Source of the DNA: Lachnospiraceae bacterium
Lineage (GTDB): Bacteria; Bacillota; Clostridia; Lachnospirales; Lachnospiraceae
Direction: 5' to 3'
Assembly (NCBI GenBank): GCA_017558145.1
Contig: JAFYWF010000079.1
Coordinates: forward strand, 1 to 56,816
DNA length: 56,816 bases
The translations under genes and the position numbers were made by a program. Positions 1-56,816 of this stretch are shown in pieces (positions within the stretch are counted from its first letter, which is position 1; the number at the start of each line of letters is the position of its first letter). The notes below the pieces were generated by a model. The model saw only the letters and a list, made by a program, of their open reading frames with translations. It did no database searches and was not told the origin of the DNA.

Positions 1-561
1 ATGGGAGCAGATAAAGCTGTTCTTGTAACAGACAGAGTATTAGGTGGTGCTGACACATGGGCAACATCTACAACACTTGCTGGTGCAATCAGAAATCTTG
101 AATATGATTTAATTATCACAGGTCGTCAGGCTATCGACGGTGACACAGCTCAGGTTGGTCCTCAGATTGCTGAACATTTAGGACTTCCTGTAATCTCTTA
201 CGCAGAAGCTATTGAAGTAAAAGAAAGCAGCGTAGTTGTAAAACGTCAGTATGATGACAGATATCATATGGTAGAAGCTAAAATGCCATGCTTAATCACA
301 GCTCTTGCTGAATTAAATGATCCTCGTTACATGACTCCAGGTGGAATTTTTGATGCATGTGCAGCAGAAATCACAACATGGGGAAGAGCAGATCTTAAAG
401 ATGTTGATGACGCTAACCTTGGTTTAAAAGGTTCTCCAACAAAAATCGCAAAAGCATCTGACAAAGTTCGTAAAGGTGCTGGCGAAAAAGTTAATCCAGA
501 TTCTCCAGAAGAAGCAGTTAGCTACATTGTTGGTAAATTAACAGAAAAACACGTGATCTAA
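1..561 (+). CDS. etfB: Electron transfer flavoprotein beta subunit, 5' truncated by window edge
   Basis: The reading frame is open from base 1, so the true start lies outside the window; about 75 N-terminal residues are missing compared with the usual 260 or so. The segment near residues 41-60 (GRQAIDGDTAQVGPQIAE) is the conserved ETF-beta nucleotide-binding signature. EtfB with EtfA forms a soluble FAD/AMP heterodimer that passes electrons to or from acyl-CoA dehydrogenases. In Clostridia the pair normally follows bcd and works in electron-bifurcating butyryl-CoA formation; that upstream context is inferred and not visible here. It lies 26 bp before etfA on the same strand, so the two are surely co-transcribed. 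Confidence 0.95.
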   Translation: MGADKAVLVTDRVLGGADTWATSTTLAGAIRNLEYDLIITGRQAIDGDTAQVGPQIAEHLGLPVISYAEAIEVKESSVVVKRQYDDRYHMVEAKMPCLITALAELNDPRYMTPGGIFDACAAEITTWGRADLKDVDDANLGLKGSPTKIAKASDKVRKGAGEKVNPDSPEEAVSYIVGKLTEKHVI

Positions 562-587
562 GATAATAGATTGAGAGGTAAACAAGA

Positions 588-1637
588 ATGAATTTAGCAG
601 AATATAAAGGCGTATACGTATTTGCGCAGCAGGTTGATAATGAAATCAGCGGCATTGCTTACGAATTACTTGGAAAAGGTAAAGAACTTGCTGCAAAATT
701 AAATGAAGAAGTTACTGCAGTTTTAATCGGTCATGATGTAAAAGGTCTTGCTGATAAACTTGCAGAATATGGTGCAGACAAAGTTATCGTTGTAGACGAT
801 CCTGAATTAAAAGAATACAGAACAGAACCATATGCACATGCACTTTCATCTGTAATCAACGAATTCAAACCAGACATCGTTTTAGTTGGTGCTACAGCAA
901 TCGGTAGAGATTTAGGTCCTACAGTTTCCGCTAGAGTTGCAACAGGTCTTACAGCTGACTGTACAGTACTTGAAATTGGTGACTTCCCATTAGTAGCAAT
1001 TCCGGGAAAAGAAGACGAACAGAAACACAACCAGTTATTAATGACTCGTCCAGCTTTCGGTGGAAATACAATCGCTACAATCGCATGTCCAGACAACCGT
1101 CCACAGATGGCAACAGTTCGTCCTGGTGTTATGCAGAAAATTGAACCAATCGTTGGTGCTAAAGCTAACGTAATCGAATACAATCCTGGATTTACTCCAA
1201 ACGACAGATATGTAGAAATCAAAGAAATCGTTAAAGCAGTTAGCGATACAGTAGACATCATGGATGCTAAAATCTTAGTTTCCGGTGGTCGTGGTGTTGG
1301 AAGTGCTGAAAACTTCAAAATTCTTGAAGATTTAGCAGAAGCACTTGGCGGATCCGTATCTTGTTCTCGTGCAGTTGTAGATTCCGGTTGGAAACCACGT
1401 GACTTACAGGTAGGTCAGACAGGTAAAACAGTTCGTCCTAACCTTTACATCGCTTGTGGTATCTCTGGTGCTATCCAGCATACAGCAGGTATGGAAGAAG
1501 CTGACATCATCATCGCTATCAACAAAGATGAAGATGCTCCAATCTTCGATGTAGCTGATTACGGTATCGTAGGAGATTTAAATAAAATCATTCCTCAGCT
1601 TACAGAAGCTATTAAAGCAGAAAAAGCAAACAAATAA
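588..1637 (+). CDS. etfA: Electron transfer flavoprotein alpha subunit
   Basis: A complete 349-residue ETF-alpha with a GAGAGGT-type ribosome site just upstream. The C-terminal FAD domain is clear: SGGRGVGS at 232-239, QVGQTG at 274-279 and GISGAIQH at 291-298, the conserved residues that hold FAD. The N-terminal half is the ETF alpha/beta-like fold. There is no N-terminal ferredoxin domain, so this is the plain form. It partners EtfB encoded immediately upstream; together they would serve butyryl-CoA dehydrogenase or a related acyl-CoA dehydrogenase. The operon ends here with a strong terminator. Codon choice is strongly biased, as expected for a highly expressed central-metabolism gene. Confidence 0.97.
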   Translation: MNLAEYKGVYVFAQQVDNEISGIAYELLGKGKELAAKLNEEVTAVLIGHDVKGLADKLAEYGADKVIVVDDPELKEYRTEPYAHALSSVINEFKPDIVLVGATAIGRDLGPTVSARVATGLTADCTVLEIGDFPLVAIPGKEDEQKHNQLLMTRPAFGGNTIATIACPDNRPQMATVRPGVMQKIEPIVGAKANVIEYNPGFTPNDRYVEIKEIVKAVSDTVDIMDAKILVSGGRGVGSAENFKILEDLAEALGGSVSCSRAVVDSGWKPRDLQVGQTGKTVRPNLYIACGISGAIQHTAGMEEADIIIAINKDEDAPIFDVADYGIVGDLNKIIPQLTEAIKAEKANK

Positions 1638-1659
1638 GATAAAGTTTATCTTGAAATAG

Positions 1660-1693
1660 AAAGACGCTCACTTTTTATGGTGAGCGTCTTTTT
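1660..1693 (+). terminator. Intrinsic terminator of the etf operon
   Basis: A GC-rich stem (AGACGCTCAC pairing with GTGAGCGTCT) with a short loop is followed by a run of T. It lies 22 bp after the etfA stop. Confidence 0.9.
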
Positions 1694-1773
1694 ACATATG
1701 CAATATGATTAATGAGACAAATAAAAAACGAAAGTAAATACATCCTTAATGGTGCAAATACTTTCGTTATTTT

Positions 1774-2481
1774 TTATTCTTGAATTAAATCCAAATAAAA
1801 TAATGTATAAGTCATATATTGATAAGGTTTAATGAATAAAAATCCAATTCCTAAACTGATTAATCCTGCAAACATTAATGGAAGGAAGCTTACTTGAAGG
1901 TATAAAAGACGACCACAGTGTCCTTTCATTAAGCGCCAACTCATATTTATTAATTCTTTTGCACTGTAATCCGGAAAATCTAACAGCAAATAAAATACTT
2001 GAGAATATCGTAAAGAAATCCACCAAGACAAGCCACAACCTAAGATAAAAAGTCCACATCCCAAAGTAAACAATGGTACCATATCTTCAGTACTTAAGGC
2101 AAAAACCAATGCTATAATGGAGGGGACTAACGGTAGAATAGTACATAATAAAACCCAAAGTTGAATTAAAATAGTTTTATCAGGATGTACTCTAAAACCG
2201 GTAAATAAATCGAAAAATTGATATTTTTGATTACACGCCACATTCAAATAAAATGAACATTGTCCTACTAATAAAATCGTAGTAAGTATGACTAAAATAA
2301 AACTGATTAGAAGTCCAATGATAACTCCGGCATAAGAACTATTAGAAGTAGCGCTTACCACTGAAATTGTATTTATAATTAAATCAGAAGCCAACATAAT
2401 ACCAATAGCATTGCGGTATTTTCCAATCATGAGACCACGGGCAATCTGTTTTAATTGTGCTGATGTTTTTTTTGTATGCAT
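1774..2481 (-). CDS. DUF975-family multi-pass membrane protein
   Basis: This 235-residue protein has an N-terminus typical of DUF975 (a short charged helix followed by GKYRNAIG and the first membrane helix). The C-terminal signature is MSWRLMKGH near residue 180, then LGIGFLFIKPYQYMT and a tyrosine-rich end. About five or six hydrophobic segments can be counted. The family is common in Firmicutes and has no established biochemical function. The ATG lacks a strong ribosome-binding sequence directly upstream. It is the last of three minus-strand genes, about 60 bp after the HExxH protein, and may be read as part of that unit. Confidence 0.8.
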   Translation of the reverse strand: MHTKKTSAQLKQIARGLMIGKYRNAIGIMLASDLIINTISVVSATSNSSYAGVIIGLLISFILVILTTILLVGQCSFYLNVACNQKYQFFDLFTGFRVHPDKTILIQLWVLLCTILPLVPSIIALVFALSTEDMVPLFTLGCGLFILGCGLSWWISLRYSQVFYLLLDFPDYSAKELINMSWRLMKGHCGRLLYLQVSFLPLMFAGLISLGIGFLFIKPYQYMTYTLFYLDLIQE

Positions 2482-2542
2482 AAAGTTACTTATTTTTTGA
2501 GATATGACTCAAAGTCTCCTGTATATAATAATTTTTTGCTTA

Positions 2543-3070
2543 TTAACAAGCGATATCAATCATTCGCCCCTTATATTTTGCGGCGTCAGTTTGTTTTAAG
2601 TTTTTCTGATAAGGATTTTCTTCGTTATAATATTTAATCTGTGTACTGGTGGTACCACCGGAAACATAGGAACGTCCGCATTCAGGACAAATAGAGGTAT
2701 GAATAGCTACATTAGCAGACATAACCTTCGCATTGTCTTTGGCAGCTTTGCTATAAGCGTTATTTACATGTTCTTGTTCATGAGCACGCACCTTACTTGC
2801 AGCAGATTCCGGTGCAATATGAGTGGCAGACTTAAAAGATACATTTTCATCAGAACCATCTTTATATTTACGGGAATTACAAGTTTCACATTCGGCAGGA
2901 GAAGATTCTTTTCCTGGTGTTTTTATTTTGCTGGCTGTTGGATTTTTTATAGTTTTTGCCATATCATTTTCAGCCGATGCAGCAGAAATATAAGTGCGAG
3001 AACCATAACCGGAAATACCGGAAATAGGATTCATGCTATAGGAACCATATGCGGAAATAGGATTTATCAT
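2543..3070 (-). CDS. SprA-related putative zinc metallopeptidase-like protein with zinc ribbon
   Basis: A 175-residue protein. The first 50 residues are low complexity (Ser, Gly, Tyr, Lys). Around residue 60 there is CETC, then an R-AHEQEH motif near residues 95-101 that fits HExxH of zinc peptidases, and CPEC near residue 132. The block from SFKSATHI to the VRAHEQEH helix resembles the SprA-related family. The two CxxC pairs could form a zinc ribbon. No signal peptide is visible. The start codon overlaps the stop of the upstream gene by 4 bp (ATGA), with a GGAGG ribosome site inside that gene, so translation is coupled. The peptidase activity is inferred from the motif only. Confidence 0.65.
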   Translation of the reverse strand: MINPISAYGSYSMNPISGISGYGSRTYISAASAENDMAKTIKNPTASKIKTPGKESSPAECETCNSRKYKDGSDENVSFKSATHIAPESAASKVRAHEQEHVNNAYSKAAKDNAKVMSANVAIHTSICPECGRSYVSGGTTSTQIKYYNEENPYQKNLKQTDAAKYKGRMIDIAC

Positions 3071-3588
3071 AATATACCTCCTTCTGTATCAGGAATTCCT
3101 AATTGATCTAAAATATCTTGAATGGATTCATCTGCAGGAACACCGTATATTTGTTCATACATAGAATTAAATTGTTCTCTAAATTCAGGAACATAAATAA
3201 CATTATAAATGCTAAAAACTAATACACCCAATTGTAATACGATTGCAATAATACCCGTAGCAAGGCCAATTTTGGCATTCTTTTCCATTTTGGTATTATA
3301 GCCCTTGGATAAAACAGCTAAAATGATTGCTAATCCACCACAGATGAAAGCACCAAAAAAAATACTAAAAATAGCACAAAAAACAGAAAAAACACCTAAG
3401 CTTTTGGAAAATAGTGCAAACACATTGGGAAATGGTTTTTCTGTTTTTGGAGAGTAATTTGAAAATTCTTCTTCCGGGAATTCTGTATTATTATTGTCAC
3501 GATTTAAATCAGAAGACAGAGAATTATTTTCTTGATTATTAGAAACTAAATCTTCAGAGTTAAAATTATCATCAATATTGTATTCCAT
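3067..3588 (-). CDS. Small membrane protein, DUF4190-like, with acidic N-terminal tail
   Basis: This 173-residue protein opens with about 50 residues rich in Asn, Asp, Glu and Ser, predicted disordered. It then has a membrane segment near residues 65-92, a basic linker (KGYNTKMEKNAKIG) and a second membrane segment near 105-128, and ends in an acidic tail. The helix-KNAKIGLATGI-helix arrangement is that of DUF4190-type proteins. The function is unknown. It is the first gene of a minus-strand operon and is translationally coupled to the HExxH protein by a 4-bp overlap, suggesting that the two act together at the membrane. Confidence 0.65.
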   Translation of the reverse strand: MEYNIDDNFNSEDLVSNNQENNSLSSDLNRDNNNTEFPEEEFSNYSPKTEKPFPNVFALFSKSLGVFSVFCAIFSIFFGAFICGGLAIILAVLSKGYNTKMEKNAKIGLATGIIAIVLQLGVLVFSIYNVIYVPEFREQFNSMYEQIYGVPADESIQDILDQLGIPDTEGGIL

Positions 3589-3933
3589 AAATTTTACCTT
3601 ATTCTAAAAACAAAATGTAAGATAATTAATACATAAAACGAAACATTTATTAAATATCCTCGAAAAAAGTATAACATTTTCCAAGTACATATACAAATTA
3701 AAAAAATGTAAAAAATGATCTTTTGTCATGCACTCTCAGAAAATATCTTATGCGAATGGTGCAGTTATTTAGAAATCATCACACTAGAAATTAGGATTGA
3801 AAAAAATCTTTAGAATGAGTAAAATGATATGTGGAAATTATATAGGCAGTGAAGTATCCATAGATAAAGAAATGATAAATTATTAAAAATGGATTTTTAG
3901 ACGAAAGAAAACTGCTTAAAAAGGAGAACTTAC
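3589..3933 (+). other. Divergent intergenic region between DUF4190-like gene and tex
   Basis: 345 bp, very AT-rich, separating divergent genes. It must hold promoters for both directions. I see the ribosome site AAGGAGAA for tex near 3919-3926 but no convincing consensus promoter, hairpin or repeat. Confidence 0.6.
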
Positions 3934-6264
3934 ATGGATATTATAGCAAAATTATCAGAAGAATTAGCGGTGCAGAAATGGCAGGTGGAAGCCGCAGTTG
4001 GATTGATTGATGAAGGCAATACAATCCCTTTTATTTCCCGTTACCGTAAGGAAGTAACTGGTTCCTTAAATGATGAACAGCTTCGTAACCTTCATGAAAG
4101 ACTGACTTACCTTCGTAATTTGGAAGATAAAAAAACACAAGTTTTATCCAGCATTGAAGAACAGGGAAAACTGACAGAAGAATTAAAAGAAAAGATTTTA
4201 AGTGCTGAAACTATGGTTACGGTAGAAGATTTGTACCGTCCTTACAGACCTAAAAGAAAAACAAGAGCCAGTGTGGCTAAAGAAAAAGGTTTGGAACCAT
4301 TGGCAGAAACTATCTTAGCACAGGAAATTGCAGGAGATATTTTAGAAGAAGCTGCAAAATATATTTCAGAAGAAAAAGAAGTAAAAACAGCAGAGGAAGC
4401 GCTCCAGGGAGCAAAAGATATTATTGCGGAAAGTATTTCTGATGAGGCAGATTATCGTACTTATATTCGTGAGATTACTACCCAGGAAGGTAAGCTTATC
4501 AGTACTGCAAAAGACGAAAAAGCAGAATCTGTTTATGAAATGTATTATTCTTATGAAGAACCTGTTAAATCTGTAGCAGGTCATCGTATTTTGGCTTTAA
4601 ACCGTGGGGAAGCAGAAAAATTCTTAACTGTAAAAGTGGAGGCTCCACAGGAGAGGATTTTAACCTATTTAGAAAAGAAAACGATTACGAAAGAAAACCC
4701 GGTGACAACACCGATTTTACAGGAAGTAGCGTTGGATAGTTATCAAAGATTGATTGCACCGGCTATTGAAAGAGAAATTAGAAATGAATTGACAGAAAAG
4801 GCGGAAGATGGTGCTATTTCTGTATTTGGTAAAAATTTGGAACAGCTATTATTACAGCCACCAATTGCCGGAAAAGTAGTTTTAGGATGGGACCCTGCCT
4901 TCAGAACAGGTTGTAAATTAGCAGTAGTAGATGAGACAGGAAAAGTATTAGACACAAAAGTAATCTATCCTACAGCACCTCAAAATAAGATAGAAGAAGC
5001 GAAAGCAGAATTAAAGAAAATTATTAAAAAATATAATGTATCTTTAATCTCCGTTGGAAATGGAACTGCGTCCAGAGAATCGGAACAGGTCATTGTAGAA
5101 CTTTTAAAAGAGTTAGATACACCGGTACAGTATGTGATAGTGAATGAAGCAGGTGCCAGTGTGTATTCTGCTAGTAAATTAGCAACCGAAGAATTTCCAA
5201 ACTTTGATGTGGGACAACGTAGTGCAGCATCCATCGCAAGACGTCTTCAGGATCCTCTCGCAGAATTGGTTAAAATTGATCCTAAATCTATCGGTGTAGG
5301 TCAGTATCAGCATGATATGAATCAGAAAAAACTTAGTGAAGCCCTTACCGGTGTGGTAGAAGATAGTGTAAATAAAGTTGGTGTTGACTTAAATACAGCC
5401 AGTGCTCCACTGATGGAATATATTTCAGGAATCAATAAAACCATTGCAAAAAATATTGTGGAATATCGAGAAACAAATGGTAGATTTACAGAACGTAAGC
5501 AGTTATTAAAGGTGCCTAAATTAGGACCGAAAGCTTACCAGCAGTGTGCAGGTTTTATGCGTATTTTGGATGGAAAAAATCCACTAGACGCAACAAGTGT
5601 ACATCCGGAATCTTATGACGCAACTATGCAGCTTTTAGAAAAATTGGGCTTAACAATGGATGATGTCAAAGAAATCCAAAAACAGGTTGCAAGTGAAAAG
5701 ACTCAGGTAAAGAAAGAAAAACCAAAGAAACAGCCGAAAAAGCAGATTGTGGTACGTAATACAGGTACTGCCATGGGCAAAGCTTTAGCAGAAGCCTTCC
5801 AGGGTGTGACTGTGGAAGCAGAAACAAAAGACAGTGGTAAAGCTGTTGCGATAACAGTTTCCGGCTTGGAAAAGAGAGTCAAAGACAAAAAGAAAATGGC
5901 TGAGGAATTAGGTATCGGTGAATTAACCTTAACTGATATCTTAAAAGAATTAGAAAAGCCGGCCCGTGACCCTCGTGAAGATATGCCAAAACCGATTTTA
6001 AGAAGTGATATTTTGGAAATGAAAGATTTAAAACCGGGAATGGTGTTAAAGGGAACAGTTCGTAATGTAATCGATTTCGGTGCTTTTGTAGATATCGGGG
6101 TTCATCAGGATGGTTTGGTACATATTTCTCAAATTACAGAAAAATTTATTAAACATCCATTGGAAGCTGTTAGTGTAGGCGATGTAGTAGATGTACAGGT
6201 TATGAGTGTAGATGTGGCAAAGAAACGAATTGCTCTTACCATGAAAATTGAATCTAAAAAATAA
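3934..6264 (+). CDS. tex: Tex family RNA-binding transcription accessory protein
   Basis: A 776-residue Tex protein. Domains in order: N-terminal helical Tex_N (about 1-190), a YqgF-like RNase H fold (about 320-450, beginning GKVVLGWDPAFRTGCK), tandem helix-hairpin-helix segments (about 480-560, with KLGPKAYQQCAGFMRI), a lysine-rich linker near 590-610, and a C-terminal S1 RNA-binding domain (about 690-765, KGTVRNVIDFGAFVDIGV). Tex binds RNA and associates with transcription or ribosomes in many bacteria; its exact role is unsettled. A good ribosome site (AAGGAGAA) precedes the ATG by about 8 bp. It appears to be a single-gene transcription unit. Confidence 0.95.
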   Translation: MDIIAKLSEELAVQKWQVEAAVGLIDEGNTIPFISRYRKEVTGSLNDEQLRNLHERLTYLRNLEDKKTQVLSSIEEQGKLTEELKEKILSAETMVTVEDLYRPYRPKRKTRASVAKEKGLEPLAETILAQEIAGDILEEAAKYISEEKEVKTAEEALQGAKDIIAESISDEADYRTYIREITTQEGKLISTAKDEKAESVYEMYYSYEEPVKSVAGHRILALNRGEAEKFLTVKVEAPQERILTYLEKKTITKENPVTTPILQEVALDSYQRLIAPAIEREIRNELTEKAEDGAISVFGKNLEQLLLQPPIAGKVVLGWDPAFRTGCKLAVVDETGKVLDTKVIYPTAPQNKIEEAKAELKKIIKKYNVSLISVGNGTASRESEQVIVELLKELDTPVQYVIVNEAGASVYSASKLATEEFPNFDVGQRSAASIARRLQDPLAELVKIDPKSIGVGQYQHDMNQKKLSEALTGVVEDSVNKVGVDLNTASAPLMEYISGINKTIAKNIVEYRETNGRFTERKQLLKVPKLGPKAYQQCAGFMRILDGKNPLDATSVHPESYDATMQLLEKLGLTMDDVKEIQKQVASEKTQVKKEKPKKQPKKQIVVRNTGTAMGKALAEAFQGVTVEAETKDSGKAVAITVSGLEKRVKDKKKMAEELGIGELTLTDILKELEKPARDPREDMPKPILRSDILEMKDLKPGMVLKGTVRNVIDFGAFVDIGVHQDGLVHISQITEKFIKHPLEAVSVGDVVDVQVMSVDVAKKRIALTMKIESKK

Positions 6265-6517
6265 ATTAAAATAAGGAAGAACAAGTAGACACAATCTTTA
6301 ATTATTTTCCTATCAGTAGTGAAATACAGAAGAGATGTTTTTGCTTGTTCTTTTTTTAGATTCATAATAAAAATAATACAAAAGAAAACAAAGAAAAGAA
6401 GAGTTTTTGATTGCAAAACATGGTACAATAAGAGTCAGTGCAGACTGAATGAATCATGTATTCAGGTTTAAAAAGATAACTTATAAAATGCAGCCAATGG
6501 CAAGAAAGAGGGTAGTT

Positions 6518-8446
6518 ATGCGAAAAATTATTAAAATCATGAAGAATTGGAATTTTACCGATCAAAATGGTAAAGTTACCCAATTGGATTTGCCACATAC
6601 TTGGAATAATAAAGATGGTCAGGACGGTGGGAATGATTATTGGCGTGGAACCAATACCTATGATACTATTTTTAAAACACCGGAATTTGATAAAGAAAAG
6701 CAGTGTGTATATCTGCAGTTTCATGGAGTAAATGCAAGTGCAAAAGTAATGTTAAATGGGAAAGAAGTTTGTTCTCATGATGGAGGATACTCTACCTTCC
6801 GAACAGATGTAACAGATATATTAGCAACAGATAATAAATTAGTGGTAGAAGTAGATAATAGTATCAACGATAGAGTATATCCACAAAAAGCAGATTTCAC
6901 ATTTTATGGTGGAATTTATCGAGATGTAGAACTTTTGATTGTAGCGAAAGAACATTTTGATTTAGATTATTATGGTGGTCCCGGAATTAAATATTTTACA
7001 AAGATTTTTGGAAAAGACGCCCTTGTAAATGTGGTGACTTATCTTAATAATGCTGCAAAAGAAGCAAGGACAGAAGTTAAAGTGGGTCTTTGGGATGACA
7101 AGGGGAAATTAGTAGCAGAAGGAGAAGGCACAGATGTGAATTTAAATATTCCCAATGTGCATCTTTGGGATGGATTGGAAGATCCTTACTTATATACTTT
7201 AAAAGCAGTATTGGTTAAAGATGGTGCAATCATTGATGAAGTAGGATGTAATTGTGGAGTTCGTGAGTTCGAATTTAGTCCAAAAGACGGATTTCATTTA
7301 AACGGAAGACCTTATCCGCTTCACGGAGTTTCCCGTCATCAGGATTATCGTGACCTAGGAAATGCTATCAGTAGAGAAGAACACGATAGGGATATGGCAT
7401 TGATTAAAGAAGTAGGTGCCAATACGATACGTTTGGCTCACTACCAGCATGATCAGTATTATTATGATCTTTGTGATAAAGAGGGTATGATTGTTTGGGC
7501 AGAAATTCCATATATTTCCGAACATTTACCAAATGGACGCGAAAATACTTTTAGCCAGATGAAGGAATTAATTACGCAGAATTTTAATCATCCTTGTATC
7601 GTTACCTGGGGACTTTCTAATGAGATTACTATCTCTGGTGGTCAGCATAAAAAAGATATGTTAGATAATCATCGTGAATTACAGAGAATGGTGAAGGAAA
7701 TGGATCCAAGCCGCGTAACTACATTGGCTTGCTATGCAGTATGCCCACATTGGCATCCGGTAGCTCATATTTCTGACATTGTAGGTTGGAATTTATATTT
7801 GGGATGGTATGTTCCGGGATTCTTCTTAAATGATTTGTGGATTAAATTTTTCCATTTTTTGTATCCAAACAGATGCTTATGCTTTTCTGAATATGGTGCA
7901 GAAGGCATGCCAAATCTTCATAGTGCAAAACCTCGTCGAGGAGATAACACAGAAGAATATCAGAATAAGTATCATGAATTTATGTTAGAATGCTTCAAAC
8001 GTCATCCATATATGTGGGGCTATTACTATTGGAACATGTTTGATTTTGCAGCTGATGCGAGAAATCAGGGTGGAGAACCGGGTATGAACCATAAGGGTAT
8101 GATTACCTTCGACAGAAAGCTGAAAAAAGACGTATTCTATCTTTACAAAGCATATTGGACCAATACTCCATTTGCTTATATCGCAGGCAGAAGGTATGAA
8201 TACCGTACAGAAAGAGTAACAGAAATTACAGTATACTCTACAATGAAAGAGGTTTCTCTCTATAATAATGGTAAACTTGTAGAAACAAAAACAGGTGATA
8301 AGGTATTCAAATTCAAAATGCCGATGGAAGAGGTTAATAATCTTGAAGTGAAAGCAGGAGAGTGTACAGACAACTGCGTAATTTATAAAACAGATAAGCC
8401 ACGTCCGGAATATAAGGTTAAGAAAGATAGTTCGAACTGGATGTAG
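6518..8446 (+). CDS. Glycoside hydrolase family 2 (beta-galactosidase/beta-glucuronidase type)
   Basis: A 642-residue GH2 enzyme. The order is an N-terminal jelly-roll sugar-binding domain (about 1-150), an Ig-like domain (about 155-245) and a TIM-barrel catalytic domain. The catalytic acid/base is Glu369 in GLSNE and the nucleophile is Glu458 in FSEYGAEG. No signal peptide is seen, so the enzyme is probably cytoplasmic and acts on imported beta-linked oligosaccharides. I chose the ATG at 6518 because AGAGG sits about 6 bp upstream; the frame is open further upstream to 6449, but that part has no homology-like content. The exact substrate cannot be read from sequence. It is followed by a strong terminator. 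Confidence 0.9.
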   Translation: MRKIIKIMKNWNFTDQNGKVTQLDLPHTWNNKDGQDGGNDYWRGTNTYDTIFKTPEFDKEKQCVYLQFHGVNASAKVMLNGKEVCSHDGGYSTFRTDVTDILATDNKLVVEVDNSINDRVYPQKADFTFYGGIYRDVELLIVAKEHFDLDYYGGPGIKYFTKIFGKDALVNVVTYLNNAAKEARTEVKVGLWDDKGKLVAEGEGTDVNLNIPNVHLWDGLEDPYLYTLKAVLVKDGAIIDEVGCNCGVREFEFSPKDGFHLNGRPYPLHGVSRHQDYRDLGNAISREEHDRDMALIKEVGANTIRLAHYQHDQYYYDLCDKEGMIVWAEIPYISEHLPNGRENTFSQMKELITQNFNHPCIVTWGLSNEITISGGQHKKDMLDNHRELQRMVKEMDPSRVTTLACYAVCPHWHPVAHISDIVGWNLYLGWYVPGFFLNDLWIKFFHFLYPNRCLCFSEYGAEGMPNLHSAKPRRGDNTEEYQNKYHEFMLECFKRHPYMWGYYYWNMFDFAADARNQGGEPGMNHKGMITFDRKLKKDVFYLYKAYWTNTPFAYIAGRRYEYRTERVTEITVYSTMKEVSLYNNGKLVETKTGDKVFKFKMPMEEVNNLEVKAGECTDNCVIYKTDKPRPEYKVKKDSSNWM

Positions 8447-8481
8447 GGAAAACGTATTGGAATATGATATTGTGATTTTAC

Positions 8482-8514
8482 AAAGGCCGGTTTCTTATGA
8501 GAAACCGGCCTTTG
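8482..8514 (+). terminator. Terminator between GH2 and convergent MATE gene
   Basis: AAAGGCCGGTTTC pairs with GAAACCGGCCTTT around a short loop. The stem is flanked by A on one side and T on the other, so it can serve both converging genes. Confidence 0.9.
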
Positions 8515-8536
8515 TTGTGTAAAAGAAATTTTCTTA

Positions 8537-10294
8537 TTAAAATTTGTTTAATTTAATAATTAAATTATTAAGATCCAGAGACCTTCTGTATTGCATATCG
8601 CTGGCTAATCCCTGAATGATACGAATTCCATAAAACTCTTCAGAGTTCGGGTTTTCTATGAGGAATTTTGTAGGATCAAATGCTGCTCCATTGTCACGGA
8701 GACGAACAATCAAACTATCTTCCTTATCCAGGATCATAATATCAAACCATTTTTTTTCTCCCGGATGGAAGGCATATTTAATGATATTGCTTCCCATCTC
8801 TTCGATACAAAGGGAAAGTTCGTTTAATAATTTCTCGCTAATATTTCTTCCCTTTCCAAATTTATGAATTCCCTGTGAAATAGTCATAAGCTCATTCATA
8901 TTGTTTCCAATAGATATCTCCAGTTTATCCTCTTGTTTTGTACCGAATCCTTCTTTCATTCTCATAAAATCTTCTAGATTTCTAGGGAATTTTCTCTTAT
9001 ATACTATAGTAGAAATTAATGTGGTAAGTATGGTGAAACATTCGGCTCCGAAGAACGCCATCCACACGCCCATATCGAGAAAAGGACGAATCAAGATAGA
9101 TGCAAGTAATGTGGTATATACCAAAGATTGCAATACACAAATCATGGTAGCCATTCCGGTATTTTTTGTACTTTGATAGAAGCTCATCAAAGCAAGATTA
9201 ATCAATGTAAAGGGCATTCCTACAGCAAATAGTCTTACAGCCGAAATAGACATTTGTTTGGTTGTCAAATCTGTGATATTCATCATATTGACAAAAAGCG
9301 GCGCACCTAACACCAACAATATAGCTACAAAGCAATTCATAAATAAACCTAATTTTAAGGTATTTTTTAAAGTATCCTTCAGAGCACTTTGATCTTCTTC
9401 TCCATAAAACATCCCAACCAATGGAACCGATGCTTGTGCAAGTCCCATAATAAACGCACCAAAAAAATTGTTTGCCTGTGTACGGATATTCAAAGCGGTA
9501 ACGGAACCGATGCCAACGATGGTAACCAACATATTGTTAAGTACCATGACCTTAATGGTATCACATATACGGCTGATGGCTGTTGGTGCTCCGGTTGTAA
9601 TCATAGAACCTAACTCTTTTATAATTTGTTTTGGTTTTATGATACGAAGAGTGGCTGTTTTCTTTGTAAAATGAGTCAAAGCGGTCAATACCGCCATACA
9701 ATAGCTCAGGCTTGTAGCCAGTGCCATTCCAAACATTCCCAAATCAAAAACAGTAACCATTAAGACGTCCAGTATAATATTCACTACGGTCATTACGATA
9801 ATGCAAAGCAGTGGCAATCGCGGGGAACCATCAATTTTCACGAATCCTATTAATGCAGTGGTCATAATCGTGGGAATTGCGCCAAGAAAATATCCTCGCA
9901 AATAATCAACCGATGGTTCTAACAAACTTTCTTGTGCACCAAGAAGCTGCGCAATTTGTGTGGAATAAGTAAGACCGACGATAGTAAGAAGAGCACCTGA
10001 TACCAAGACGAAAATCATGGTAATACTGAAAATCTGGTGCATTTTTTGAGTATCACCTTTCCCAAGTGCTTGAGAAGCTTTTGCTGTGCCTCCCCCGGAA
10101 CAAATATTGCCAAAAGCTGAAAAAATCAAACTAATGGGACCAATGATTCCCATAGCACCTAAGGCTTCATCTCCTAAAAAAGCTCCTACAATAATATTGT
10201 CGATTAGCATTCCTGCCGTAGCTGTAAGTGCAGAAAGAATAGAAACCACAACAAATGATATGTATAATTTTTTTACAATATAATCATTTTTCAA
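8537..10294 (-). CDS. MATE-family exporter fused to RsbW-like histidine-kinase-type ATPase domain
   Basis: A 585-residue protein. Residues 1 to about 435 are a 12-helix MATE multidrug or metabolite exporter (early motif AGMLIDNIIVGAFLG and repeated bundle structure). Residues about 457-585 form a GHKL ATPase domain of the anti-sigma kinase (HATPase_c_2) type: N-box CIEEMGSN at 496-503, G1 box RDNG at 533-536, and a late YGIRIIQGLA block. In RsbW/SpoIIAB this domain phosphorylates STAS proteins. The start is a TTG 5 bp after the upstream phosphotransferase gene, with a GGGG site spaced rather far away, so coupling to that gene is likely. The kinase role is inferred from motifs. Confidence 0.88.
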   Translation of the reverse strand: MKNDYIVKKLYISFVVVSILSALTATAGMLIDNIIVGAFLGDEALGAMGIIGPISLIFSAFGNICSGGGTAKASQALGKGDTQKMHQIFSITMIFVLVSGALLTIVGLTYSTQIAQLLGAQESLLEPSVDYLRGYFLGAIPTIMTTALIGFVKIDGSPRLPLLCIIVMTVVNIILDVLMVTVFDLGMFGMALATSLSYCMAVLTALTHFTKKTATLRIIKPKQIIKELGSMITTGAPTAISRICDTIKVMVLNNMLVTIVGIGSVTALNIRTQANNFFGAFIMGLAQASVPLVGMFYGEEDQSALKDTLKNTLKLGLFMNCFVAILLVLGAPLFVNMMNITDLTTKQMSISAVRLFAVGMPFTLINLALMSFYQSTKNTGMATMICVLQSLVYTTLLASILIRPFLDMGVWMAFFGAECFTILTTLISTIVYKRKFPRNLEDFMRMKEGFGTKQEDKLEISIGNNMNELMTISQGIHKFGKGRNISEKLLNELSLCIEEMGSNIIKYAFHPGEKKWFDIMILDKEDSLIVRLRDNGAAFDPTKFLIENPNSEEFYGIRIIQGLASDMQYRRSLDLNNLIIKLNKF

Positions 10295-10299
10295 GTTTA

Positions 10300-11283
10300 T
10301 TATTTTACCCCTTTCATAGCTAATGTCATTCCATCATAAATGCTATCCTGTAAGATAATAAAATTAAAAAACTGCTTTATTTTACTCATATCATTTACAA
10401 CACCACACTCATCAATCTCTGTAAGCATTAATAGTGTAAATGCTGTACGATAGCTAAAGAATAATTCCAGATTATCCCAATAGTTGTCATCACATTTATG
10501 GTTCAAATTATACCCGATTTTAAAATATGGCAAAATTTCTTCTTCTAATACCTTTCGACAGTCCTTTCCGGCACCAAAACCACTTAAGAAGCAAGATTGC
10601 ATAAAACTTGCTACATCATATAAATAATTGACATAAGCACATCCGTCAAAGTCAAAAAGCCAAATATTATTTGCTTCTACAAAGAAATTGTTGATATGAA
10701 AATCTCCATGTCCGATTCCATAAACACCTAATTCCTGACTAAGTGAATTTACCTTCTGTTCAATATTTTCAATTTTGGTCTGCTGTTGTGGTGATAATTT
10801 ATTCCATACTTTTTCCTTTTGAGTTGCAAAAATCTCACTCATGCTTTTACGCTGGTAATTCATACCAAGTTCTCTCTCGTTTGTACTTGCATAGTGAATT
10901 TTTCCAAGAAGTTCTCCTACACAGATGAAAAACATAGGGTCCATTTTCGCCATTGGTTGAACATTTCCTCTAGCTGTTCTGAACATACTGGCACGATATG
11001 TCACAGTATCAATTTCAAATTCTTCCAAAAGATTTCCATTTAAAGAAACGCTAGGCTCACAAATGGTTTGTTGAAACTGTTTTAAATCATCTACCCACAA
11101 TAATTCGCTCAAAATTTCTTTTCGAGTTTTTTTGGGTGTCATACTTACACGAATCATATAAGGTTTTTGGGGGAAAATAAACGCATAATTCTGTGTAGAA
11201 AAGTGACATTTTGCTTCATCGATATCCACTCCGTAGCATTCTAGCAAAATTTCTCTCATGGATTTCATTAGTTCTTCATTCAT
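10300..11283 (-). CDS. Aminoglycoside phosphotransferase/choline kinase-like protein
   Basis: A 327-residue APH-fold small-molecule kinase. The catalytic loop HGDFHINN lies near residues 192-199 and the metal-binding DFDG near 211-214, as in APH and CotS/HipA-like phosphotransferases. The N-lobe (near residues 27-60) is divergent. The start chosen is the ATG at 11283, since a GTG further upstream overlaps the AGAGG ribosome site. It is the first gene of a minus-strand pair with the MATE-ATPase gene, only 5 bp apart, which suggests the kinase acts on something linked to that transporter. The substrate is unknown and antibiotic resistance should not be assumed. Confidence 0.8.
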   Translation of the reverse strand: MNEELMKSMREILLECYGVDIDEAKCHFSTQNYAFIFPQKPYMIRVSMTPKKTRKEILSELLWVDDLKQFQQTICEPSVSLNGNLLEEFEIDTVTYRASMFRTARGNVQPMAKMDPMFFICVGELLGKIHYASTNERELGMNYQRKSMSEIFATQKEKVWNKLSPQQQTKIENIEQKVNSLSQELGVYGIGHGDFHINNFFVEANNIWLFDFDGCAYVNYLYDVASFMQSCFLSGFGAGKDCRKVLEEEILPYFKIGYNLNHKCDDNYWDNLELFFSYRTAFTLLMLTEIDECGVVNDMSKIKQFFNFIILQDSIYDGMTLAMKGVK

Positions 11284-11389
11284 ACTTTTGTACACCTCTT
11301 TTTCTTATTTTTTTAAATTAAAAATATTACATGCTATTTATATATACACTGAATAATCATTTATATTACAAAATATAAAATAAATCATA

Positions 11390-11450
11390 GGTTTGTCCTT
11401 CGTCCTTCGTGAGCCTCCTTCGTGAGGCCGCCTTCGTGAGTGTCAGAAGT
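11390..11450. repeat. Short direct-repeat cluster of CCTTCGT
   Basis: Four copies of CCTTCGT occur at 11397, 11404, 11417 and 11431, most followed by GAGG or GAG. The stretch is much more GC-rich than the surrounding AT-rich intergenic DNA. It may be a fragment of a dispersed intergenic repeat. Confidence 0.6.
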
Positions 11451-11558
11451 ACTGTGTAACAAAACTAAAAATCGCGTGTATATAAAAAATAGAAAGTATG
11501 ATAAAAGCTTAATATTCCAAACAGATTTAAAAAGATAAGAATAGAGAGGAATTTGGAA

Positions 11559-11630
11559 ATGTTGAGTGTAAAATTTGAAAATGACAAAGTTGACGTAAAA
11601 GCAGAGGAAAAAGAATGGGTAAAGATATGA
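11559..11630 (+). CDS. Possible 23-codon leader peptide overlapping the next gene
   Basis: ATG at 11559 is preceded by GAGAGGA at a good distance and encodes 23 residues, ending in TGA at 11628-11630. It overlaps the first codons of the 683-residue gene in another frame, and its stop overlaps an in-frame ATG of that gene (ATGA at 11627-11630). It could be a coupled leader or an erosion product. No family is recognised, and translation is only suggested by the ribosome site. Confidence 0.35.
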   Translation: MLSVKFENDKVDVKAEEKEWVKI

Positions 11631-13666
11631 ATAAAAAACAGGAACAAGCTATTAGTGACGCTATGGAACAGCTCAAAGGTAATGTGGGTTTGCTAAAAAC
11701 AAATGAAAAAGTCAGAGAATTTGTGGTATCGAGAAAAAAGATAGAGGATTTTGCGGCTAAGAAAAATCCTCTAATCAAGGAATACATAGATTTATACAAA
11801 GATGCAGAAAAGAGACCGTATACCAGAATCGGACGTATGGCAAAAGATATGAAAAATATTGCTGCTAAGCAGGAAATCCTGAAAGTTGCAGCAGAGCTGT
11901 GTGAAGATGATGATTTGAAAAAGGGATTGTTAAAACAGTGTGAAGACTTAAACAATGCACCTGCCATGATCGCGTATGAAAAGTACCTTAAGGGTCTGGA
12001 GTATTTTGCCGGTATCAGAAAGGATATGGAACCGGAGTTAGCAAGCTTTTATAAAAATGAACTGAATATGAATACCGTGGATGATGTTTATGAAAAATAT
12101 AGATGGGAGAAAGAGGAAACAGATTTAGAAGAAGCAGAATTATTGGAACCGAAGCTGGATGAAGAAGAGAAAGCATATTTGGATGAATATCAGAAGTTAG
12201 CGGCAAAGGGAAAGGCAAGAGAAATTTTTACAAAACAGAAAACGTCTAATTTTATGACTGTTGAAGAACAATTTTTGGGCGATACTGTAAAAAATATGAA
12301 AGAGTTTCCATTTACCAAACGTATGACTCCGTCCGCATTTTGTGTAGGCAGAATGCTTCATAAAGGATATCATTTGGAAGATATTATGGATCCTGCAGCA
12401 TTACATGAGGCAAAGAATGAGGTAGCAAAAGAATATTTGGGTTTCGTGGAAAGAAAAGATCGAAAAGGATATGGAGAAGCATTATATGATTGTGGCATAG
12501 CAATGAAAAAAGCCTTTCGTGATTATCTACAAAAATATAAAGCAGAATTAAAAACAGAACAAGATTTGGTAATGCATGCAGATACCTTGGGAATGTTAAG
12601 TTTTTTCAGCATGGATCTATTACAGGAACTACCAGGAAGCAAAAATTATGTGGAAAATATTACGGCAGTAGATATGGAACATTTAGCAGATGAACTGGGA
12701 TTGCATAATTTTGGCACAGGCCTGGGGAGCATTATCAGTGTGGAATACAATCTATTTGATATTATTCCATCAGTTCTTGCCATAGAAATTACCCATCAAA
12801 TGGGAATTAAAATGTTTTTAGAAGAAATACAGAAGGAAGAACCGGATTTTGAAAATAATCTATTAACTATGAAACAGTGGGGAGAAGCTACTTTTCAGAT
12901 GGGAACGCTTGATGAAATAAAAGAAATTTTTGGTGATAGTCCACGAGGTCCTGAGAAGTTGGGAAAAACGGAAGTAAAAGTGCTTGCATCCATGGTGAGC
13001 AATGATTTTATTAATGAGAATCAAATCCGTTATGACCGCACGAGAGTTCCGGTGAAGGTAACGGAGGTTCCGGAATTTTCAGTTTTAGAAATGGTTCAAA
13101 AAGAACAGAATTTGGAAAAAGTTATCAGTCGGAATGGAAAGCAGTTAATCAAGACGGATGTACCTGCCAGAATAGATATGAGTTTGAAGAATCTGGAGAA
13201 AAAGAATATCAGAGGAAAGGAAAAAAATAACACCAAAGAGTTTAATGACTTATTAAAAGCCTTTGATACAACTGTGAATCAATTGGGGAATGAAAAGAAA
13301 AGTAATGCAGAATGTCTGGAAGAAATGGCTAAATTAAAAGAGGCAGCTTCCCAATATATTATCGCTAAGAGAGAACAGAAGGGCTACACTTCCAAAGATA
13401 TATTCGATATAGATATTGATAAAAAAATGCTGGGTAAAGAAGAAGGTGCTTCTATTTTTACTTCCAGAGGAAAAGAAAGATATGCCTTCGCAATGCAGGT
13501 GATACAGGAAATTACAAAGATGGAAAAAGTAATCCGGGAAGCAGAGATGCACAAAATACAAGAAAAGAATCAGGAGATGAATCATCGCGAAGGGAACGGA
13601 CTACAACTTAAGGATCCGGAAACCAAAGACATTGAGATGGAAGAAGATGGTGCAATGTTAAAATAA
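11615..13666 (+). CDS. Large charged cytoplasmic protein of unknown function
   Basis: I do not recognise a domain in this 683-residue protein. It is rich in Lys and Glu and mostly helical, with likely coiled-coil stretches in residues 1-210. A less charged middle part (about 235-420) includes Cys, Gly and aromatic residues. The C-terminal part (about 550-650) has a repeated pattern of the form LKEAASQYIIAKREQKGYTS followed by helices, similar to helical modules in other large uncharacterised Lachnospiraceae proteins. No signal peptide or membrane helix is seen. The start at 11615 has AGAGG 7 bp upstream; ATG 11627 is an alternative, coupled to the small upstream frame. Confidence 0.7.
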   Translation: MGKDMNKKQEQAISDAMEQLKGNVGLLKTNEKVREFVVSRKKIEDFAAKKNPLIKEYIDLYKDAEKRPYTRIGRMAKDMKNIAAKQEILKVAAELCEDDDLKKGLLKQCEDLNNAPAMIAYEKYLKGLEYFAGIRKDMEPELASFYKNELNMNTVDDVYEKYRWEKEETDLEEAELLEPKLDEEEKAYLDEYQKLAAKGKAREIFTKQKTSNFMTVEEQFLGDTVKNMKEFPFTKRMTPSAFCVGRMLHKGYHLEDIMDPAALHEAKNEVAKEYLGFVERKDRKGYGEALYDCGIAMKKAFRDYLQKYKAELKTEQDLVMHADTLGMLSFFSMDLLQELPGSKNYVENITAVDMEHLADELGLHNFGTGLGSIISVEYNLFDIIPSVLAIEITHQMGIKMFLEEIQKEEPDFENNLLTMKQWGEATFQMGTLDEIKEIFGDSPRGPEKLGKTEVKVLASMVSNDFINENQIRYDRTRVPVKVTEVPEFSVLEMVQKEQNLEKVISRNGKQLIKTDVPARIDMSLKNLEKKNIRGKEKNNTKEFNDLLKAFDTTVNQLGNEKKSNAECLEEMAKLKEAASQYIIAKREQKGYTSKDIFDIDIDKKMLGKEEGASIFTSRGKERYAFAMQVIQEITKMEKVIREAEMHKIQEKNQEMNHREGNGLQLKDPETKDIEMEEDGAMLK

Positions 13667-13769
13667 TCAAATTTTATATTGGTTTTGATGTTAACAATTG
13701 GCGAAGTAGATTCATGTATTAGAAAAAACAGTTTGGAGTTATAGGTAGCTAAAAGGAGAAGTGTTTAAA

Positions 13770-14447
13770 ATGATTAAAAATAGAACAACACAATTAATGT
13801 TTCAAACAATTTATTGTACACTTGGAGTGGTAGGTGTTATTGCAGGCTTAGGAATTTTTGATGACATAACTATGATCCGTTGGGATTTTTATGTTCATTT
13901 CACGAACATCAGTAACTATTTGTGTTTAGGGATTATGTTTGCAGAGTTAATACAGACAATAAAGAAAAGTAAAAATGAATATGTTACAGTTGCACCGGCT
14001 CTAAAGTTTATAGGAATGCTTGGTATCTTATTAACATTTCTTGTGTTTAATATATTGCTTGCCGGAGCAGAAGGCAGAGATCCACAGGCAAATTGGCGTA
14101 TCGGTAGCCTTTGTGCACATGTGGTACTCCCCGTCATGTATGTGGCAGACTGGTTTATGTTTTATGAACGCAAGAAATGTAAGTGGTATTATCCTTTGGT
14201 ATCCATATCATTTCCAATTGCTTACATAACATTTATATTTATTCAGGCAACTATTATGAAGTTCGATACTTCTATATTAATTCCGGGTACAACCACTCCA
14301 TTAATTTATCCTTATTTTTTCCTGAATTTGGAAACACAGGGAGTTGGTGGAGTAATAAAATGGGTATTGATATTACTGATAGCATTTATAGCAGTGGGCT
14401 ATGTATTCTTAGGTCTGGATAAAATTGCTAAGACTGAGAAGAAATAA
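13770..14447 (+). CDS. Pr6Pr-type six-helix membrane protein
   Basis: A 225-residue membrane protein with six or seven hydrophobic helices. The conserved pattern includes HFTNISNYL near residues 35-45, LCAHVVLPVMYVADWF near 115-130 and a late YPYFFLN. This matches the Pr6Pr/FAR-17a-like family of unknown function. The ATG at 13770 was chosen because AAGGAGAA lies about 9 bp upstream; an upstream GTG abuts that site. After the TAA at 14445-14447 the same frame stays open for 25 more codons and ends in a TGA overlapping the next start, so the present stop may be a recent truncation of a charged C-terminal tail. Confidence 0.75.
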   Translation: MIKNRTTQLMFQTIYCTLGVVGVIAGLGIFDDITMIRWDFYVHFTNISNYLCLGIMFAELIQTIKKSKNEYVTVAPALKFIGMLGILLTFLVFNILLAGAEGRDPQANWRIGSLCAHVVLPVMYVADWFMFYERKKCKWYYPLVSISFPIAYITFIFIQATIMKFDTSILIPGTTTPLIYPYFFLNLETQGVGGVIKWVLILLIAFIAVGYVFLGLDKIAKTEKK

Positions 14448-14521
14448 AATACAGATAAAAAAGAGAATGAGGAATATGAAGAAACAGTTGTTGAGGAAGC
14501 TGTAAAAAAGGGGAGTACGCT

Positions 14522-15442
14522 ATGAAAATAAAAAAACTGTCATCTACTATGATTTTTTTTGCAATTACTATGATTATCTATGTGGTTGCATCAGTGCTTT
14601 TTTGCTACACAACAAAGCCAAAAGTCTCAAAGGAAGAATTTCCTTTTTCTATTACTTATGAATACAAAGGTGAAACTAAAACCCTCGCGGGCATTTTGGA
14701 ATGTGAGTATTCCGGTTCCGATACCATATATGGGGAACATAACAGATATTGGAATCAAGAAGTCAAATATGAAAATCCGGAAAATGTTGAAAATCCATAT
14801 ATTGTGGATCAAAATGATGAACTGCAAACGATACTTACAGTTCATGAAAACATGTATGCCGGCTACTTTATGGGAGATCCTTTGTATCAAGACTACTACA
14901 AAGAATATGGGATTGAGGGAATAGAACCCCGTATGGAGTATTATGACTACAAAAACGATATTTCATTAAATGACGAAAATAAAGAGGAAATTCTGGAGTC
15001 GATCGGTTTTAAAATAATTGATTTTACTTATGCAGAGCCTATTGAGAACACGTTCTCCTTTTCGGGCATTAGTTATGAAGCGGATAATATCTTCATATTT
15101 GTGGCAATTTTATTTGTATTTTTCCTGTTATGCCTGATTTTTGTTCGCAAGGAAAAGGAGTATCAGTACTCCAAGCTTGATAAGTTTGGCATCCTGTTGA
15201 ATTTTCTTGTAGGAATCTTTGCAGTACCGTTTCTTACTATTGTTTGCATGTTGTATGGGATTGTAGGAAGTGATGTAGTATTAATCGAGCAAATCATATA
15301 TAATATTCCGCCAATCGCAATACTGTGTCTTGCGTTGTCGGTAGTGTTCCGTCGAAAAGGTTATTCGAAGCCAGGATTCTATATTCAATTTGGTGGAATT
15401 TTACTTTTTGCACTTATTTTGGTGTTGGAAACATTCTGCTGA
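14522..15442 (+). CDS. Membrane protein with large extracytoplasmic domain, unknown family
   Basis: This 306-residue protein has an N-terminal anchor (about residues 10-30), then an acidic, Tyr-rich domain of about 150 residues predicted outside the cell. Four further helices fall near 183-205, 218-240, 250-275 and 285-304. I do not recognise the family. The ribosome site AAGGGGAG lies about 7 bp before the ATG. It follows the Pr6Pr-type gene; the ATG overlaps the TGA that would end an extended version of that gene, so the two probably form an operon. Confidence 0.65.
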   Translation: MKIKKLSSTMIFFAITMIIYVVASVLFCYTTKPKVSKEEFPFSITYEYKGETKTLAGILECEYSGSDTIYGEHNRYWNQEVKYENPENVENPYIVDQNDELQTILTVHENMYAGYFMGDPLYQDYYKEYGIEGIEPRMEYYDYKNDISLNDENKEEILESIGFKIIDFTYAEPIENTFSFSGISYEADNIFIFVAILFVFFLLCLIFVRKEKEYQYSKLDKFGILLNFLVGIFAVPFLTIVCMLYGIVGSDVVLIEQIIYNIPPIAILCLALSVVFRRKGYSKPGFYIQFGGILLFALILVLETFC

Positions 15443-15537
15443 TTTTCTAAAGAAGTTGTGCAACAGATTGCTTGTTTCTGCGTATTAAATTATGAAGCTA
15501 AGATGTCAATTGTTGTAAATGGGAATATGAAAAAATA

Positions 15538-16716
15538 ATGAAATTAAATTGGACTATGAATGCGGAAAAAAACTGCCTTATGATTATGTTAGAAGGCAGA
15601 ATTGACTCCACCAATGTTGCAGCAGTAGAAGAAGAAGTCATGGAAATACAGAAACAGAACGAGGGTGTGGAAATCGTTTTTCATGCCAAAAAATTGGAAT
15701 ATATTTCCAGTGCAGGCCTTAGATTACTTTTAAAAGTACGTAAGATGCAGAAAGAATTGCTCATTACGGAGGTATCCGGTGAAATCTATGAAATCTTTAA
15801 AGTAACCGGTTTTTCAGAAATTATGAACATACAAAAGGCATTTCGTGAAATATCGATTGAAAACGCAGAAGTGATTGGGCAGGGAGGTCACGGAAAGGTA
15901 CTTCGTTTAAATGGAGATACCATCGTAAAACTTTATGTTCCGGGAACTACAATCGAGGAAGTACAAAGAGAACAGGAGTATGCAAAAAAAGCATTTGTTA
16001 TGGGTGTTCCAACCGCAATTCCTTTCGATGTGGTGAAATGTGGTGAATCCTTTGGATTAGTATTTGAATTGATTAATTCTGTGACATTCTCTGAGTTTTT
16101 AAATCAAAATCCGGAGTGTTTTGAAGAATATGCTGTAAAATATGCAAAACTTTTAAAGAAGCTTCATGAAACTAAAGTTTCCAAAGATATGTTATCCGGC
16201 ACGAAAGAACTTTATAGAGAACGTATCAATCAACTGAAACCACTGGGCTATTTTACGGAAAAGGAAATCGAAGATCTTCATCGCGTGAACGATGCTTTTG
16301 CAGATGATACATCTATTATTCACGGTGATTTCCATCCAAGAAATGTTATGGTTATGGATGGCGAACTGGTACTTATTGATATGGCAGACCTTACTTACGG
16401 AAATCCACTTTATGATTTGGGTTCCATGATTTTAACTCATGTAACACTTTCTCCGGAGGGAAAACTTGACATTACAGGATTACCCGGTGAAAAAGTAGAT
16501 GAACTTTGGAAAATCTTTCTTTCTGTTTATTTAGAGCCTAAAGATATGGAACTGACTCTGAAAAAAAGCGGTATCTTTTCTGTCTTAAAAGCGGCTACAA
16601 CTTTTGCATTCAGTCAAAGAGCAAATAATGAAGTTGTTGTGAAATATGTAACGGCAATGGTTCGTGAAAAACTGTTATCTAATGTAGATGGATGTATTCA
16701 GTTATTAAAAATGTAA
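15538..16716 (+). CDS. STAS domain (anti-sigma antagonist type) fused to APH-fold phosphotransferase
   Basis: A 392-residue fusion. Residues 1 to about 105 form a STAS domain; YISSAGLR around Ser57-Ser58 is the region phosphorylated in SpoIIAA/RsbV. Residues about 112-392 form an APH-like kinase: glycine-rich GQGGHGK at 114-120, putative nucleotide Lys near 131, catalytic HGDFHPRN at 262-269 and a DMAD metal site near 281-284. The kinase half resembles the TIGR02172 phosphotransferase group. No strong ribosome site is seen; a three-codon frame at 15527 ends by overlapping the ATG by one base. Together with the MATE-ATPase gene it suggests a partner-switching circuit. Confidence 0.88.
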   Translation: MKLNWTMNAEKNCLMIMLEGRIDSTNVAAVEEEVMEIQKQNEGVEIVFHAKKLEYISSAGLRLLLKVRKMQKELLITEVSGEIYEIFKVTGFSEIMNIQKAFREISIENAEVIGQGGHGKVLRLNGDTIVKLYVPGTTIEEVQREQEYAKKAFVMGVPTAIPFDVVKCGESFGLVFELINSVTFSEFLNQNPECFEEYAVKYAKLLKKLHETKVSKDMLSGTKELYRERINQLKPLGYFTEKEIEDLHRVNDAFADDTSIIHGDFHPRNVMVMDGELVLIDMADLTYGNPLYDLGSMILTHVTLSPEGKLDITGLPGEKVDELWKIFLSVYLEPKDMELTLKKSGIFSVLKAATTFAFSQRANNEVVVKYVTAMVREKLLSNVDGCIQLLKM

Positions 16717-16840
16717 AACTATATGTTACTTTCGAAATTTATTATTCAGAAATTTGAAGAAAAACAGTATAAAATGCAGCATAAAAGGTGGTATTTAAGT
16801 ACATCCAAATCAAATAAACAAAAGTAGAAGAGGTGAAGAT

Positions 16841-17077
16841 TTGGAACAATATAATTTTTCAAACAATAATATTGAGTTGGCTTGTGAAAAAGTGGATAAG
16901 TTCCTCTCGTCTTTAGATGTGGAACACAGAGAAGTTTTGCGTATCAGGCTTACATTTGAGGAGGTATTACTGAAGTATCGGGAAAAGCTGGGGATGGATA
17001 AAAAGCTGGTAGACTTTGCCACACCTTTGGGCCAGGTGTTGTTTAAGCCTGCCTATATGGCAATGCTCTTCAAATAA
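16841..17077 (+). pseudogene. Truncated N-terminal fragment, probable symporter with ATPase-like N-domain
   Basis: A TTG start with AGAGGTGAA upstream encodes 78 residues. Residues 1-52 resemble the N-terminal regulatory extension seen on some Lachnospiraceae dicarboxylate/cation symporters, with an LTFEEVLLKY helix like a GHKL N-box. Residues 55-78 (FATPLGQVLFKPAYM) look like transporter sequence, implying an internal deletion. The frame runs into the duplicated ribU leader at 17071 and stops two codons later. It is very likely a remnant; the parent family assignment is tentative. Confidence 0.5.
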
Positions 17078-17093
17078 TGTCGTAGATATTGGC

Positions 17094-17127
17094 AAGCCCT
17101 GAATTTATTTCAGGGCTTTTCTTTTTG
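17094..17127 (+). terminator. Copied FMN-riboswitch terminator
   Basis: AAGCCCTGAA and TTCAGGGCTT form the stem, followed by TTTCTTTTT. It matches the terminator in the ribU leader at 19427-19460 but here has no aptamer to control it. Confidence 0.85.
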
Positions 17128-17213
17128 TGTAACCTAACAAAGAATGAAAAATGCAGAAAAGGAAGGAGCCATTTCTTAGACGCTAATGCCTCGAAACAAG
17201 GAGGAGAAGAAAA

Positions 17214-17461
17214 ATGATGAGTAACTTATTTGCGGAAATCGCAAAAAACGTAGTCTTTGTACTGGAATTTTTAGCTGTAGTTGTGGTGATTTTTATTGCT
17301 GCAAAGCTAGTGGAAAAGTAGAGAAGAAAAAAAGGGAATACAGAACGTATTTTAACAACCAGAAAATTAACCCTGATTGGTATGTTTCCTGCAATTGCAG
17401 CCATTTTAATGATTTTTGAATTTCCATTGCCTTTTGCACCGGCTTTTTACAAATTAGATTT
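17214..17461 (+). pseudogene. ribU 5' fragment, frameshifted
   Basis: The first 34 codons match the functional ribU at 19548 with one conservative change, then a one-base loss in an A run brings an in-frame TAG at 17319-17321; a second small deletion follows in the next A run. Similarity ends near codon 83. It retains a perfect ribosome site, so a 35-residue peptide could still be made. Confidence 0.9.
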
Positions 17462-17983
17462 CATAATCTATATGCAATGGAAAATGTTGAATGTACAATT
17501 CATTCTTTAAGTATAGATAGACAAGAATTGGTGACACCACTGGTTCTTACAGATGAAATGTTTGTAAGACAGTGGGAACAAGAGGTGTTTGTATCGAATC
17601 CATATCATTTAGAAGAAAAGGTATATCTTACCCCAAAAGAAGAACTTGTAAGGTCGAAATCAGAATTAATGATTGCCAATATATATTATGAACTTAATAT
17701 ACCGTATCGATATGAGGCAGAATTATGTTTAAAAAACGGGAAAGTAAAATTTCCGGATTTTACTTTATTAAACGTGAATAAGCGAGAAGTAATTTATCAC
17801 GAGCACTTTGGGTTATTGGATGATGAAACCTATCGCAAAGCAAATTTCAATAAATTAGATGAATATCGTAAAAATGGAATTTACATAGGAAAAAACTTAA
17901 TTTTAACATATGAAGCAGAAGGTTCCTATTTAAATATTTGTGAGCTAAAACAAATGTGTAGAGAGATATTTCTAATGAAATAA
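17462..17983 (+). pseudogene. 5'-truncated PD-(D/E)XK nuclease-like protein
   Basis: The frame is open from the duplication junction; the first ATG at 17477 has no ribosome site. The 168 residues contain RSKSELMIANIYYE (candidate active-site Glu), KFPDFTLL (candidate PD) and VIYHEHFG (E-x-H), a pattern of PD-(D/E)XK-like nuclease domains found at the C-terminus of longer Firmicutes proteins. The N-terminal portion of the expected protein is missing, apparently lost when the ribU copy arrived. Expression is doubtful. The assignment rests on motif spacing only. Confidence 0.6.
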
Positions 17984-18054
17984 TGGTGATAGTTTGTTAT
18001 ATCAGAAAGAAAAGTATTAGGTTAAATATTGATTGAATAAAAAAGTGAGAAATA

Positions 18055-18083
18055 TTGACAAAAAAGTAAACATGGATATATAT
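18055..18083 (+). promoter_or_regulatory. Probable sigma-A promoter of the lipoprotein gene
   Basis: TTGACA at 18055-18060 is followed about 17 bp later by a TATATA-rich -10 region. An alternating TA tract covers 18076-18089. Confidence 0.6.
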
Positions 18084-18125
18084 ATATATTATACGTTAAA
18101 AAGAATATTCTAGGAGGAACCAAGG

Positions 18126-18635
18126 ATGAAAAAAAGAATTATAATGTTGTTGTTAGTTATGATAATGGGGCTATTACCAGCTTGTGGTAAAGATGATGCC
18201 GTAATGTCAGAAGATGAGATACAGGATATGTATCAGGAAGTTGGTATTCAATCCATCGATGAAATGGAGGATGGTGTATCTGTTGCATTTGTTCGAGAAG
18301 TATCCGGAATGATGGGTGAAGAAAGTGATTATGGAATATATTATAAACAAATAGTTGGTGAAGATGCAGATGAATCCCAAGTTTATTATAGATGTTTATA
18401 TGGCTTAGGAGATGATGAGGCTGCTGCAGAGGACATGGTAGAAAGATACTGTGAGTATTTGTTATCCGAAGGATATGAGTTGACAGAACTCGGAGTTCTT
18501 AAAGAGCACAAAGTATATGCAAAAGAAAATGTTGCAATTGTAGAGATAGGTATTGTTGGTGACCTAAGAAACGAACATGGAGAAATTACCGGTGAGGGAA
18601 AATCATTTCCACTAGTTATTGTACCTATAAATTAA
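18126..18635 (+). CDS. Putative lipoprotein, unknown family
   Basis: A 169-residue protein with a classic lipoprotein signal: KKR, a hydrophobic stretch, and the lipobox LPAC with Cys21. The mature part is strongly acidic. AGGAGG lies 8 bp before the ATG, and a consensus-like promoter lies just upstream. Lgt, which would attach the diacylglycerol, is encoded at 51162. I do not recognise the mature domain. It sits alone between the nuclease remnant and the hairpin-rich block, and has its own terminator. Confidence 0.75.
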   Translation: MKKRIIMLLLVMIMGLLPACGKDDAVMSEDEIQDMYQEVGIQSIDEMEDGVSVAFVREVSGMMGEESDYGIYYKQIVGEDADESQVYYRCLYGLGDDEAAAEDMVERYCEYLLSEGYELTELGVLKEHKVYAKENVAIVEIGIVGDLRNEHGEITGEGKSFPLVIVPIN

Positions 18636-18650
18636 AGTATATGTTTTTAT

Positions 18651-18690
18651 AAGGCATATTAGGTAGCGATACTTGATATGCCTTATTTTT
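18651..18690 (+). terminator. Terminator of lipoprotein gene
   Basis: AAGGCATAT pairs with ATATGCCTT across a loop of about 14 nt, followed by ATTTTTT. Confidence 0.7.
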
Positions 18691-18721
18691 TATATCATAG
18701 GAAAGTTCTTCCTATGATATA
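18691..18721. repeat. Perfect 13-bp inverted repeat
   Basis: TATATCATAGGAA and TTCCTATGATATA are separated by 5 nt and followed by A6. This is a second hairpin directly after the lipoprotein terminator; on the minus strand it would precede a T-poor stretch, so its role is unclear. Confidence 0.8.
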
Positions 18722-18850
18722 AAAAACACTCCGTGAGGATGCACATGCCAAAGCAGTAGAAAATGTCGCTATGCGACGCTTCGGCGGCGCAGAATACGCG
18801 ATTACGCGTATTCTTTCTTGTATAATCAAAATAGTTTGCAAAACTTTACG
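18722..18850. repeat. GC-rich multi-hairpin intergenic block
   Basis: Contrasting with its AT-rich surroundings, this stretch holds at least two tight hairpins: GTCGC-TAT-GCGAC near 18765-18777, and GAATACGCG at 18792-18800 pairing with CGCGTATTC at 18805-18813, followed by TTT. It resembles a dispersed palindromic element or an uncharacterised structured RNA. No coding frame is supported. Confidence 0.55.
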
Positions 18851-18903
18851 GGTGCCCTAATAGAGGGTAGCCGCTTGATTTCTATGGAACTATAAACAAA
18901 CAT

Positions 18904-19078
18904 ACGCAAACATACTCGCCCCCCTATACGAAAATTACATCTTGAACAGTACGAACAAATGTTCTATACTAATTTGACAGGAGGTGTAGAATATGGATTT
19001 CCAGTAAGTAAAAAACTTACACCAGAATTTACACCATATACACCAAAATTTACACAAAATGAAGCAATAGTTATGTAG
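18904..19078 (+). other. Possible decayed coding remnant with LexA-box-like palindrome
   Basis: A frame open from about 18904 to the TAG at 19076-19078 lacks a proper start and encodes a basic segment followed by a TPEFTPYTPKFTQN repeat-like stretch. The same bases contain CGAACAAATGTTCT at 18952-18965, matching the Gram-positive LexA (DinR) operator consensus except for the last base, and AGGAGGTG upstream of an ATG at 18993 that is followed only by four codons and a stop. It may be a relic of an SOS-controlled gene or a transposase remnant. Confidence 0.35.
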
Positions 19079-19141
19079 ATTTATAAAGACTTTTATGATA
19101 CCTGTGTTTTTATAATGTCGAAAAATCTCTTAAAATAAGCC

Positions 19142-19170
19142 TTGCATTCATTGATTTAAAGCGTTATAAT
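19142..19170 (+). promoter_or_regulatory. Sigma-A promoter of the ribU riboswitch transcript
   Basis: TTGCAT (19142-19147) and TATAAT (19165-19170) are separated by exactly 17 bp, just upstream of the FMN aptamer. Confidence 0.8.
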
Positions 19171-19191
19171 GCAAAAGTAAAATAAATAAAA

Positions 19192-19318
19192 TTCTTCGGG
19201 GTAGGGTGTGATTCCCAACCGGCGGTATAGTCCGCGACCCGCTTAGGCGGCTGATTTGGTGACTGGTGGAAAAGCCGGAATTCCAAAACCGACAGTAAAG
19301 TCTGGATGAGAGAAGAGA
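19192..19318 (+). promoter_or_regulatory. FMN riboswitch (RFN element)
   Basis: The conserved blocks are in order: TCTTCGGGGTAGGGTG, ATTCCCAACCGGCGGTATAG, CTGATTTGGTG, GCCGGAATTCC, CCGACAGTAAAGTCTGGATG and AGAAGA. Together they make the six-way FMN aptamer. It controls the riboflavin transporter downstream through the terminator at 19427-19460, so FMN should switch the gene off. Confidence 0.95.
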
Positions 19319-19403
19319 TGGTTTATGAGAAGCATATGTAAAAGGCAGAGATAAAAGGCAGAGAAAATGAAAAGAGCCTTGATATGAAAATGCTTGAATA
19401 AGC

Positions 19404-19798
19404 CAAATAATGTCGTAGATATTGGCAAGCCCTGAATTTATTTCAGGGCTTTTTCTTTTTATGTAATCTGACAAAGAATGAAGAGTGCGTAAAAGGAATG
19501 AGTCATTTCTTAGATAATAATACCTCGAAACAAGGAGGAGAAGAAAAATGATGAGTAACTTGTTTGCGGAAATCGCAAAAAACGTAGTCTTTGTACTGGA
19601 ATTTTTAGCTGTAGTTGTGGTGATTTTTATTGCGGCAAAAATAGTGGAAAAAGTGGAGAAGAAAAAAACAGGGAATACAGAGCGTATTTTAACAACCAGA
19701 AAATTAACCATGATTGGTATGTTTTCTGCGATTGCAGCTATTTTAATGATTTTTGAATTTCCATTGCCTTTTGCACCGGCTTTTTACAAATTAGATTT
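19404..19798 (+). repeat. Source segment of the ribU leader duplication
   Basis: This part of the intact ribU leader and coding region is repeated at 17071-17461. It covers the terminator, ribosome site and first 80 or so codons. Confidence 0.9.
19427..19460 (+). terminator. FMN-riboswitch expression-platform terminator
   Basis: AAGCCCTGAA pairs with TTCAGGGCTT and is followed by a T-rich tract (TTTTCTTTTT). It lies between the aptamer and ribU. A copy exists at 17094. Confidence 0.9.
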
Positions 19799-20273
19799 TA
19801 GTGAGATTCCGGTGTTGATTACTGCTTTTGCTTTTGGACCGGTAGCGGGAGTTATGGTAGAGTTTTGTAAGATTGTATTGAATCTTTTAATGGATTCTAC
19901 CACTACAGCGTTTGTAGGAGAACTGGCAAATTTTATGGTTGGATGTTCCTTTATTTTACCGGCATCCATTATTTATCTACATAAAAAGAATCGTAAATCT
20001 GCGATGATTGGCTGTGTGATCGGAACTATTTGTTTGACTGTTTTTGGTACTTCTTTCAATGCTATTTATCTGGTTCCTAAGTTTGCAGAGCTTTACGGAA
20101 TGCCATTAGAAGCAATTATTGGTATGGGAACAGCAATTAATCCGGCTATTACAGACCTTACTACCTTGGTTATGTTTGCCGTAGCACCTTTAAATATTTT
20201 AAAGGGTGTATCTGTATCTGTTATCACGATGCTGATATACAAAAAATTAAGTCGCTTTATGAAAGCAATATAA
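19548..20273 (+). CDS. ribU: Riboflavin ECF transporter S component
   Basis: A 241-residue membrane protein. An N-terminal helix (about 8-30) and basic linker precede the RibU core, which starts with TRKLTMIGMFSAIAAILMIFEFPLP and continues FAPAFYKLDFSEIPVLI, GPVAGVMVEFCKI and NFMVGCSF, the binding-site features of RibU. It binds riboflavin in the membrane and works with the shared EcfA/A'/T module, which is not in this window. GGAGGAG sits 8 bp before the ATG. The FMN riboswitch upstream confirms the substrate class. The N-terminal extra helix is longer than in typical RibU. Confidence 0.95.
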   Translation: MMSNLFAEIAKNVVFVLEFLAVVVVIFIAAKIVEKVEKKKTGNTERILTTRKLTMIGMFSAIAAILMIFEFPLPFAPAFYKLDFSEIPVLITAFAFGPVAGVMVEFCKIVLNLLMDSTTTAFVGELANFMVGCSFILPASIIYLHKKNRKSAMIGCVIGTICLTVFGTSFNAIYLVPKFAELYGMPLEAIIGMGTAINPAITDLTTLVMFAVAPLNILKGVSVSVITMLIYKKLSRFMKAI

Positions 20274-20738
20274 GAGAGATGATAAAAAGATATCTATTTG
20301 TTTAGCAATGTCATGTAGATAAGATGAAAAGTTTGAAATTAAGGAGTAAATCTTAGGATTTGCTCCTTAAAAACATTTTGGGAATAATTTTTTCATTAAG
20401 TTAAGCAAATATAACATTAAAAAATTGTAGAAAAATAGTAGCTTTGTTTTAATTATAGGGTATAATATATATAAGATGGTGTGTTAAGTTTAGGCGTGGC
20501 AAGAACAGAAACAGAGAAAACACAACAGAGAGAAAGAACACTTTAGAGCGAATCAGAGAGAGTATTTTATTACAGTAAACAGAGAGAACAGCATTTTTTA
20601 GTAGAGATATTTTAAATTAGAGAGAAAAGAAAGAATAGGAAAACTACGCACACAAGACTAACATTCCTTGTATTTTTGCAGGGTATTTTGTCTTGTTTTT
20701 TTATACACATCATTGATTACTGTAATAAAGAGGTCTTA
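20274..20738 (+). other. Intergenic region with hairpins and purine-rich leader
   Basis: After ribU there is a 12-bp hairpin at 20341-20368 (AAGGAG...CTCCTT) without a T run. A promoter-like TATAAT occurs near 20460. From about 20490 to 20640 the plus strand is strikingly purine-rich with many GAGAGA units. A terminator-like hairpin follows (separate entry). No coding frame is supported before the transposase fragment at 20739. Confidence 0.55.
20652..20702 (+). terminator. Terminator-like hairpin upstream of transposase fragment
   Basis: ACAAGAC pairs with GTCTTGT, with an inner CCTTG/CAGGG helix, followed by a T run. Such structures at the front of insertion sequences block transcription entering from outside. 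Confidence 0.6.
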
Positions 20739-21323
20739 ATGATGAAAATAGTTAATACAACTCCTGATGTGTTAAAGCATCAGATTCAAGATGCAATCGC
20801 CAAGGCGGTTAAAATTTACAGACAAGATTATCCAAACGAAAAATCTTATTTTTCACGCAATCGAGTTCTGACAATAGAAAAAATGGTTAATCTTCTGCTC
20901 TCCATGCAGGGTGGCAGTCTGAACGAAGAATTATATGATGCAGGAATTGATGTGACAGCATCCGCATTCGTACAGCGAAGAAACAAATTATCTTGGACTA
21001 TATTTGAAGATGTGTTCGAAAATAAAAAAGACGCTTTTGTAAAGCAGGAAATATATTCCGCAATGATTATGATGAATTTTTGCAACCGCATTGTAAATGA
21101 AATTGTAATTCAAAAGAAGCAGGAAAATATTCACGAATATAAGGTAAACATGAAAATGGCTATGTATCTATGCAGACAATTCTTCCGTACCAAAAATGCG
21201 GATGCTAAAAAGTTGATAAAAGATATTTCCAAATATGTAGAACCGGTGCGTCCGGACAGACGTGATACAAGAAATATCAAAGCAAAATCTTTTGTAGGAT
21301 TTGTATATAGAGTGTCCGCATAA
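20739..21323 (+). mobile_element. Internally deleted IS4-type transposase remnant
   Basis: The frame encodes about 194 residues from tandem ATGs at 20739/20742 behind AAAGAGGT. Residues 1-105 match the start of IS4-type transposases (RNRVLTIEKMVNLLLSMQGG, then ELYDAGIDVTASAFVQRRNKL). The rest matches their extreme C-terminus (MIMMNFCNRIVNE, then RQFFRTKNADAKKLIKDISKYVEPVRPDR). The catalytic DDE core of roughly 200-250 residues between them is gone, but the frame is kept. It cannot be active on its own. Terminal inverted repeats could not be identified with confidence. A strong hairpin terminator follows. Confidence 0.8.
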
Positions 21324-21340
21324 TAGAAAAAATTGCACAA

Positions 21341-21391
21341 GAAAAATACGGAGTGGAATTTCAGAAATTCTGCTCTGTATTTTTCTTTTTC
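21341..21391 (+). terminator. Long hairpin terminator after transposase fragment
   Basis: GAAAAATAC-GAG-GAATTTC pairs with GAAATTC-CTC-GTATTTTTC with small internal loops, then CTTTTT. Confidence 0.8.
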
Positions 21392-22051
21392 TGAAAAAGC
21401 ACCTTTTTAAGTCGAAAAACTAAGTTTTTCAAAAAATAATATCCTGCTCTAACTAAACAGAGGAAAAAAACAGGTAATCAGATAACGTAGAAGATAACTT
21501 CACAACTAGTTATAGGAATGTAGCAAAAATAGAAACAATTTCCGATTATGAACAATACCTAACGATAGAAAGAAAATATTAACTAGTCATGGAAATGAAC
21601 CGAAAAATACTTTTTGTATTTTTATATACTCCCACTCTTTAGCAGATTGCACAAAGGAAAATCCGTATTAAGTTTAGAAATAGGTTTTTGAAGTGGATTT
21701 TACAGATTTTGGTATATTCTGTAAAAAACATTACTTTTCCATACTTGATACGGATTAGTGAGAAAATGAAAAAATGTTACGTTTATTACAAATTTCAAAA
21801 ATCAAGTCAATTTTTATGACGTTATGATGACTAGTTGAGACTTTAAGTTTTGAGGTTTTTCAAAATTGAGAATAAAGTTTTCATACATTATACTGACAAG
21901 TTAGTAAAATACGATATTAAATGCTAAAGAATTAAATCTTATTTATTCTTAAATCTATTTCCAAAAAAAATATAAGGATGTTAAAATATATGTGAAATTC
22001 AATATAAGAAATTATAAAACAGTTAGATAAAATGAAGTTGTGGAGGTGTAA
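21392..22051. other. AT-rich non-coding stretch before rhomboid gene
   Basis: About 660 bp with no supported reading frame. A small palindrome GAAAAACTAAGTTTTTC lies near 21415-21431. Three CTAGT motifs occur, but no clear repeat, tRNA or promoter stands out. It could contain the far end of the insertion element or decayed DNA. Confidence 0.5.
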
Positions 22052-22711
22052 ATGGAACAATCAAGAAAAGGCGATCTTATTGCTAAGTATGGGCTGGTTA
22101 ACATAATCATTTCTGCAACAAACGTTATCTTTTTAATTATTAATTCAATAATTGTAAATGACACGACATTAAATCAACTTGCTTCTAACAAATATGTGGC
22201 ATATGCTTTGAATTTTTTAGCTGGATGTGAAGGTAAACTTGGAATATTAGGTTCATTGTCTAAAATCAAAGTTTTTAGTGACGGAGAATGGTGGAGGCTT
22301 TTTTTACATATGTATTTACACGCAGGTATTTTACATATGACTTTCAATGTTTTTGCATTGTTGTTTGTAGGGAAAGTCGTTGAGAAAAAAATAGGCAGTT
22401 TTTTATACATTTTATTGTACCATCTGATTGCAGTTATTAATGCAATTATTATATGCGTGATTTTTCCTAATAGTGTATCTGTTGGTGCATCGGCAGGTAT
22501 ATTTGGAATGATTGGTATAGTATGTGTTATGAAATGGAAGAAGGAAGTTGTATATATTAAAAGTCTGAGTAAGGGAGAGGTTATATATATTATAGCTTTT
22601 TCAATATTATCTCTTCTCCTTGGTTTAGAAAGCTTTGTTACTCATTTTGTTGCTTTTATGTTTGGAATTGTTGTAGGATTACTATTACAAAAGAATTCTA
22701 AATTTGAATAA
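22052..22711 (+). CDS. Rhomboid-family intramembrane serine protease
   Basis: A 219-residue, six-helix protein. WWRLFLHMYLHAGILHMTFN (about 80-99) is the rhomboid L1/TM2 region, the catalytic Ser147 lies in GASAGIFG, and the His partner is His198 in VTHFVAFMFG. The usual glycine after the His (HxGG) is replaced here by Val-Ala, a departure from the common pattern. Rhomboids cleave substrate membrane helices. GGAGGTG precedes the ATG by 5 bp. It lies 44 bp before the TraX-like gene and the two are probably co-transcribed. Confidence 0.88.
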   Translation: MEQSRKGDLIAKYGLVNIIISATNVIFLIINSIIVNDTTLNQLASNKYVAYALNFLAGCEGKLGILGSLSKIKVFSDGEWWRLFLHMYLHAGILHMTFNVFALLFVGKVVEKKIGSFLYILLYHLIAVINAIIICVIFPNSVSVGASAGIFGMIGIVCVMKWKKEVVYIKSLSKGEVIYIIAFSILSLLLGLESFVTHFVAFMFGIVVGLLLQKNSKFE

Positions 22712-22755
22712 GAATTTTTAGGAATACTGAGTTTGAAATTTACGGAGGATTAGGT

Positions 22756-23502
22756 ATGAATACAAAAGGTTTAAATGGTAATCAATTAAAAGTTATTGCT
22801 ATGTTGGCTATGACTATCGACCATTTGGCAGCCGTAATATTTCCTAATTATCCTACTGATTGGTGGATTGTAGGATTACATATTATAGGAAGATTAGCTG
22901 CACCTGTTTTTATGTTTTTTATTGCAGAAGGATATTTTTATACTAGGGATTGGAAGAAGTATGCTTTAAGGCTTTTGATGTTTGCTGTTGTAAGTCATTT
23001 TGCCTATAATTTTGCTTTTGGAATCCCATTTATACCTTTTAAAACTTCTGCATTTAATCAGACCAGTATCATTTGGTCATTGTTTTGGGGGTTGATTGCT
23101 TTAGTTATTAATGATTGTGCTAAATTGAAAAAATGGCAGAAAACAGTCCTTGTAATAGGTATATTAGCTATTACTTTTTGTTCTGATTGGAGTTGTATTG
23201 CAGTATTGGCAATCATGGAAATCAGTACTAATCGAGGGAATTTCAAAAAGCAGATGAAAGGAATGCTGATTTGGTGTACCATGTATGCAGTCATATTCTT
23301 TATTTTTATTAATCCTGTTTATGGTATAGTTCAGTTATTTGTTGCACTTGCCATTCCTTTGTTGAAAGCTTACAATGGACAAAAAGGTTCTTGGAAAGGT
23401 ATGAAATATTTATTCTATATATATTATCCATTGCATTTAGTTATCTGTGGAATTATTCGTATTGCTTTATATGGAAACGTAAGTGTAATGATAGGTGGAT
23501 AA
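22756..23502 (+). CDS. TraX-family membrane protein
   Basis: A 248-residue polytopic protein beginning GLNGNQLKVIAMLAMTIDH, then HIIGRLAAPVFMFFIAEGY near residues 40-58 and a late YIYYPLHLVI, which are hallmarks of the TraX family (named from the F-plasmid pilin acetylase). About eight helices are predicted. In Firmicutes these genes are usually chromosomal and unrelated to conjugation; no other transfer genes are present here. GGAGG lies about 9 bp upstream of the ATG. The substrate is unknown. Confidence 0.88.
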   Translation: MNTKGLNGNQLKVIAMLAMTIDHLAAVIFPNYPTDWWIVGLHIIGRLAAPVFMFFIAEGYFYTRDWKKYALRLLMFAVVSHFAYNFAFGIPFIPFKTSAFNQTSIIWSLFWGLIALVINDCAKLKKWQKTVLVIGILAITFCSDWSCIAVLAIMEISTNRGNFKKQMKGMLIWCTMYAVIFFIFINPVYGIVQLFVALAIPLLKAYNGQKGSWKGMKYLFYIYYPLHLVICGIIRIALYGNVSVMIGG

Positions 23503-23601
23503 AGAGTAAAACAAAATATGTATAATTCTAATTTAGAAGATGATAAGATTATATTTTCTCCAAAATGAATATATTAATATGAAACACGTTTAAAAATTAT
23601 T

Positions 23602-23630
23602 TTGACGTCAAATATATTCTAGTGTATAAT
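23602..23630 (+). promoter_or_regulatory. Near-perfect sigma-A promoter for the tandem RNA repeat
   Basis: TTGACG (23602-23607) and TATAAT (23625-23630) are 17 bp apart. Transcription would begin near 23637, some 18 nt before the first RNA repeat. Confidence 0.85.
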
Positions 23631-23636
23631 TAAACT

Positions 23637-23780
23637 ACAAAAAGAGACATTAATAAGGTCGGAACAGAGACCTTAAACCTGTTCCAGTGGTCGGGATGGA
23701 GACCGAAAACCCATTCCCATGGCAGAATAAACTGTGAAAAATTAGTAGAAGGATGGCTGTGAAGTCGTCCTTCTATTTTA
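23637..23780 (+). ncRNA. Candidate RNA antitoxin: two tandem 32-nt pseudoknot units plus terminator
   Basis: Two 32-nt units start at 23655 and 23687 (22 of 32 positions identical) with a partial third from 23719. In unit 1, AAGGTC can pair with GACCTT and GGAACAG with CTGTTCC; the helices interleave, so a pseudoknot is possible. Unit 2 keeps GGTC/GACC, and GGGATGG pairs with CCATTCC with compensating changes (C-G to U-A, A-U to G-C, A-U to G-U). A terminator hairpin follows, and then the nuclease gene. This is the arrangement of type III toxin-antitoxin RNAs. Because no spacer separates the two 5' strands, the full pairing may be strained. Function is inferred. Confidence 0.6.
23746..23780 (+). 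terminator. Terminator between the RNA repeats and the nuclease gene
   Basis: TAGAAGGATG pairs with CGTCCTTCTA around a 10-nt loop, then TTTTA. Its position between a repeat RNA and a nuclease gene would limit nuclease expression to read-through. Confidence 0.75.
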
Positions 23781-23794
23781 CTATTGGAGGAATA

Positions 23795-24450
23795 ATGACA
23801 GAACAAAAGAGTTTCAAAAAACGTGTGAAAGAAACAGTCATTCAGAACGCTTATTCATATAAAAAATATTTTGTAGATTATGAATATTTACTTTTCTCGA
23901 CTGCATTCGTGAATAATAAGTATTATATTGTTTCTGCATATAATGACAATTATTTGCATCTTACAGGATTGCATACAAGTTTGAATGCTACTGATTTTTT
24001 TGAAAAGTGCTATACAGGAACTTTGGAAGAAAGTGATTTCGACTTTTGTAAAAGTGGACAAAACGAAAGTGAAGTAAAAGGTTCTGTTAGAAGAAAAATC
24101 AATTCATTACCAACTATTATGGATATATTTAATGTGGGGACATCTGTTGAAGAAGATTTTGAGAAGAATAGAATCAGATGTGCGTTAGCGGCTGGAAATG
24201 TAAGTGCGACATTAGGATTCGTAGTAGCAGGAAAAGCGAAGCCGATGACTTATTAAAAGGGAATGAACTAAATTCTGCGAAAGCAAAGAAATTAGACTTG
24301 GTTTTCCGTAGAAAATCTGGTGAAAACAGATTTACAGAAATGTTGATTGGGGATGAGCACAGATTATTAGAATATAAAGGTACTTTAGCTGATTTGCTTT
24401 CGGAAGAATTATTATCACTTATCAATACAGATGTAAAAACAGGAGAATAG
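23795..24450 (+). pseudogene. PBECR4-like nuclease domain protein, frameshifted
   Basis: ATG at 23795 follows GGAGG. The first 152 residues in frame match PBECR4-type proteins (BECR-fold nuclease superfamily): KYFVDYEYLLFSTAF near 26-40, HLTGLHTSLNATDFFEKC near 56-73, then KGSVRRKINSLP near 101-112. The frame hits TAA at 24254, but similarity continues in the -1 frame from 24250 (LLKGNELNSAKAKKLDLVF to the end at 24450). One base (a T near 24250) appears lost. An intact product would be about 218 residues. No convincing slippery heptamer is present, so mutation or sequencing error is more likely than programmed shifting. Family recognised from memory. Confidence 0.72.
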
Positions 24451-24453
24451 AAA

Positions 24454-24495
24454 AAATCCCTTCCATTTTTTATGCGAGGAAGGGATTTCTTTTTA
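24454..24495 (+). terminator. Terminator after PBECR4-like gene
   Basis: AAATCCCTTCC pairs with GGAAGGGATTT and is followed by CTTTTTA. Confidence 0.85.
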
Positions 24496-24631
24496 TAAAA
24501 CACTAACTAAATGACATTGATTTGTTTAGATATCTTTTTTTAACAAAACTATTGAATTCTATTTTAAATTCACTTAGGCTTATGGAAGGACGTTTGAAAA
24601 TGAAAGAAAGAGTAAGGATGGATTGTTATTT

Positions 24632-25471
24632 ATGAAATTTACAAAAATGCAAGGTGCAGGAAATGATTATGTTTATATCAACGGATTCACGGAAAAAATA
24701 TCACAGGAAGATAAGCCGGATTGGGTAAGAAAAGTCAGCGACAGACATTTTGGAATCGGAAGTGATGGAGCGATTTTTATTAATCCATCGGATGAGGCGG
24801 ATTTCGAGATGGAGATGTATAACGCAGACGGTACTCGTTCTGAAATGTGTGGAAATGGGATGCGTTGTGTAGGAAAATTTGTATATGATAAGGGTCTTAC
24901 TGATAAGACTCAATTTACGGTTGTGAGTGCCGGAAAAATAAAGTATTTGGATTTGACCATAGAAAACGGCAAAGCAACACAGATTAAAGTAAACATGGGA
25001 GAACCGATTTTGGAAGCAAAGCAGGTGCCTGTGGTAAGTGAAAATGAACAGGTAATTGATGAACCAATTTTTATTCCGGAGTTGGAAAAAAATTATAGAA
25101 TGACCTGTGTTTCCATGGGAAATCCTCATGCGATTGTATTTATGGAAGATGTGAAGAATTTAGAGATAGAAAAAATAGGTCCCTATTTTGAAAATCATGA
25201 AAGATTTCCTAATCGAACCAATACGGAATTTGTAAAAGTGTTAGATAGAAACAATGTACAGATGCGAGTATGGGAAAGAGGAACAGGAGAAACCTTAGCT
25301 TGTGGGACAGGTTGTTGTGCAACTGCGGTGGCATGTATTTTAAACGGATTTACAGACGATGAAGTAACGGTTCATGTATTAGGTGGAAAAATCAAAATTT
25401 TCTGGAACAGAGAAGAAAACGTGGTTTACATGACGGGACCGGCGGAAACTGTGTTTGAGGGTGAAATTTAA
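24632..25471 (+). CDS. dapF: Diaminopimelate epimerase
   Basis: A 279-residue DapF that interconverts LL- and meso-diaminopimelate for lysine and peptidoglycan synthesis in the cytoplasm. The start MKFTKMQGAGNDYV is the family N-terminus. The two catalytic cysteines are Cys73 (EMCGNGMRC) and Cys224 (LACGTGCC). An in-frame TTG at 24623 lies closer to the AAGGA ribosome site (4 nt) than the ATG at 24632 (13 nt), so three extra residues are possible. It seems to be a single gene, closed by a long hairpin. Confidence 0.95.
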   Translation: MKFTKMQGAGNDYVYINGFTEKISQEDKPDWVRKVSDRHFGIGSDGAIFINPSDEADFEMEMYNADGTRSEMCGNGMRCVGKFVYDKGLTDKTQFTVVSAGKIKYLDLTIENGKATQIKVNMGEPILEAKQVPVVSENEQVIDEPIFIPELEKNYRMTCVSMGNPHAIVFMEDVKNLEIEKIGPYFENHERFPNRTNTEFVKVLDRNNVQMRVWERGTGETLACGTGCCATAVACILNGFTDDEVTVHVLGGKIKIFWNREENVVYMTGPAETVFEGEI

Positions 25472-25486
25472 AAGTGAAATAATAAA

Positions 25487-25573
25487 AAGGAGACTGTTGT
25501 AAAATCCTAGTTACGAACTTCAATATTGGAAGAAGTTGTAGCGGCATGTTTTATAACAGTCTCTTATGTTTTT
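25487..25573. terminator. Long convergent hairpin between dapF and minus-strand gene
   Basis: GAGACTGTTGTAAAA pairs with TTTTATAACAGTCTC; an inner AACTTC/GAAGAAGTT helix lies within the 50-nt loop. T-rich DNA lies on the dapF exit side. It probably serves both converging genes. Confidence 0.65.
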
Positions 25574-25585
25574 ATAAAAATTATT

Positions 25586-26269
25586 TTATTGTTCAAGATA
25601 TTTTAAATATAGTAATGCGTTATCAATATGTTCCGTATCTGTTAATATACCAAAATAGGCATCTGTACCGGGATAACAAGAAGTTTCCTGAATCTTATCA
25701 ACTTGATCAATTCGAATACCGATAGGAACTAAATCACTACTTTCATCATAAGGATGATCTGCATAATATAATCTATCACCATAAGTATCTAAATCTTTTT
25801 GAGGAATAAGTTGACTTAAATCCTGAAAAAATCCTTGATTACCATAAAACATAAAATTCACACTATCAGCTAAAACCACATCTAATTTTCCGGCCATTGC
25901 ATTGGTAGAAAATTTTTGACTATAGGTTGTTGCATACGGAGAAGTAGATGCCTCATCAATGTAATAGGTGGAATCTAAAAGAATCTGTTGCTTCTTAGAA
26001 TTTAAATTCAAATAATTTGCCAAATCTTCCATCATGACTTCGTCTTCTACATTAGGAAAGGCATTAATCAAAGCAATCGATAATACCGTTTCTTTTTTGG
26101 TAATAATTCCATGCAAAATGCTACCAAACATGCAGGCTAAAAAAACGGTAATGATTACATGAAGTTTATAATAATCCCAAAAATATTCTAATTTTTTGGA
26201 AAAAGGTTCCTGACTTAATTTTTCGTGTTGCATACGAATTTCATCACGCAGGGAATCTGTATTCTTCAT
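25586..26269 (-). CDS. Membrane-anchored extracytoplasmic protein, unknown
   Basis: A 227-residue protein: a charged N-terminal segment, one membrane helix at about residues 38-56 (LHVIITVFLACMFGSILHGI), then an external domain of 170 residues. The external part has alternating strand/helix patterns (KLDVVLADSVNFMFYGNQG, then DLVPIGIRID) reminiscent of the C-terminal lobe of extracellular solute-binding proteins. This type is frequent in Lachnospiraceae and has no known function. GGAGA precedes the ATG by 8 bp. It is convergent with dapF and appears to be a lone gene. Confidence 0.65.
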   Translation of the reverse strand: MKNTDSLRDEIRMQHEKLSQEPFSKKLEYFWDYYKLHVIITVFLACMFGSILHGIITKKETVLSIALINAFPNVEDEVMMEDLANYLNLNSKKQQILLDSTYYIDEASTSPYATTYSQKFSTNAMAGKLDVVLADSVNFMFYGNQGFFQDLSQLIPQKDLDTYGDRLYYADHPYDESSDLVPIGIRIDQVDKIQETSCYPGTDAYFGILTDTEHIDNALLYLKYLEQ

Positions 26270-26570
26270 TTCGAATCTCCATAAAGTTTTATAAATAAAA
26301 GGTGGTTATACATTTAAAAATAAAAACTGTCTTCTTTAAATAGTTTTAAACCATTTCTATCTTAATAGGAGAAAAGAATGGTGTCAATAAAAGTAAAATT
26401 AAGTTTTTATAAAATTTGTAAACAAAGTAATGTTTGTTGAAAGTTTTTTTGGAATGTAATAAACTTAAAAGTAATAAATAAGAAAATGCAAGTAGAGTTT
26501 ACGTATTTTGTAGCAAAACGAAAGGAGAACATCTCTAAAGTATTGAAAAACAGAGATGATAAAGGGAAAA
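26270..26570. other. Divergent intergenic region
   Basis: About 300 bp between the minus-strand membrane protein and the DUF6106-like gene. AT-rich with several T runs. I see no reliable promoter boxes, hairpin or small frame. Confidence 0.5.
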
Positions 26571-27065
26571 ATGAATGAAACATATTATGAAGTTATGGTA
26601 ACGAGAAAAGGATCACCGATGATCAAGGTGGCACAGATTGCATCAGCATTTTTAGCGGGGATTTTTGCTGTAGCTATGGTTATGGGATTTATATGGGGAA
26701 TCCTTTTGGCAGCAGCTTTTGGTGTAGCTTGTTATATGTTGACTATTTTTAGTGTGGTTGAATATGAATATCTATATGTAGATAAAGAACTGCAGATTGA
26801 TCGAATCTTAGGAAAAAGCAGTCGAAAAAGAATGGAAACATTGGATTTAAATCAGTTAGAAATATTAGCGCCGGTTCGTTCTCATGAGTTAGATTCTTAT
26901 CGCAACCGTAACGGAAAAAAAGTAGATTATAGTTCCGGAGAAGGAGCTGGTGAAAATCCAAAGTATATGTTAATTGTTGGTGATAAGCAAGTGATTTTTG
27001 AACCGACACCTGAAATGGTAAAAACGATTCATATGTTTGCACCAAGAAAGGTATTTACATATTAG
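26571..27065 (+). CDS. DUF6106-like membrane protein
   Basis: A 164-residue protein. Residues 1-18 (MNETYYEVMVTRKGSP) form the family-typical start, two closely spaced membrane helices lie at about 22-42 and 47-62, and a cytoplasmic beta-rich domain follows (VVEYEYLYVDKELQIDRILGKSSRKR, later KYMLIVGDKQVIFEP). This matches what I know as DUF6106; the domain resembles a PH-like fold but that is a guess. The ATG at 26571 has AAAGGG upstream; an ATG 15 bp earlier has no ribosome site. It lies about 80 bp before deoB. Confidence 0.7.
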   Translation: MNETYYEVMVTRKGSPMIKVAQIASAFLAGIFAVAMVMGFIWGILLAAAFGVACYMLTIFSVVEYEYLYVDKELQIDRILGKSSRKRMETLDLNQLEILAPVRSHELDSYRNRNGKKVDYSSGEGAGENPKYMLIVGDKQVIFEPTPEMVKTIHMFAPRKVFTY

Positions 27066-27143
27066 TTTTGGATAAAATAAGAGAATAAGTTTAACGGTAT
27101 CTCAAAGGTTTTGTTTTTTAATAGGAAACAAGAAAGGGGAAAT

Positions 27144-28316
27144 ATGGTAGATAGAAGAGTCTTTTTGATTGTATTGGATAGCTATGGTATAGGAGAGCTT
27201 CCTGACGCGTCTGAATTTGGGGACGTGGGATGTAATACTCTTCGTTCTATAAGTAAGTCGAAAGAATATGATACTCCATTAATGGGAAGAATGGGATTAT
27301 TTCATATTGATGGAATTGATTATATAGAGAAAAACGACGCACCTATAGCAGCTTATGGAAGATTAGCAGAAGCATCCAAGGGAAAAGATACTACGATAGG
27401 TCATTGGGAGATTGCAGGATTAATATCAGAAAGTCCGCTTCCAACTTATCCGGAAGGATTTCCCCAGGAAGTGATAGAGGAATTTTGTCGTTTGACCGGC
27501 AGAGGAGTTCTTTGCAACAGACCGTATTCCGGTACGGAAGTAATTAAAGACTATGGGGAAGAACATATAAAAACAGGGAAATTAATTGTGTATACATCTG
27601 CAGATAGTGTATTTCAAATTGCAGCTCATGAAGATATAGTGCCGGTAGAACAATTGTATCAATATTGCGAAATGGCCAGAGATTTGCTACAAGGGAAACA
27701 TGGTGTGGGCAGAGTGATTGCAAGGCCTTTCGTGGGAGAAGTTGGCAAGTTTATCAGAACATCGAGGAGACATGATTATTCCTTGTTACCTCCAAAAACA
27801 ACCATGTTGGATGTATTGCAGATGGCCGGATATGCTACCCGTGGTGTGGGGAAAATTTATGACATTTTTGCGGGAAAAGGTATCAGTGATACGGTACGAA
27901 TTGAAAATAATTCGGATGGTATGAAAAAAACATTGGCAATCATGGAAGATGATTTTCGTGGACTTTGTTTTGTGAATTTAGTAGATTTTGATATGGTGTA
28001 TGGTCACAGAAATGATATCGATGGTTATGCTAAGGCTGCTACGACCTTTGATAAAGAATTGCACATTTTAATAGAAAAAATGAGAGATAGTGACATTCTT
28101 ATGATTACAGCAGACCATGGTTGTGATCCGGGATTTAGAGGAACGGATCACTCACGAGAATATGTGCCGTTATTAATTTATGGAAAAGATATTAAGGCAG
28201 GTGTTAATTTGCATACTAGGGATTCCTTTGCCGATGTCGCTGCAACGATACAAGATATCTTTGAGGTTGAGCAACAAACTTCAGGGATTAGCTTTAAAAA
28301 TGAGATATTAAAATAG
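27144..28316 (+). CDS. deoB: Phosphopentomutase
   Basis: A 390-residue DeoB that interconverts ribose-1-P or deoxyribose-1-P with the 5-phosphates. It belongs to the alkaline-phosphatase superfamily; metal and nucleophile residues appear in LIVLDSYGIGELPDA (start), the GKDTTIGHWE loop carrying the catalytic Thr, and TADHGCDPGFRGTDHSRE near the end. AAAGGGGAA precedes the ATG at 27144; the frame is open upstream but lacks homology there. It is the first of four nucleoside-catabolism genes (deoB-cdd-pdp-deoC) and feeds deoC. Confidence 0.96.
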   Translation: MVDRRVFLIVLDSYGIGELPDASEFGDVGCNTLRSISKSKEYDTPLMGRMGLFHIDGIDYIEKNDAPIAAYGRLAEASKGKDTTIGHWEIAGLISESPLPTYPEGFPQEVIEEFCRLTGRGVLCNRPYSGTEVIKDYGEEHIKTGKLIVYTSADSVFQIAAHEDIVPVEQLYQYCEMARDLLQGKHGVGRVIARPFVGEVGKFIRTSRRHDYSLLPPKTTMLDVLQMAGYATRGVGKIYDIFAGKGISDTVRIENNSDGMKKTLAIMEDDFRGLCFVNLVDFDMVYGHRNDIDGYAKAATTFDKELHILIEKMRDSDILMITADHGCDPGFRGTDHSREYVPLLIYGKDIKAGVNLHTRDSFADVAATIQDIFEVEQQTSGISFKNEILK

Positions 28317-28356
28317 AATATTGTCAAAATACAATTCATATAAGGTGAGGTGCCAT

Positions 28357-28776
28357 ATGACCAAAGAAGAATTGGTAAAAGTAGCTTACGAAGCACAAAA
28401 ATTTTCTTACAGCCCTTATTCGGGATTTCAGGTGGGAGCAGCACTTTTAACGAAGGGGGGAAAAGTATATACCGGATGCAATATTGAAAATGCAGCCTTT
28501 TCGCCTACAAATTGTGCTGAAAGGACAGCGTTCTTTAAGGCGGTTTCTGAAGGAGAAAAACAGTTTGAAGCTATTGCAATCGTAGGAAACAAAGCAGGGA
28601 GTCCTAAGGAACAATGGGAGTTTTGTACTCCTTGTGGCGTCTGCAGACAGGTTATGCTGGAGTTTGTAGACCCTGAGAATTTTGTAATCTATGCAGGGAA
28701 AGGAAACGAAATTCGATGTTTTACTTTGAAAGAATTACTGCCGGAAAGTTTTTCACCAAGCATGGTAAGTGAGTAA
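28357..28776 (+). CDS. cdd: Cytidine deaminase
   Basis: A 139-residue tetrameric-type cytidine deaminase that converts (deoxy)cytidine to (deoxy)uridine. Zinc ligands and the catalytic Glu are in NCAERTA and PCGVCRQ; the substrate-binding FSYSPYSGFQVGAAL and NIENAAF segments are present. The ATG at 28357 follows AAGGTGAGG; an upstream TTG at 28321 would add 12 unsupported residues. It sits 40 bp after deoB and feeds uridine to the phosphorylase downstream. Confidence 0.96.
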   Translation: MTKEELVKVAYEAQKFSYSPYSGFQVGAALLTKGGKVYTGCNIENAAFSPTNCAERTAFFKAVSEGEKQFEAIAIVGNKAGSPKEQWEFCTPCGVCRQVMLEFVDPENFVIYAGKGNEIRCFTLKELLPESFSPSMVSE

Positions 28777-28825
28777 GAATGAAAAATAATAGATTGGCAT
28801 TCACAGATGGATGGGGGATTGAGAT

Positions 28826-30148
28826 ATGAGAATGTATGATTTGATTTCCAAGAAAAGAAATGGTGGGACGTTAAATAAAGAAGAAATGACGCATTTGATT
28901 GAAGGATATGTGAAAGGGGAAATTCCGGACTATCAAATGTCGGCCTTTTTGATGGCAGTATATTTTCAGGGAATGACCAAAGAAGAAACTTCCATTATGA
29001 CTGACCTTGTGGCAAGAAGTGGAGATGTAGTGGATTTGTCTTCTATTGAAGGAATTAAAGTAGATAAACATTCTACCGGTGGTGTAGGAGATAAAACGAC
29101 TCTGATTGTAGGTCCTTTGGCAGCAGCTTGTGGTGTAAAGGTTGCGAAAATGTCAGGAAGAGGGCTAGGTCATACGGGAGGTACGGTAGATAAGTTGGAA
29201 GCGATTCCCGGCATGCGTGTCAGTTTAGATAGAAATGAGTTTTTAGAGATTGTAAATAAGATAGGCATTAGTGTCATAGGACAATCCGGTAATTTAACTC
29301 CGGCAGATAAAAAATTATATGCGTTGCGCGATGTGACAGCTACGGTAGAAAGCATTCCGTTGATTGCAGTTTCTATTATGGGGAAAAAGTTGGCAGCAGG
29401 CAGTGATTGTATTTTGTTAGATGTAAAAACCGGAAGTGGTGCTTTCATGAATACGGTAGAAGATTCGTTAGCATTGGCAAAAGAAATGGTTAGCATTGGA
29501 GAAAGTGCGGGAAAGAAGACCGTAGCATTGATTACCAATATGGATATTCCTTTGGGAAATAATATTGGAAACAGTTTGGAAGTGATAGAAGCTGTAGAAA
29601 CTTTACAAAATAAAGGACCTGAAGATCTTACCAAAGTGTGTATAGAATTGGCGGCAAATATGTTATTTTTGGCAAATAAAGGTGATATGGAAAGTTGCTA
29701 TCAACAAGTAAAAGAAGCGTTAGAAAATGGAACAGCACTTCAAAAATTTGCAGAAATGGTGGAAGCACAAGGCGGTGACAAGAGTGTCATTTATGACGTT
29801 TCTAAATTCGAAAAAGCTGCTTTTGAAAAAGAAGTACTTAGTCCTGTTGACGGATACATCACTTTTATGGATACCAAAGAGTGTGGTGTAGCATCCTGTA
29901 TTTTAGGAGCAGGAAGAGAAACAAAAGAGGATGATATTGATTATTCCGCCGGAATCATGCTAGTGAAAAAGACAGGAGATAAAGTACAAAAAGGTGATGT
30001 TTTGGCAGTTCTTTATAGTAGTTGTGCTGAGAAAATAGAACCCGCAGCAAAACATTTCTTGGAAGCAGTAAGAATAGAAGAACAGCCGGCAGAAACACAA
30101 AAATTGATTTATGCCAGGGTAACAGCAGACCAAACGGAATGGGCATAA
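28826..30148 (+). CDS. pdp: Pyrimidine-nucleoside phosphorylase
   Basis: A 440-residue enzyme that splits uridine, deoxyuridine or thymidine with phosphate. The signature is intact: KHSTGGVGDKTTLIVGPLAA near 81-100, SGRGLGHTGGTVDKLEAIPG near 110-129, and a phosphate-binding KTGSGAFM near 200. The C-terminal alpha/beta domain ends normally. It fits the broad-specificity Pdp of Gram-positives better than DeoA, but the two are hard to separate by eye. Product sugars go to DeoB and DeoC of the same operon. Confidence 0.95.
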   Translation: MRMYDLISKKRNGGTLNKEEMTHLIEGYVKGEIPDYQMSAFLMAVYFQGMTKEETSIMTDLVARSGDVVDLSSIEGIKVDKHSTGGVGDKTTLIVGPLAAACGVKVAKMSGRGLGHTGGTVDKLEAIPGMRVSLDRNEFLEIVNKIGISVIGQSGNLTPADKKLYALRDVTATVESIPLIAVSIMGKKLAAGSDCILLDVKTGSGAFMNTVEDSLALAKEMVSIGESAGKKTVALITNMDIPLGNNIGNSLEVIEAVETLQNKGPEDLTKVCIELAANMLFLANKGDMESCYQQVKEALENGTALQKFAEMVEAQGGDKSVIYDVSKFEKAAFEKEVLSPVDGYITFMDTKECGVASCILGAGRETKEDDIDYSAGIMLVKKTGDKVQKGDVLAVLYSSCAEKIEPAAKHFLEAVRIEEQPAETQKLIYARVTADQTEWA

Positions 30149-30224
30149 CGTAACAAAATTCAGTACTTTTGTAAGAATAGAGAAAATACATCTTCTGAAA
30201 GGATAAAATTGGAGAACAAAAAAT

Positions 30225-30893
30225 ATGACAAAAGAACAATTATTTTCGTATGTGGATCATACCCAATTAAAGGCTTTTGCAACATGGGAAGATATTAAGA
30301 AGTTGTGTGAGGAGTCGATACAATATCAAACAGCATCCGTATGTGTGCCACCTTGCTATATTAAACGAATCGCAGATACCTATCAGAATAAAATTAATAT
30401 TTGTACAGTAGTTGGTTTTCCTTTGGGCTACAGTACCACGGAGGCAAAAATAGAGGAAGTAAAAACAGCTATTGCCGATGGTGCAAGCGAAATTGATATG
30501 GTGGTAAATATTTCGGATGTGAAAAATGGAGATTTCCAAAAGGTAGAAGAAGAAATCAAAGCACTCAGGAATGCTTGCGGCAATCATATTTTAAAAGTGA
30601 TAATCGAAACTTGTTATCTCACGAGAGAAGAAAAAATTGCAATGTGTCAAGCGGTAACGAAGGCGAAAGCGGATTATATAAAAACATCCACAGGATTTGG
30701 TACAGGTGGAGCAACACTGGAGGATGTCATTTTAATGAAGCAAAATATTGGAGCAGAGGTAAAAATAAAAGCGGCAGGTGGAATTCGTACGAAAGAAGAT
30801 ATGATAGCTTTTGTTGAGGCAGGATGCAGTCGTTTAGGAACCAGTTCTGCAATTGATATTTTAGTAAATCAGGAAAGTGCCGGAGCATATTAA
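30225..30893 (+). CDS. deoC: Deoxyribose-phosphate aldolase
   Basis: A 222-residue TIM-barrel class I aldolase that cleaves 2-deoxyribose-5-P to acetaldehyde and glyceraldehyde-3-P. Catalytic residues are visible: Asp91 in EIDMVVN, the Schiff-base Lys153 in YIKTSTGFGTGGAT, and Lys182 in IKAAGGIRT. Last gene of the nucleoside operon, 76 bp after pdp, with a terminator downstream. Confidence 0.96.
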   Translation: MTKEQLFSYVDHTQLKAFATWEDIKKLCEESIQYQTASVCVPPCYIKRIADTYQNKINICTVVGFPLGYSTTEAKIEEVKTAIADGASEIDMVVNISDVKNGDFQKVEEEIKALRNACGNHILKVIIETCYLTREEKIAMCQAVTKAKADYIKTSTGFGTGGATLEDVILMKQNIGAEVKIKAAGGIRTKEDMIAFVEAGCSRLGTSSAIDILVNQESAGAY

Positions 30894-30934
30894 ATTTGTA
30901 ATATTATGAGAAAATTGTAAAATGGAAAGCGAGA

Positions 30935-30967
30935 AAAGATTGTGGAATACGCACAATCTTTTTTTGT
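30935..30967 (+). terminator. Terminator of deo operon
   Basis: AAAGATTGTG pairs with CACAATCTTT around a short loop and continues into a T7 run. Confidence 0.9.
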
Positions 30968-30978
30968 CGTAAAACTTC

Positions 30979-31007
30979 TTGTGAACAGAAAACGCATGTG
31001 ATAGAAT
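30979..31007 (+). promoter_or_regulatory. Sigma-A-like promoter of glnS
   Basis: TTGTGA (30979-30984) and TAGAAT (31002-31007) are 17 bp apart, about 92 bp before the start codon. No T-box features (specifier hairpin, TGGNACC box) are found in the leader. Confidence 0.65.
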
Positions 31008-31098
31008 GTAATCTAGCTAGAGTTTGCCTATATGGAAGAAAAAGGCAATCCTCAAGAGTTTTAAGAGGAGTAAATCTTTAGAAGAGGAGTACAGGAAA

Positions 31099-32799
31099 AT
31101 GAGTACAGAAAAAATAGAAAATGTAGAAGAAACAAAAGAAGTTGTTTCTAAAAACTTTATTGAACAGATTATTGACAAGGATCTTGCGGAAGGAGTATAT
31201 GATACTGTTCATACCAGATTCCCACCGGAACCAAATGGCTATCTTCATATTGGACATGCAAAAAGTATTTTATTAAATTACGGACTTGCACAGAAATATA
31301 ACGGAAAATTTAATATGCGTTTCGATGATACTAATCCGACTAAGGAAAAAATCGAATTCGTAGAATCTATTAAAAAAGATATTGAATGGCTTGGAGCTGA
31401 TTGGGAAGACAGACTTTTCTTTGCATCTGATTATTTTGGAGAAATGTATGAAGGTGCTGTAAAATTAATTAAAAAAGGAAAAGCATATGTTTCCGATTTA
31501 TCTGCAGAACAGATTCGTGAATACAGAGGTACTTTAACAGAACCAGGAAAAGAAGATCCAGGTTCTTTAAGAAGTATTGAAGAAAACCTTCAGTTATTCG
31601 AAGATATGAAAAATGATAAGTTCAAAGATGGAGAAAAAGTTCTTCGTGCGAGAATTGATATGGCTTCTCCTAACATGAACATGAGAGACCCTGTTATTTA
31701 CCGTGTAGCACATATGTCTCACCACAATACAGGAAATCAGTGGGTAATCTACCCAATGTACGATTTTGCTCATCCAATCGAAGATGCAATTGAAGGAATC
31801 ACACATTCTATTTGTACCTTGGAATTTGAAGATCATAGACCACTTTATGATTGGGTAGTAAGAGAATTAGAATATCCACAGCCACCAAAACAGATTGAAT
31901 TTGCAAAAATGTATCTTACAAATGTAGTAACAGGTAAGAGATATATTAAAAAATTAGTAGAAGACGGTATTGTGGATGGATGGGATGATCCAAGACTTGT
32001 ATCCATTGCAGCTTTAAGAAGAAGAGGATTTACACCGGAATCTATCAAACTTTTCGTAGACTTATGTGGAGTAAGTAAAGCAAACTCTTCTGTAGAATAC
32101 TCTATGTTAGAGTACTGTATCCGTGAAGATTTAAAATTAAAGAAATCTCGAGTAATGGCAGTTCTTGATCCAATTAAGTTAGTAATTGATAACTATCCAG
32201 AAGGACAAACAGAAATGTTAGATGCTCCTAATAACTTGGAAAATGAAGAATTAGGAAATCGTCAGGTACCATTTGGTCGTGAACTTTGGATTAATAGAGA
32301 TGACTTTATGGAAGAACCTGTGAAAAAATATAACAGATTATATCCAGGTAACGAAGTTCGTTTGATGTTTGCTTACTTTGTAACTTGTACACATTGTGTA
32401 AAAGATGAAAACGGAAATGTAGTTGAAGTACATTGTACTTACGATCCAGAAACTAAGAGCGGAAGCGGATTTACTGGAAGAAAAGTAAAAGGTACGATTC
32501 ACTGGGTACCGGTAGAACAGGCTGTGGAAGCAGAAGTTCGTTTATATGAAAACATCATTGATGAAGAAAAAGGTGTATATAACGAAGATGGTAGCTTGAA
32601 CTTAAATCCAAACTCCATTCAGGTATTAAAGAAATGCTATATTGAACCAGTTGTGAAGGGTGCTGAGGCATATGACAGCTTCCAGTTTGTAAGAACCGGT
32701 TTCTTCTGTGTAGATAGCAAAGATTCAACACCGGAAAATTTGGTGTTTAACCGAATTGTATCTTTAAAGAGTTCTTTTAACTTACCAAAGAAAAATTAG
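31099..32799 (+). CDS. glnS: Glutaminyl-tRNA synthetase
   Basis: A 566-residue class I synthetase charging tRNA-Gln directly. [17 protein letters not shown] near 45-61 carries the HIGH motif; [10 protein letters not shown] follows; [18 protein letters not shown] near 350 leads into the beta-barrel anticodon domain. It reads as true GlnRS and not discriminating GluRS. Many Firmicutes lack GlnRS and use GatCAB, so its presence is notable, although it is known in Lachnospiraceae. Codon bias is strong. The ATG at 31099 (GAGGAG upstream) was chosen over an upstream frame extension that has no similarity. Confidence 0.95.
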
Positions 32800-32805
32800 T
32801 TCTTA

Positions 32806-32832
32806 GGGTGGGACTAACCCAAAGTCCCGCCT
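32806..32832 (+). other. Hairpin between glnS and DUF2225 gene
   Basis: GGTGGGACT pairs with AGTCCCGCC (one G-U) around a 7-nt loop. There is no T run, so it may be a processing or stability element and not a terminator. Confidence 0.5.
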
Positions 32833-32856
32833 GATAGAGAGAAAGAGAGGTTTGTT

Positions 32857-33603
32857 ATGCCATTAAGTGATGCAGACAAACTGTTTGAGAAAAAATATAC
32901 TTGTCCTATATGTGATCATAACTTTACAGCGAAAACCGTAAGAACCGGCAAAGCGAGAATGATTCGTACGGATATGGATTTAAGAAACGTATATGAAGAT
33001 ATTGAGCCATTAAAATATGATATTATTTTATGTAATAAATGTGGTTATGCCGCATTGTCAAGATTCTTCCCAACAGTAACAAGTGTTCAGCAAAAGTACG
33101 TGGAGGAAAAAATTACACCTAATTTTAAACCTTTGGAAGAAGATGGCGAAGAATATTCTTTTGAACAGGCATTGTTACGTTATCGAATTGCTTTTGCTAA
33201 TGCAGTAGTGAAGATGGCCAAGGCAAGTGAAGGTGCGTATTTATCGTTGAAGACTGCTTGGGTATGTAGAAGTTACAAAGAAAGTTTAGAAACAAATTTA
33301 GCGGGAAATCAGGACAAATACAATCAAATTGATACCATGGAAAAAGAAAATCTGAGAAAAGCATATGACTTATTTGTGAAAGCTGTGCAAACAGAGGGGT
33401 TCCCAATGTGTGGTATGGATGAAAACACTGTAGATTATTTGCTTGCAGTTTTAGCCATGGAACATGAAGACTATTATGATTCTTCCAAGTTAGTATCTAA
33501 GATACTAACGTCCTATTCTGCAGGACAGCGTTTGAAAGACAGAGCAAGAGATGTCAAAGAAGAACTTTCCAGACGAATGAAGGATGCAGGAGTGGAATCA
33601 TAA
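32857..33603 (+). CDS. DUF2225 protein with zinc-ribbon cysteines
   Basis: A 248-residue DUF2225 member. Two CxxC pairs, CPICDHNF (about 16-23) and CNKCGYAA (about 60-67), form a probable zinc ribbon, followed by a helical TPR-like region. The family occurs across Firmicutes; its biochemical role is unknown. The TAA stop overlaps the ATG of the TetR gene by one base, so it is coupled to that regulator. Preceded by a GAGAGG ribosome site. Confidence 0.85.
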   Translation: MPLSDADKLFEKKYTCPICDHNFTAKTVRTGKARMIRTDMDLRNVYEDIEPLKYDIILCNKCGYAALSRFFPTVTSVQQKYVEEKITPNFKPLEEDGEEYSFEQALLRYRIAFANAVVKMAKASEGAYLSLKTAWVCRSYKESLETNLAGNQDKYNQIDTMEKENLRKAYDLFVKAVQTEGFPMCGMDENTVDYLLAVLAMEHEDYYDSSKLVSKILTSYSAGQRLKDRARDVKEELSRRMKDAGVES

Positions 33604-34208
33604 TGAATGATAAGTTTTTTGATTTGAAAAGAGAAAAACAGGATCGAATCATCAACGCCGGATTAAAAGTATTTGCTAAGCATGGATATCGTCATGCTAC
33701 CACGGATGATATTGTCAAGGAAGCAGGTATTAGTAAGGGATTGTTATTTCATTATTTTACCAATAAGGTAGGTGCGTATGTATTCTTAATGGATTATAGT
33801 GTCCGCTTTCTTTTGTTGGAATTATCGCAAACTGTAAAAAAGGATACAAATAATTTTTTTGAACTCTTAAAGCAAATAGAGTTTGGAAAACTTCAGGTGT
33901 TGAAAAATTATCCTTATATGCAGGCATTTTTGGATAAAGCTTTTGAAGAAGAATGTTTAGAAGCATTGGAAGAATGTGAGTTGCAGAAGGAAGTATATCG
34001 GGCAAAGATGGAAGAATATTATGGTCAGGCCAAGGAACAAAAGTTTAAAAATAATGTTACACATGAACAAATGCAGGAGTTGTTTCGCTATTTGATCAGT
34101 GGTATTACGACAGAAAGTATTGCTTTAGATACAGTACAACCGGAATTTATGTATATTCGTATTTGTGAATATGTTGATATGATGAGGAAGGCATATGATG
34201 AAATATAA
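33603..34208 (+). CDS. TetR/AcrR-family transcriptional regulator
   Basis: A 201-residue regulator. The N-terminal HTH occupies about residues 10-55 (IINAGLKVFAKHGYRHATTDDIVKEAGISKG, then LFHYFTNK). The C-terminal ligand domain is divergent, as usual. It shares a 1-bp stop/start overlap with the DUF2225 gene and overlaps the next small gene by about 14 bp, so all three are one operon. Its ligand and targets are unknown. Confidence 0.9.
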   Translation: MNDKFFDLKREKQDRIINAGLKVFAKHGYRHATTDDIVKEAGISKGLLFHYFTNKVGAYVFLMDYSVRFLLLELSQTVKKDTNNFFELLKQIEFGKLQVLKNYPYMQAFLDKAFEEECLEALEECELQKEVYRAKMEEYYGQAKEQKFKNNVTHEQMQELFRYLISGITTESIALDTVQPEFMYIRICEYVDMMRKAYDEI

Positions 34209-34512
34209 TAAATCATACTATCATAATGAAATTGAACTGATTAAAGTTAACAATGTGGAGTTAAAGAATAAAATCGAAAAACTTTTTTTAAGAAATCGAA
34301 TCTCTTATTATATTCGTTGGGATAAAACTTCTTTTTTGCAGAAATTGTTTGGAAAAGATATATCTAATCAATGTAGAATTTGTATTAATGAGTGGGATCG
34401 TGAAGTAGCTTTAGATTTACTGAAGGAATATGAAAATTCTTTTTCAGGAAATGCGGAGTTACTATTAAAGAAGACAGAACCTACTTGGAAAGATTCCTAT
34501 GTACATAAATAA
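34195..34512 (+). CDS. Small hypothetical protein in TetR operon
   Basis: About 105 residues from ATG 34195 (or 34198, better spaced from AGGAAGG). A beta-alpha-beta pattern (IELIKVNNVELKNKIEKLFL ... QCRICINEWDREVALDLLKEY) recalls DUF2007-type small signalling proteins, but similarity is weak. Two Cys form a CRIC pair. It overlaps the end of the TetR gene and is the last in the operon before a strong bidirectional terminator. Confidence 0.6.
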   Translation: MMKYNKSYYHNEIELIKVNNVELKNKIEKLFLRNRISYYIRWDKTSFLQKLFGKDISNQCRICINEWDREVALDLLKEYENSFSGNAELLLKKTEPTWKDSYVHK

Positions 34513-34557
34513 CAAAAAAGATAAGAAATCTGGAAACAGATTTCTTATCTTTTTTTA
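34513..34557. terminator. Bidirectional terminator
   Basis: A perfect 16-bp stem, AAAGATAAGAAATCTG with CAGATTTCTTATCTTT, around a GAAA loop and flanked by A and T runs, lies between converging genes. Confidence 0.95.
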
Positions 34558-35303
34558 TAAACAGAATCAGCAGGATAGCCACCTTTTAATTTCTGCATTC
34601 CTCTTTGTAAGGCATCTTTGGAATTTTTCCAATCCGCATCTTTGTTTTCATAATCAAATTTTTCAATCAGCCAACTAATATCTTCGTAGAGTCTTGTCAT
34701 GTTATTTTTCATCAAAGAGAACAGAGGTGGGAAAAAAGTATCTAATTGTTTCTGACTCAATTTATCTTCGGCATGTTCACATAAATCGCCAAAATGGGAA
34801 AGACAAAATCCCTTGGAAGCTAAAATTTTTTCTTTAAATGAAGGGTCTTTTTCGTATAAATATAAAAATGTATCCATATATCGTGGATAATCGTTTTTAA
34901 AACGATTACATATATAACAAGATGCTTCTCTTTCTAAGGTCCATTTGCCGATAGTATTACTACGCTCCGTGGAAGTCTTTTTTTTATCAAAAAAACCTTT
35001 TTTTACAAAAGATTTCCCCTGCATTTTCTTTTTCATTTCTTTTATAGTTTCCTGATAATGCGTTTTTAATATCCAGGCATTTCCCAAGGTATTACCATAA
35101 TCGAACATTTTCTTAAAATGAGCTCGACAAAATCCAAATTTATCAGTATCCGAACGAATGTCACTTTCCATATAAGAAGAACCGGATCCTAATACGAAGT
35201 CCATTAAATCTTGTTCTAATTTTCTTTCAATAAAACAAAAAGGACACTCATCGCCGGCATTTACAGCATCGTTTAAAGGTATTGTATATAATTTTTCTTT
35301 CAT
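34545..35303 (-). CDS. DUF6062 protein with duplicated Cys-His motifs
   Basis: A 252-residue cytoplasmic protein. The motif arrangement CPFC ... GFCRAHF occurs near residues 20-60 and again as CYIC ... GFCLSHF near 125-165, suggesting an internal duplication with metal sites made from CxxC and CxxHF. This matches DUF6062, common in Lachnospiraceae. The function is unknown. The ATG at 35303 follows GAGGAGG with about 9 bp spacing; an upstream GTG falls inside the ribosome site and is rejected. Confidence 0.78.
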   Translation of the reverse strand: MKEKLYTIPLNDAVNAGDECPFCFIERKLEQDLMDFVLGSGSSYMESDIRSDTDKFGFCRAHFKKMFDYGNTLGNAWILKTHYQETIKEMKKKMQGKSFVKKGFFDKKKTSTERSNTIGKWTLEREASCYICNRFKNDYPRYMDTFLYLYEKDPSFKEKILASKGFCLSHFGDLCEHAEDKLSQKQLDTFFPPLFSLMKNNMTRLYEDISWLIEKFDYENKDADWKNSKDALQRGMQKLKGGYPADSVYKKR

Positions 35304-35464
35304 ATGTGTAGACCTCCTCACGGGAATTACTCGCTGATTAGGCGGTACTCTTGTAAACTACAGGTACATTGTATTATACATGATATTTTGTTATTATGAA
35401 ATTGAAAATCATAAAAGAATTACGGAAAAATAAAAAATAAAAATAATCTCTAAGGGAGGAAAAT

Positions 35465-38400
35465 ATGTCTCTGCAGTTAGTATTGGGTGGTTCTGGAAGT
35501 GGAAAAAGTACCTATGTATATGAAAATATAATAGAAAGATCCATGAAGGAAGAACAGAAACGTTTTTTTATTTTGGTACCAGATCAGTTTACTATGGAAA
35601 CCCAGATGGAATTGGTGAAGCGACATCCAAGAGGAGGCATTTTAAACATTGATGTATTGTCATTTTCGAGACTGGCGTATCGTATTTTTGAAGAAACCGG
35701 GGCAGGAAATCAGATGATATTAGATGATACGGGGAAAAGTCTGGTTCTGAGAAGAGTAGCTGAATCTATGAAAGAAGATGTGCCAATCTTGGGAAGTAAT
35801 CTAAAAAAAATAGGTTATATTCACGAAGTGAAGTCAGCTATTAGCGAGTTTATGCAATATGATATTGATGCAAAAAAAATGGAACATATGTTGGAATATA
35901 GTAAGAAGCGTGGGGGATTGTATGGAAAGTTAAAGGATTTGAAAACCCTTTATCAAGGTTTTATAGATTATATTAATGAGCGCTTTATCACGACAGAAGA
36001 AATTTATGGTTTGCTGGCTAGTGAACTCGAAAAATCGAAGATAATTCGTGATAGTGTGATTGTAATGGATGGTTTTACCGGATTTACACCGATACAAAAT
36101 CAGGTAATCGAGAAGCTTCTTATGTTATCTGAAGAAGTAATTATGACAGTAACAGTGAATCAGAAAGAAAACCATAAAGAAGATATTTCTGAGCAGTTAT
36201 TTTCATTAAGTAAAAAGACAATTTCTAAAATGGAGCAAATCGCAGGAAGAGCAAATATAGAAATTAAACCCAGGATTTGGATGTCACAAGAGAAAAAAAG
36301 ATTTGAAAAGGCTCCCAATATTGCTCATTTAGAAGAAAATATTTTTCGTTATCCATATAAGACAAAAGAGGAAGAAACGGAAGAAATTAAAGTATTCGAA
36401 GCAAAGAATATAGAGTACGAGGTCAAAAATACTTGTAAGCAGATTCGAGAATTACTAAGAGAAGGATATTGTTATCGCGATATTGCGGTGATAGTTAGTG
36501 ATTTGGCCTCTTATAGCAGCCAGATAGAAGAAAGTTTTGAAGAATACGAAATTCCTGTTTTCCTGGATCAGACCAGAGAAATTACGTTGAATCCTTTTAT
36601 TGAATATATTCGATCTACAATTCAGATTTTAGTAAAAAATTACTCCTATGAGACCATGTTTCATTTTTTGAGAAGCGGAATGGTGGAGTATGACAGAGAA
36701 ATGATAGATGAATTAGAAAACTATTGTATAGCAGGAGGTATCAAGGGAAAAAAAGCATGGAGTACAATTTTTTGTAATTTGAATTACAAAAAATCAAATC
36801 AAGAAGATGAAGAAGAAAAAGAGAAACAAAGAATAAAGTTAGAAAAAATAAATAACATGCGCAATCAAATTGTTGAAAGCTTATCTGTGTTCAAAACCGG
36901 AAAACAAACTGTAAAAAAACAGGTGTCACAGTTGTATGAGTTTATTGTTAATAATGAATGTCAGAATAGGTTAAAGACATATGCAGAAGCTTTTGCTGCC
37001 GGAAATGATAAATCTAAGGAAAAGGAATACACACAGATTTATCGTTTTGTTATGGACCTTTTGGATCAAATGGTTAGTCTTTTAGGAGAAGAGGTCTTAA
37101 CATGGGAAGAATTTGGTCAAATTTTAGATGCCGGTTTTGGGGAAATTGAAGTAGGAATTATTCCACAGAATGTAGATATTATCGTTGTGGGAGATATGGA
37201 AAGAACTCGTTTAAAACAAGTAAAAGCGTTGTTCTTTTTAGGAGTAAATGATGGGAAAATTCCAAGACAAACTTCTACCGGCGGCATGTTGTCAGATATA
37301 GACAGGGAGTTTCTTGCGGAAGGTGACTTCGAATTAGCACCGACTCCAAGACAGCAAATATTCATTCAGAAATTTTACTTATATCTAAATTTAACAAAAC
37401 CATCACATAAACTTTTTCTATCATATGCAAAGCAAAGTGGAGATGGAAAGGTCATGAAGCCTTCGTACTTTATTACAGTAATTCAAAAATTATTTCCTAA
37501 GCTAGAGATTGAAAAGGTAGATGAGTTTCCATGGGATAGTATTTTAACTATCGAAGAGGGAAAAGCCATGGGGGTTTGCTTGCTGGATGAATCCAAACGA
37601 GGAGTATTGGGAGAACGGGAAGAAACAATCATGAATGCCTTATTGAAGGTATTAAAGGAAGTTTCTAATCAAAAACCGTGGGTAGAACGATTGTTAGATA
37701 GCGTATTTTTTTCTTATGAAGAAAAAAGACTAAGTCGCGAGGCAGCAAAGATTCTATATGGAACAGCACTTCGAAGCAGTGTCAGTCGTTTGGAAAAAAT
37801 GGCATCCTGCGCCTATGCTCATTATTTACAATATGGTTTAGGGTTATCCGAAAGAGAAGAATATAGTTTTGAAGCTGCAGATATGGGAAATGTTTTTCAT
37901 GGAGTGCTAGAAGAATTTGCAGGAAAACTTGCAAATGAAAATTATACATGGTTAGACTTTCCAATGGAAAAAGGTCGTGAAATTTTAAAGAGCGCTCTGG
38001 AAACTTATGCAATAGAGTACGAAAATACTATATTATTTGCTAGTGCAAGAAATGCATATTTAAAAGATAAGATGGAACGAATTTTGTTGAGAACAATTGA
38101 AATTTTGCAATATCAGTTGCAAAAAGGAAAATTTATGCCACAAAATTTTGAAATCTCTTTTTCTTCTTTACAGGACTTGGACTCCGTTAGTGTAGATTTA
38201 AACCATCAGGAAAAATTATTTTTACAGGGAAGAATTGACAGAATTGATACCTATGAAAAGGATGAAAATGTTTATGTTAAAATTTTAGATTACAAGTCCG
38301 GGGGACAACAGTTTCAATTAGCATCCTTTTATCAAGGTTTACAATTACAGTTAGTAATTTATTTAAATGCTGCTATGGAATTGAAACAAAAGCAATTTCC

Positions 38401-38902
38401 AAACAAAAACATTATTCCCGGGGCATTTGGCTATTATCATGTGACGGATCCTTTGGTTGATGGATGGGAAGGTATGACAGAGGAAGAATTGCAGAAGGAA
38501 ATTAAAAAGCAATTGAGAATGGCAGGTTATGTTAATTCCGATGCTGAGGTTCTGAAAGGCATGGATTATGAACAAGAAGGAAAATCAGATGTGATAGAGA
38601 TAGAATATAAAAAAGATGGAACTCTTGGTTCCAGATCCCATGTTATGACGGCAGAACAAATAGAAGTACTGCAGAAGTATGCAAAAATAAAGGTTGCATC
38701 CTTAGGAAATGAGATTCTAGAGGGAAATATTGCAATTCATCCTGTTAGTAATAGTTCCAAAGAGGCTTGTACTTATTGTAATTATAAAGAAGTTTGTGGA
38801 TTTGATACAAGGCTTGTAGGATACACAAAAAAAGAATGTCAGAATATGGATGAGTCTCAATTGTGGCAAGAAATTCGCACAGTTGTGGAAGGAAAAGAAT
38901 AG
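35465..38902 (+). CDS. addB: ATP-dependent nuclease subunit B
   Basis: A 1145-residue AddB (RexB-like) subunit of the double-strand-break resecting helicase-nuclease. Walker A is GGSGSGKST near residues 8-16. The C-terminal nuclease has ILDYKSG near residue 943, and the 4Fe-4S cysteines are one in ASCAYAHYL near 780 and three in CTYCNYKEVC near 1100. It works with AddA, loading at breaks for homologous recombination. AAGGGAGG precedes the ATG. The addA start lies 11 bp after its stop. Confidence 0.96.
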   Translation: MSLQLVLGGSGSGKSTYVYENIIERSMKEEQKRFFILVPDQFTMETQMELVKRHPRGGILNIDVLSFSRLAYRIFEETGAGNQMILDDTGKSLVLRRVAESMKEDVPILGSNLKKIGYIHEVKSAISEFMQYDIDAKKMEHMLEYSKKRGGLYGKLKDLKTLYQGFIDYINERFITTEEIYGLLASELEKSKIIRDSVIVMDGFTGFTPIQNQVIEKLLMLSEEVIMTVTVNQKENHKEDISEQLFSLSKKTISKMEQIAGRANIEIKPRIWMSQEKKRFEKAPNIAHLEENIFRYPYKTKEEETEEIKVFEAKNIEYEVKNTCKQIRELLREGYCYRDIAVIVSDLASYSSQIEESFEEYEIPVFLDQTREITLNPFIEYIRSTIQILVKNYSYETMFHFLRSGMVEYDREMIDELENYCIAGGIKGKKAWSTIFCNLNYKKSNQEDEEEKEKQRIKLEKINNMRNQIVESLSVFKTGKQTVKKQVSQLYEFIVNNECQNRLKTYAEAFAAGNDKSKEKEYTQIYRFVMDLLDQMVSLLGEEVLTWEEFGQILDAGFGEIEVGIIPQNVDIIVVGDMERTRLKQVKALFFLGVNDGKIPRQTSTGGMLSDIDREFLAEGDFELAPTPRQQIFIQKFYLYLNLTKPSHKLFLSYAKQSGDGKVMKPSYFITVIQKLFPKLEIEKVDEFPWDSILTIEEGKAMGVCLLDESKRGVLGEREETIMNALLKVLKEVSNQKPWVERLLDSVFFSYEEKRLSREAAKILYGTALRSSVSRLEKMASCAYAHYLQYGLGLSEREEYSFEAADMGNVFHGVLEEFAGKLANENYTWLDFPMEKGREILKSALETYAIEYENTILFASARNAYLKDKMERILLRTIEILQYQLQKGKFMPQNFEISFSSLQDLDSVSVDLNHQEKLFLQGRIDRIDTYEKDENVYVKILDYKSGGQQFQLASFYQGLQLQLVIYLNAAMELKQKQFPNKNIIPGAFGYYHVTDPLVDGWEGMTEEELQKEIKKQLRMAGYVNSDAEVLKGMDYEQEGKSDVIEIEYKKDGTLGSRSHVMTAEQIEVLQKYAKIKVASLGNEILEGNIAIHPVSNSSKEACTYCNYKEVCGFDTRLVGYTKKECQNMDESQLWQEIRTVVEGKE

Positions 38903-38913
38903 GAGGAACGGTT

Positions 38914-41900
38914 GTGGAATTTACACCGGAACAGCAAGAAGTTATAGATTTAAGAGAGAAGAATATTTTGGTATCTGCTGCGGCAGGAAGCGGGAAAACA
39001 GCAGTTTTGGTAGAAAGAATTCTAGGGTTAATTACGGATGAAAAGCGTCCGGTAGATATTGACCATTTATTGATTGTGACCTTTACTAATGCTGCAGCCG
39101 GAGAAATGCGAGAAAGAATAGGAGCTGCCATTGAAAAAAGATTGGAATTAGAACCGGACAATGAACATTTGCAAAAACAATCCACATTGTTACACAGAGC
39201 ATTAATTACTACAATTGATAGTTTTTGTCTTTTTATTTTAAAAAATAATTTTAATGATATAGGGTTAGATCCGGGATTTCGTGTAGCAGATACTGGTGAA
39301 GTTGAATTATTAAAACAAGATATAATAAATGATATGTTTGAAGAGCTGTTAGATACAGAGGAGACAAGCAAAGAATTTGTATGGTTGTTGGATCATTTGG
39401 CAATTAGAGGAAAAGAAAAGGTATTAGAAGAAACGATTCTTAAAATTTATCAATATTCCCAAAGTTTTCCATGGCCCAAGGAATGGTTATTGGAACGATA
39501 TAAGGATTATGATATCCAAGGAGGAATGGAGCAGACTCTTTGGGGAAAATTATGGAAAGAGGAACTGAAACGAACTCTTTCAGAGCTGGAAAGCAGAATA
39601 TGGTTTGCGATGGAAGCGTGTAAAAAGTCGGATGGACCATATATGTATTTGGATGCTTTGGAATCGGATTTGGAGATTCTTAGTTTTTTAAAGGCGAAAG
39701 AATGGAGAGAACAATATGAAAAATTACAGAATCTGACATTTGCCAGATTATCTACGAAAAAAGATCCTATGGTATCTTCGCAAGGCAGAGAAATGGTGAA
39801 AATATTGCGGGATCAAATTAAAAAAGAGATTGGAAAATTAAAAGAAAATTTTTTCCCAATTACCCGACAAACCATGGAAGAACAGATGCAGGAAATCCGA
39901 AAAGTAGAAAAGGTATTGATTGATAGTGTAATAAGGTTTTCGGAAAAATTTGAGAAATGCAAAAGAGATAAAAATATTTTAGATTTTAATGATATGGAGC
40001 ATATGGCTTTGGACATCCTTATTTCCAGAGTGCAAGATCCGAACACAGGTGAAATGATATGTGAACCTACCAGGACAGCTATTGATTACAGCTGTTATTT
40101 TAAAGAAATTATGATTGATGAATATCAGGATTCGAATTTGGTACAGGAATATTTGCTGCAAAGTATCAGTGGAGAAAAGAATCAATGTTATAATCGATTT
40201 ATGGTAGGAGATTTAAAGCAAAGTATATATAAGTTTCGTTTGGCAAGACCGGATATTTTTTTGGAGAAGTATCACACCTACTCTTTGACAATGGGGGGGC
40301 ATTCGAAAAGAATTGATCTCCATAAAAATTTTCGCAGCAGAAAGCAAGTACTGGACAGTGTAAACCATATTTTTTATCAGATTATGGATAAAGAGTTGGG
40401 AGATATTGATTACACCGAAGAAGAAGCCTTATTTCCCGGGGCTGACTATGAAGAAGCAGGAGAGGATTATAGGACGGAATTATTGCTTTTGGAGGAAAGT
40501 GAGGAAGAGAGTCGAAAAGCGGAAGGAGCTATGATTGCAAGCCGAATCCAGGAGTTGGTGGGTTGTTTCATGATTACAGATAAAGAAACAGGGCAGCTTC
40601 GTCCTACGCGTTATAAAGATATTGTTATTTTATTACGTTCTAATGCGGGCTGGGATGAAGAATTTCAACAAGTCATGCTGGAATACGATATTCCTACTTG
40701 TTTAACACGTAAAACAGGTTACTTTTCTTCTTTGGAAATTCAAACGATTTTATCTTTTTTGAGAACATTGGATAATCCCAAACAAGATATTCCTTTATAT
40801 GCAACCATGAAATCTTTATTCGGCAACTTTACGGAAGAAGAGATTGTGTCCATTAAGGGAATGGGTGAAAAAAAACTTTATGATAACTTAATATTGAAGG
40901 CAGCTACGGAAAATGGAAAAAAAGAAAAGGCGTTTTTGGAACGGCTGAATTCTTACCGTGACATGGTATATGTGATACCGATTCATAAGCTGATTCGTGT
41001 GTATTTGAAGGAAACAGGATATTTGCATTATTATGCAGGTTTGGCGGGAGGAGAACAAAGAACAGCTAATATCAAGATGCTGTTACAAAAAGCTGAAAGC
41101 TATGAAAAAACAAGTTATTTTGGACTCTTTCATTTTATCCGTTATATGGAACAACTGAAAAAATATGAAATTGATGTTGGCGAGTCCGGTAGTGTGGAAG
41201 AAACCGGAGATATGGTCAGGATCATGAGTATTCATAAAAGTAAAGGATTGGAATTTCCTATATGTTTTGTAGCTGGTCTAGGGAAAAAGATTAATCAACA
41301 AGATACTTACGCCGGATTATTATGCGATATGGATTTGGGAATTGGAATGGAGTACCGTAATCCTATCAAAAGAGTACGCCAGGCGGATTTGCGAAGGAAT
41401 GTATTGGCTCGTAAAATGCAATTGGATAATTTAGGCGAAGAATTGCGAATTTTGTACGTTGCTATGACAAGGGCAAAGGAAAAATTAATCATGACCGGAA
41501 TGGTCAAAGATTATGAAAAACGTATGTTATCTTATGAGTGGCTGAGAAATATTAAAAAACAGAAGTTACCTTTTGGTGTATTAAGCAGTGCTAATAGTTA
41601 TCTTGATTTTATTCTTCCTGCTATGGTACGGGAACAAGAGGTGATTCATATCATTTCATGGAATCCGTGGCATGCAAAAAGAAAGACAGATACAGAGGAA
41701 GTAAAGGTACAGGTAAATAGAATTTTAATTGAGGAACGATTGGTTTCTCCTTATACCAAAGAAGAACAGGAGATTGCAGAGATAATAAGACAAAATTTGT
41801 CTTTTGCTTATGCACATCCTCAGTTACAAGGACTTTATGTAAAAACTTCGGTTTCAGAATTAAAAATGAAAGCTATGGAAGAAAAAGATCAAGAAGCATA

Positions 41901-42483
41901 TCAGCTTTTTGAAGAAGCTCCGACTAAAGATTATGTGCCGGAATTTGTGGAGGCAAAAGGAAAGGTAGGAGGAACCATCAGAGGAAATGCATATCATAGA
42001 GTGATGGAATTAATGGATTTTACGAAAATTGAAGATCTTGATTTTATTATGGATCAAATGAAACAACAGGCAGAAGAAAAGGTGTTGGATCCACTCTATG
42101 TATCTTTGATTAAAAGAACCAAGATACAGAAATTTCTTGAATCAACATTGGCAAAACGAATGAAGAAGGCTCAGGAGCAGGATAAATTATATCGGGAGCA
42201 ACCCTTTGTTTATGGTCTTGCGGCCAATCGTTTGGATGAAAAATTTCCATCGGAAGAAAAGGTTTTAATTCAAGGGATTGTGGATGTTTTTTTTGAAGAA
42301 GAGGGAGAGCTTGTAATCGTAGATTATAAAACTGATGCAGTGGAAACTGCAGAGGAGTTATGCAACCGTTATCGGGAACAGCTAAAATATTATCAGGAGG
42401 CATTGGAATGTTTAACAGAAAAAACAGTAAAAGAAAAAATATTATATTCCTTTGCGTTAAATCAGAGCATTGTAGTAAATTAA
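38914..42483 (+). CDS. addA: ATP-dependent helicase/nuclease subunit A
   Basis: A 1189-residue UvrD-type helicase plus nuclease. Walker A AAAGSGKTAVLVERI lies near residue 25; motif II is DEYQDSN, motif VI LYVAMTRAKEKL, and the C-terminal nuclease contains VIVDYKTD near residue 1139. It forms AddAB with the upstream product. The start is taken as GTG 38914 (MEFTPEQQ), 8 bp after AGGAGG; the open frame further upstream lies inside addB. The family start motif supports this choice. Confidence 0.96.
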   Translation: MEFTPEQQEVIDLREKNILVSAAAGSGKTAVLVERILGLITDEKRPVDIDHLLIVTFTNAAAGEMRERIGAAIEKRLELEPDNEHLQKQSTLLHRALITTIDSFCLFILKNNFNDIGLDPGFRVADTGEVELLKQDIINDMFEELLDTEETSKEFVWLLDHLAIRGKEKVLEETILKIYQYSQSFPWPKEWLLERYKDYDIQGGMEQTLWGKLWKEELKRTLSELESRIWFAMEACKKSDGPYMYLDALESDLEILSFLKAKEWREQYEKLQNLTFARLSTKKDPMVSSQGREMVKILRDQIKKEIGKLKENFFPITRQTMEEQMQEIRKVEKVLIDSVIRFSEKFEKCKRDKNILDFNDMEHMALDILISRVQDPNTGEMICEPTRTAIDYSCYFKEIMIDEYQDSNLVQEYLLQSISGEKNQCYNRFMVGDLKQSIYKFRLARPDIFLEKYHTYSLTMGGHSKRIDLHKNFRSRKQVLDSVNHIFYQIMDKELGDIDYTEEEALFPGADYEEAGEDYRTELLLLEESEEESRKAEGAMIASRIQELVGCFMITDKETGQLRPTRYKDIVILLRSNAGWDEEFQQVMLEYDIPTCLTRKTGYFSSLEIQTILSFLRTLDNPKQDIPLYATMKSLFGNFTEEEIVSIKGMGEKKLYDNLILKAATENGKKEKAFLERLNSYRDMVYVIPIHKLIRVYLKETGYLHYYAGLAGGEQRTANIKMLLQKAESYEKTSYFGLFHFIRYMEQLKKYEIDVGESGSVEETGDMVRIMSIHKSKGLEFPICFVAGLGKKINQQDTYAGLLCDMDLGIGMEYRNPIKRVRQADLRRNVLARKMQLDNLGEELRILYVAMTRAKEKLIMTGMVKDYEKRMLSYEWLRNIKKQKLPFGVLSSANSYLDFILPAMVREQEVIHIISWNPWHAKRKTDTEEVKVQVNRILIEERLVSPYTKEEQEIAEIIRQNLSFAYAHPQLQGLYVKTSVSELKMKAMEEKDQEAYQLFEEAPTKDYVPEFVEAKGKVGGTIRGNAYHRVMELMDFTKIEDLDFIMDQMKQQAEEKVLDPLYVSLIKRTKIQKFLESTLAKRMKKAQEQDKLYREQPFVYGLAANRLDEKFPSEEKVLIQGIVDVFFEEEGELVIVDYKTDAVETAEELCNRYREQLKYYQEALECLTEKTVKEKILYSFALNQSIVVN

Positions 42484-42536
42484 TGCGGATTAAAAAATCC
42501 GAGTCATAATTCAAAAATGCTTACAAAATTTTTGTG

Positions 42537-42568
42537 TTGACAAAAATAAAAAAAAGCAATAGTATGAT
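42537..42568 (+). promoter_or_regulatory. Promoter of the thiT riboswitch transcript
   Basis: TTGACA at 42537-42542 is followed by TAGTAT (17 bp) or TATGAT (20 bp). Confidence 0.6.
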
Positions 42569-42583
42569 GGCGTAATAAATAAG

Positions 42584-42672
42584 TTGCTAGGGGAGCGTTA
42601 GCTGAGAATCATCTTCGGATGGGGACCCTCATTACTTGATTCCGGATAATACCGGCGTAAGGAAGCCAAATA
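42584..42672 (+). promoter_or_regulatory. TPP riboswitch (THI element)
   Basis: Conserved blocks appear in order: CTAGGGGAGCG, GCTGAGAA, GGGACCCTCATTACTTGATT, CGGATAATACCGGCGTAAGGAAG. They form the thiamine-pyrophosphate aptamer. The downstream gene is a thiamine transporter. The platform hairpin at 42756-42788 is separate. Confidence 0.95.
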
Positions 42673-42755
42673 GTAGAAATGCGTATTGTAGGCGCCAATA
42701 TAGAGTCATGGATACAAGAACTCTGTAAAAACAGTATTTCTAAGCTACTAAGCTT

Positions 42756-42788
42756 CCTCCCAAACTAGCAAAAGTGGGAGGTTTTTTT
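42756..42788 (+). terminator. TPP-riboswitch terminator that also contains the thiT ribosome site
   Basis: CCTCCCA pairs with TGGGAGG around a 12-nt loop, followed by T7. The 3' arm GGGAGG is the only ribosome site for thiT, so the same stem can end transcription and hide the start. Confidence 0.85.
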
Positions 42789-43343
42789 ATGTTGAAAGAA
42801 AAGAAAGTAACAACAAAACAAATAGTATTTGCGGCTATGGCCATAGCACTTGCCACGGTGGTGGCTACAGTCATTAAATTACCATCGTTGCCAAATGGTG
42901 GAAGTGTAACTTTGTTTAGCATGCTTTTAGTTACATTAGTTGGATATTGGTATGGGCCGGGACTGGGGATGGCTGCAGCGGTAGGATATGGAATCTTGCA
43001 GTTTATTACCGGGCCGTATGTAGTGCATCCGGTGCAGGTACTGATTGATTATCCATTGGCTTTTGGAGCCTTAGGAATTTCAGGTTTTTTTAAAAATTAT
43101 AAAAATGGTTTATTGAAAGGCTATTTGGCAGGCGTGGCAGGAAGATTTTTCTTTGCTTCGCTTTCTGGTGTGATTTTTTATACCGTATATGTAGACAGTT
43201 TTTCAGAGAACATGGTGGCAATCTGGGCCAGCCTTGTTTATAATATGACCTATATTGTTCCGGAAGCTGTGATGACGATAGTTTTGCTTATGTTTCCATC
43301 GGTCAAAACAATGCTAAGAAAAATAAAAGAAATGGCACAATAG
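42789..43343 (+). CDS. thiT: Thiamine ECF transporter S component
   Basis: A 184-residue, six-helix S component. The thiamine-binding and family features include LPNGGSVTLFSMLLV near 40-55, GYWYGPGLGMAAAVGYGILQF, and VHPVQVLIDYPLAFGALG near 90-105. It pairs with a shared EcfAA'T module encoded elsewhere. The ATG at 42789 comes 7 bp after GGGAGG; a GTG at 42774 overlaps the hairpin and is rejected. The TPP riboswitch directly upstream supports the substrate. Confidence 0.95.
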   Translation: MLKEKKVTTKQIVFAAMAIALATVVATVIKLPSLPNGGSVTLFSMLLVTLVGYWYGPGLGMAAAVGYGILQFITGPYVVHPVQVLIDYPLAFGALGISGFFKNYKNGLLKGYLAGVAGRFFFASLSGVIFYTVYVDSFSENMVAIWASLVYNMTYIVPEAVMTIVLLMFPSVKTMLRKIKEMAQ

Positions 43344-43371
43344 AGTGGTTCATAAAAAAAGGATGATAAAA

Positions 43372-44052
43372 TTGACAAAGATAACAGATGTAATTAAAAG
43401 TGCTTTTATTCCGTTTGGGATTTATTATATGGCAAATCAGATTGTATTGATTTTTATGTTATCCGTAACCGGAGAACTTGAAAATTATGCTCAAATGCAA
43501 TCTCAGCTTTCTATTACTATAATGAAAATGACAGCAATGCTTATGGCAGGAGCAACAGTTTATCCTTATTATAAATTAGAATGTTTAAAACGAGAAAAAA
43601 TTAAAACAGAATTTAAGAAAATAAAAAACATGGATTTAACAGCGATTGCATTTGCAGGAATGTTTATTTCGCTGGTTTTAAATTATGTATTTGCAATTAG
43701 CGGATTGCTGGAGAGTAGTCAAAGATATCAACAAGTAGCACAAATACAATTTTCTGTTGACTTGGTGCCTGCATTGATATTTTATGCGGTAATTTCTCCT
43801 GTGGTAGAAGAAGTGATATTTCGAGGAATTGTGTATCAATCTTTGGAAAGAAATTTTTCCAGTATTCTTGCAATTATCGGCTCAGCTTTGTTGTTTGGTG
43901 CTTTTCACGGAAATATAGTACAAATGCTTTACGGAACGTTTATGGGAAGTATCATGGCATGGATATACAGAAGATATGGGAAAATAATAACGCCTGTTTT
44001 GTTTCATGCTGCAGCCAATGCTACCATGTATTTATGGAGTTATTTTTTCTGA
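43372..44052 (+). CDS. CPBP-family intramembrane glutamic protease
   Basis: About 226 residues with six or more helices. The three CPBP/Abi motifs are present: VVEEVIFRG (EExxxR), FGAFHGN, and LFHAAANA (HxxxN), the active-site Glu and His residues. Family members include Rce1-like proteases and bacteriocin-immunity proteins; the substrate here is unknown. The start is uncertain: TTG 43372 is best spaced from AAAGGA, ATG 43363 overlaps that site, and the frame is open to GTG 43345. It follows thiT by about 30 bp and could be read through from it. Confidence 0.85.
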   Translation: MTKITDVIKSAFIPFGIYYMANQIVLIFMLSVTGELENYAQMQSQLSITIMKMTAMLMAGATVYPYYKLECLKREKIKTEFKKIKNMDLTAIAFAGMFISLVLNYVFAISGLLESSQRYQQVAQIQFSVDLVPALIFYAVISPVVEEVIFRGIVYQSLERNFSSILAIIGSALLFGAFHGNIVQMLYGTFMGSIMAWIYRRYGKIITPVLFHAAANATMYLWSYFF

Positions 44053-44156
44053 TGTTTCATTTACAATTTAAGCATATATAGCCAAGTTTTAGAAAATTAT
44101 GTTATAATAATCCAGATATATATAGAAAACTAAATATAAACGAGGATAGAAACATA

Positions 44157-45278
44157 ATGAAATATGATTATTTAATTGTTGGAGCGGGGCTATTTGGTGC
44201 CATTTTTGCATATGAAGCCAATAAACAGGGAAAAAAAGTATTGGTAATAGATAAAAGAGAGCATATTGGTGGGAATATTTATACCAAAGAAGTAGAAGGA
44301 ATTCAGGTACATCAATATGGTGCTCATATTTTTCATACCTCAGATAAGGAAGTATGGGATTATATCAATTCTTTTGCCACCTTTAATCGATATACCAATT
44401 CACCTGTGGCTAAATACAAGGATGAGGTATATAATCTGCCTTTTAACATGAATACGTTTCAAAGAATGTGGGGAGTGTTTACTCCCGAGGAAGCAAAAGA
44501 AAAAATTGCCCAACAGATTCAGGAGGCTGGGATTACAGAACCGAAAAATCTGGAAGAACAGGCCATTAGTTTAGTTGGAAAAGATATTTATGAAAAATTA
44601 GTAAAAGGTTATACTGAAAAACAATGGGGAAAACGTGCGACAGAACTCCCGTCGTTTATTATTAAAAGGTTACCTGTTCGATTTGTATATGATAATAATT
44701 ATTTTAACGATATCTACCAGGGAATTCCGATGGGAGGCTATACCCAAATTGTAGAAAAGATGTTAGAAGGAATAGAAGTAAGATTACAAACGAATTTCTT
44801 AGAGCATCGCGAGGAATTAGAGGGATGTGCTGATAAAATTGTGTATACAGGAATGATTGATGAATATTATGGCTATTGTTTTGGGGAATTAGAGTATCGT
44901 AGTCTGAATTTTGAAACTCAAGTTTTGGATATAGACAATTATCAGGGAAATGCAGTAGTAAATTATACGGAATACGAGATTCCTTATACCAGAATTATTG
45001 AGCATAAACATTTTGAATTTTTATGTCAAAATGGAAGTTATCTTCCTAAAACAGTGATTACAAAAGAATATCCTAAAGTATGGCATCACGGGGAAGAACC
45101 TTATTATCCTATGAATGATGAGAAAAATAATGCTATATACGATCAATATCTGGAAAAAGCTAAAGCGGAAGATAAAGTGATTTTTGGTGGCCGTTTGGGA
45201 ATGTATAAATATTTTGATATGCATCAGGTCGTAAAAGAAGCATTAAAATGTGTAAGAAAAGAATTGGAGAGCATCTAA
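44157..45278 (+). CDS. glf: UDP-galactopyranose mutase
   Basis: A 373-residue FAD enzyme that converts UDP-galactopyranose to UDP-galactofuranose for surface glycans. YLIVGAGLFGAIFAYEA near the N-terminus binds FAD; GGNIYT, HQYGAHIFHT and the late GGRLGMYKYFDMHQ segment are conserved. The TAA is followed directly by the ATG of the sugar transferase, with no gap, so the two are co-translated. Together with the next two genes it makes a small surface-polysaccharide group. Confidence 0.96.
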   Translation: MKYDYLIVGAGLFGAIFAYEANKQGKKVLVIDKREHIGGNIYTKEVEGIQVHQYGAHIFHTSDKEVWDYINSFATFNRYTNSPVAKYKDEVYNLPFNMNTFQRMWGVFTPEEAKEKIAQQIQEAGITEPKNLEEQAISLVGKDIYEKLVKGYTEKQWGKRATELPSFIIKRLPVRFVYDNNYFNDIYQGIPMGGYTQIVEKMLEGIEVRLQTNFLEHREELEGCADKIVYTGMIDEYYGYCFGELEYRSLNFETQVLDIDNYQGNAVVNYTEYEIPYTRIIEHKHFEFLCQNGSYLPKTVITKEYPKVWHHGEEPYYPMNDEKNNAIYDQYLEKAKAEDKVIFGGRLGMYKYFDMHQVVKEALKCVRKELESI

Positions 45279-46694
45279 ATGTACCAACGTAAATCAAATC
45301 TATTAAATGTCATGGTTATGATATTGGATTGTCTATGCATTACCGTCAGCTTGATTTTAGCTAATTTTATTCGTAACGGGAAAGCATTTGTCAGTGATAA
45401 CGAGAGAATGGATTTCGGTCTTATGTTAGGCGGATGTCTGATTGCTTTTTTAGCATGGAATTTATATAAGAATATCTATAAAGATATGTTTTTAAGAGGT
45501 CCTTTTTCAGAACTTTTAGTTATCATAGGAAACAATGGGGTGATTTTTTCCGGGGCAGCCATGCTTCTATACTTTATGAAACGTTTGGAAGCATACTCTC
45601 GTTTGGCCTTTGTTTATTTTATTTTATTAGATTGTCTTATGATGTTTATACTTCATTTGGCATGGAAAAGAGCATTGCCTTCTTTGTATTGGAGAATGGG
45701 ATTAGCCAGAAAGGTATTGTTGATAGCAGATCGGGAAAATGCACCTGATTTGGTTGAAAATATACGTAATATGGGCGGATTTGGTGTTGATCTTGCGGGA
45801 ATCGTGTTGATGGATGATTCTTATGAAAATAATGTAAATGGTACAAGAGTTATTGCCAAAGGAGAAGAATTAATTCAATTTTGCCAAAATGCATCTCTGG
45901 ATGAAGTGTACATATCGCTGGGAAATTCAGAGGAGGAGAAAAAACTGCAAATTATGAATACCCTTTCGGAAATGGGGATTATTGTGCATTATCGGATTCC
46001 TGTGCCGGAGCTTACAGGAGCAAAGCAAAAGGTATTATCCCAAACAGGGAGTTCTTACAATGTAACCTATGCCAGTCGTTTGGTTCCCGTTGGTCAGCTT
46101 TTAGTTAAGAGAGCTATGGACATTTGTGGTGCTTTGGTAGGATGTGTAATTTTAGCTATTGTAACGATAATTTTTGGACCATTAATTAAAATGGAATCTT
46201 CGGGACCTATCTTTTTTGCTCAAAAAAGAGTGGGGAAAAATGGTCGTGTGTTCAAGATGTATAAATTCCGTTCCATGTACGCAGATGCGGAAGAACGAAA
46301 AAAAGAATTGATGGCACAAAATGAAATGAGCGGTTTTATGTTTAAGATGGAAAATGACCCCAGAATTACAAAAATTGGTGGGTTCATGCGTAAGACAAGC
46401 TTGGACGAATTTCCACAGTTTATCAATATTTTAAAAGGTGATATGAGTTTGGTAGGAACCAGACCACCAACCTTAGATGAATTTTCACAATATAGTCCTT
46501 ATCATAAGAAACGTTTAAGCTTTCGTCCGGGACTTACAGGTATGTGGCAGGTGAGTGGACGAAGTGATATTACAGACTTTGAAGAAATTGTTCGATTGGA
46601 TGTAGAATATATTGAAGATTGGTCTGTTGGATTAGATATAAAAATCCTGTTAAAGACAGTCTTAACAGTTTTTATGGGTAGTGGAGCCAGATAA
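45279..46694 (+). CDS. Polyprenyl-phosphate sugar-1-phosphate transferase (priming glycosyltransferase)
   Basis: A 471-residue WbaP/CpsE-type enzyme. Four or five N-terminal helices (to about 130) are followed by a nucleotide-fold middle domain and, from about 270, a membrane-bound transferase domain: KRAMDICGALVG, KMYKFRSMYADAEERK, RKTSLDEFPQ, GDMSLVGTRPP and PGLTGMWQVSGRS. It places the first sugar phosphate on undecaprenyl phosphate. The donor sugar cannot be told from sequence. Its start abuts the glf stop. Confidence 0.94.
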   Translation: MYQRKSNLLNVMVMILDCLCITVSLILANFIRNGKAFVSDNERMDFGLMLGGCLIAFLAWNLYKNIYKDMFLRGPFSELLVIIGNNGVIFSGAAMLLYFMKRLEAYSRLAFVYFILLDCLMMFILHLAWKRALPSLYWRMGLARKVLLIADRENAPDLVENIRNMGGFGVDLAGIVLMDDSYENNVNGTRVIAKGEELIQFCQNASLDEVYISLGNSEEEKKLQIMNTLSEMGIIVHYRIPVPELTGAKQKVLSQTGSSYNVTYASRLVPVGQLLVKRAMDICGALVGCVILAIVTIIFGPLIKMESSGPIFFAQKRVGKNGRVFKMYKFRSMYADAEERKKELMAQNEMSGFMFKMENDPRITKIGGFMRKTSLDEFPQFINILKGDMSLVGTRPPTLDEFSQYSPYHKKRLSFRPGLTGMWQVSGRSDITDFEEIVRLDVEYIEDWSVGLDIKILLKTVLTVFMGSGAR

Positions 46695-46754
46695 AAAGTA
46701 AAGAAAAACATAGCTTTTTAACCATAGGTGATGGAAAAGCAGAATGGAGAAAGA

Positions 46755-49700
46755 ATGCAAACTTATACAAATAATCAGTTACAGCATTTATTTTTACAGC
46801 AGTCATGTTTAGATGCATGGAGTGAATATGAACGTCAGATTAAAAACCGCAGAGCTATTATCTGGGATTATGTAGTTTTGACAGCTTCTAATGAGGAGCA
46901 GGCAAGCATTTATCGCAGTGAGATAGAATATAGATTACGTTTGAAACAACTTCCTTCCAGAACGAAATACTTAATACTTCCGGATCCGGATGGAAAAAGA
47001 GTAGGTTCAGGTGGTGCAACTTTAAATGTATTAAAAGCGATTGCAGAAAGAGAACAGAAGGACGAGACCAACTTTTTTAAAGGTCTGCGAGTGTTAGTAA
47101 TTCATTCCGGTGGAGATAGTAAACGAATTCCACAGTACTCCACATGTGGTAAATTATTCTCACCTGTACCAAGAGTGTTACCTAATGGACAGGCATCTAC
47201 CTTATTTGATGAATTTATGGTGACTACTTCTATGATTCCGGGAAGAATGCAGGAAGGTATGTTAGTCATGTCCGGTGATGTATTGTTATTGTTTAATGCA
47301 CTTCAGATTGATACCCAATTTAATGGTGCGGCAGCAATTTCTATTAAAGAGCATGTAGATACCGGAAAAAATCATGGGGTATTTTTAGGTGATGAAAAAG
47401 AAAATGTAAAAAAATTTCTTCACAAACAGACAGTAGAAACATTAACGGAACTTGGAGCGGTAAACCGTCAACAGCAAGTGGATTTGGATACCGGTGCAAT
47501 TTTAATGGATCGTCATATGTTAAAATCCCTGTACTCTTTGATTAGTACGGATAACAAAATTGATGATGTTAAATTTGATGAATTTGTAAATGAAAGAGCA
47601 AGAATTAGTTTTTACGGTGATTTTCTATATCCATTGGCTACAGATTCTACTTTGGAAGACTACAAAAAAGAAGCTCCGGAAGGAGATATGTGTGAAGAAT
47701 TACTGGCATGTAGAGAAAAAATTTGGGAAGTATTAAATGAGTATCAGTTAAAATTAATTTGCCTCTCTCCGGCGGAATTTATTCATTTTGGAACTACCAG
47801 AGAATTGCGTCAATTGGTAACCGAAACAGTAGATGATTACACATTCCTTGGTTGGGAGCATGTAGTGTGCGCTAACCGTGGTCACAAGGATAGTGGGTAT
47901 GCTCTCCATAATGCTTTTGTACAAAAAGATGTTAAAATTGGTTCCGGTGCCTATGTGGAAAATGCCTATCTTGATAAGGGTGTTGTAGTAGAAGAACGAG
48001 CAGTGATTTCAGGTCTTCAGGTTCCTGAAAATACTGTTTTAAAAGAGAATGTAGTTTATCATGGCTTAAAATTACAGAATGGAAAATTTGCAGTTCGAGT
48101 TTATGGTGTAGATGATAATCCGAAAGGAACTTTGGAAAAAGATGATTCCTATATCCGTACTACCTTGCAAAAGTTCATGGATGTTTATGAGTTAAAGGTA
48201 GAAGATATATGGGATGATGCAGATCATTCCTTATGGAAGGCAAAACTTTATCCGGAATGTGATTCCATTAAAGAATGTATGGAATATGCAGATGTATTAA
48301 TACAAATGACAAATATGTCAGTGGAAAATAAAGAACTTTTGGAAAAATGGAAAAAAGCTAAGAAAACAAGTCTTTATAGCAGTTTTAATCAAGCTGACGG
48401 TAGTGCCATTATTCCATGGAGAGAGAATCTGGAAGATCAGATTCGTGTGTCCAAATTTGTGCAGGCAATGATGAGTCAGGTTCCTGTGCAGGAAGCATTA
48501 GAAGTCTTTGGCGGCAATATGCGTAAGACAGAACAGAAGTTGTTATTGGAAAGAATTGAAAAAGCAAGTTTTTCTGAAAAAATTAGAATATATTATGGTA
48601 TGGCACAGGCAGCAAAGAAAATGCAGGGTGAGTTTGATGAAACTGATGAAGAAAACTTTATGCAAGCATGCTTTGGCCAAATTCAAAATGAGATTTCTGC
48701 TTTGGTAGATGAAAAATTAAAAAGCGGAAAGCAACTTACTATTATCAAAGATGAAGTAAATATCCAACTTCCGGTTCGTGTTAACTGGGGAGGTGGATGG
48801 ACAGATACACCGCCACATTGTCAGGAGCATGGTGGAGTGGTATTAAATGCAGCGATTTCTTTAAAAGGAAACCTGCCAATTCAAGTTTCTATTCGTAAAT
48901 TAGATCGATATGTGATTCAGCTGGAAAGCCAGGATATAGGAGCTTATGGCGAATTTAGCATGATGGATGAAGTGAATGATTGTGGTAACCCATATGATAA
49001 ATTTGCACTTCATAAAGCGGCATTGATTGCTTGTGGTGTGATTCGAAAGAATGATACCAGAAATCTGCAGGAAGTATTGGAAGCATTAGGTGGTGGTATC
49101 TACTTATCGACGCAGGTAATTAACGTTCCAAAAGGATCCGGATTAGGTACCAGCAGTATTTTAGCCGGAGCTTGTGTAAAAGGTCTTTTTGAATTCTTTG
49201 GAGAAGAAGCCAAAGATGATATTTTGTACGATGTAGTTCTTTCTATGGAACAACTAATGAGTACAGGTGGCGGTTGGCAAGATCAGGTAGGTGGTTTGAC
49301 ACCGGGAATTAAGATGATTACAACAGCACCCGGAATTGAGCAGGTAATCCAGGTTAAGCCTGTAGAGTTAAAAGAAGAAACCTTAAAAGAGTTACAGGAA
49401 AGATTTGCTCTTATTTATACAGGACAAAGACGTCTTGCAAGAAATTTACTCCGTGATGTGGTTGGTGGCTATATCGGAAACCGTAAGGAATCTTTGGATG
49501 CACTCCATAAGATGAAACGAGTGGCAGTATTAATGCAATTTGAATTGGAGCAGGGAAATATTGATGCGTTTGCAAAATTACTAAATCAGCATTGGGAATT
49601 GTCCATTCAGTTGGATAAAGGATCTACCAACACCTGTATTGGGCAGATTTTTATGGCCTGTGAAGATTTAATCGATGGTAAATTCATTTCCGGAGCCGGC

Positions 49701-49820
49701 GGTGGTGGCTTCCTTCAGGTGATTCTGAAAAAAGGAGTAACAAAAGCAGATCTTAGAGAAAGATTATACGCTATTTTCCAAGACAGTGGTGTAGATGTAT
49801 GGGAATGCGAATTGTTGTAG
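46755..49820 (+). CDS. Bifunctional L-fucokinase / fucose-1-phosphate guanylyltransferase (Fkp-like)
   Basis: About 1021 residues in two parts. The N-terminal nucleotidyltransferase contains PDPDGKRVGSGGATLNVL near 77-94, the fucose-1-P guanylyltransferase signature, followed by a left-handed beta-helix-like segment. The C-terminal GHMP kinase has VRVNWGGGWTDTP near 673-685, GSGLGTSS near 794-801 and a late GAGGGGF. Such fusions turn salvaged L-fucose into GDP-fucose. ATG 46755 follows GGAGA; ATG 46731 and a GTG at 46728 are alternatives with weaker sites. Other sugars (heptose, arabinose) are known for relatives, so fucose is likely but not proven. Confidence 0.85.
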   Translation: MQTYTNNQLQHLFLQQSCLDAWSEYERQIKNRRAIIWDYVVLTASNEEQASIYRSEIEYRLRLKQLPSRTKYLILPDPDGKRVGSGGATLNVLKAIAEREQKDETNFFKGLRVLVIHSGGDSKRIPQYSTCGKLFSPVPRVLPNGQASTLFDEFMVTTSMIPGRMQEGMLVMSGDVLLLFNALQIDTQFNGAAAISIKEHVDTGKNHGVFLGDEKENVKKFLHKQTVETLTELGAVNRQQQVDLDTGAILMDRHMLKSLYSLISTDNKIDDVKFDEFVNERARISFYGDFLYPLATDSTLEDYKKEAPEGDMCEELLACREKIWEVLNEYQLKLICLSPAEFIHFGTTRELRQLVTETVDDYTFLGWEHVVCANRGHKDSGYALHNAFVQKDVKIGSGAYVENAYLDKGVVVEERAVISGLQVPENTVLKENVVYHGLKLQNGKFAVRVYGVDDNPKGTLEKDDSYIRTTLQKFMDVYELKVEDIWDDADHSLWKAKLYPECDSIKECMEYADVLIQMTNMSVENKELLEKWKKAKKTSLYSSFNQADGSAIIPWRENLEDQIRVSKFVQAMMSQVPVQEALEVFGGNMRKTEQKLLLERIEKASFSEKIRIYYGMAQAAKKMQGEFDETDEENFMQACFGQIQNEISALVDEKLKSGKQLTIIKDEVNIQLPVRVNWGGGWTDTPPHCQEHGGVVLNAAISLKGNLPIQVSIRKLDRYVIQLESQDIGAYGEFSMMDEVNDCGNPYDKFALHKAALIACGVIRKNDTRNLQEVLEALGGGIYLSTQVINVPKGSGLGTSSILAGACVKGLFEFFGEEAKDDILYDVVLSMEQLMSTGGGWQDQVGGLTPGIKMITTAPGIEQVIQVKPVELKEETLKELQERFALIYTGQRRLARNLLRDVVGGYIGNRKESLDALHKMKRVAVLMQFELEQGNIDAFAKLLNQHWELSIQLDKGSTNTCIGQIFMACEDLIDGKFISGAGGGGFLQVILKKGVTKADLRERLYAIFQDSGVDVWECELL

Positions 49821-49917
49821 ATAGTAATATTTAAGGGATTTAAAGGCGAATGTATTTGGACATTCGCCTTTGTGAGTTGTGCAGTTGAAAGCAAAATAAA
49901 AATATTTTAAAAAAGTG

Positions 49918-49946
49918 TTGACAAAAAAAGTTCTATGAAGTATTAT
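49918..49946 (+). promoter_or_regulatory. Consensus promoter of tRNA-Arg
   Basis: TTGACA (49918-49923), 17 bp, TATTAT (49941-49946), with an A/T-rich UP-like stretch upstream. Confidence 0.8.
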
Positions 49947-49978
49947 ATCAATGTTGCTGGTGAGCAACGACATAACAT

Positions 49979-50052
49979 GTGCGCTTAGCTCAGCTGGATA
50001 GAGCGTTTGGCTACGGACCAAAAGGTCGGGAGTTCGAATCTTCTAGCGCACG
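49979..50052 (+). tRNA. tRNA-Arg (anticodon ACG)
   Basis: A 74-nt cloverleaf: acceptor GTGCGCT/AGCGCAC, D arm GCTC/GAGC, anticodon stem TTTGG/CCAAA with loop CTACGGA, and T arm with TTCGAAT. CCA is not encoded. A34 would be edited to inosine. Confidence 0.95.
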
Positions 50053-50057
50053 TAGAT

Positions 50058-50092
50058 AAAACCCTTGAAAACGAAGTTTTCGAGGGTTTTTT
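50058..50092 (+). terminator. Terminator of tRNA-Arg
   Basis: AACCCTTGAAAAC pairs with GTTTTCGAGGGTT around a GAA loop, followed by T6. Confidence 0.9.
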
Positions 50093-50223
50093 GTTGCTCT
50101 TATTTGTATTTGGTTCGAAAAAATATATAAGTGAGATAAATGTTGTGGTTGAGTAAGTAATTTTAATGTATACTATAATAGATGAGAGAAAATCAAAGAC
50201 CACGGTATAAATTAGGAGAAAAT

Positions 50224-50416
50224 ATGGGAATTTTAGATTTGTTTAAACAGAAGGATGTAAAGAAAGTAATACCGGAAAATGCAGAAATTTTATTTTCAAA
50301 AAACTTTTTGATATTTGGAGAAAATTATGAATGCATAAAAAATCCGCAAAAACAAAGAAGAGATGTTATCAAAATACGATTCTCAAGGTAATGTTATAGT
50401 AAATATTACAGATTAA
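50224..50416 (+). pseudogene. Small unknown protein, probably frameshifted near its 3' end
   Basis: ATG 50224 with AGGAGAA upstream gives 55 residues ending at 50391 (start MGILDLFKQKDVKK). At 50371-50374 there is an A4 run; removing one A would continue the frame as KYDSQGNVIVNITD to a TAA at 50414-50416, which reads as a natural beta-strand ending. I suspect a one-base insertion. The family is unknown; this style of small protein with a DLFK start is common in Clostridia. Confidence 0.45.
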
Positions 50417-50487
50417 TATCAGACATCATTCCATGTTGATGTACTGGTTATTAAAAAATAGAAAAAGTTAATGAAAAAATAGTAGTT

Positions 50488-50524
50488 AAAACGTATAAAT
50501 ATTGTATTTATGCGTTTTTTTATG
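50488..50524 (+). terminator. Terminator upstream of mscL
   Basis: AAACGTATAAAT pairs with ATTTATGCGTTT (one G-U), followed by T. Confidence 0.75.
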
Positions 50525-50660
50525 TTTTTTTAAGAAAACCTTTAGATACCATTGATTGAAAGGGATATTATTTTATGATAAAGTGGTTACAGTGTATCTT
50601 TCGGTAGGGATGATTAGAGGGCACAAAAAGCATAAGATAAAAATGTGGGGGAATACTAAA

Positions 50661-51080
50661 ATGAAAAAATTCATAAATGAATTCAAAGAATTTATTTCCA
50701 GAGGTAATGTTATGGATATGGCAGTTGGTGTAATCATCGGTGGTGCGTTTACAGCAATTGTGAATTCTTTAGTAAATGATATTATGATGCCGGTTCTTTC
50801 TTTGCTTACTGGAGGGCTTGACTTTTCTAAACTTTGTATTGCACTTGGAGAAGGAGAAGGGGCTGCAACCTTGAATTATGGTGCATTTCTTGCGGCAGTA
50901 ATTAACTTCTTATTGATTGCTTTCGTGATTTTTATGTTAATAAAAACCTTAAATAAGCTTTCAAAGAAAAAAGAGGAAACTCCGGCTCCTGTAACAACAA
51001 AAGACTGTCCTTATTGTAAAGAAAAAATAGCTATCGGGGCGACAAAATGTCCGCATTGTACCTCGCAGTTAGATTCATAA
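50661..51080 (+). CDS. mscL: Large-conductance mechanosensitive channel with C-terminal zinc ribbon
   Basis: A 139-residue MscL. The N-terminal amphipathic helix [22 protein letters not shown] and first pore helix [23 protein letters not shown] are standard, and the second helix ends near residue 100. The last 25 residues ([18 protein letters not shown]) form a zinc ribbon instead of the usual helical bundle end. The channel releases solutes on hypo-osmotic shock. The ATG at 50661 has GGGGGA upstream; the longer open frame upstream is unsupported. It appears monocistronic. Confidence 0.93.
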
Positions 51081-51161
51081 AAGTGTGTGAAATTGTATTA
51101 TGACATGCGTGTTGCATAAAAAAGACAGAGTAAGAGGTACATTAGAAAGGGATATAACAAG

Positions 51162-51938
51162 ATGTATAACGAAATATTAACCATAGGGCCAGTGACCATA
51201 CATGGATATGGATTGATGATTGGTTTGGGAGTGATGGCAGCACTGCTTTTGGGAGACTATCGAGCAAAAAAATTCGGATTGGTAGGAGACCATATTTACG
51301 GAATGACATTTTCTGCAGTAATATTGGGTTTTATGGCTGCCAGAATTTTGTTTATTATTACAGAGTGGGAAGGATTTATTCTAAATCCTAAGGCTTATTT
51401 AACAGGAGCCGGGTTTGTAGTATATGGTGGTATTATTGGTGGTGCTTTGACCATTTATGGATTTTGTAAATTGAAAAAAATTGATATGTTATCTTATTTA
51501 GATCTTATGATTCCATCTGTGGCATTAGCTCAGGGGTTAGGTCGGATAGGATGTTTTTTGGCGGGCTGTTGTTATGGAAAAGAAACAGAATCTTGCTTAG
51601 GAGTGGTTTTTACAAATTCGGATTTTGCGCCCAATGGAGTGAAAGTGCTTCCGACTCAGCTTTTTATGGCGGGCGGTGACTTGATTTTAATGGCAATATT
51701 GTTATGGTATGCGTCTAAAAGACCTATGCGTGGACGTACCTCTATGTTGTATTTAATGTTGTACAGCGTTGGAAGATTTGTGATTGAATTTTTCAGGAAT
51801 GATGACAGAGGAACAGTAGGTATGTTATCTACATCTCAGTTTATTGCTATTTTTACTTTGGTAGTAGGTGTGATTGGTTTTACATGGTTTATGCCCAAAT
51901 TAAATCAAAAAGGAATGAAAAAAAGTGGAAATGAATAG
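51162..51938 (+). CDS. lgt: Prolipoprotein diacylglyceryl transferase
   Basis: A 258-residue, seven-helix enzyme that attaches diacylglycerol to lipobox cysteines. IHGYGLMIG near 15-23, the signature GRIGCFLAGCCYG near 127-139 and the late RPMRGRTSMLYLMLYSVGRFVIEFFRNDDRG are conserved. Substrates in this window include the lipoprotein at 18126. Its 3' end overlaps the tcdA start by 8-14 bp, so these genes form an operon. AAAGGGAT precedes the ATG. Confidence 0.96.
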   Translation: MYNEILTIGPVTIHGYGLMIGLGVMAALLLGDYRAKKFGLVGDHIYGMTFSAVILGFMAARILFIITEWEGFILNPKAYLTGAGFVVYGGIIGGALTIYGFCKLKKIDMLSYLDLMIPSVALAQGLGRIGCFLAGCCYGKETESCLGVVFTNSDFAPNGVKVLPTQLFMAGGDLILMAILLWYASKRPMRGRTSMLYLMLYSVGRFVIEFFRNDDRGTVGMLSTSQFIAIFTLVVGVIGFTWFMPKLNQKGMKKSGNE

Positions 51939-52620
51939 TGCATGGTATAGTCGTACAGAGATGCTTTTAGGTGAGGAGGCTATTAGACGATTGCAGAACT
52001 CCACAGTCGCTGTGTTTGGTATTGGCGGTGTAGGCGGTTTTGCCACAGAGGCTTTGGCTAGAAGTGGTGTAGGAAGATTAGAATTAATTGATCATGATAC
52101 GGTGTCTGTCAGTAATTTGAATCGACAAATTGTGGCTTTGCATTCTACAATTGGAAAATATAAAGTGGATGTTATGAAAGACAGGATTTTAGATATTAAT
52201 CCTCAGATTGAAGTGGTTGCTCATAAATGTTTTTATCTTCCGGACACAGCGAAAGAATTTGATTTTTCAAAGTATGATTATGTGGTGGATTGTATTGATA
52301 CGGTTACCGGGAAATTACAGTTAATTGAAGCTGCTAAAAATGCCGGAGTGCCGGTAATTAGCAGCATGGGAGCAGGAAATAAATTAGATCCTGCGGCTTT
52401 TGAAGTAACAGATATTGCCAAGACCAGTGTATGTCCTTTGGCGAAAGTGATGCGTCGAGAGTTGAAAAAAAGAAATATAAAAAATGTAAAAGTGGTTTAT
52501 TCAAAAGAGGAACCGGTGGAAACAAAGACGAGAACGCCGGGAAGCTGTGCTTTTGTTCCTTCTGTAGCCGGATTGATTTTGGCAGGAGAAGTGGTAAAGG
52601 ATTTAGCACAGAAACATTAG
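51931..52620 (+). CDS. tcdA: tRNA threonylcarbamoyladenosine dehydratase
   Basis: About 229 residues, ThiF/MoeB/E1-like. AVFGIGGVGGFATEALARSGVG near 27-48 binds ATP, DHDTVSVSNLNRQI follows, and the Cys-bearing SVCPLAKVMRRELKKR region matches TcdA (CsdL), which cyclises t6A37 to ct6A in tRNA. It lacks the CxxC zinc site of MoeB/ThiF. Start ATG 51931 overlaps lgt by 8 bp; GTG 51925 is an alternative. The DUF1700 gene follows after 12 bp. Confidence 0.92.
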   Translation: MNSAWYSRTEMLLGEEAIRRLQNSTVAVFGIGGVGGFATEALARSGVGRLELIDHDTVSVSNLNRQIVALHSTIGKYKVDVMKDRILDINPQIEVVAHKCFYLPDTAKEFDFSKYDYVVDCIDTVTGKLQLIEAAKNAGVPVISSMGAGNKLDPAAFEVTDIAKTSVCPLAKVMRRELKKRNIKNVKVVYSKEEPVETKTRTPGSCAFVPSVAGLILAGEVVKDLAQKH

Positions 52621-52632
52621 AAAGGTTAGAGA

Positions 52633-53070
52633 ATGACAAAACAGGAATTTTTAGACGGTTTAAGAAGAAGTTTATCTGGTGGATTAGAAACTGCAGAAGT
52701 CAATGAACATATTCGTTATTATACAGAGTATATCGATTCACAGCTTCGTATGGGGATATCTGAAGAAACTGTTATGGCAACTTTGGGAGAACCTAGACTG
52801 ATCGCAAAAACATTGCTTGGGATGGAAGAAGTAGAAAGTGTATCAGAAGAATATGTAGAAGAAGATACCGGTAATTCCAATGAACGTTATATTAATTTGG
52901 GTGGAAAGATTATCAAGCTTCCGGGATGGCTATTTACTATTTTGGTTTGTGTTGTTGTTTTTTTAGTATTAACTATTGTTTTTGCGGTATTGACCCAATT
53001 AGTACCGTTCATCTTAATGGCGATATTCATGATAAGCTGTATTCGTTTTTTGAAAAATCTATTTCGATGA
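52633..53070 (+). CDS. DUF1700/HAAS-domain membrane protein
   Basis: A 145-residue protein. The N-terminal HAAS-type helical domain (TKQEFLDGLRRSLSGG, then EHIRYYTEYIDSQLRMGISEETVMATLGEP) is typical of DUF1700, followed by an acidic linker and a C-terminal double membrane helix (about 97-140). DUF1700 proteins usually sit beside PadR regulators; none is visible here. Third gene of the lgt-tcdA operon. Confidence 0.85.
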   Translation: MTKQEFLDGLRRSLSGGLETAEVNEHIRYYTEYIDSQLRMGISEETVMATLGEPRLIAKTLLGMEEVESVSEEYVEEDTGNSNERYINLGGKIIKLPGWLFTILVCVVVFLVLTIVFAVLTQLVPFILMAIFMISCIRFLKNLFR

Positions 53071-53148
53071 ATAGTCTTATGTAATTCGCGGCATACTACT
53101 TTTGTAACTAGAAAACAGCATTAAAAGTTGCGAAAAGGAGTAGATAGT

Positions 53149-53316
53149 ATGAAAAATGCGTATAATGAGTCTAAAAATGAAGCTAAAAATCAGGGAAGTA
53201 ATTCTACAAACAAATCCCAGGATAAAAATGCTATGAACTGTGGATCTAACATGAAAAATGTAGAAAAAAACAAAGGTGTAAGTAATTGCAAAGATTCCAT
53301 GAATAACAAATATTAG
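53149..53316 (+). CDS. Small Asn/Lys/Ser-rich protein
   Basis: A 55-residue, very hydrophilic peptide (start MKNAYNESKNEAKNQGSN) with two lone cysteines and no hydrophobic segment. AAGGAG lies about 10 bp before the ATG, and the gene has its own strong terminator, so it is likely real. Composition resembles small spore-associated proteins of Clostridia, but no SASP signature is present. The function is unknown. Confidence 0.65.
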   Translation: MKNAYNESKNEAKNQGSNSTNKSQDKNAMNCGSNMKNVEKNKGVSNCKDSMNNKY

Positions 53317-53323
53317 AAACTTT

Positions 53324-53356
53324 AAGGATAGGTTTTGACAGACCTATCCTTTTTTG
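53324..53356 (+). terminator. Terminator after the small Asn-rich gene
   Basis: AAGGATAGGT pairs with ACCTATCCTT, followed by TTTTTG. Confidence 0.9.
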
Positions 53357-53370
53357 TGTAGAATAGGGAT

Positions 53371-54522
53371 ATGAGAAAATTTGAATTAATAGCACCTTGT
53401 CATTTTGGCTTGGAGGCGGTACTAAAAAAAGAAATTATTGATTTGGGATATGAAGTAAGCAAAGTAGAGGACGGTAGAGTGACCTTTCTTGGGGATGAGG
53501 AGGCCGTTTGTAGAGCAAATGTTTTTCTGCGTACTGCAGAAAGAATATTAATTAAGATTGGAAGCTTTTATGCCACTACTTTTGAAGAATTGTTTGATAA
53601 AACCAAGGAGTTACCATGGGAAGATTACATTCCAAAGGATGGTAAGTTTTGGGTTGCGAAAGCAGCTAGTGTAAAGAGTAAGTTATTTAGCCCTTCTGAT
53701 ATTCAATCTATTATGAAAAAAGCCATGGTTGAGCGTTTGAAGACTATTTATAATATTAAGTGGTTTGAAGAAACGGGAGCAAGTTATCCTTTGCGTGTAT
53801 TTTTGATGAAGGATGAGGTGACGATTGGATTAGATACTACAGGGGATTCTTTGCACAAAAGGGGATATCGTAAGCTGACTGCAAAAGCACCGATTGCGGA
53901 GAATTTGGCAGCAGCCTTGATTATGTTAACTCCTTGGAGGGGGGATCGAATTTTAGTAGATCCATTTTGTGGCAGTGGAACGTTTCCTATAGAAGCTGCT
54001 ATGATGGCAGCTAATATGGCGCCTGGAATGAATCGTAGTTTTTTGGCAGAAAATTGGAAAAATATGATTCCTAAAAAAGAATGGTACGATTGTATGGATG
54101 AAGCCAATGATATGGTGAATTTACGAGTTGAAACTGATATTCAGGGATATGATATGGATTCTCATATGGTTTCTATTGCGAGAGAAAATGCTCGCTTAGC
54201 AGGTGTGGATCATTTGATTCATTTTCAGCAACGTGAAGTAGCAGCTTTGAGTCATCCGAAAAAATACGGTTTCATTATTACGAATCCGCCATATGGGGAA
54301 CGTTTGGAAGAAAAAGAAAATTTGAAACCATTGTATGCGACTATAAGTGAGAGATTTGCGGCTTTGGATAGTTGGTCCTTATATATGATTACAGCTTATG
54401 AAAACGCAGAGGCAGATATGGGACGAAAAGCTGATAAAAATCGTAAAATATATAATGGTATGATGAAAACCAGATTTTTACAATTTCCGGGTCCGAAACC
54501 GCCAAGAAAAGAGAATCGTTAG
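53371..54522 (+). CDS. THUMP-domain class I SAM-dependent RNA methyltransferase (RlmL N-part/YpsC type)
   Basis: A 383-residue protein. An N-terminal ferredoxin-like plus THUMP region (to about 155) is followed by a Rossmann methyltransferase: DPFCGSGTFPIEAA near 199-212 and the catalytic NPPYGER near 309-315, typical of N2-guanine methylation. It matches B. subtilis YpsC and the N-terminal half of E. coli RlmL, which modifies G2445 of 23S rRNA. The ATG lies very close to the preceding terminator, so its promoter probably overlaps that hairpin or translation starts on a short leader. Confidence 0.9.
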   Translation: MRKFELIAPCHFGLEAVLKKEIIDLGYEVSKVEDGRVTFLGDEEAVCRANVFLRTAERILIKIGSFYATTFEELFDKTKELPWEDYIPKDGKFWVAKAASVKSKLFSPSDIQSIMKKAMVERLKTIYNIKWFEETGASYPLRVFLMKDEVTIGLDTTGDSLHKRGYRKLTAKAPIAENLAAALIMLTPWRGDRILVDPFCGSGTFPIEAAMMAANMAPGMNRSFLAENWKNMIPKKEWYDCMDEANDMVNLRVETDIQGYDMDSHMVSIARENARLAGVDHLIHFQQREVAALSHPKKYGFIITNPPYGERLEEKENLKPLYATISERFAALDSWSLYMITAYENAEADMGRKADKNRKIYNGMMKTRFLQFPGPKPPRKENR

Positions 54523-54524
54523 TC

Positions 54525-55274
54525 ATGGAAAAAATGTGGAAAATATCAATGTTTGCAGCCACCATCTTGGGGATTGCGTGCATGTCTTTCATGTTGTTTT
54601 TTGCAATGAATAAATCTGTAGTTACCACGGAAGAACAGGATTTGAAGGGGAGCGGAAATTTAGAACCTTTAATACAAACCATTCTTAGCGAAAAAGAAAA
54701 GTATGAGTATGTTGTTTTAATTAATGCAGCCCATGGTGGTAATAATAAAGGAAATACGGTAAATGAATTGGAAGAAAAAAATATTACATTGGCAGTTGGA
54801 AAGAAACTGACAAAGATGTCAGTAGAAGGCGAAATTGGGATTTTTTTGATTCGAGAGGAAGATACTGATATTTCTAATGAAAGTAGGGCGCAATTGGTGG
54901 AACAGGTGCAGCCGGATTTGTTAATTGATTTGCATGTTAATGCGGATCCGACCAATGAGAGAACCTTTGGGACTGCTATGGTTTATAATGATGATTTTTA
55001 TCGTCCTAATATAACGAATGCATGGTTGGCAGATGTTTTAGAACGAGAATTGGTAACGGAAATTCAAGGAAAGGCCTTGGGGATTTTTTCAGATGCTGAA
55101 AAAAAATATCCACTTTTAAGCATGCTTCCAACACCATCAGTAAGTGTAGAGATGGGTTTTTTGACAAATAAACAGGAAGCGGGTTTGTTGAAAAAAGATA
55201 ATTATCAGAAAAGAATTGCAACCGGAATATACAAAGGAATTGAAAAAATCAAAGAAGAATTGGATAAGTTATGA
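54525..55274 (+). CDS. N-acetylmuramoyl-L-alanine amidase (Amidase_3)
   Basis: A 249-residue protein with an N-terminal signal anchor (about 7-27) and an Amidase_3 domain: zinc ligands His in INAAHGG (near 71), Glu in NELEEKN and His in DLHVNA (near 145), plus the catalytic Glu in VSVEMGFLTN (near 208). It cleaves the amide between MurNAc and L-Ala in peptidoglycan, outside the membrane. It starts 2 bp after the methyltransferase and overlaps the next gene by 4 bp, so it is part of an operon. The usual SH3 or SPOR domains are absent. Confidence 0.92.
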   Translation: MEKMWKISMFAATILGIACMSFMLFFAMNKSVVTTEEQDLKGSGNLEPLIQTILSEKEKYEYVVLINAAHGGNNKGNTVNELEEKNITLAVGKKLTKMSVEGEIGIFLIREEDTDISNESRAQLVEQVQPDLLIDLHVNADPTNERTFGTAMVYNDDFYRPNITNAWLADVLERELVTEIQGKALGIFSDAEKKYPLLSMLPTPSVSVEMGFLTNKQEAGLLKKDNYQKRIATGIYKGIEKIKEELDKL

Positions 55275-55873
55275 GAAGAAAAGTAATATTTGCAACCTCC
55301 AATGCAGGGAAAATGAAAGAAGTTCGTTCTATTTTGGCGGACTTGGAAGTGGAAGTTCTTTCCATGAAAGAAGCGGGGATTGAGCTAGAAGTAGTTGAGG
55401 ATGGCACTACATTTGAAGAAAATGCTATTATTAAAGCCACTGAAATACAAAAGAACTGTGGTGAAATTGTTTTGGCTGATGATTCTGGTTTAGAAGTAGA
55501 TTATTTGAATAAAGAACCAGGAATTTATTCTGCCAGATATTTGGGTGAAGATACTTCTTATGCAATTAAAAATAAAAGTTTGATTGATCGTTTGGAAGGC
55601 GTGGAAGATGAGAAAAGAACAGCTCGTTTTGTTTGCGCTATTGCAGCTGCCTTTCCGGATGGAACTACGGAAGTGACTAGAGGAACAATTGAAGGTCGTA
55701 TTGGTTATGAAGAAAAAGGGAGTAATGGATTTGGATACGATCCTATTTTCTATGTACCGGAATATGGCTGTACCACTGCAGAATTATCTTTGGAACAAAA
55801 AAATGAAGCCAGCCATAGAGGGAAGGCGTTGCGTTTGATGAAAGAAATTATCAAGGCGAAATATGAGTTGTAA
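55271..55873 (+). CDS. XTP/dITP diphosphatase (RdgB/HAM1)
   Basis: A 200-residue house-cleaning enzyme that hydrolyses dITP and XTP. Conserved blocks: ATSNAGKMKEVRSIL at the start, ADDSGLEVDYL near 68-78, GIYSARYLGE, and the late GSNGFGYDPIFYVPE and ASHRGKALR. The ATG overlaps the amidase stop by 4 bp (ATGA). Followed by a YfcE-type phosphoesterase gene, a common pairing with RdgB in Firmicutes. Confidence 0.95.
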   Translation: MRRKVIFATSNAGKMKEVRSILADLEVEVLSMKEAGIELEVVEDGTTFEENAIIKATEIQKNCGEIVLADDSGLEVDYLNKEPGIYSARYLGEDTSYAIKNKSLIDRLEGVEDEKRTARFVCAIAAAFPDGTTEVTRGTIEGRIGYEEKGSNGFGYDPIFYVPEYGCTTAELSLEQKNEASHRGKALRLMKEIIKAKYEL

Positions 55874-55975
55874 TGTAAATATAGTTAATTTATGATACCG
55901 GAGCATTGTGTTGTACAATAGTGTATAATAGAAACTGTAATCGGTAATATTATGAATGTAAGTGAGGGAAAATAA

Positions 55976-56455
55976 GTGAAAGTCCTAATTGTCAGCGATA
56001 CCCATGGAAGAAACGGAGGGTATTTGGACCTTTTAGAACAAAGTGAAAAAATGGATATGGTAATTCATTGTGGGGATGTAGAAGGTAGTGAATATCTGAT
56101 TTCTGAATCTGCCGGTTGTAAAACCGTCATTGTGCAAGGAAATAACGATTATTTTTCTGATTTGCCGAGAGAGGCTGTGGTAAAGTTGGGGAAATATAAA
56201 GCCTTGGTTACGCATGGACATCCATATTATGTGAATATGGGGTATGATCATTTGGTAAGAGAGGCTAAAAAGCGAAAAATGGACATGGTAATTTATGGAC
56301 ATACGCATCGTCCGGTTATTACGGAGGAGAATGGAATTAAAGTTTTAAATCCCGGTAGTTTGACTTATCCTCGTCAAGAAGGAAGAAAATATACATATAT
56401 TATTATGGAAATTGATGAAAATGGAGAAGTTGAATGTACTCTGAAAAGCCTTTAA
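55976..56455 (+). CDS. YfcE/MJ0936-type metallophosphoesterase
   Basis: A 159-residue calcineurin-like phosphodiesterase. Metal-binding motifs: VSDTHG near 6-11, HCGDVEG near 32-38, GNND near 54-57, THGHPY near 79-84, and GHTHRP near 112-117. Family members act on phosphodiesters or cyclic nucleotides in vitro; the natural substrate is unsettled. The start is GTG with AGGGA upstream. It lies about 100 bp after the rdgB-type gene. Confidence 0.92.
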   Translation: MKVLIVSDTHGRNGGYLDLLEQSEKMDMVIHCGDVEGSEYLISESAGCKTVIVQGNNDYFSDLPREAVVKLGKYKALVTHGHPYYVNMGYDHLVREAKKRKMDMVIYGHTHRPVITEENGIKVLNPGSLTYPRQEGRKYTYIIMEIDENGEVECTLKSL

Positions 56456-56520
56456 AATCAAGGTGTTTGAGTAGATTAAAAAATAAAATAAAAAAAATAA
56501 AACTTTTTTTAAAAAAAGTG

Positions 56521-56549
56521 TTGACATGTGTATATAGATGTTATATACT
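56521..56549 (+). promoter_or_regulatory. Consensus promoter of the tRNA cluster
   Basis: TTGACA (56521-56526), 17 bp, TATACT (56544-56549), preceded by long A/T tracts like those at the tRNA-Arg promoter. Confidence 0.85.
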
Positions 56550-56592
56550 ACGTTTTGTGCTGAGGCAATAACAACAGCACAACAACAGAAAA

Positions 56593-56667
56593 CGGGGTGT
56601 GGCTCAGCTTGGCTAGAGCGCCTGGTTTGGGACCAGGAGGTCGCAGGTTCGAATCCTGTCACCCCGA
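56593..56667 (+). tRNA. tRNA-Pro (anticodon TGG)
   Basis: A 75-nt cloverleaf: acceptor CGGGGTG/CACCCCG, anticodon stem CCTGG/CCAGG with loop TTTGGGA, and T arm GCAGG/CCTGT with TTCGAAT. CCA is not encoded. Confidence 0.96.
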
Positions 56668-56681
56668 TTTAAAGATTTTAT

Positions 56682-56752
56682 GCGGGTGTAGTTCAATGGT
56701 AGAACACTAGCCTTCCAAGCTAGATACGTGGGTTCGATTCCCATCACCCGCT
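56682..56752 (+). tRNA. tRNA-Gly (anticodon TCC)
   Basis: A 71-nt cloverleaf: acceptor GCGGGTG/CACCCGC, anticodon stem CTAGC/GCTAG with loop CTTCCAA, and T arm GTGGG/CCCAT. CCA is not encoded. Confidence 0.96.
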
Positions 56753-56789
56753 TTTAAATTGCCAAAAGGTAGTTTAAAACCAAGTATAT

Positions 56790-56816
56790 GTGTTCGTAGC
56801 TCAGCTGGATAGAGCA
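56790..56816 (+). tRNA. Partial tRNA cut by the right window edge
   Basis: Acceptor strand GTGTTCG, then TA and a D arm GCTC-AGCTGGATA-GAGC as in tRNA-Arg at 49979. The anticodon is outside the window, so identity cannot be given; Arg is a guess. Confidence 0.75.

Follow-up and report, generated by a model that had tools for sequence, protein, structure and literature searches.

A PBECR4-family gene behind tandem predicted pseudoknots: a probable type III-like toxin-antitoxin module and its relatives in the Lachnospiraceae

Introduction

When a gene for a presumed nuclease that does not resemble ToxN stands behind a promoter, tandem RNA units and a terminator, is the arrangement a toxin-antitoxin module, a regulatory leader or a relic? 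In type III systems (ToxIN/AbiQ, CptIN and TenpIN) a single promoter, tandem RNA repeats and an intrinsic terminator precede the toxin gene, as set out in the accessible part of PMC5086642. A locus of this appearance was found in the draft genome (120 contigs, 88% complete) of a Lachnospiraceae bacterium (GenBank assembly GCA_017558145.1), within contig JAFYWF010000079.1. The window, i.e., the whole stretch of DNA that was analysed, is 56,816 nt long, and coordinates given without a locus name refer to it.

Results

Anatomy and setting of the locus

The locus occupies 23602-24450 on the + strand, and its features and surroundings are as follows.

23602-23630, + strand: sigma-70-type promoter, TTGACG-17-TATAAT, with 11 of 12 consensus matches (a sequence match, not transcription)
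23655-23685, + strand: RNA unit 1, predicted H-type pseudoknot; stem 1 (GGTC/GACC) pairs 23657-23660 with 23669-23672, stem 2 pairs 23661-23667 with 23679-23685
23689-23717, + strand: RNA unit 2, predicted H-type pseudoknot; stem 1 pairs 23689-23692 with 23701-23704, stem 2 pairs 23693-23699 with 23711-23717
23722-23735, + strand: small conserved hairpin 3' of both units, GCAG..CTGT, from alignment and pairing
23744-23781, + strand: predicted intrinsic terminator between RNA and gene, a 15-pair stem (23744-23777) followed by a T-rich tail
23786-23790, + strand: Shine-Dalgarno sequence GGAGG of the putative toxin gene
23795-24256, + strand: PBECR4 (PF18813) gene, 5' in-frame part, ATG at 23795 and stop at 24254-24256
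24250-24450, + strand: remainder of the PBECR4 coding sequence in a different frame, the frame being interrupted near 24250
24451-24491, unstranded: inverted repeat with T/A tails after the gene, found by inverted-repeat search, a probable terminator
20274-24622, unstranded: accessory stretch carrying the module, lying between the ECF-transporter gene and dapF, absent in the five congeners in which dapF was found

The preliminary description had read here a promoter, tandem structured RNA repeats, a terminator and a nuclease-family gene with its own ribosome site, and this order was borne out element by element: the promoter-like site is followed by two units whose GTC trinucleotides (23658 and 23690) lie 32 nt apart, then by the 15-pair stem, GGAGG and a gene matching PF18813. 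An alignment of window-type proteins, searched against 84,980 species (one genome per species), gave 41 loci. A promoter score of at least 10 of 12 was found upstream of unit 1 in 28 of 34 window-type loci, compared with 16 of 680 random stretches, and a terminator-like hairpin was present in 30 of the 31 loci tested. In the window itself one terminator-like stem was observed against a shuffle mean of 0.3, as a sequence pattern only. The RNA units were not detected by a plain direct-repeat search of the window because their fold is repeated more than their letters. An FMN riboswitch (19188-19321) and a TPP riboswitch (42579-42680) also lie in the window, both above their gathering scores.

The setting was compared with that in six congeners. 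dapF was found in five, and in all five the ECF-transporter gene adjoins it; in the window the two are separated by 4.35 kb (20274-24622) comprising a 215-aa ORF, a rhomboid gene, a TraX gene and the RNA/PBECR4 module. The 215-aa ORF (20676-21323) has no Pfam match and by eye resembles part of a transposase.

The window-type RNA is a tandem of predicted pseudoknots

Units of the form GTC-loop-GAC were recognised by pattern upstream of nearly all window-type loci, prior to any RNA model. Among the 37 loci examined (the window and L061-L096), 34 carry two or three units at a spacing of 32-35 nt, two are truncated by the end of the contig and retain one unit, and L094 matched no unit pattern. By eye, L094 (Sphaerochaetaceae) has a divergent unit near 4914-4990 whose 3' strand leads directly into a T tract, an arrangement that looks like a merger of pseudoknot and terminator.

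Covariation was assessed with identical units counted once, which left 56 distinct units drawn from 36 loci. Two crossing stems of four and seven pairs were found, with 95.8% of cells paired, and pairing fell to 34-54% when the partner strand was slid by 1-3 columns. The covariation score was 0.473, against 0.228 in shuffled alignments, and cells changed on both sides numbered 89 against 23.0; neither value was reached in any of 500 shuffles. The count of pairs with changes on both sides, one of five measures, was not unusual (6 compared with 4.7 shuffled, 88 of 500). Stem 2 has such changes in five of its seven pairs and stem 1 in one of its four; as the other three stem-1 pairs are invariant, the covariation evidence comes mainly from stem 2. 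On these observations the window-type unit is predicted to fold as an H-type pseudoknot.

A covariance model of the two-unit RNA, R1, had a match before the gene at 36 of the 41 protein-fetched loci. This recovery is largely by construction, since 29 of these loci were in the training set and another three copy training rows. Against Rfam the window RNA gave chance-level matches only (best E 0.8). The drum RNA (RF02958), which features below, had no match in the window at its gathering score, nor at E<=10 within 23600-23800.

The protein belongs to the PBECR4 family and is under purifying selection

The product of 23795-24253 matched PF18813 with 60.1 bits (cut-off 27), covering profile positions 3-101 of 188, and the same family was matched at E<=1 by all 32 window-type and all 34 drum-type proteins. 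Families of the ToxN, CptN and TenpN type gave no match at E<=1 in Pfam, which includes ToxN_toxin (PF13958), for 66 proteins, nor was there a ToxN-type match at E<=1 in NCBIfam for seven proteins. NCBIfam includes type III toxin-antitoxin models. The earlier proposal that the protein is not ToxN/AbiQ, CptN or TenpN but PBECR4-like is therefore upheld at the level of sequence.

Foldseek and VIA-align gave no significant fold match, and ToxN was absent from their lists, which is not evidence of absence; in a second fold search unrelated proteins ranked above BECR-type nucleases. The nuclease assignment accordingly rests on the Pfam family. A search of PDB by sequence found no relative: the drum type had no match, and the best one for the window type was a methyl-CpG-binding protein at E 0.67. 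PADLOC returned nothing for seven proteins, and PHROGs offered families of unknown function and a chance-level transcriptional repressor, nothing more informative. Comparison of the window-type and drum-type protein profiles gave E 0.00052 at a probability of only 31%, so that the shared Pfam match is the main evidence of their kinship. Most of the PBECR4 loci examined encode a stand-alone protein of ~200 aa behind an RNA. Intact window-type proteins from gut commensals include those of L102 (218 aa) and of L077, from Hominisplanchenecus faecis (213 aa), and an HLTG motif contains an invariant His. In two window-type loci the open frame runs on, into an HD domain in L063 (5001-6131, 377 aa) and into a C-terminal region in L064 (5001-6584, 528 aa).

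The window gene differs from that of an intact relative, L102, by a single 1-nt length difference near 24250, and dN/dS between the two before the break is 0.08. A ratio was obtained for 11 of 13 pairs overall (range 0.08-0.18), one of the remaining two being identical and the other running into fused frames; the intact pairs that gave a ratio span 0.09-0.18. The PBECR4 protein is thus under purifying selection. As the part before the break is as constrained as the intact relatives, the break is either recent or an assembly error. With its coding frame interrupted, this copy probably makes RNA only, unless the interruption is an assembly error.

Three classes of RNA precede PBECR4 genes in the host family

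PF18813 was found at E<=0.001 in 44 of 250 genomes of the window's taxonomic family, giving 58 PBECR4 loci after pieces of one gene were merged. An upstream match to one of three RNA models was present at 39 of the 58: drum at 19 (18 in the main search and one exactly at the gathering score), a second model, R2, at 14, and R1 at six. R1 had ten matches in the 250 genomes, the strongest six of which all precede PBECR4. The 19 loci that match none of the three models include several fragments, and others belong to clades with further RNA-like leaders. A terminator-like hairpin was found within ~190 nt upstream of 46 of the 58 loci, compared with 23 of 169 control ORFs drawn from the flanks of window-type loci. 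Nine of the 12 loci missed by the terminator finder belong to class B, the class of the R2 RNA, and several of the nine have by eye a long imperfect stem and a T tail; all were scored as misses. Whether most PBECR4 genes lack an upstream RNA had been posed as a check on the original idea, and it came out in favour of that idea, the majority having one by model. Phylum-wide, only four of 398 genomes had PBECR4, and two of the four belong to the window's own family; the statistics above therefore apply to that family.

The source genome contains a second PBECR4 locus, L002 (contig C41, 4393-7899), one of the 19 loci that match no model, which shows by eye a promoter, a different motif in two copies (TTCTCYGYTGCGGAGA..TAAATATGAGCARAATAG), a terminator and GGAGG. 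L119 is related to L002 in both RNA motif and protein.

The R2 RNA of class B consists of two units of ~49 nt. In all 12 aligned RNAs the pairing is reciprocal, in that the 5' strand of each unit can pair with the loop of the other. This cross-pairing accounts for 100% of cells, changes on both sides are seen in seven pairs, and the covariation score is 0.291, compared with 0.135 in shuffled alignments (0 of 500), while the count of pair types is not raised (8 compared with 9.0 shuffled). The helices are only four pairs long, so the cross-pairing is a prediction with good but limited support. The alignment holds 12 of the 14 RNAs found by pattern, L022 (a single unit) and L023 (divergent) having been left out; the pattern found nothing in L011, L025, L113 and L128.

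A pseudoknot within each R2 unit was considered and set aside, as it paired 89.6% of cells compared with 100%, had a covariation of 0.139 compared with 0.291 for the cross-pairing, and did no better than shuffles on four of five measures.

At L141 (G096:C2:70700-72700) the place of PBECR4 behind an R2-type RNA and terminator is taken by an ORF that has a ribosome site and by eye resembles an acetyltransferase. This ORF could be a neighbour that remained after loss of the toxin, or another effector.

The drum RNA was also found directly before PBECR4 beyond these genomes. It precedes the gene in L058, which comes from another bacterial family (52.3 bits); of 21 plasmid records with a match, three were inspected and all three have it (46.4-51.8 bits, cut-off 43); and it is present on one phage contig (87.4 bits). 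Drum spans ~112 positions and was matched once per locus, with no tandem array, so that the drum clade lacks one textbook type III feature. On the phage contig (L170, 3306-5761) an FRG-domain gene and a holin gene flank the drum RNA and an intact PBECR4 gene.

Searches of plasmids, phage records and viral contigs gave no window-type protein; phage records gave no drum-type protein either, and plasmids had no match to a class B protein. An AbiH-annotated gene stands beside one PBECR4 locus and, as noted, an FRG-domain gene on the phage contig. These neighbours are anecdotal hints of a role in defence.

RNA class is inherited with protein clade, and some RNAs stand alone

A quick tree was built from 54 PBECR4 proteins, and on it the labels drum, R1 and R2 each fell on one side of a branch (SH-aLRT 86, 98 and 85, respectively). 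The three RNA classes alone require two changes on this tree; with unmodelled leaders as a fourth group, three changes suffice, which is the minimum, against a shuffled mean of 29.3. Of the 54 proteins, 42 carried a label. From the 58 loci, 17 were left out because they were fragments, had early stops or were cut (five drum and four R2 loci among them), and L058, L059, eight window-type loci and three plasmids were added. RNA class and protein clade are therefore co-inherited.

Independence of the RNA from the nuclease gene had also been named as a point on which the proposal could fail, and here the outcome was divided. Across the 250 genomes, 22 of 61 RNA-model matches lack a PBECR4 gene directly downstream, and one more is cut by a contig end. 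The matches without the gene comprise six of 25 for drum (in addition to the one cut), four of ten for R1 (three of them weak) and 12 of 26 for R2. Remnants of the toxin gene were found beside four of these 23 RNAs, by tblastn in L040, L142 and L143 and by eye alone in L139; no remnant was found at the others. Downstream matches at E 0.015-0.016 (L144 and L148) were excluded from this count; control stretches upstream gave three chance-level matches at E 0.01-0.04, together with one true neighbouring PBECR4 gene. The RNAs beside remnants would fit loss of a harmful gene with the RNA remaining, and an RNA without a toxin gene may have an independent role of its own.

Discussion

A proposed mechanism and its alternatives

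The anatomy of the locus, the covariation of its RNA, the recurrence of RNA-PBECR4 pairs, their co-inheritance, purifying selection and the presence or absence of the module among congeners all support one reading. The locus is probably a type III-like toxin-antitoxin module with PBECR4 as the toxin and the RNA as the antitoxin. Transcription from the promoter-like site would yield a short RNA of two tandem pseudoknots ending at the terminator-like hairpin, and occasional read-through would produce a small amount of PBECR4 protein, presumably an endoribonuclease. The RNA units would bind and silence this protein. If transcription stopped because of phage attack, or because the plasmid or island was lost, the RNA would be expected to decay first, and the freed enzyme could then cut RNA and arrest growth, an effect that would be toxic and may serve in defence. 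By analogy, AbiF with its RNA motif is a close precedent for an RNA-silenced toxin.

A local explanation, compatible with the toxin-antitoxin reading, is that the copy in the window is a decaying remnant on an accessory island, of which only the RNA may act, e.g., by neutralising a related toxin. The chances of this are about even. The broken frame near 24250, the absence of the island in the five congeners with a dapF match and the solitary R1-type RNAs elsewhere all point this way, whereas the dN/dS of 0.08 against L102, as low as between intact relatives, suggests a break that is recent or an artefact of assembly. In either case the explanation bears on this copy and not on the PBECR4 family.

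The RNA could instead be a cis-acting attenuator or riboswitch, its pseudoknots sensing a ligand or protein and so setting passage through the terminator into PBECR4. A structured leader and a terminator directly before a gene are indeed the anatomy of an attenuator, and the terminator arm often has GGATG, which is able to pair with the 3' strand of unit 2. However, in 25 loci this one candidate pairing, of unit 2 with the terminator arm, showed no covariation (12.0 compared with 12.3 shuffled, 1772 of 2000 shuffles at least as high), and attenuation explains poorly both the tracking of different RNA classes with clades of one protein family and the persistence of RNAs without the gene. We regard it as unlikely. 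Least likely, with only a slim chance, is a ribonucleoprotein in which PBECR4 would use the RNA as a functional partner to cleave or sense nucleic acid, the free protein being inactive: co-inheritance of RNA class and clade would be expected of any dedicated ribonucleoprotein, and defence-type neighbours occur at two loci looked at (AbiH as annotated, and the FRG domain), but the RNA classes differ among clades, no guide-like region was noticed, the terminator layout would keep the protein low relative to the RNA, and solitary RNAs with toxin remnants are better explained by loss of a harmful protein.

If the toxin-antitoxin reading is extended to the other classes, PBECR4 is probably a superfamily of RNA-silenced toxins with at least three antitoxin folds (tandem pseudoknots, a cross-paired two-unit RNA and drum), in which drum would itself be an antitoxin. 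Should this be true, another toxin family would join the type III-like systems built on ToxN relatives, one toxin family could use different RNA inhibitors, and drum would gain a testable function. The modules lie on an accessory island, on plasmids and on at least one phage contig, and two of them have defence-type genes as neighbours. With intact relatives from gut commensals, a part in phage conflict or in plasmid maintenance can therefore be tested.

Comparison with known systems

The name PBECR4 occurs in no paper of the literature searched, and among the matches listed there no report links PBECR4 to RNA antitoxins or to drum, a scope that left outside most subscription papers, bioRxiv holdings and the 2017 description of drum. 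The type III layout and pseudoknot antitoxins are already known. The links of PBECR4 to an RNA antitoxin and to drum may be new, though priority is not certain within this scope.

According to the portion of the 2021 structural paper available, drum contains a k-turn that folds in Mg2+, and its function is left open in that portion (PMC8191799). What drum shares with the window RNA is a place directly upstream of PBECR4, in other clades; the window RNA differs in being a tandem pseudoknot for which no Rfam entry was found.

The PBECR domains were reportedly first described in polyvalent proteins. Those domains belong to the same Pfam naming series, whereas the PBECR4 proteins seen here are mostly free-standing and encoded behind an RNA. 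PBECR3 is described, in the part of PMC9403866 that is accessible, as an endoRNase in polyvalent proteins of phages and conjugative elements.

Two further RNA-silenced systems are instructive. The accessible part of PMC12373285 describes an abiF RNA motif, present in two copies upstream of AbiF and followed by a terminator, which binds and neutralises AbiF in cis and in trans; AbiF itself is placed there in the Abi_2/AbiD/F family, with links to Cas13 ancestors. The likeness lies in a conserved orphan RNA before a toxin-like gene, and the difference in that PBECR4 is another family with other RNAs. AvcID is presented as a novel type III system with an RNA antitoxin in the accessible part of PMC10511110. 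Its toxin is a deoxycytidylate deaminase, whereas PBECR4 is a BECR-type nuclease by Pfam family.

The closest comparison is with ToxIN, CptIN and TenpIN. ToxI and CptI are H-type pseudoknots according to the accessible part of PMC5086642, and ToxI/antiQ units are spaced 34-36 nt apart according to that of PMC12373285. The window locus shares with these systems its layout, its tandem units, their predicted H-type pseudoknots and a spacing (32-35 nt) that is close to theirs. It differs in its toxin, which is PBECR4 with no ToxN-type match, and in an RNA without a notable Rfam match; moreover, other PBECR4 clades carry other RNAs, one of them not tandem. The suggestion that a new RNA-antitoxin-type family might exist around PBECR4 gains support from the upstream RNAs at 39 of 58 loci and from their co-inheritance with protein clade. 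The best reading of these sequences is that the PBECR4 systems form a type III-like family without detectable sequence kinship to ToxN.
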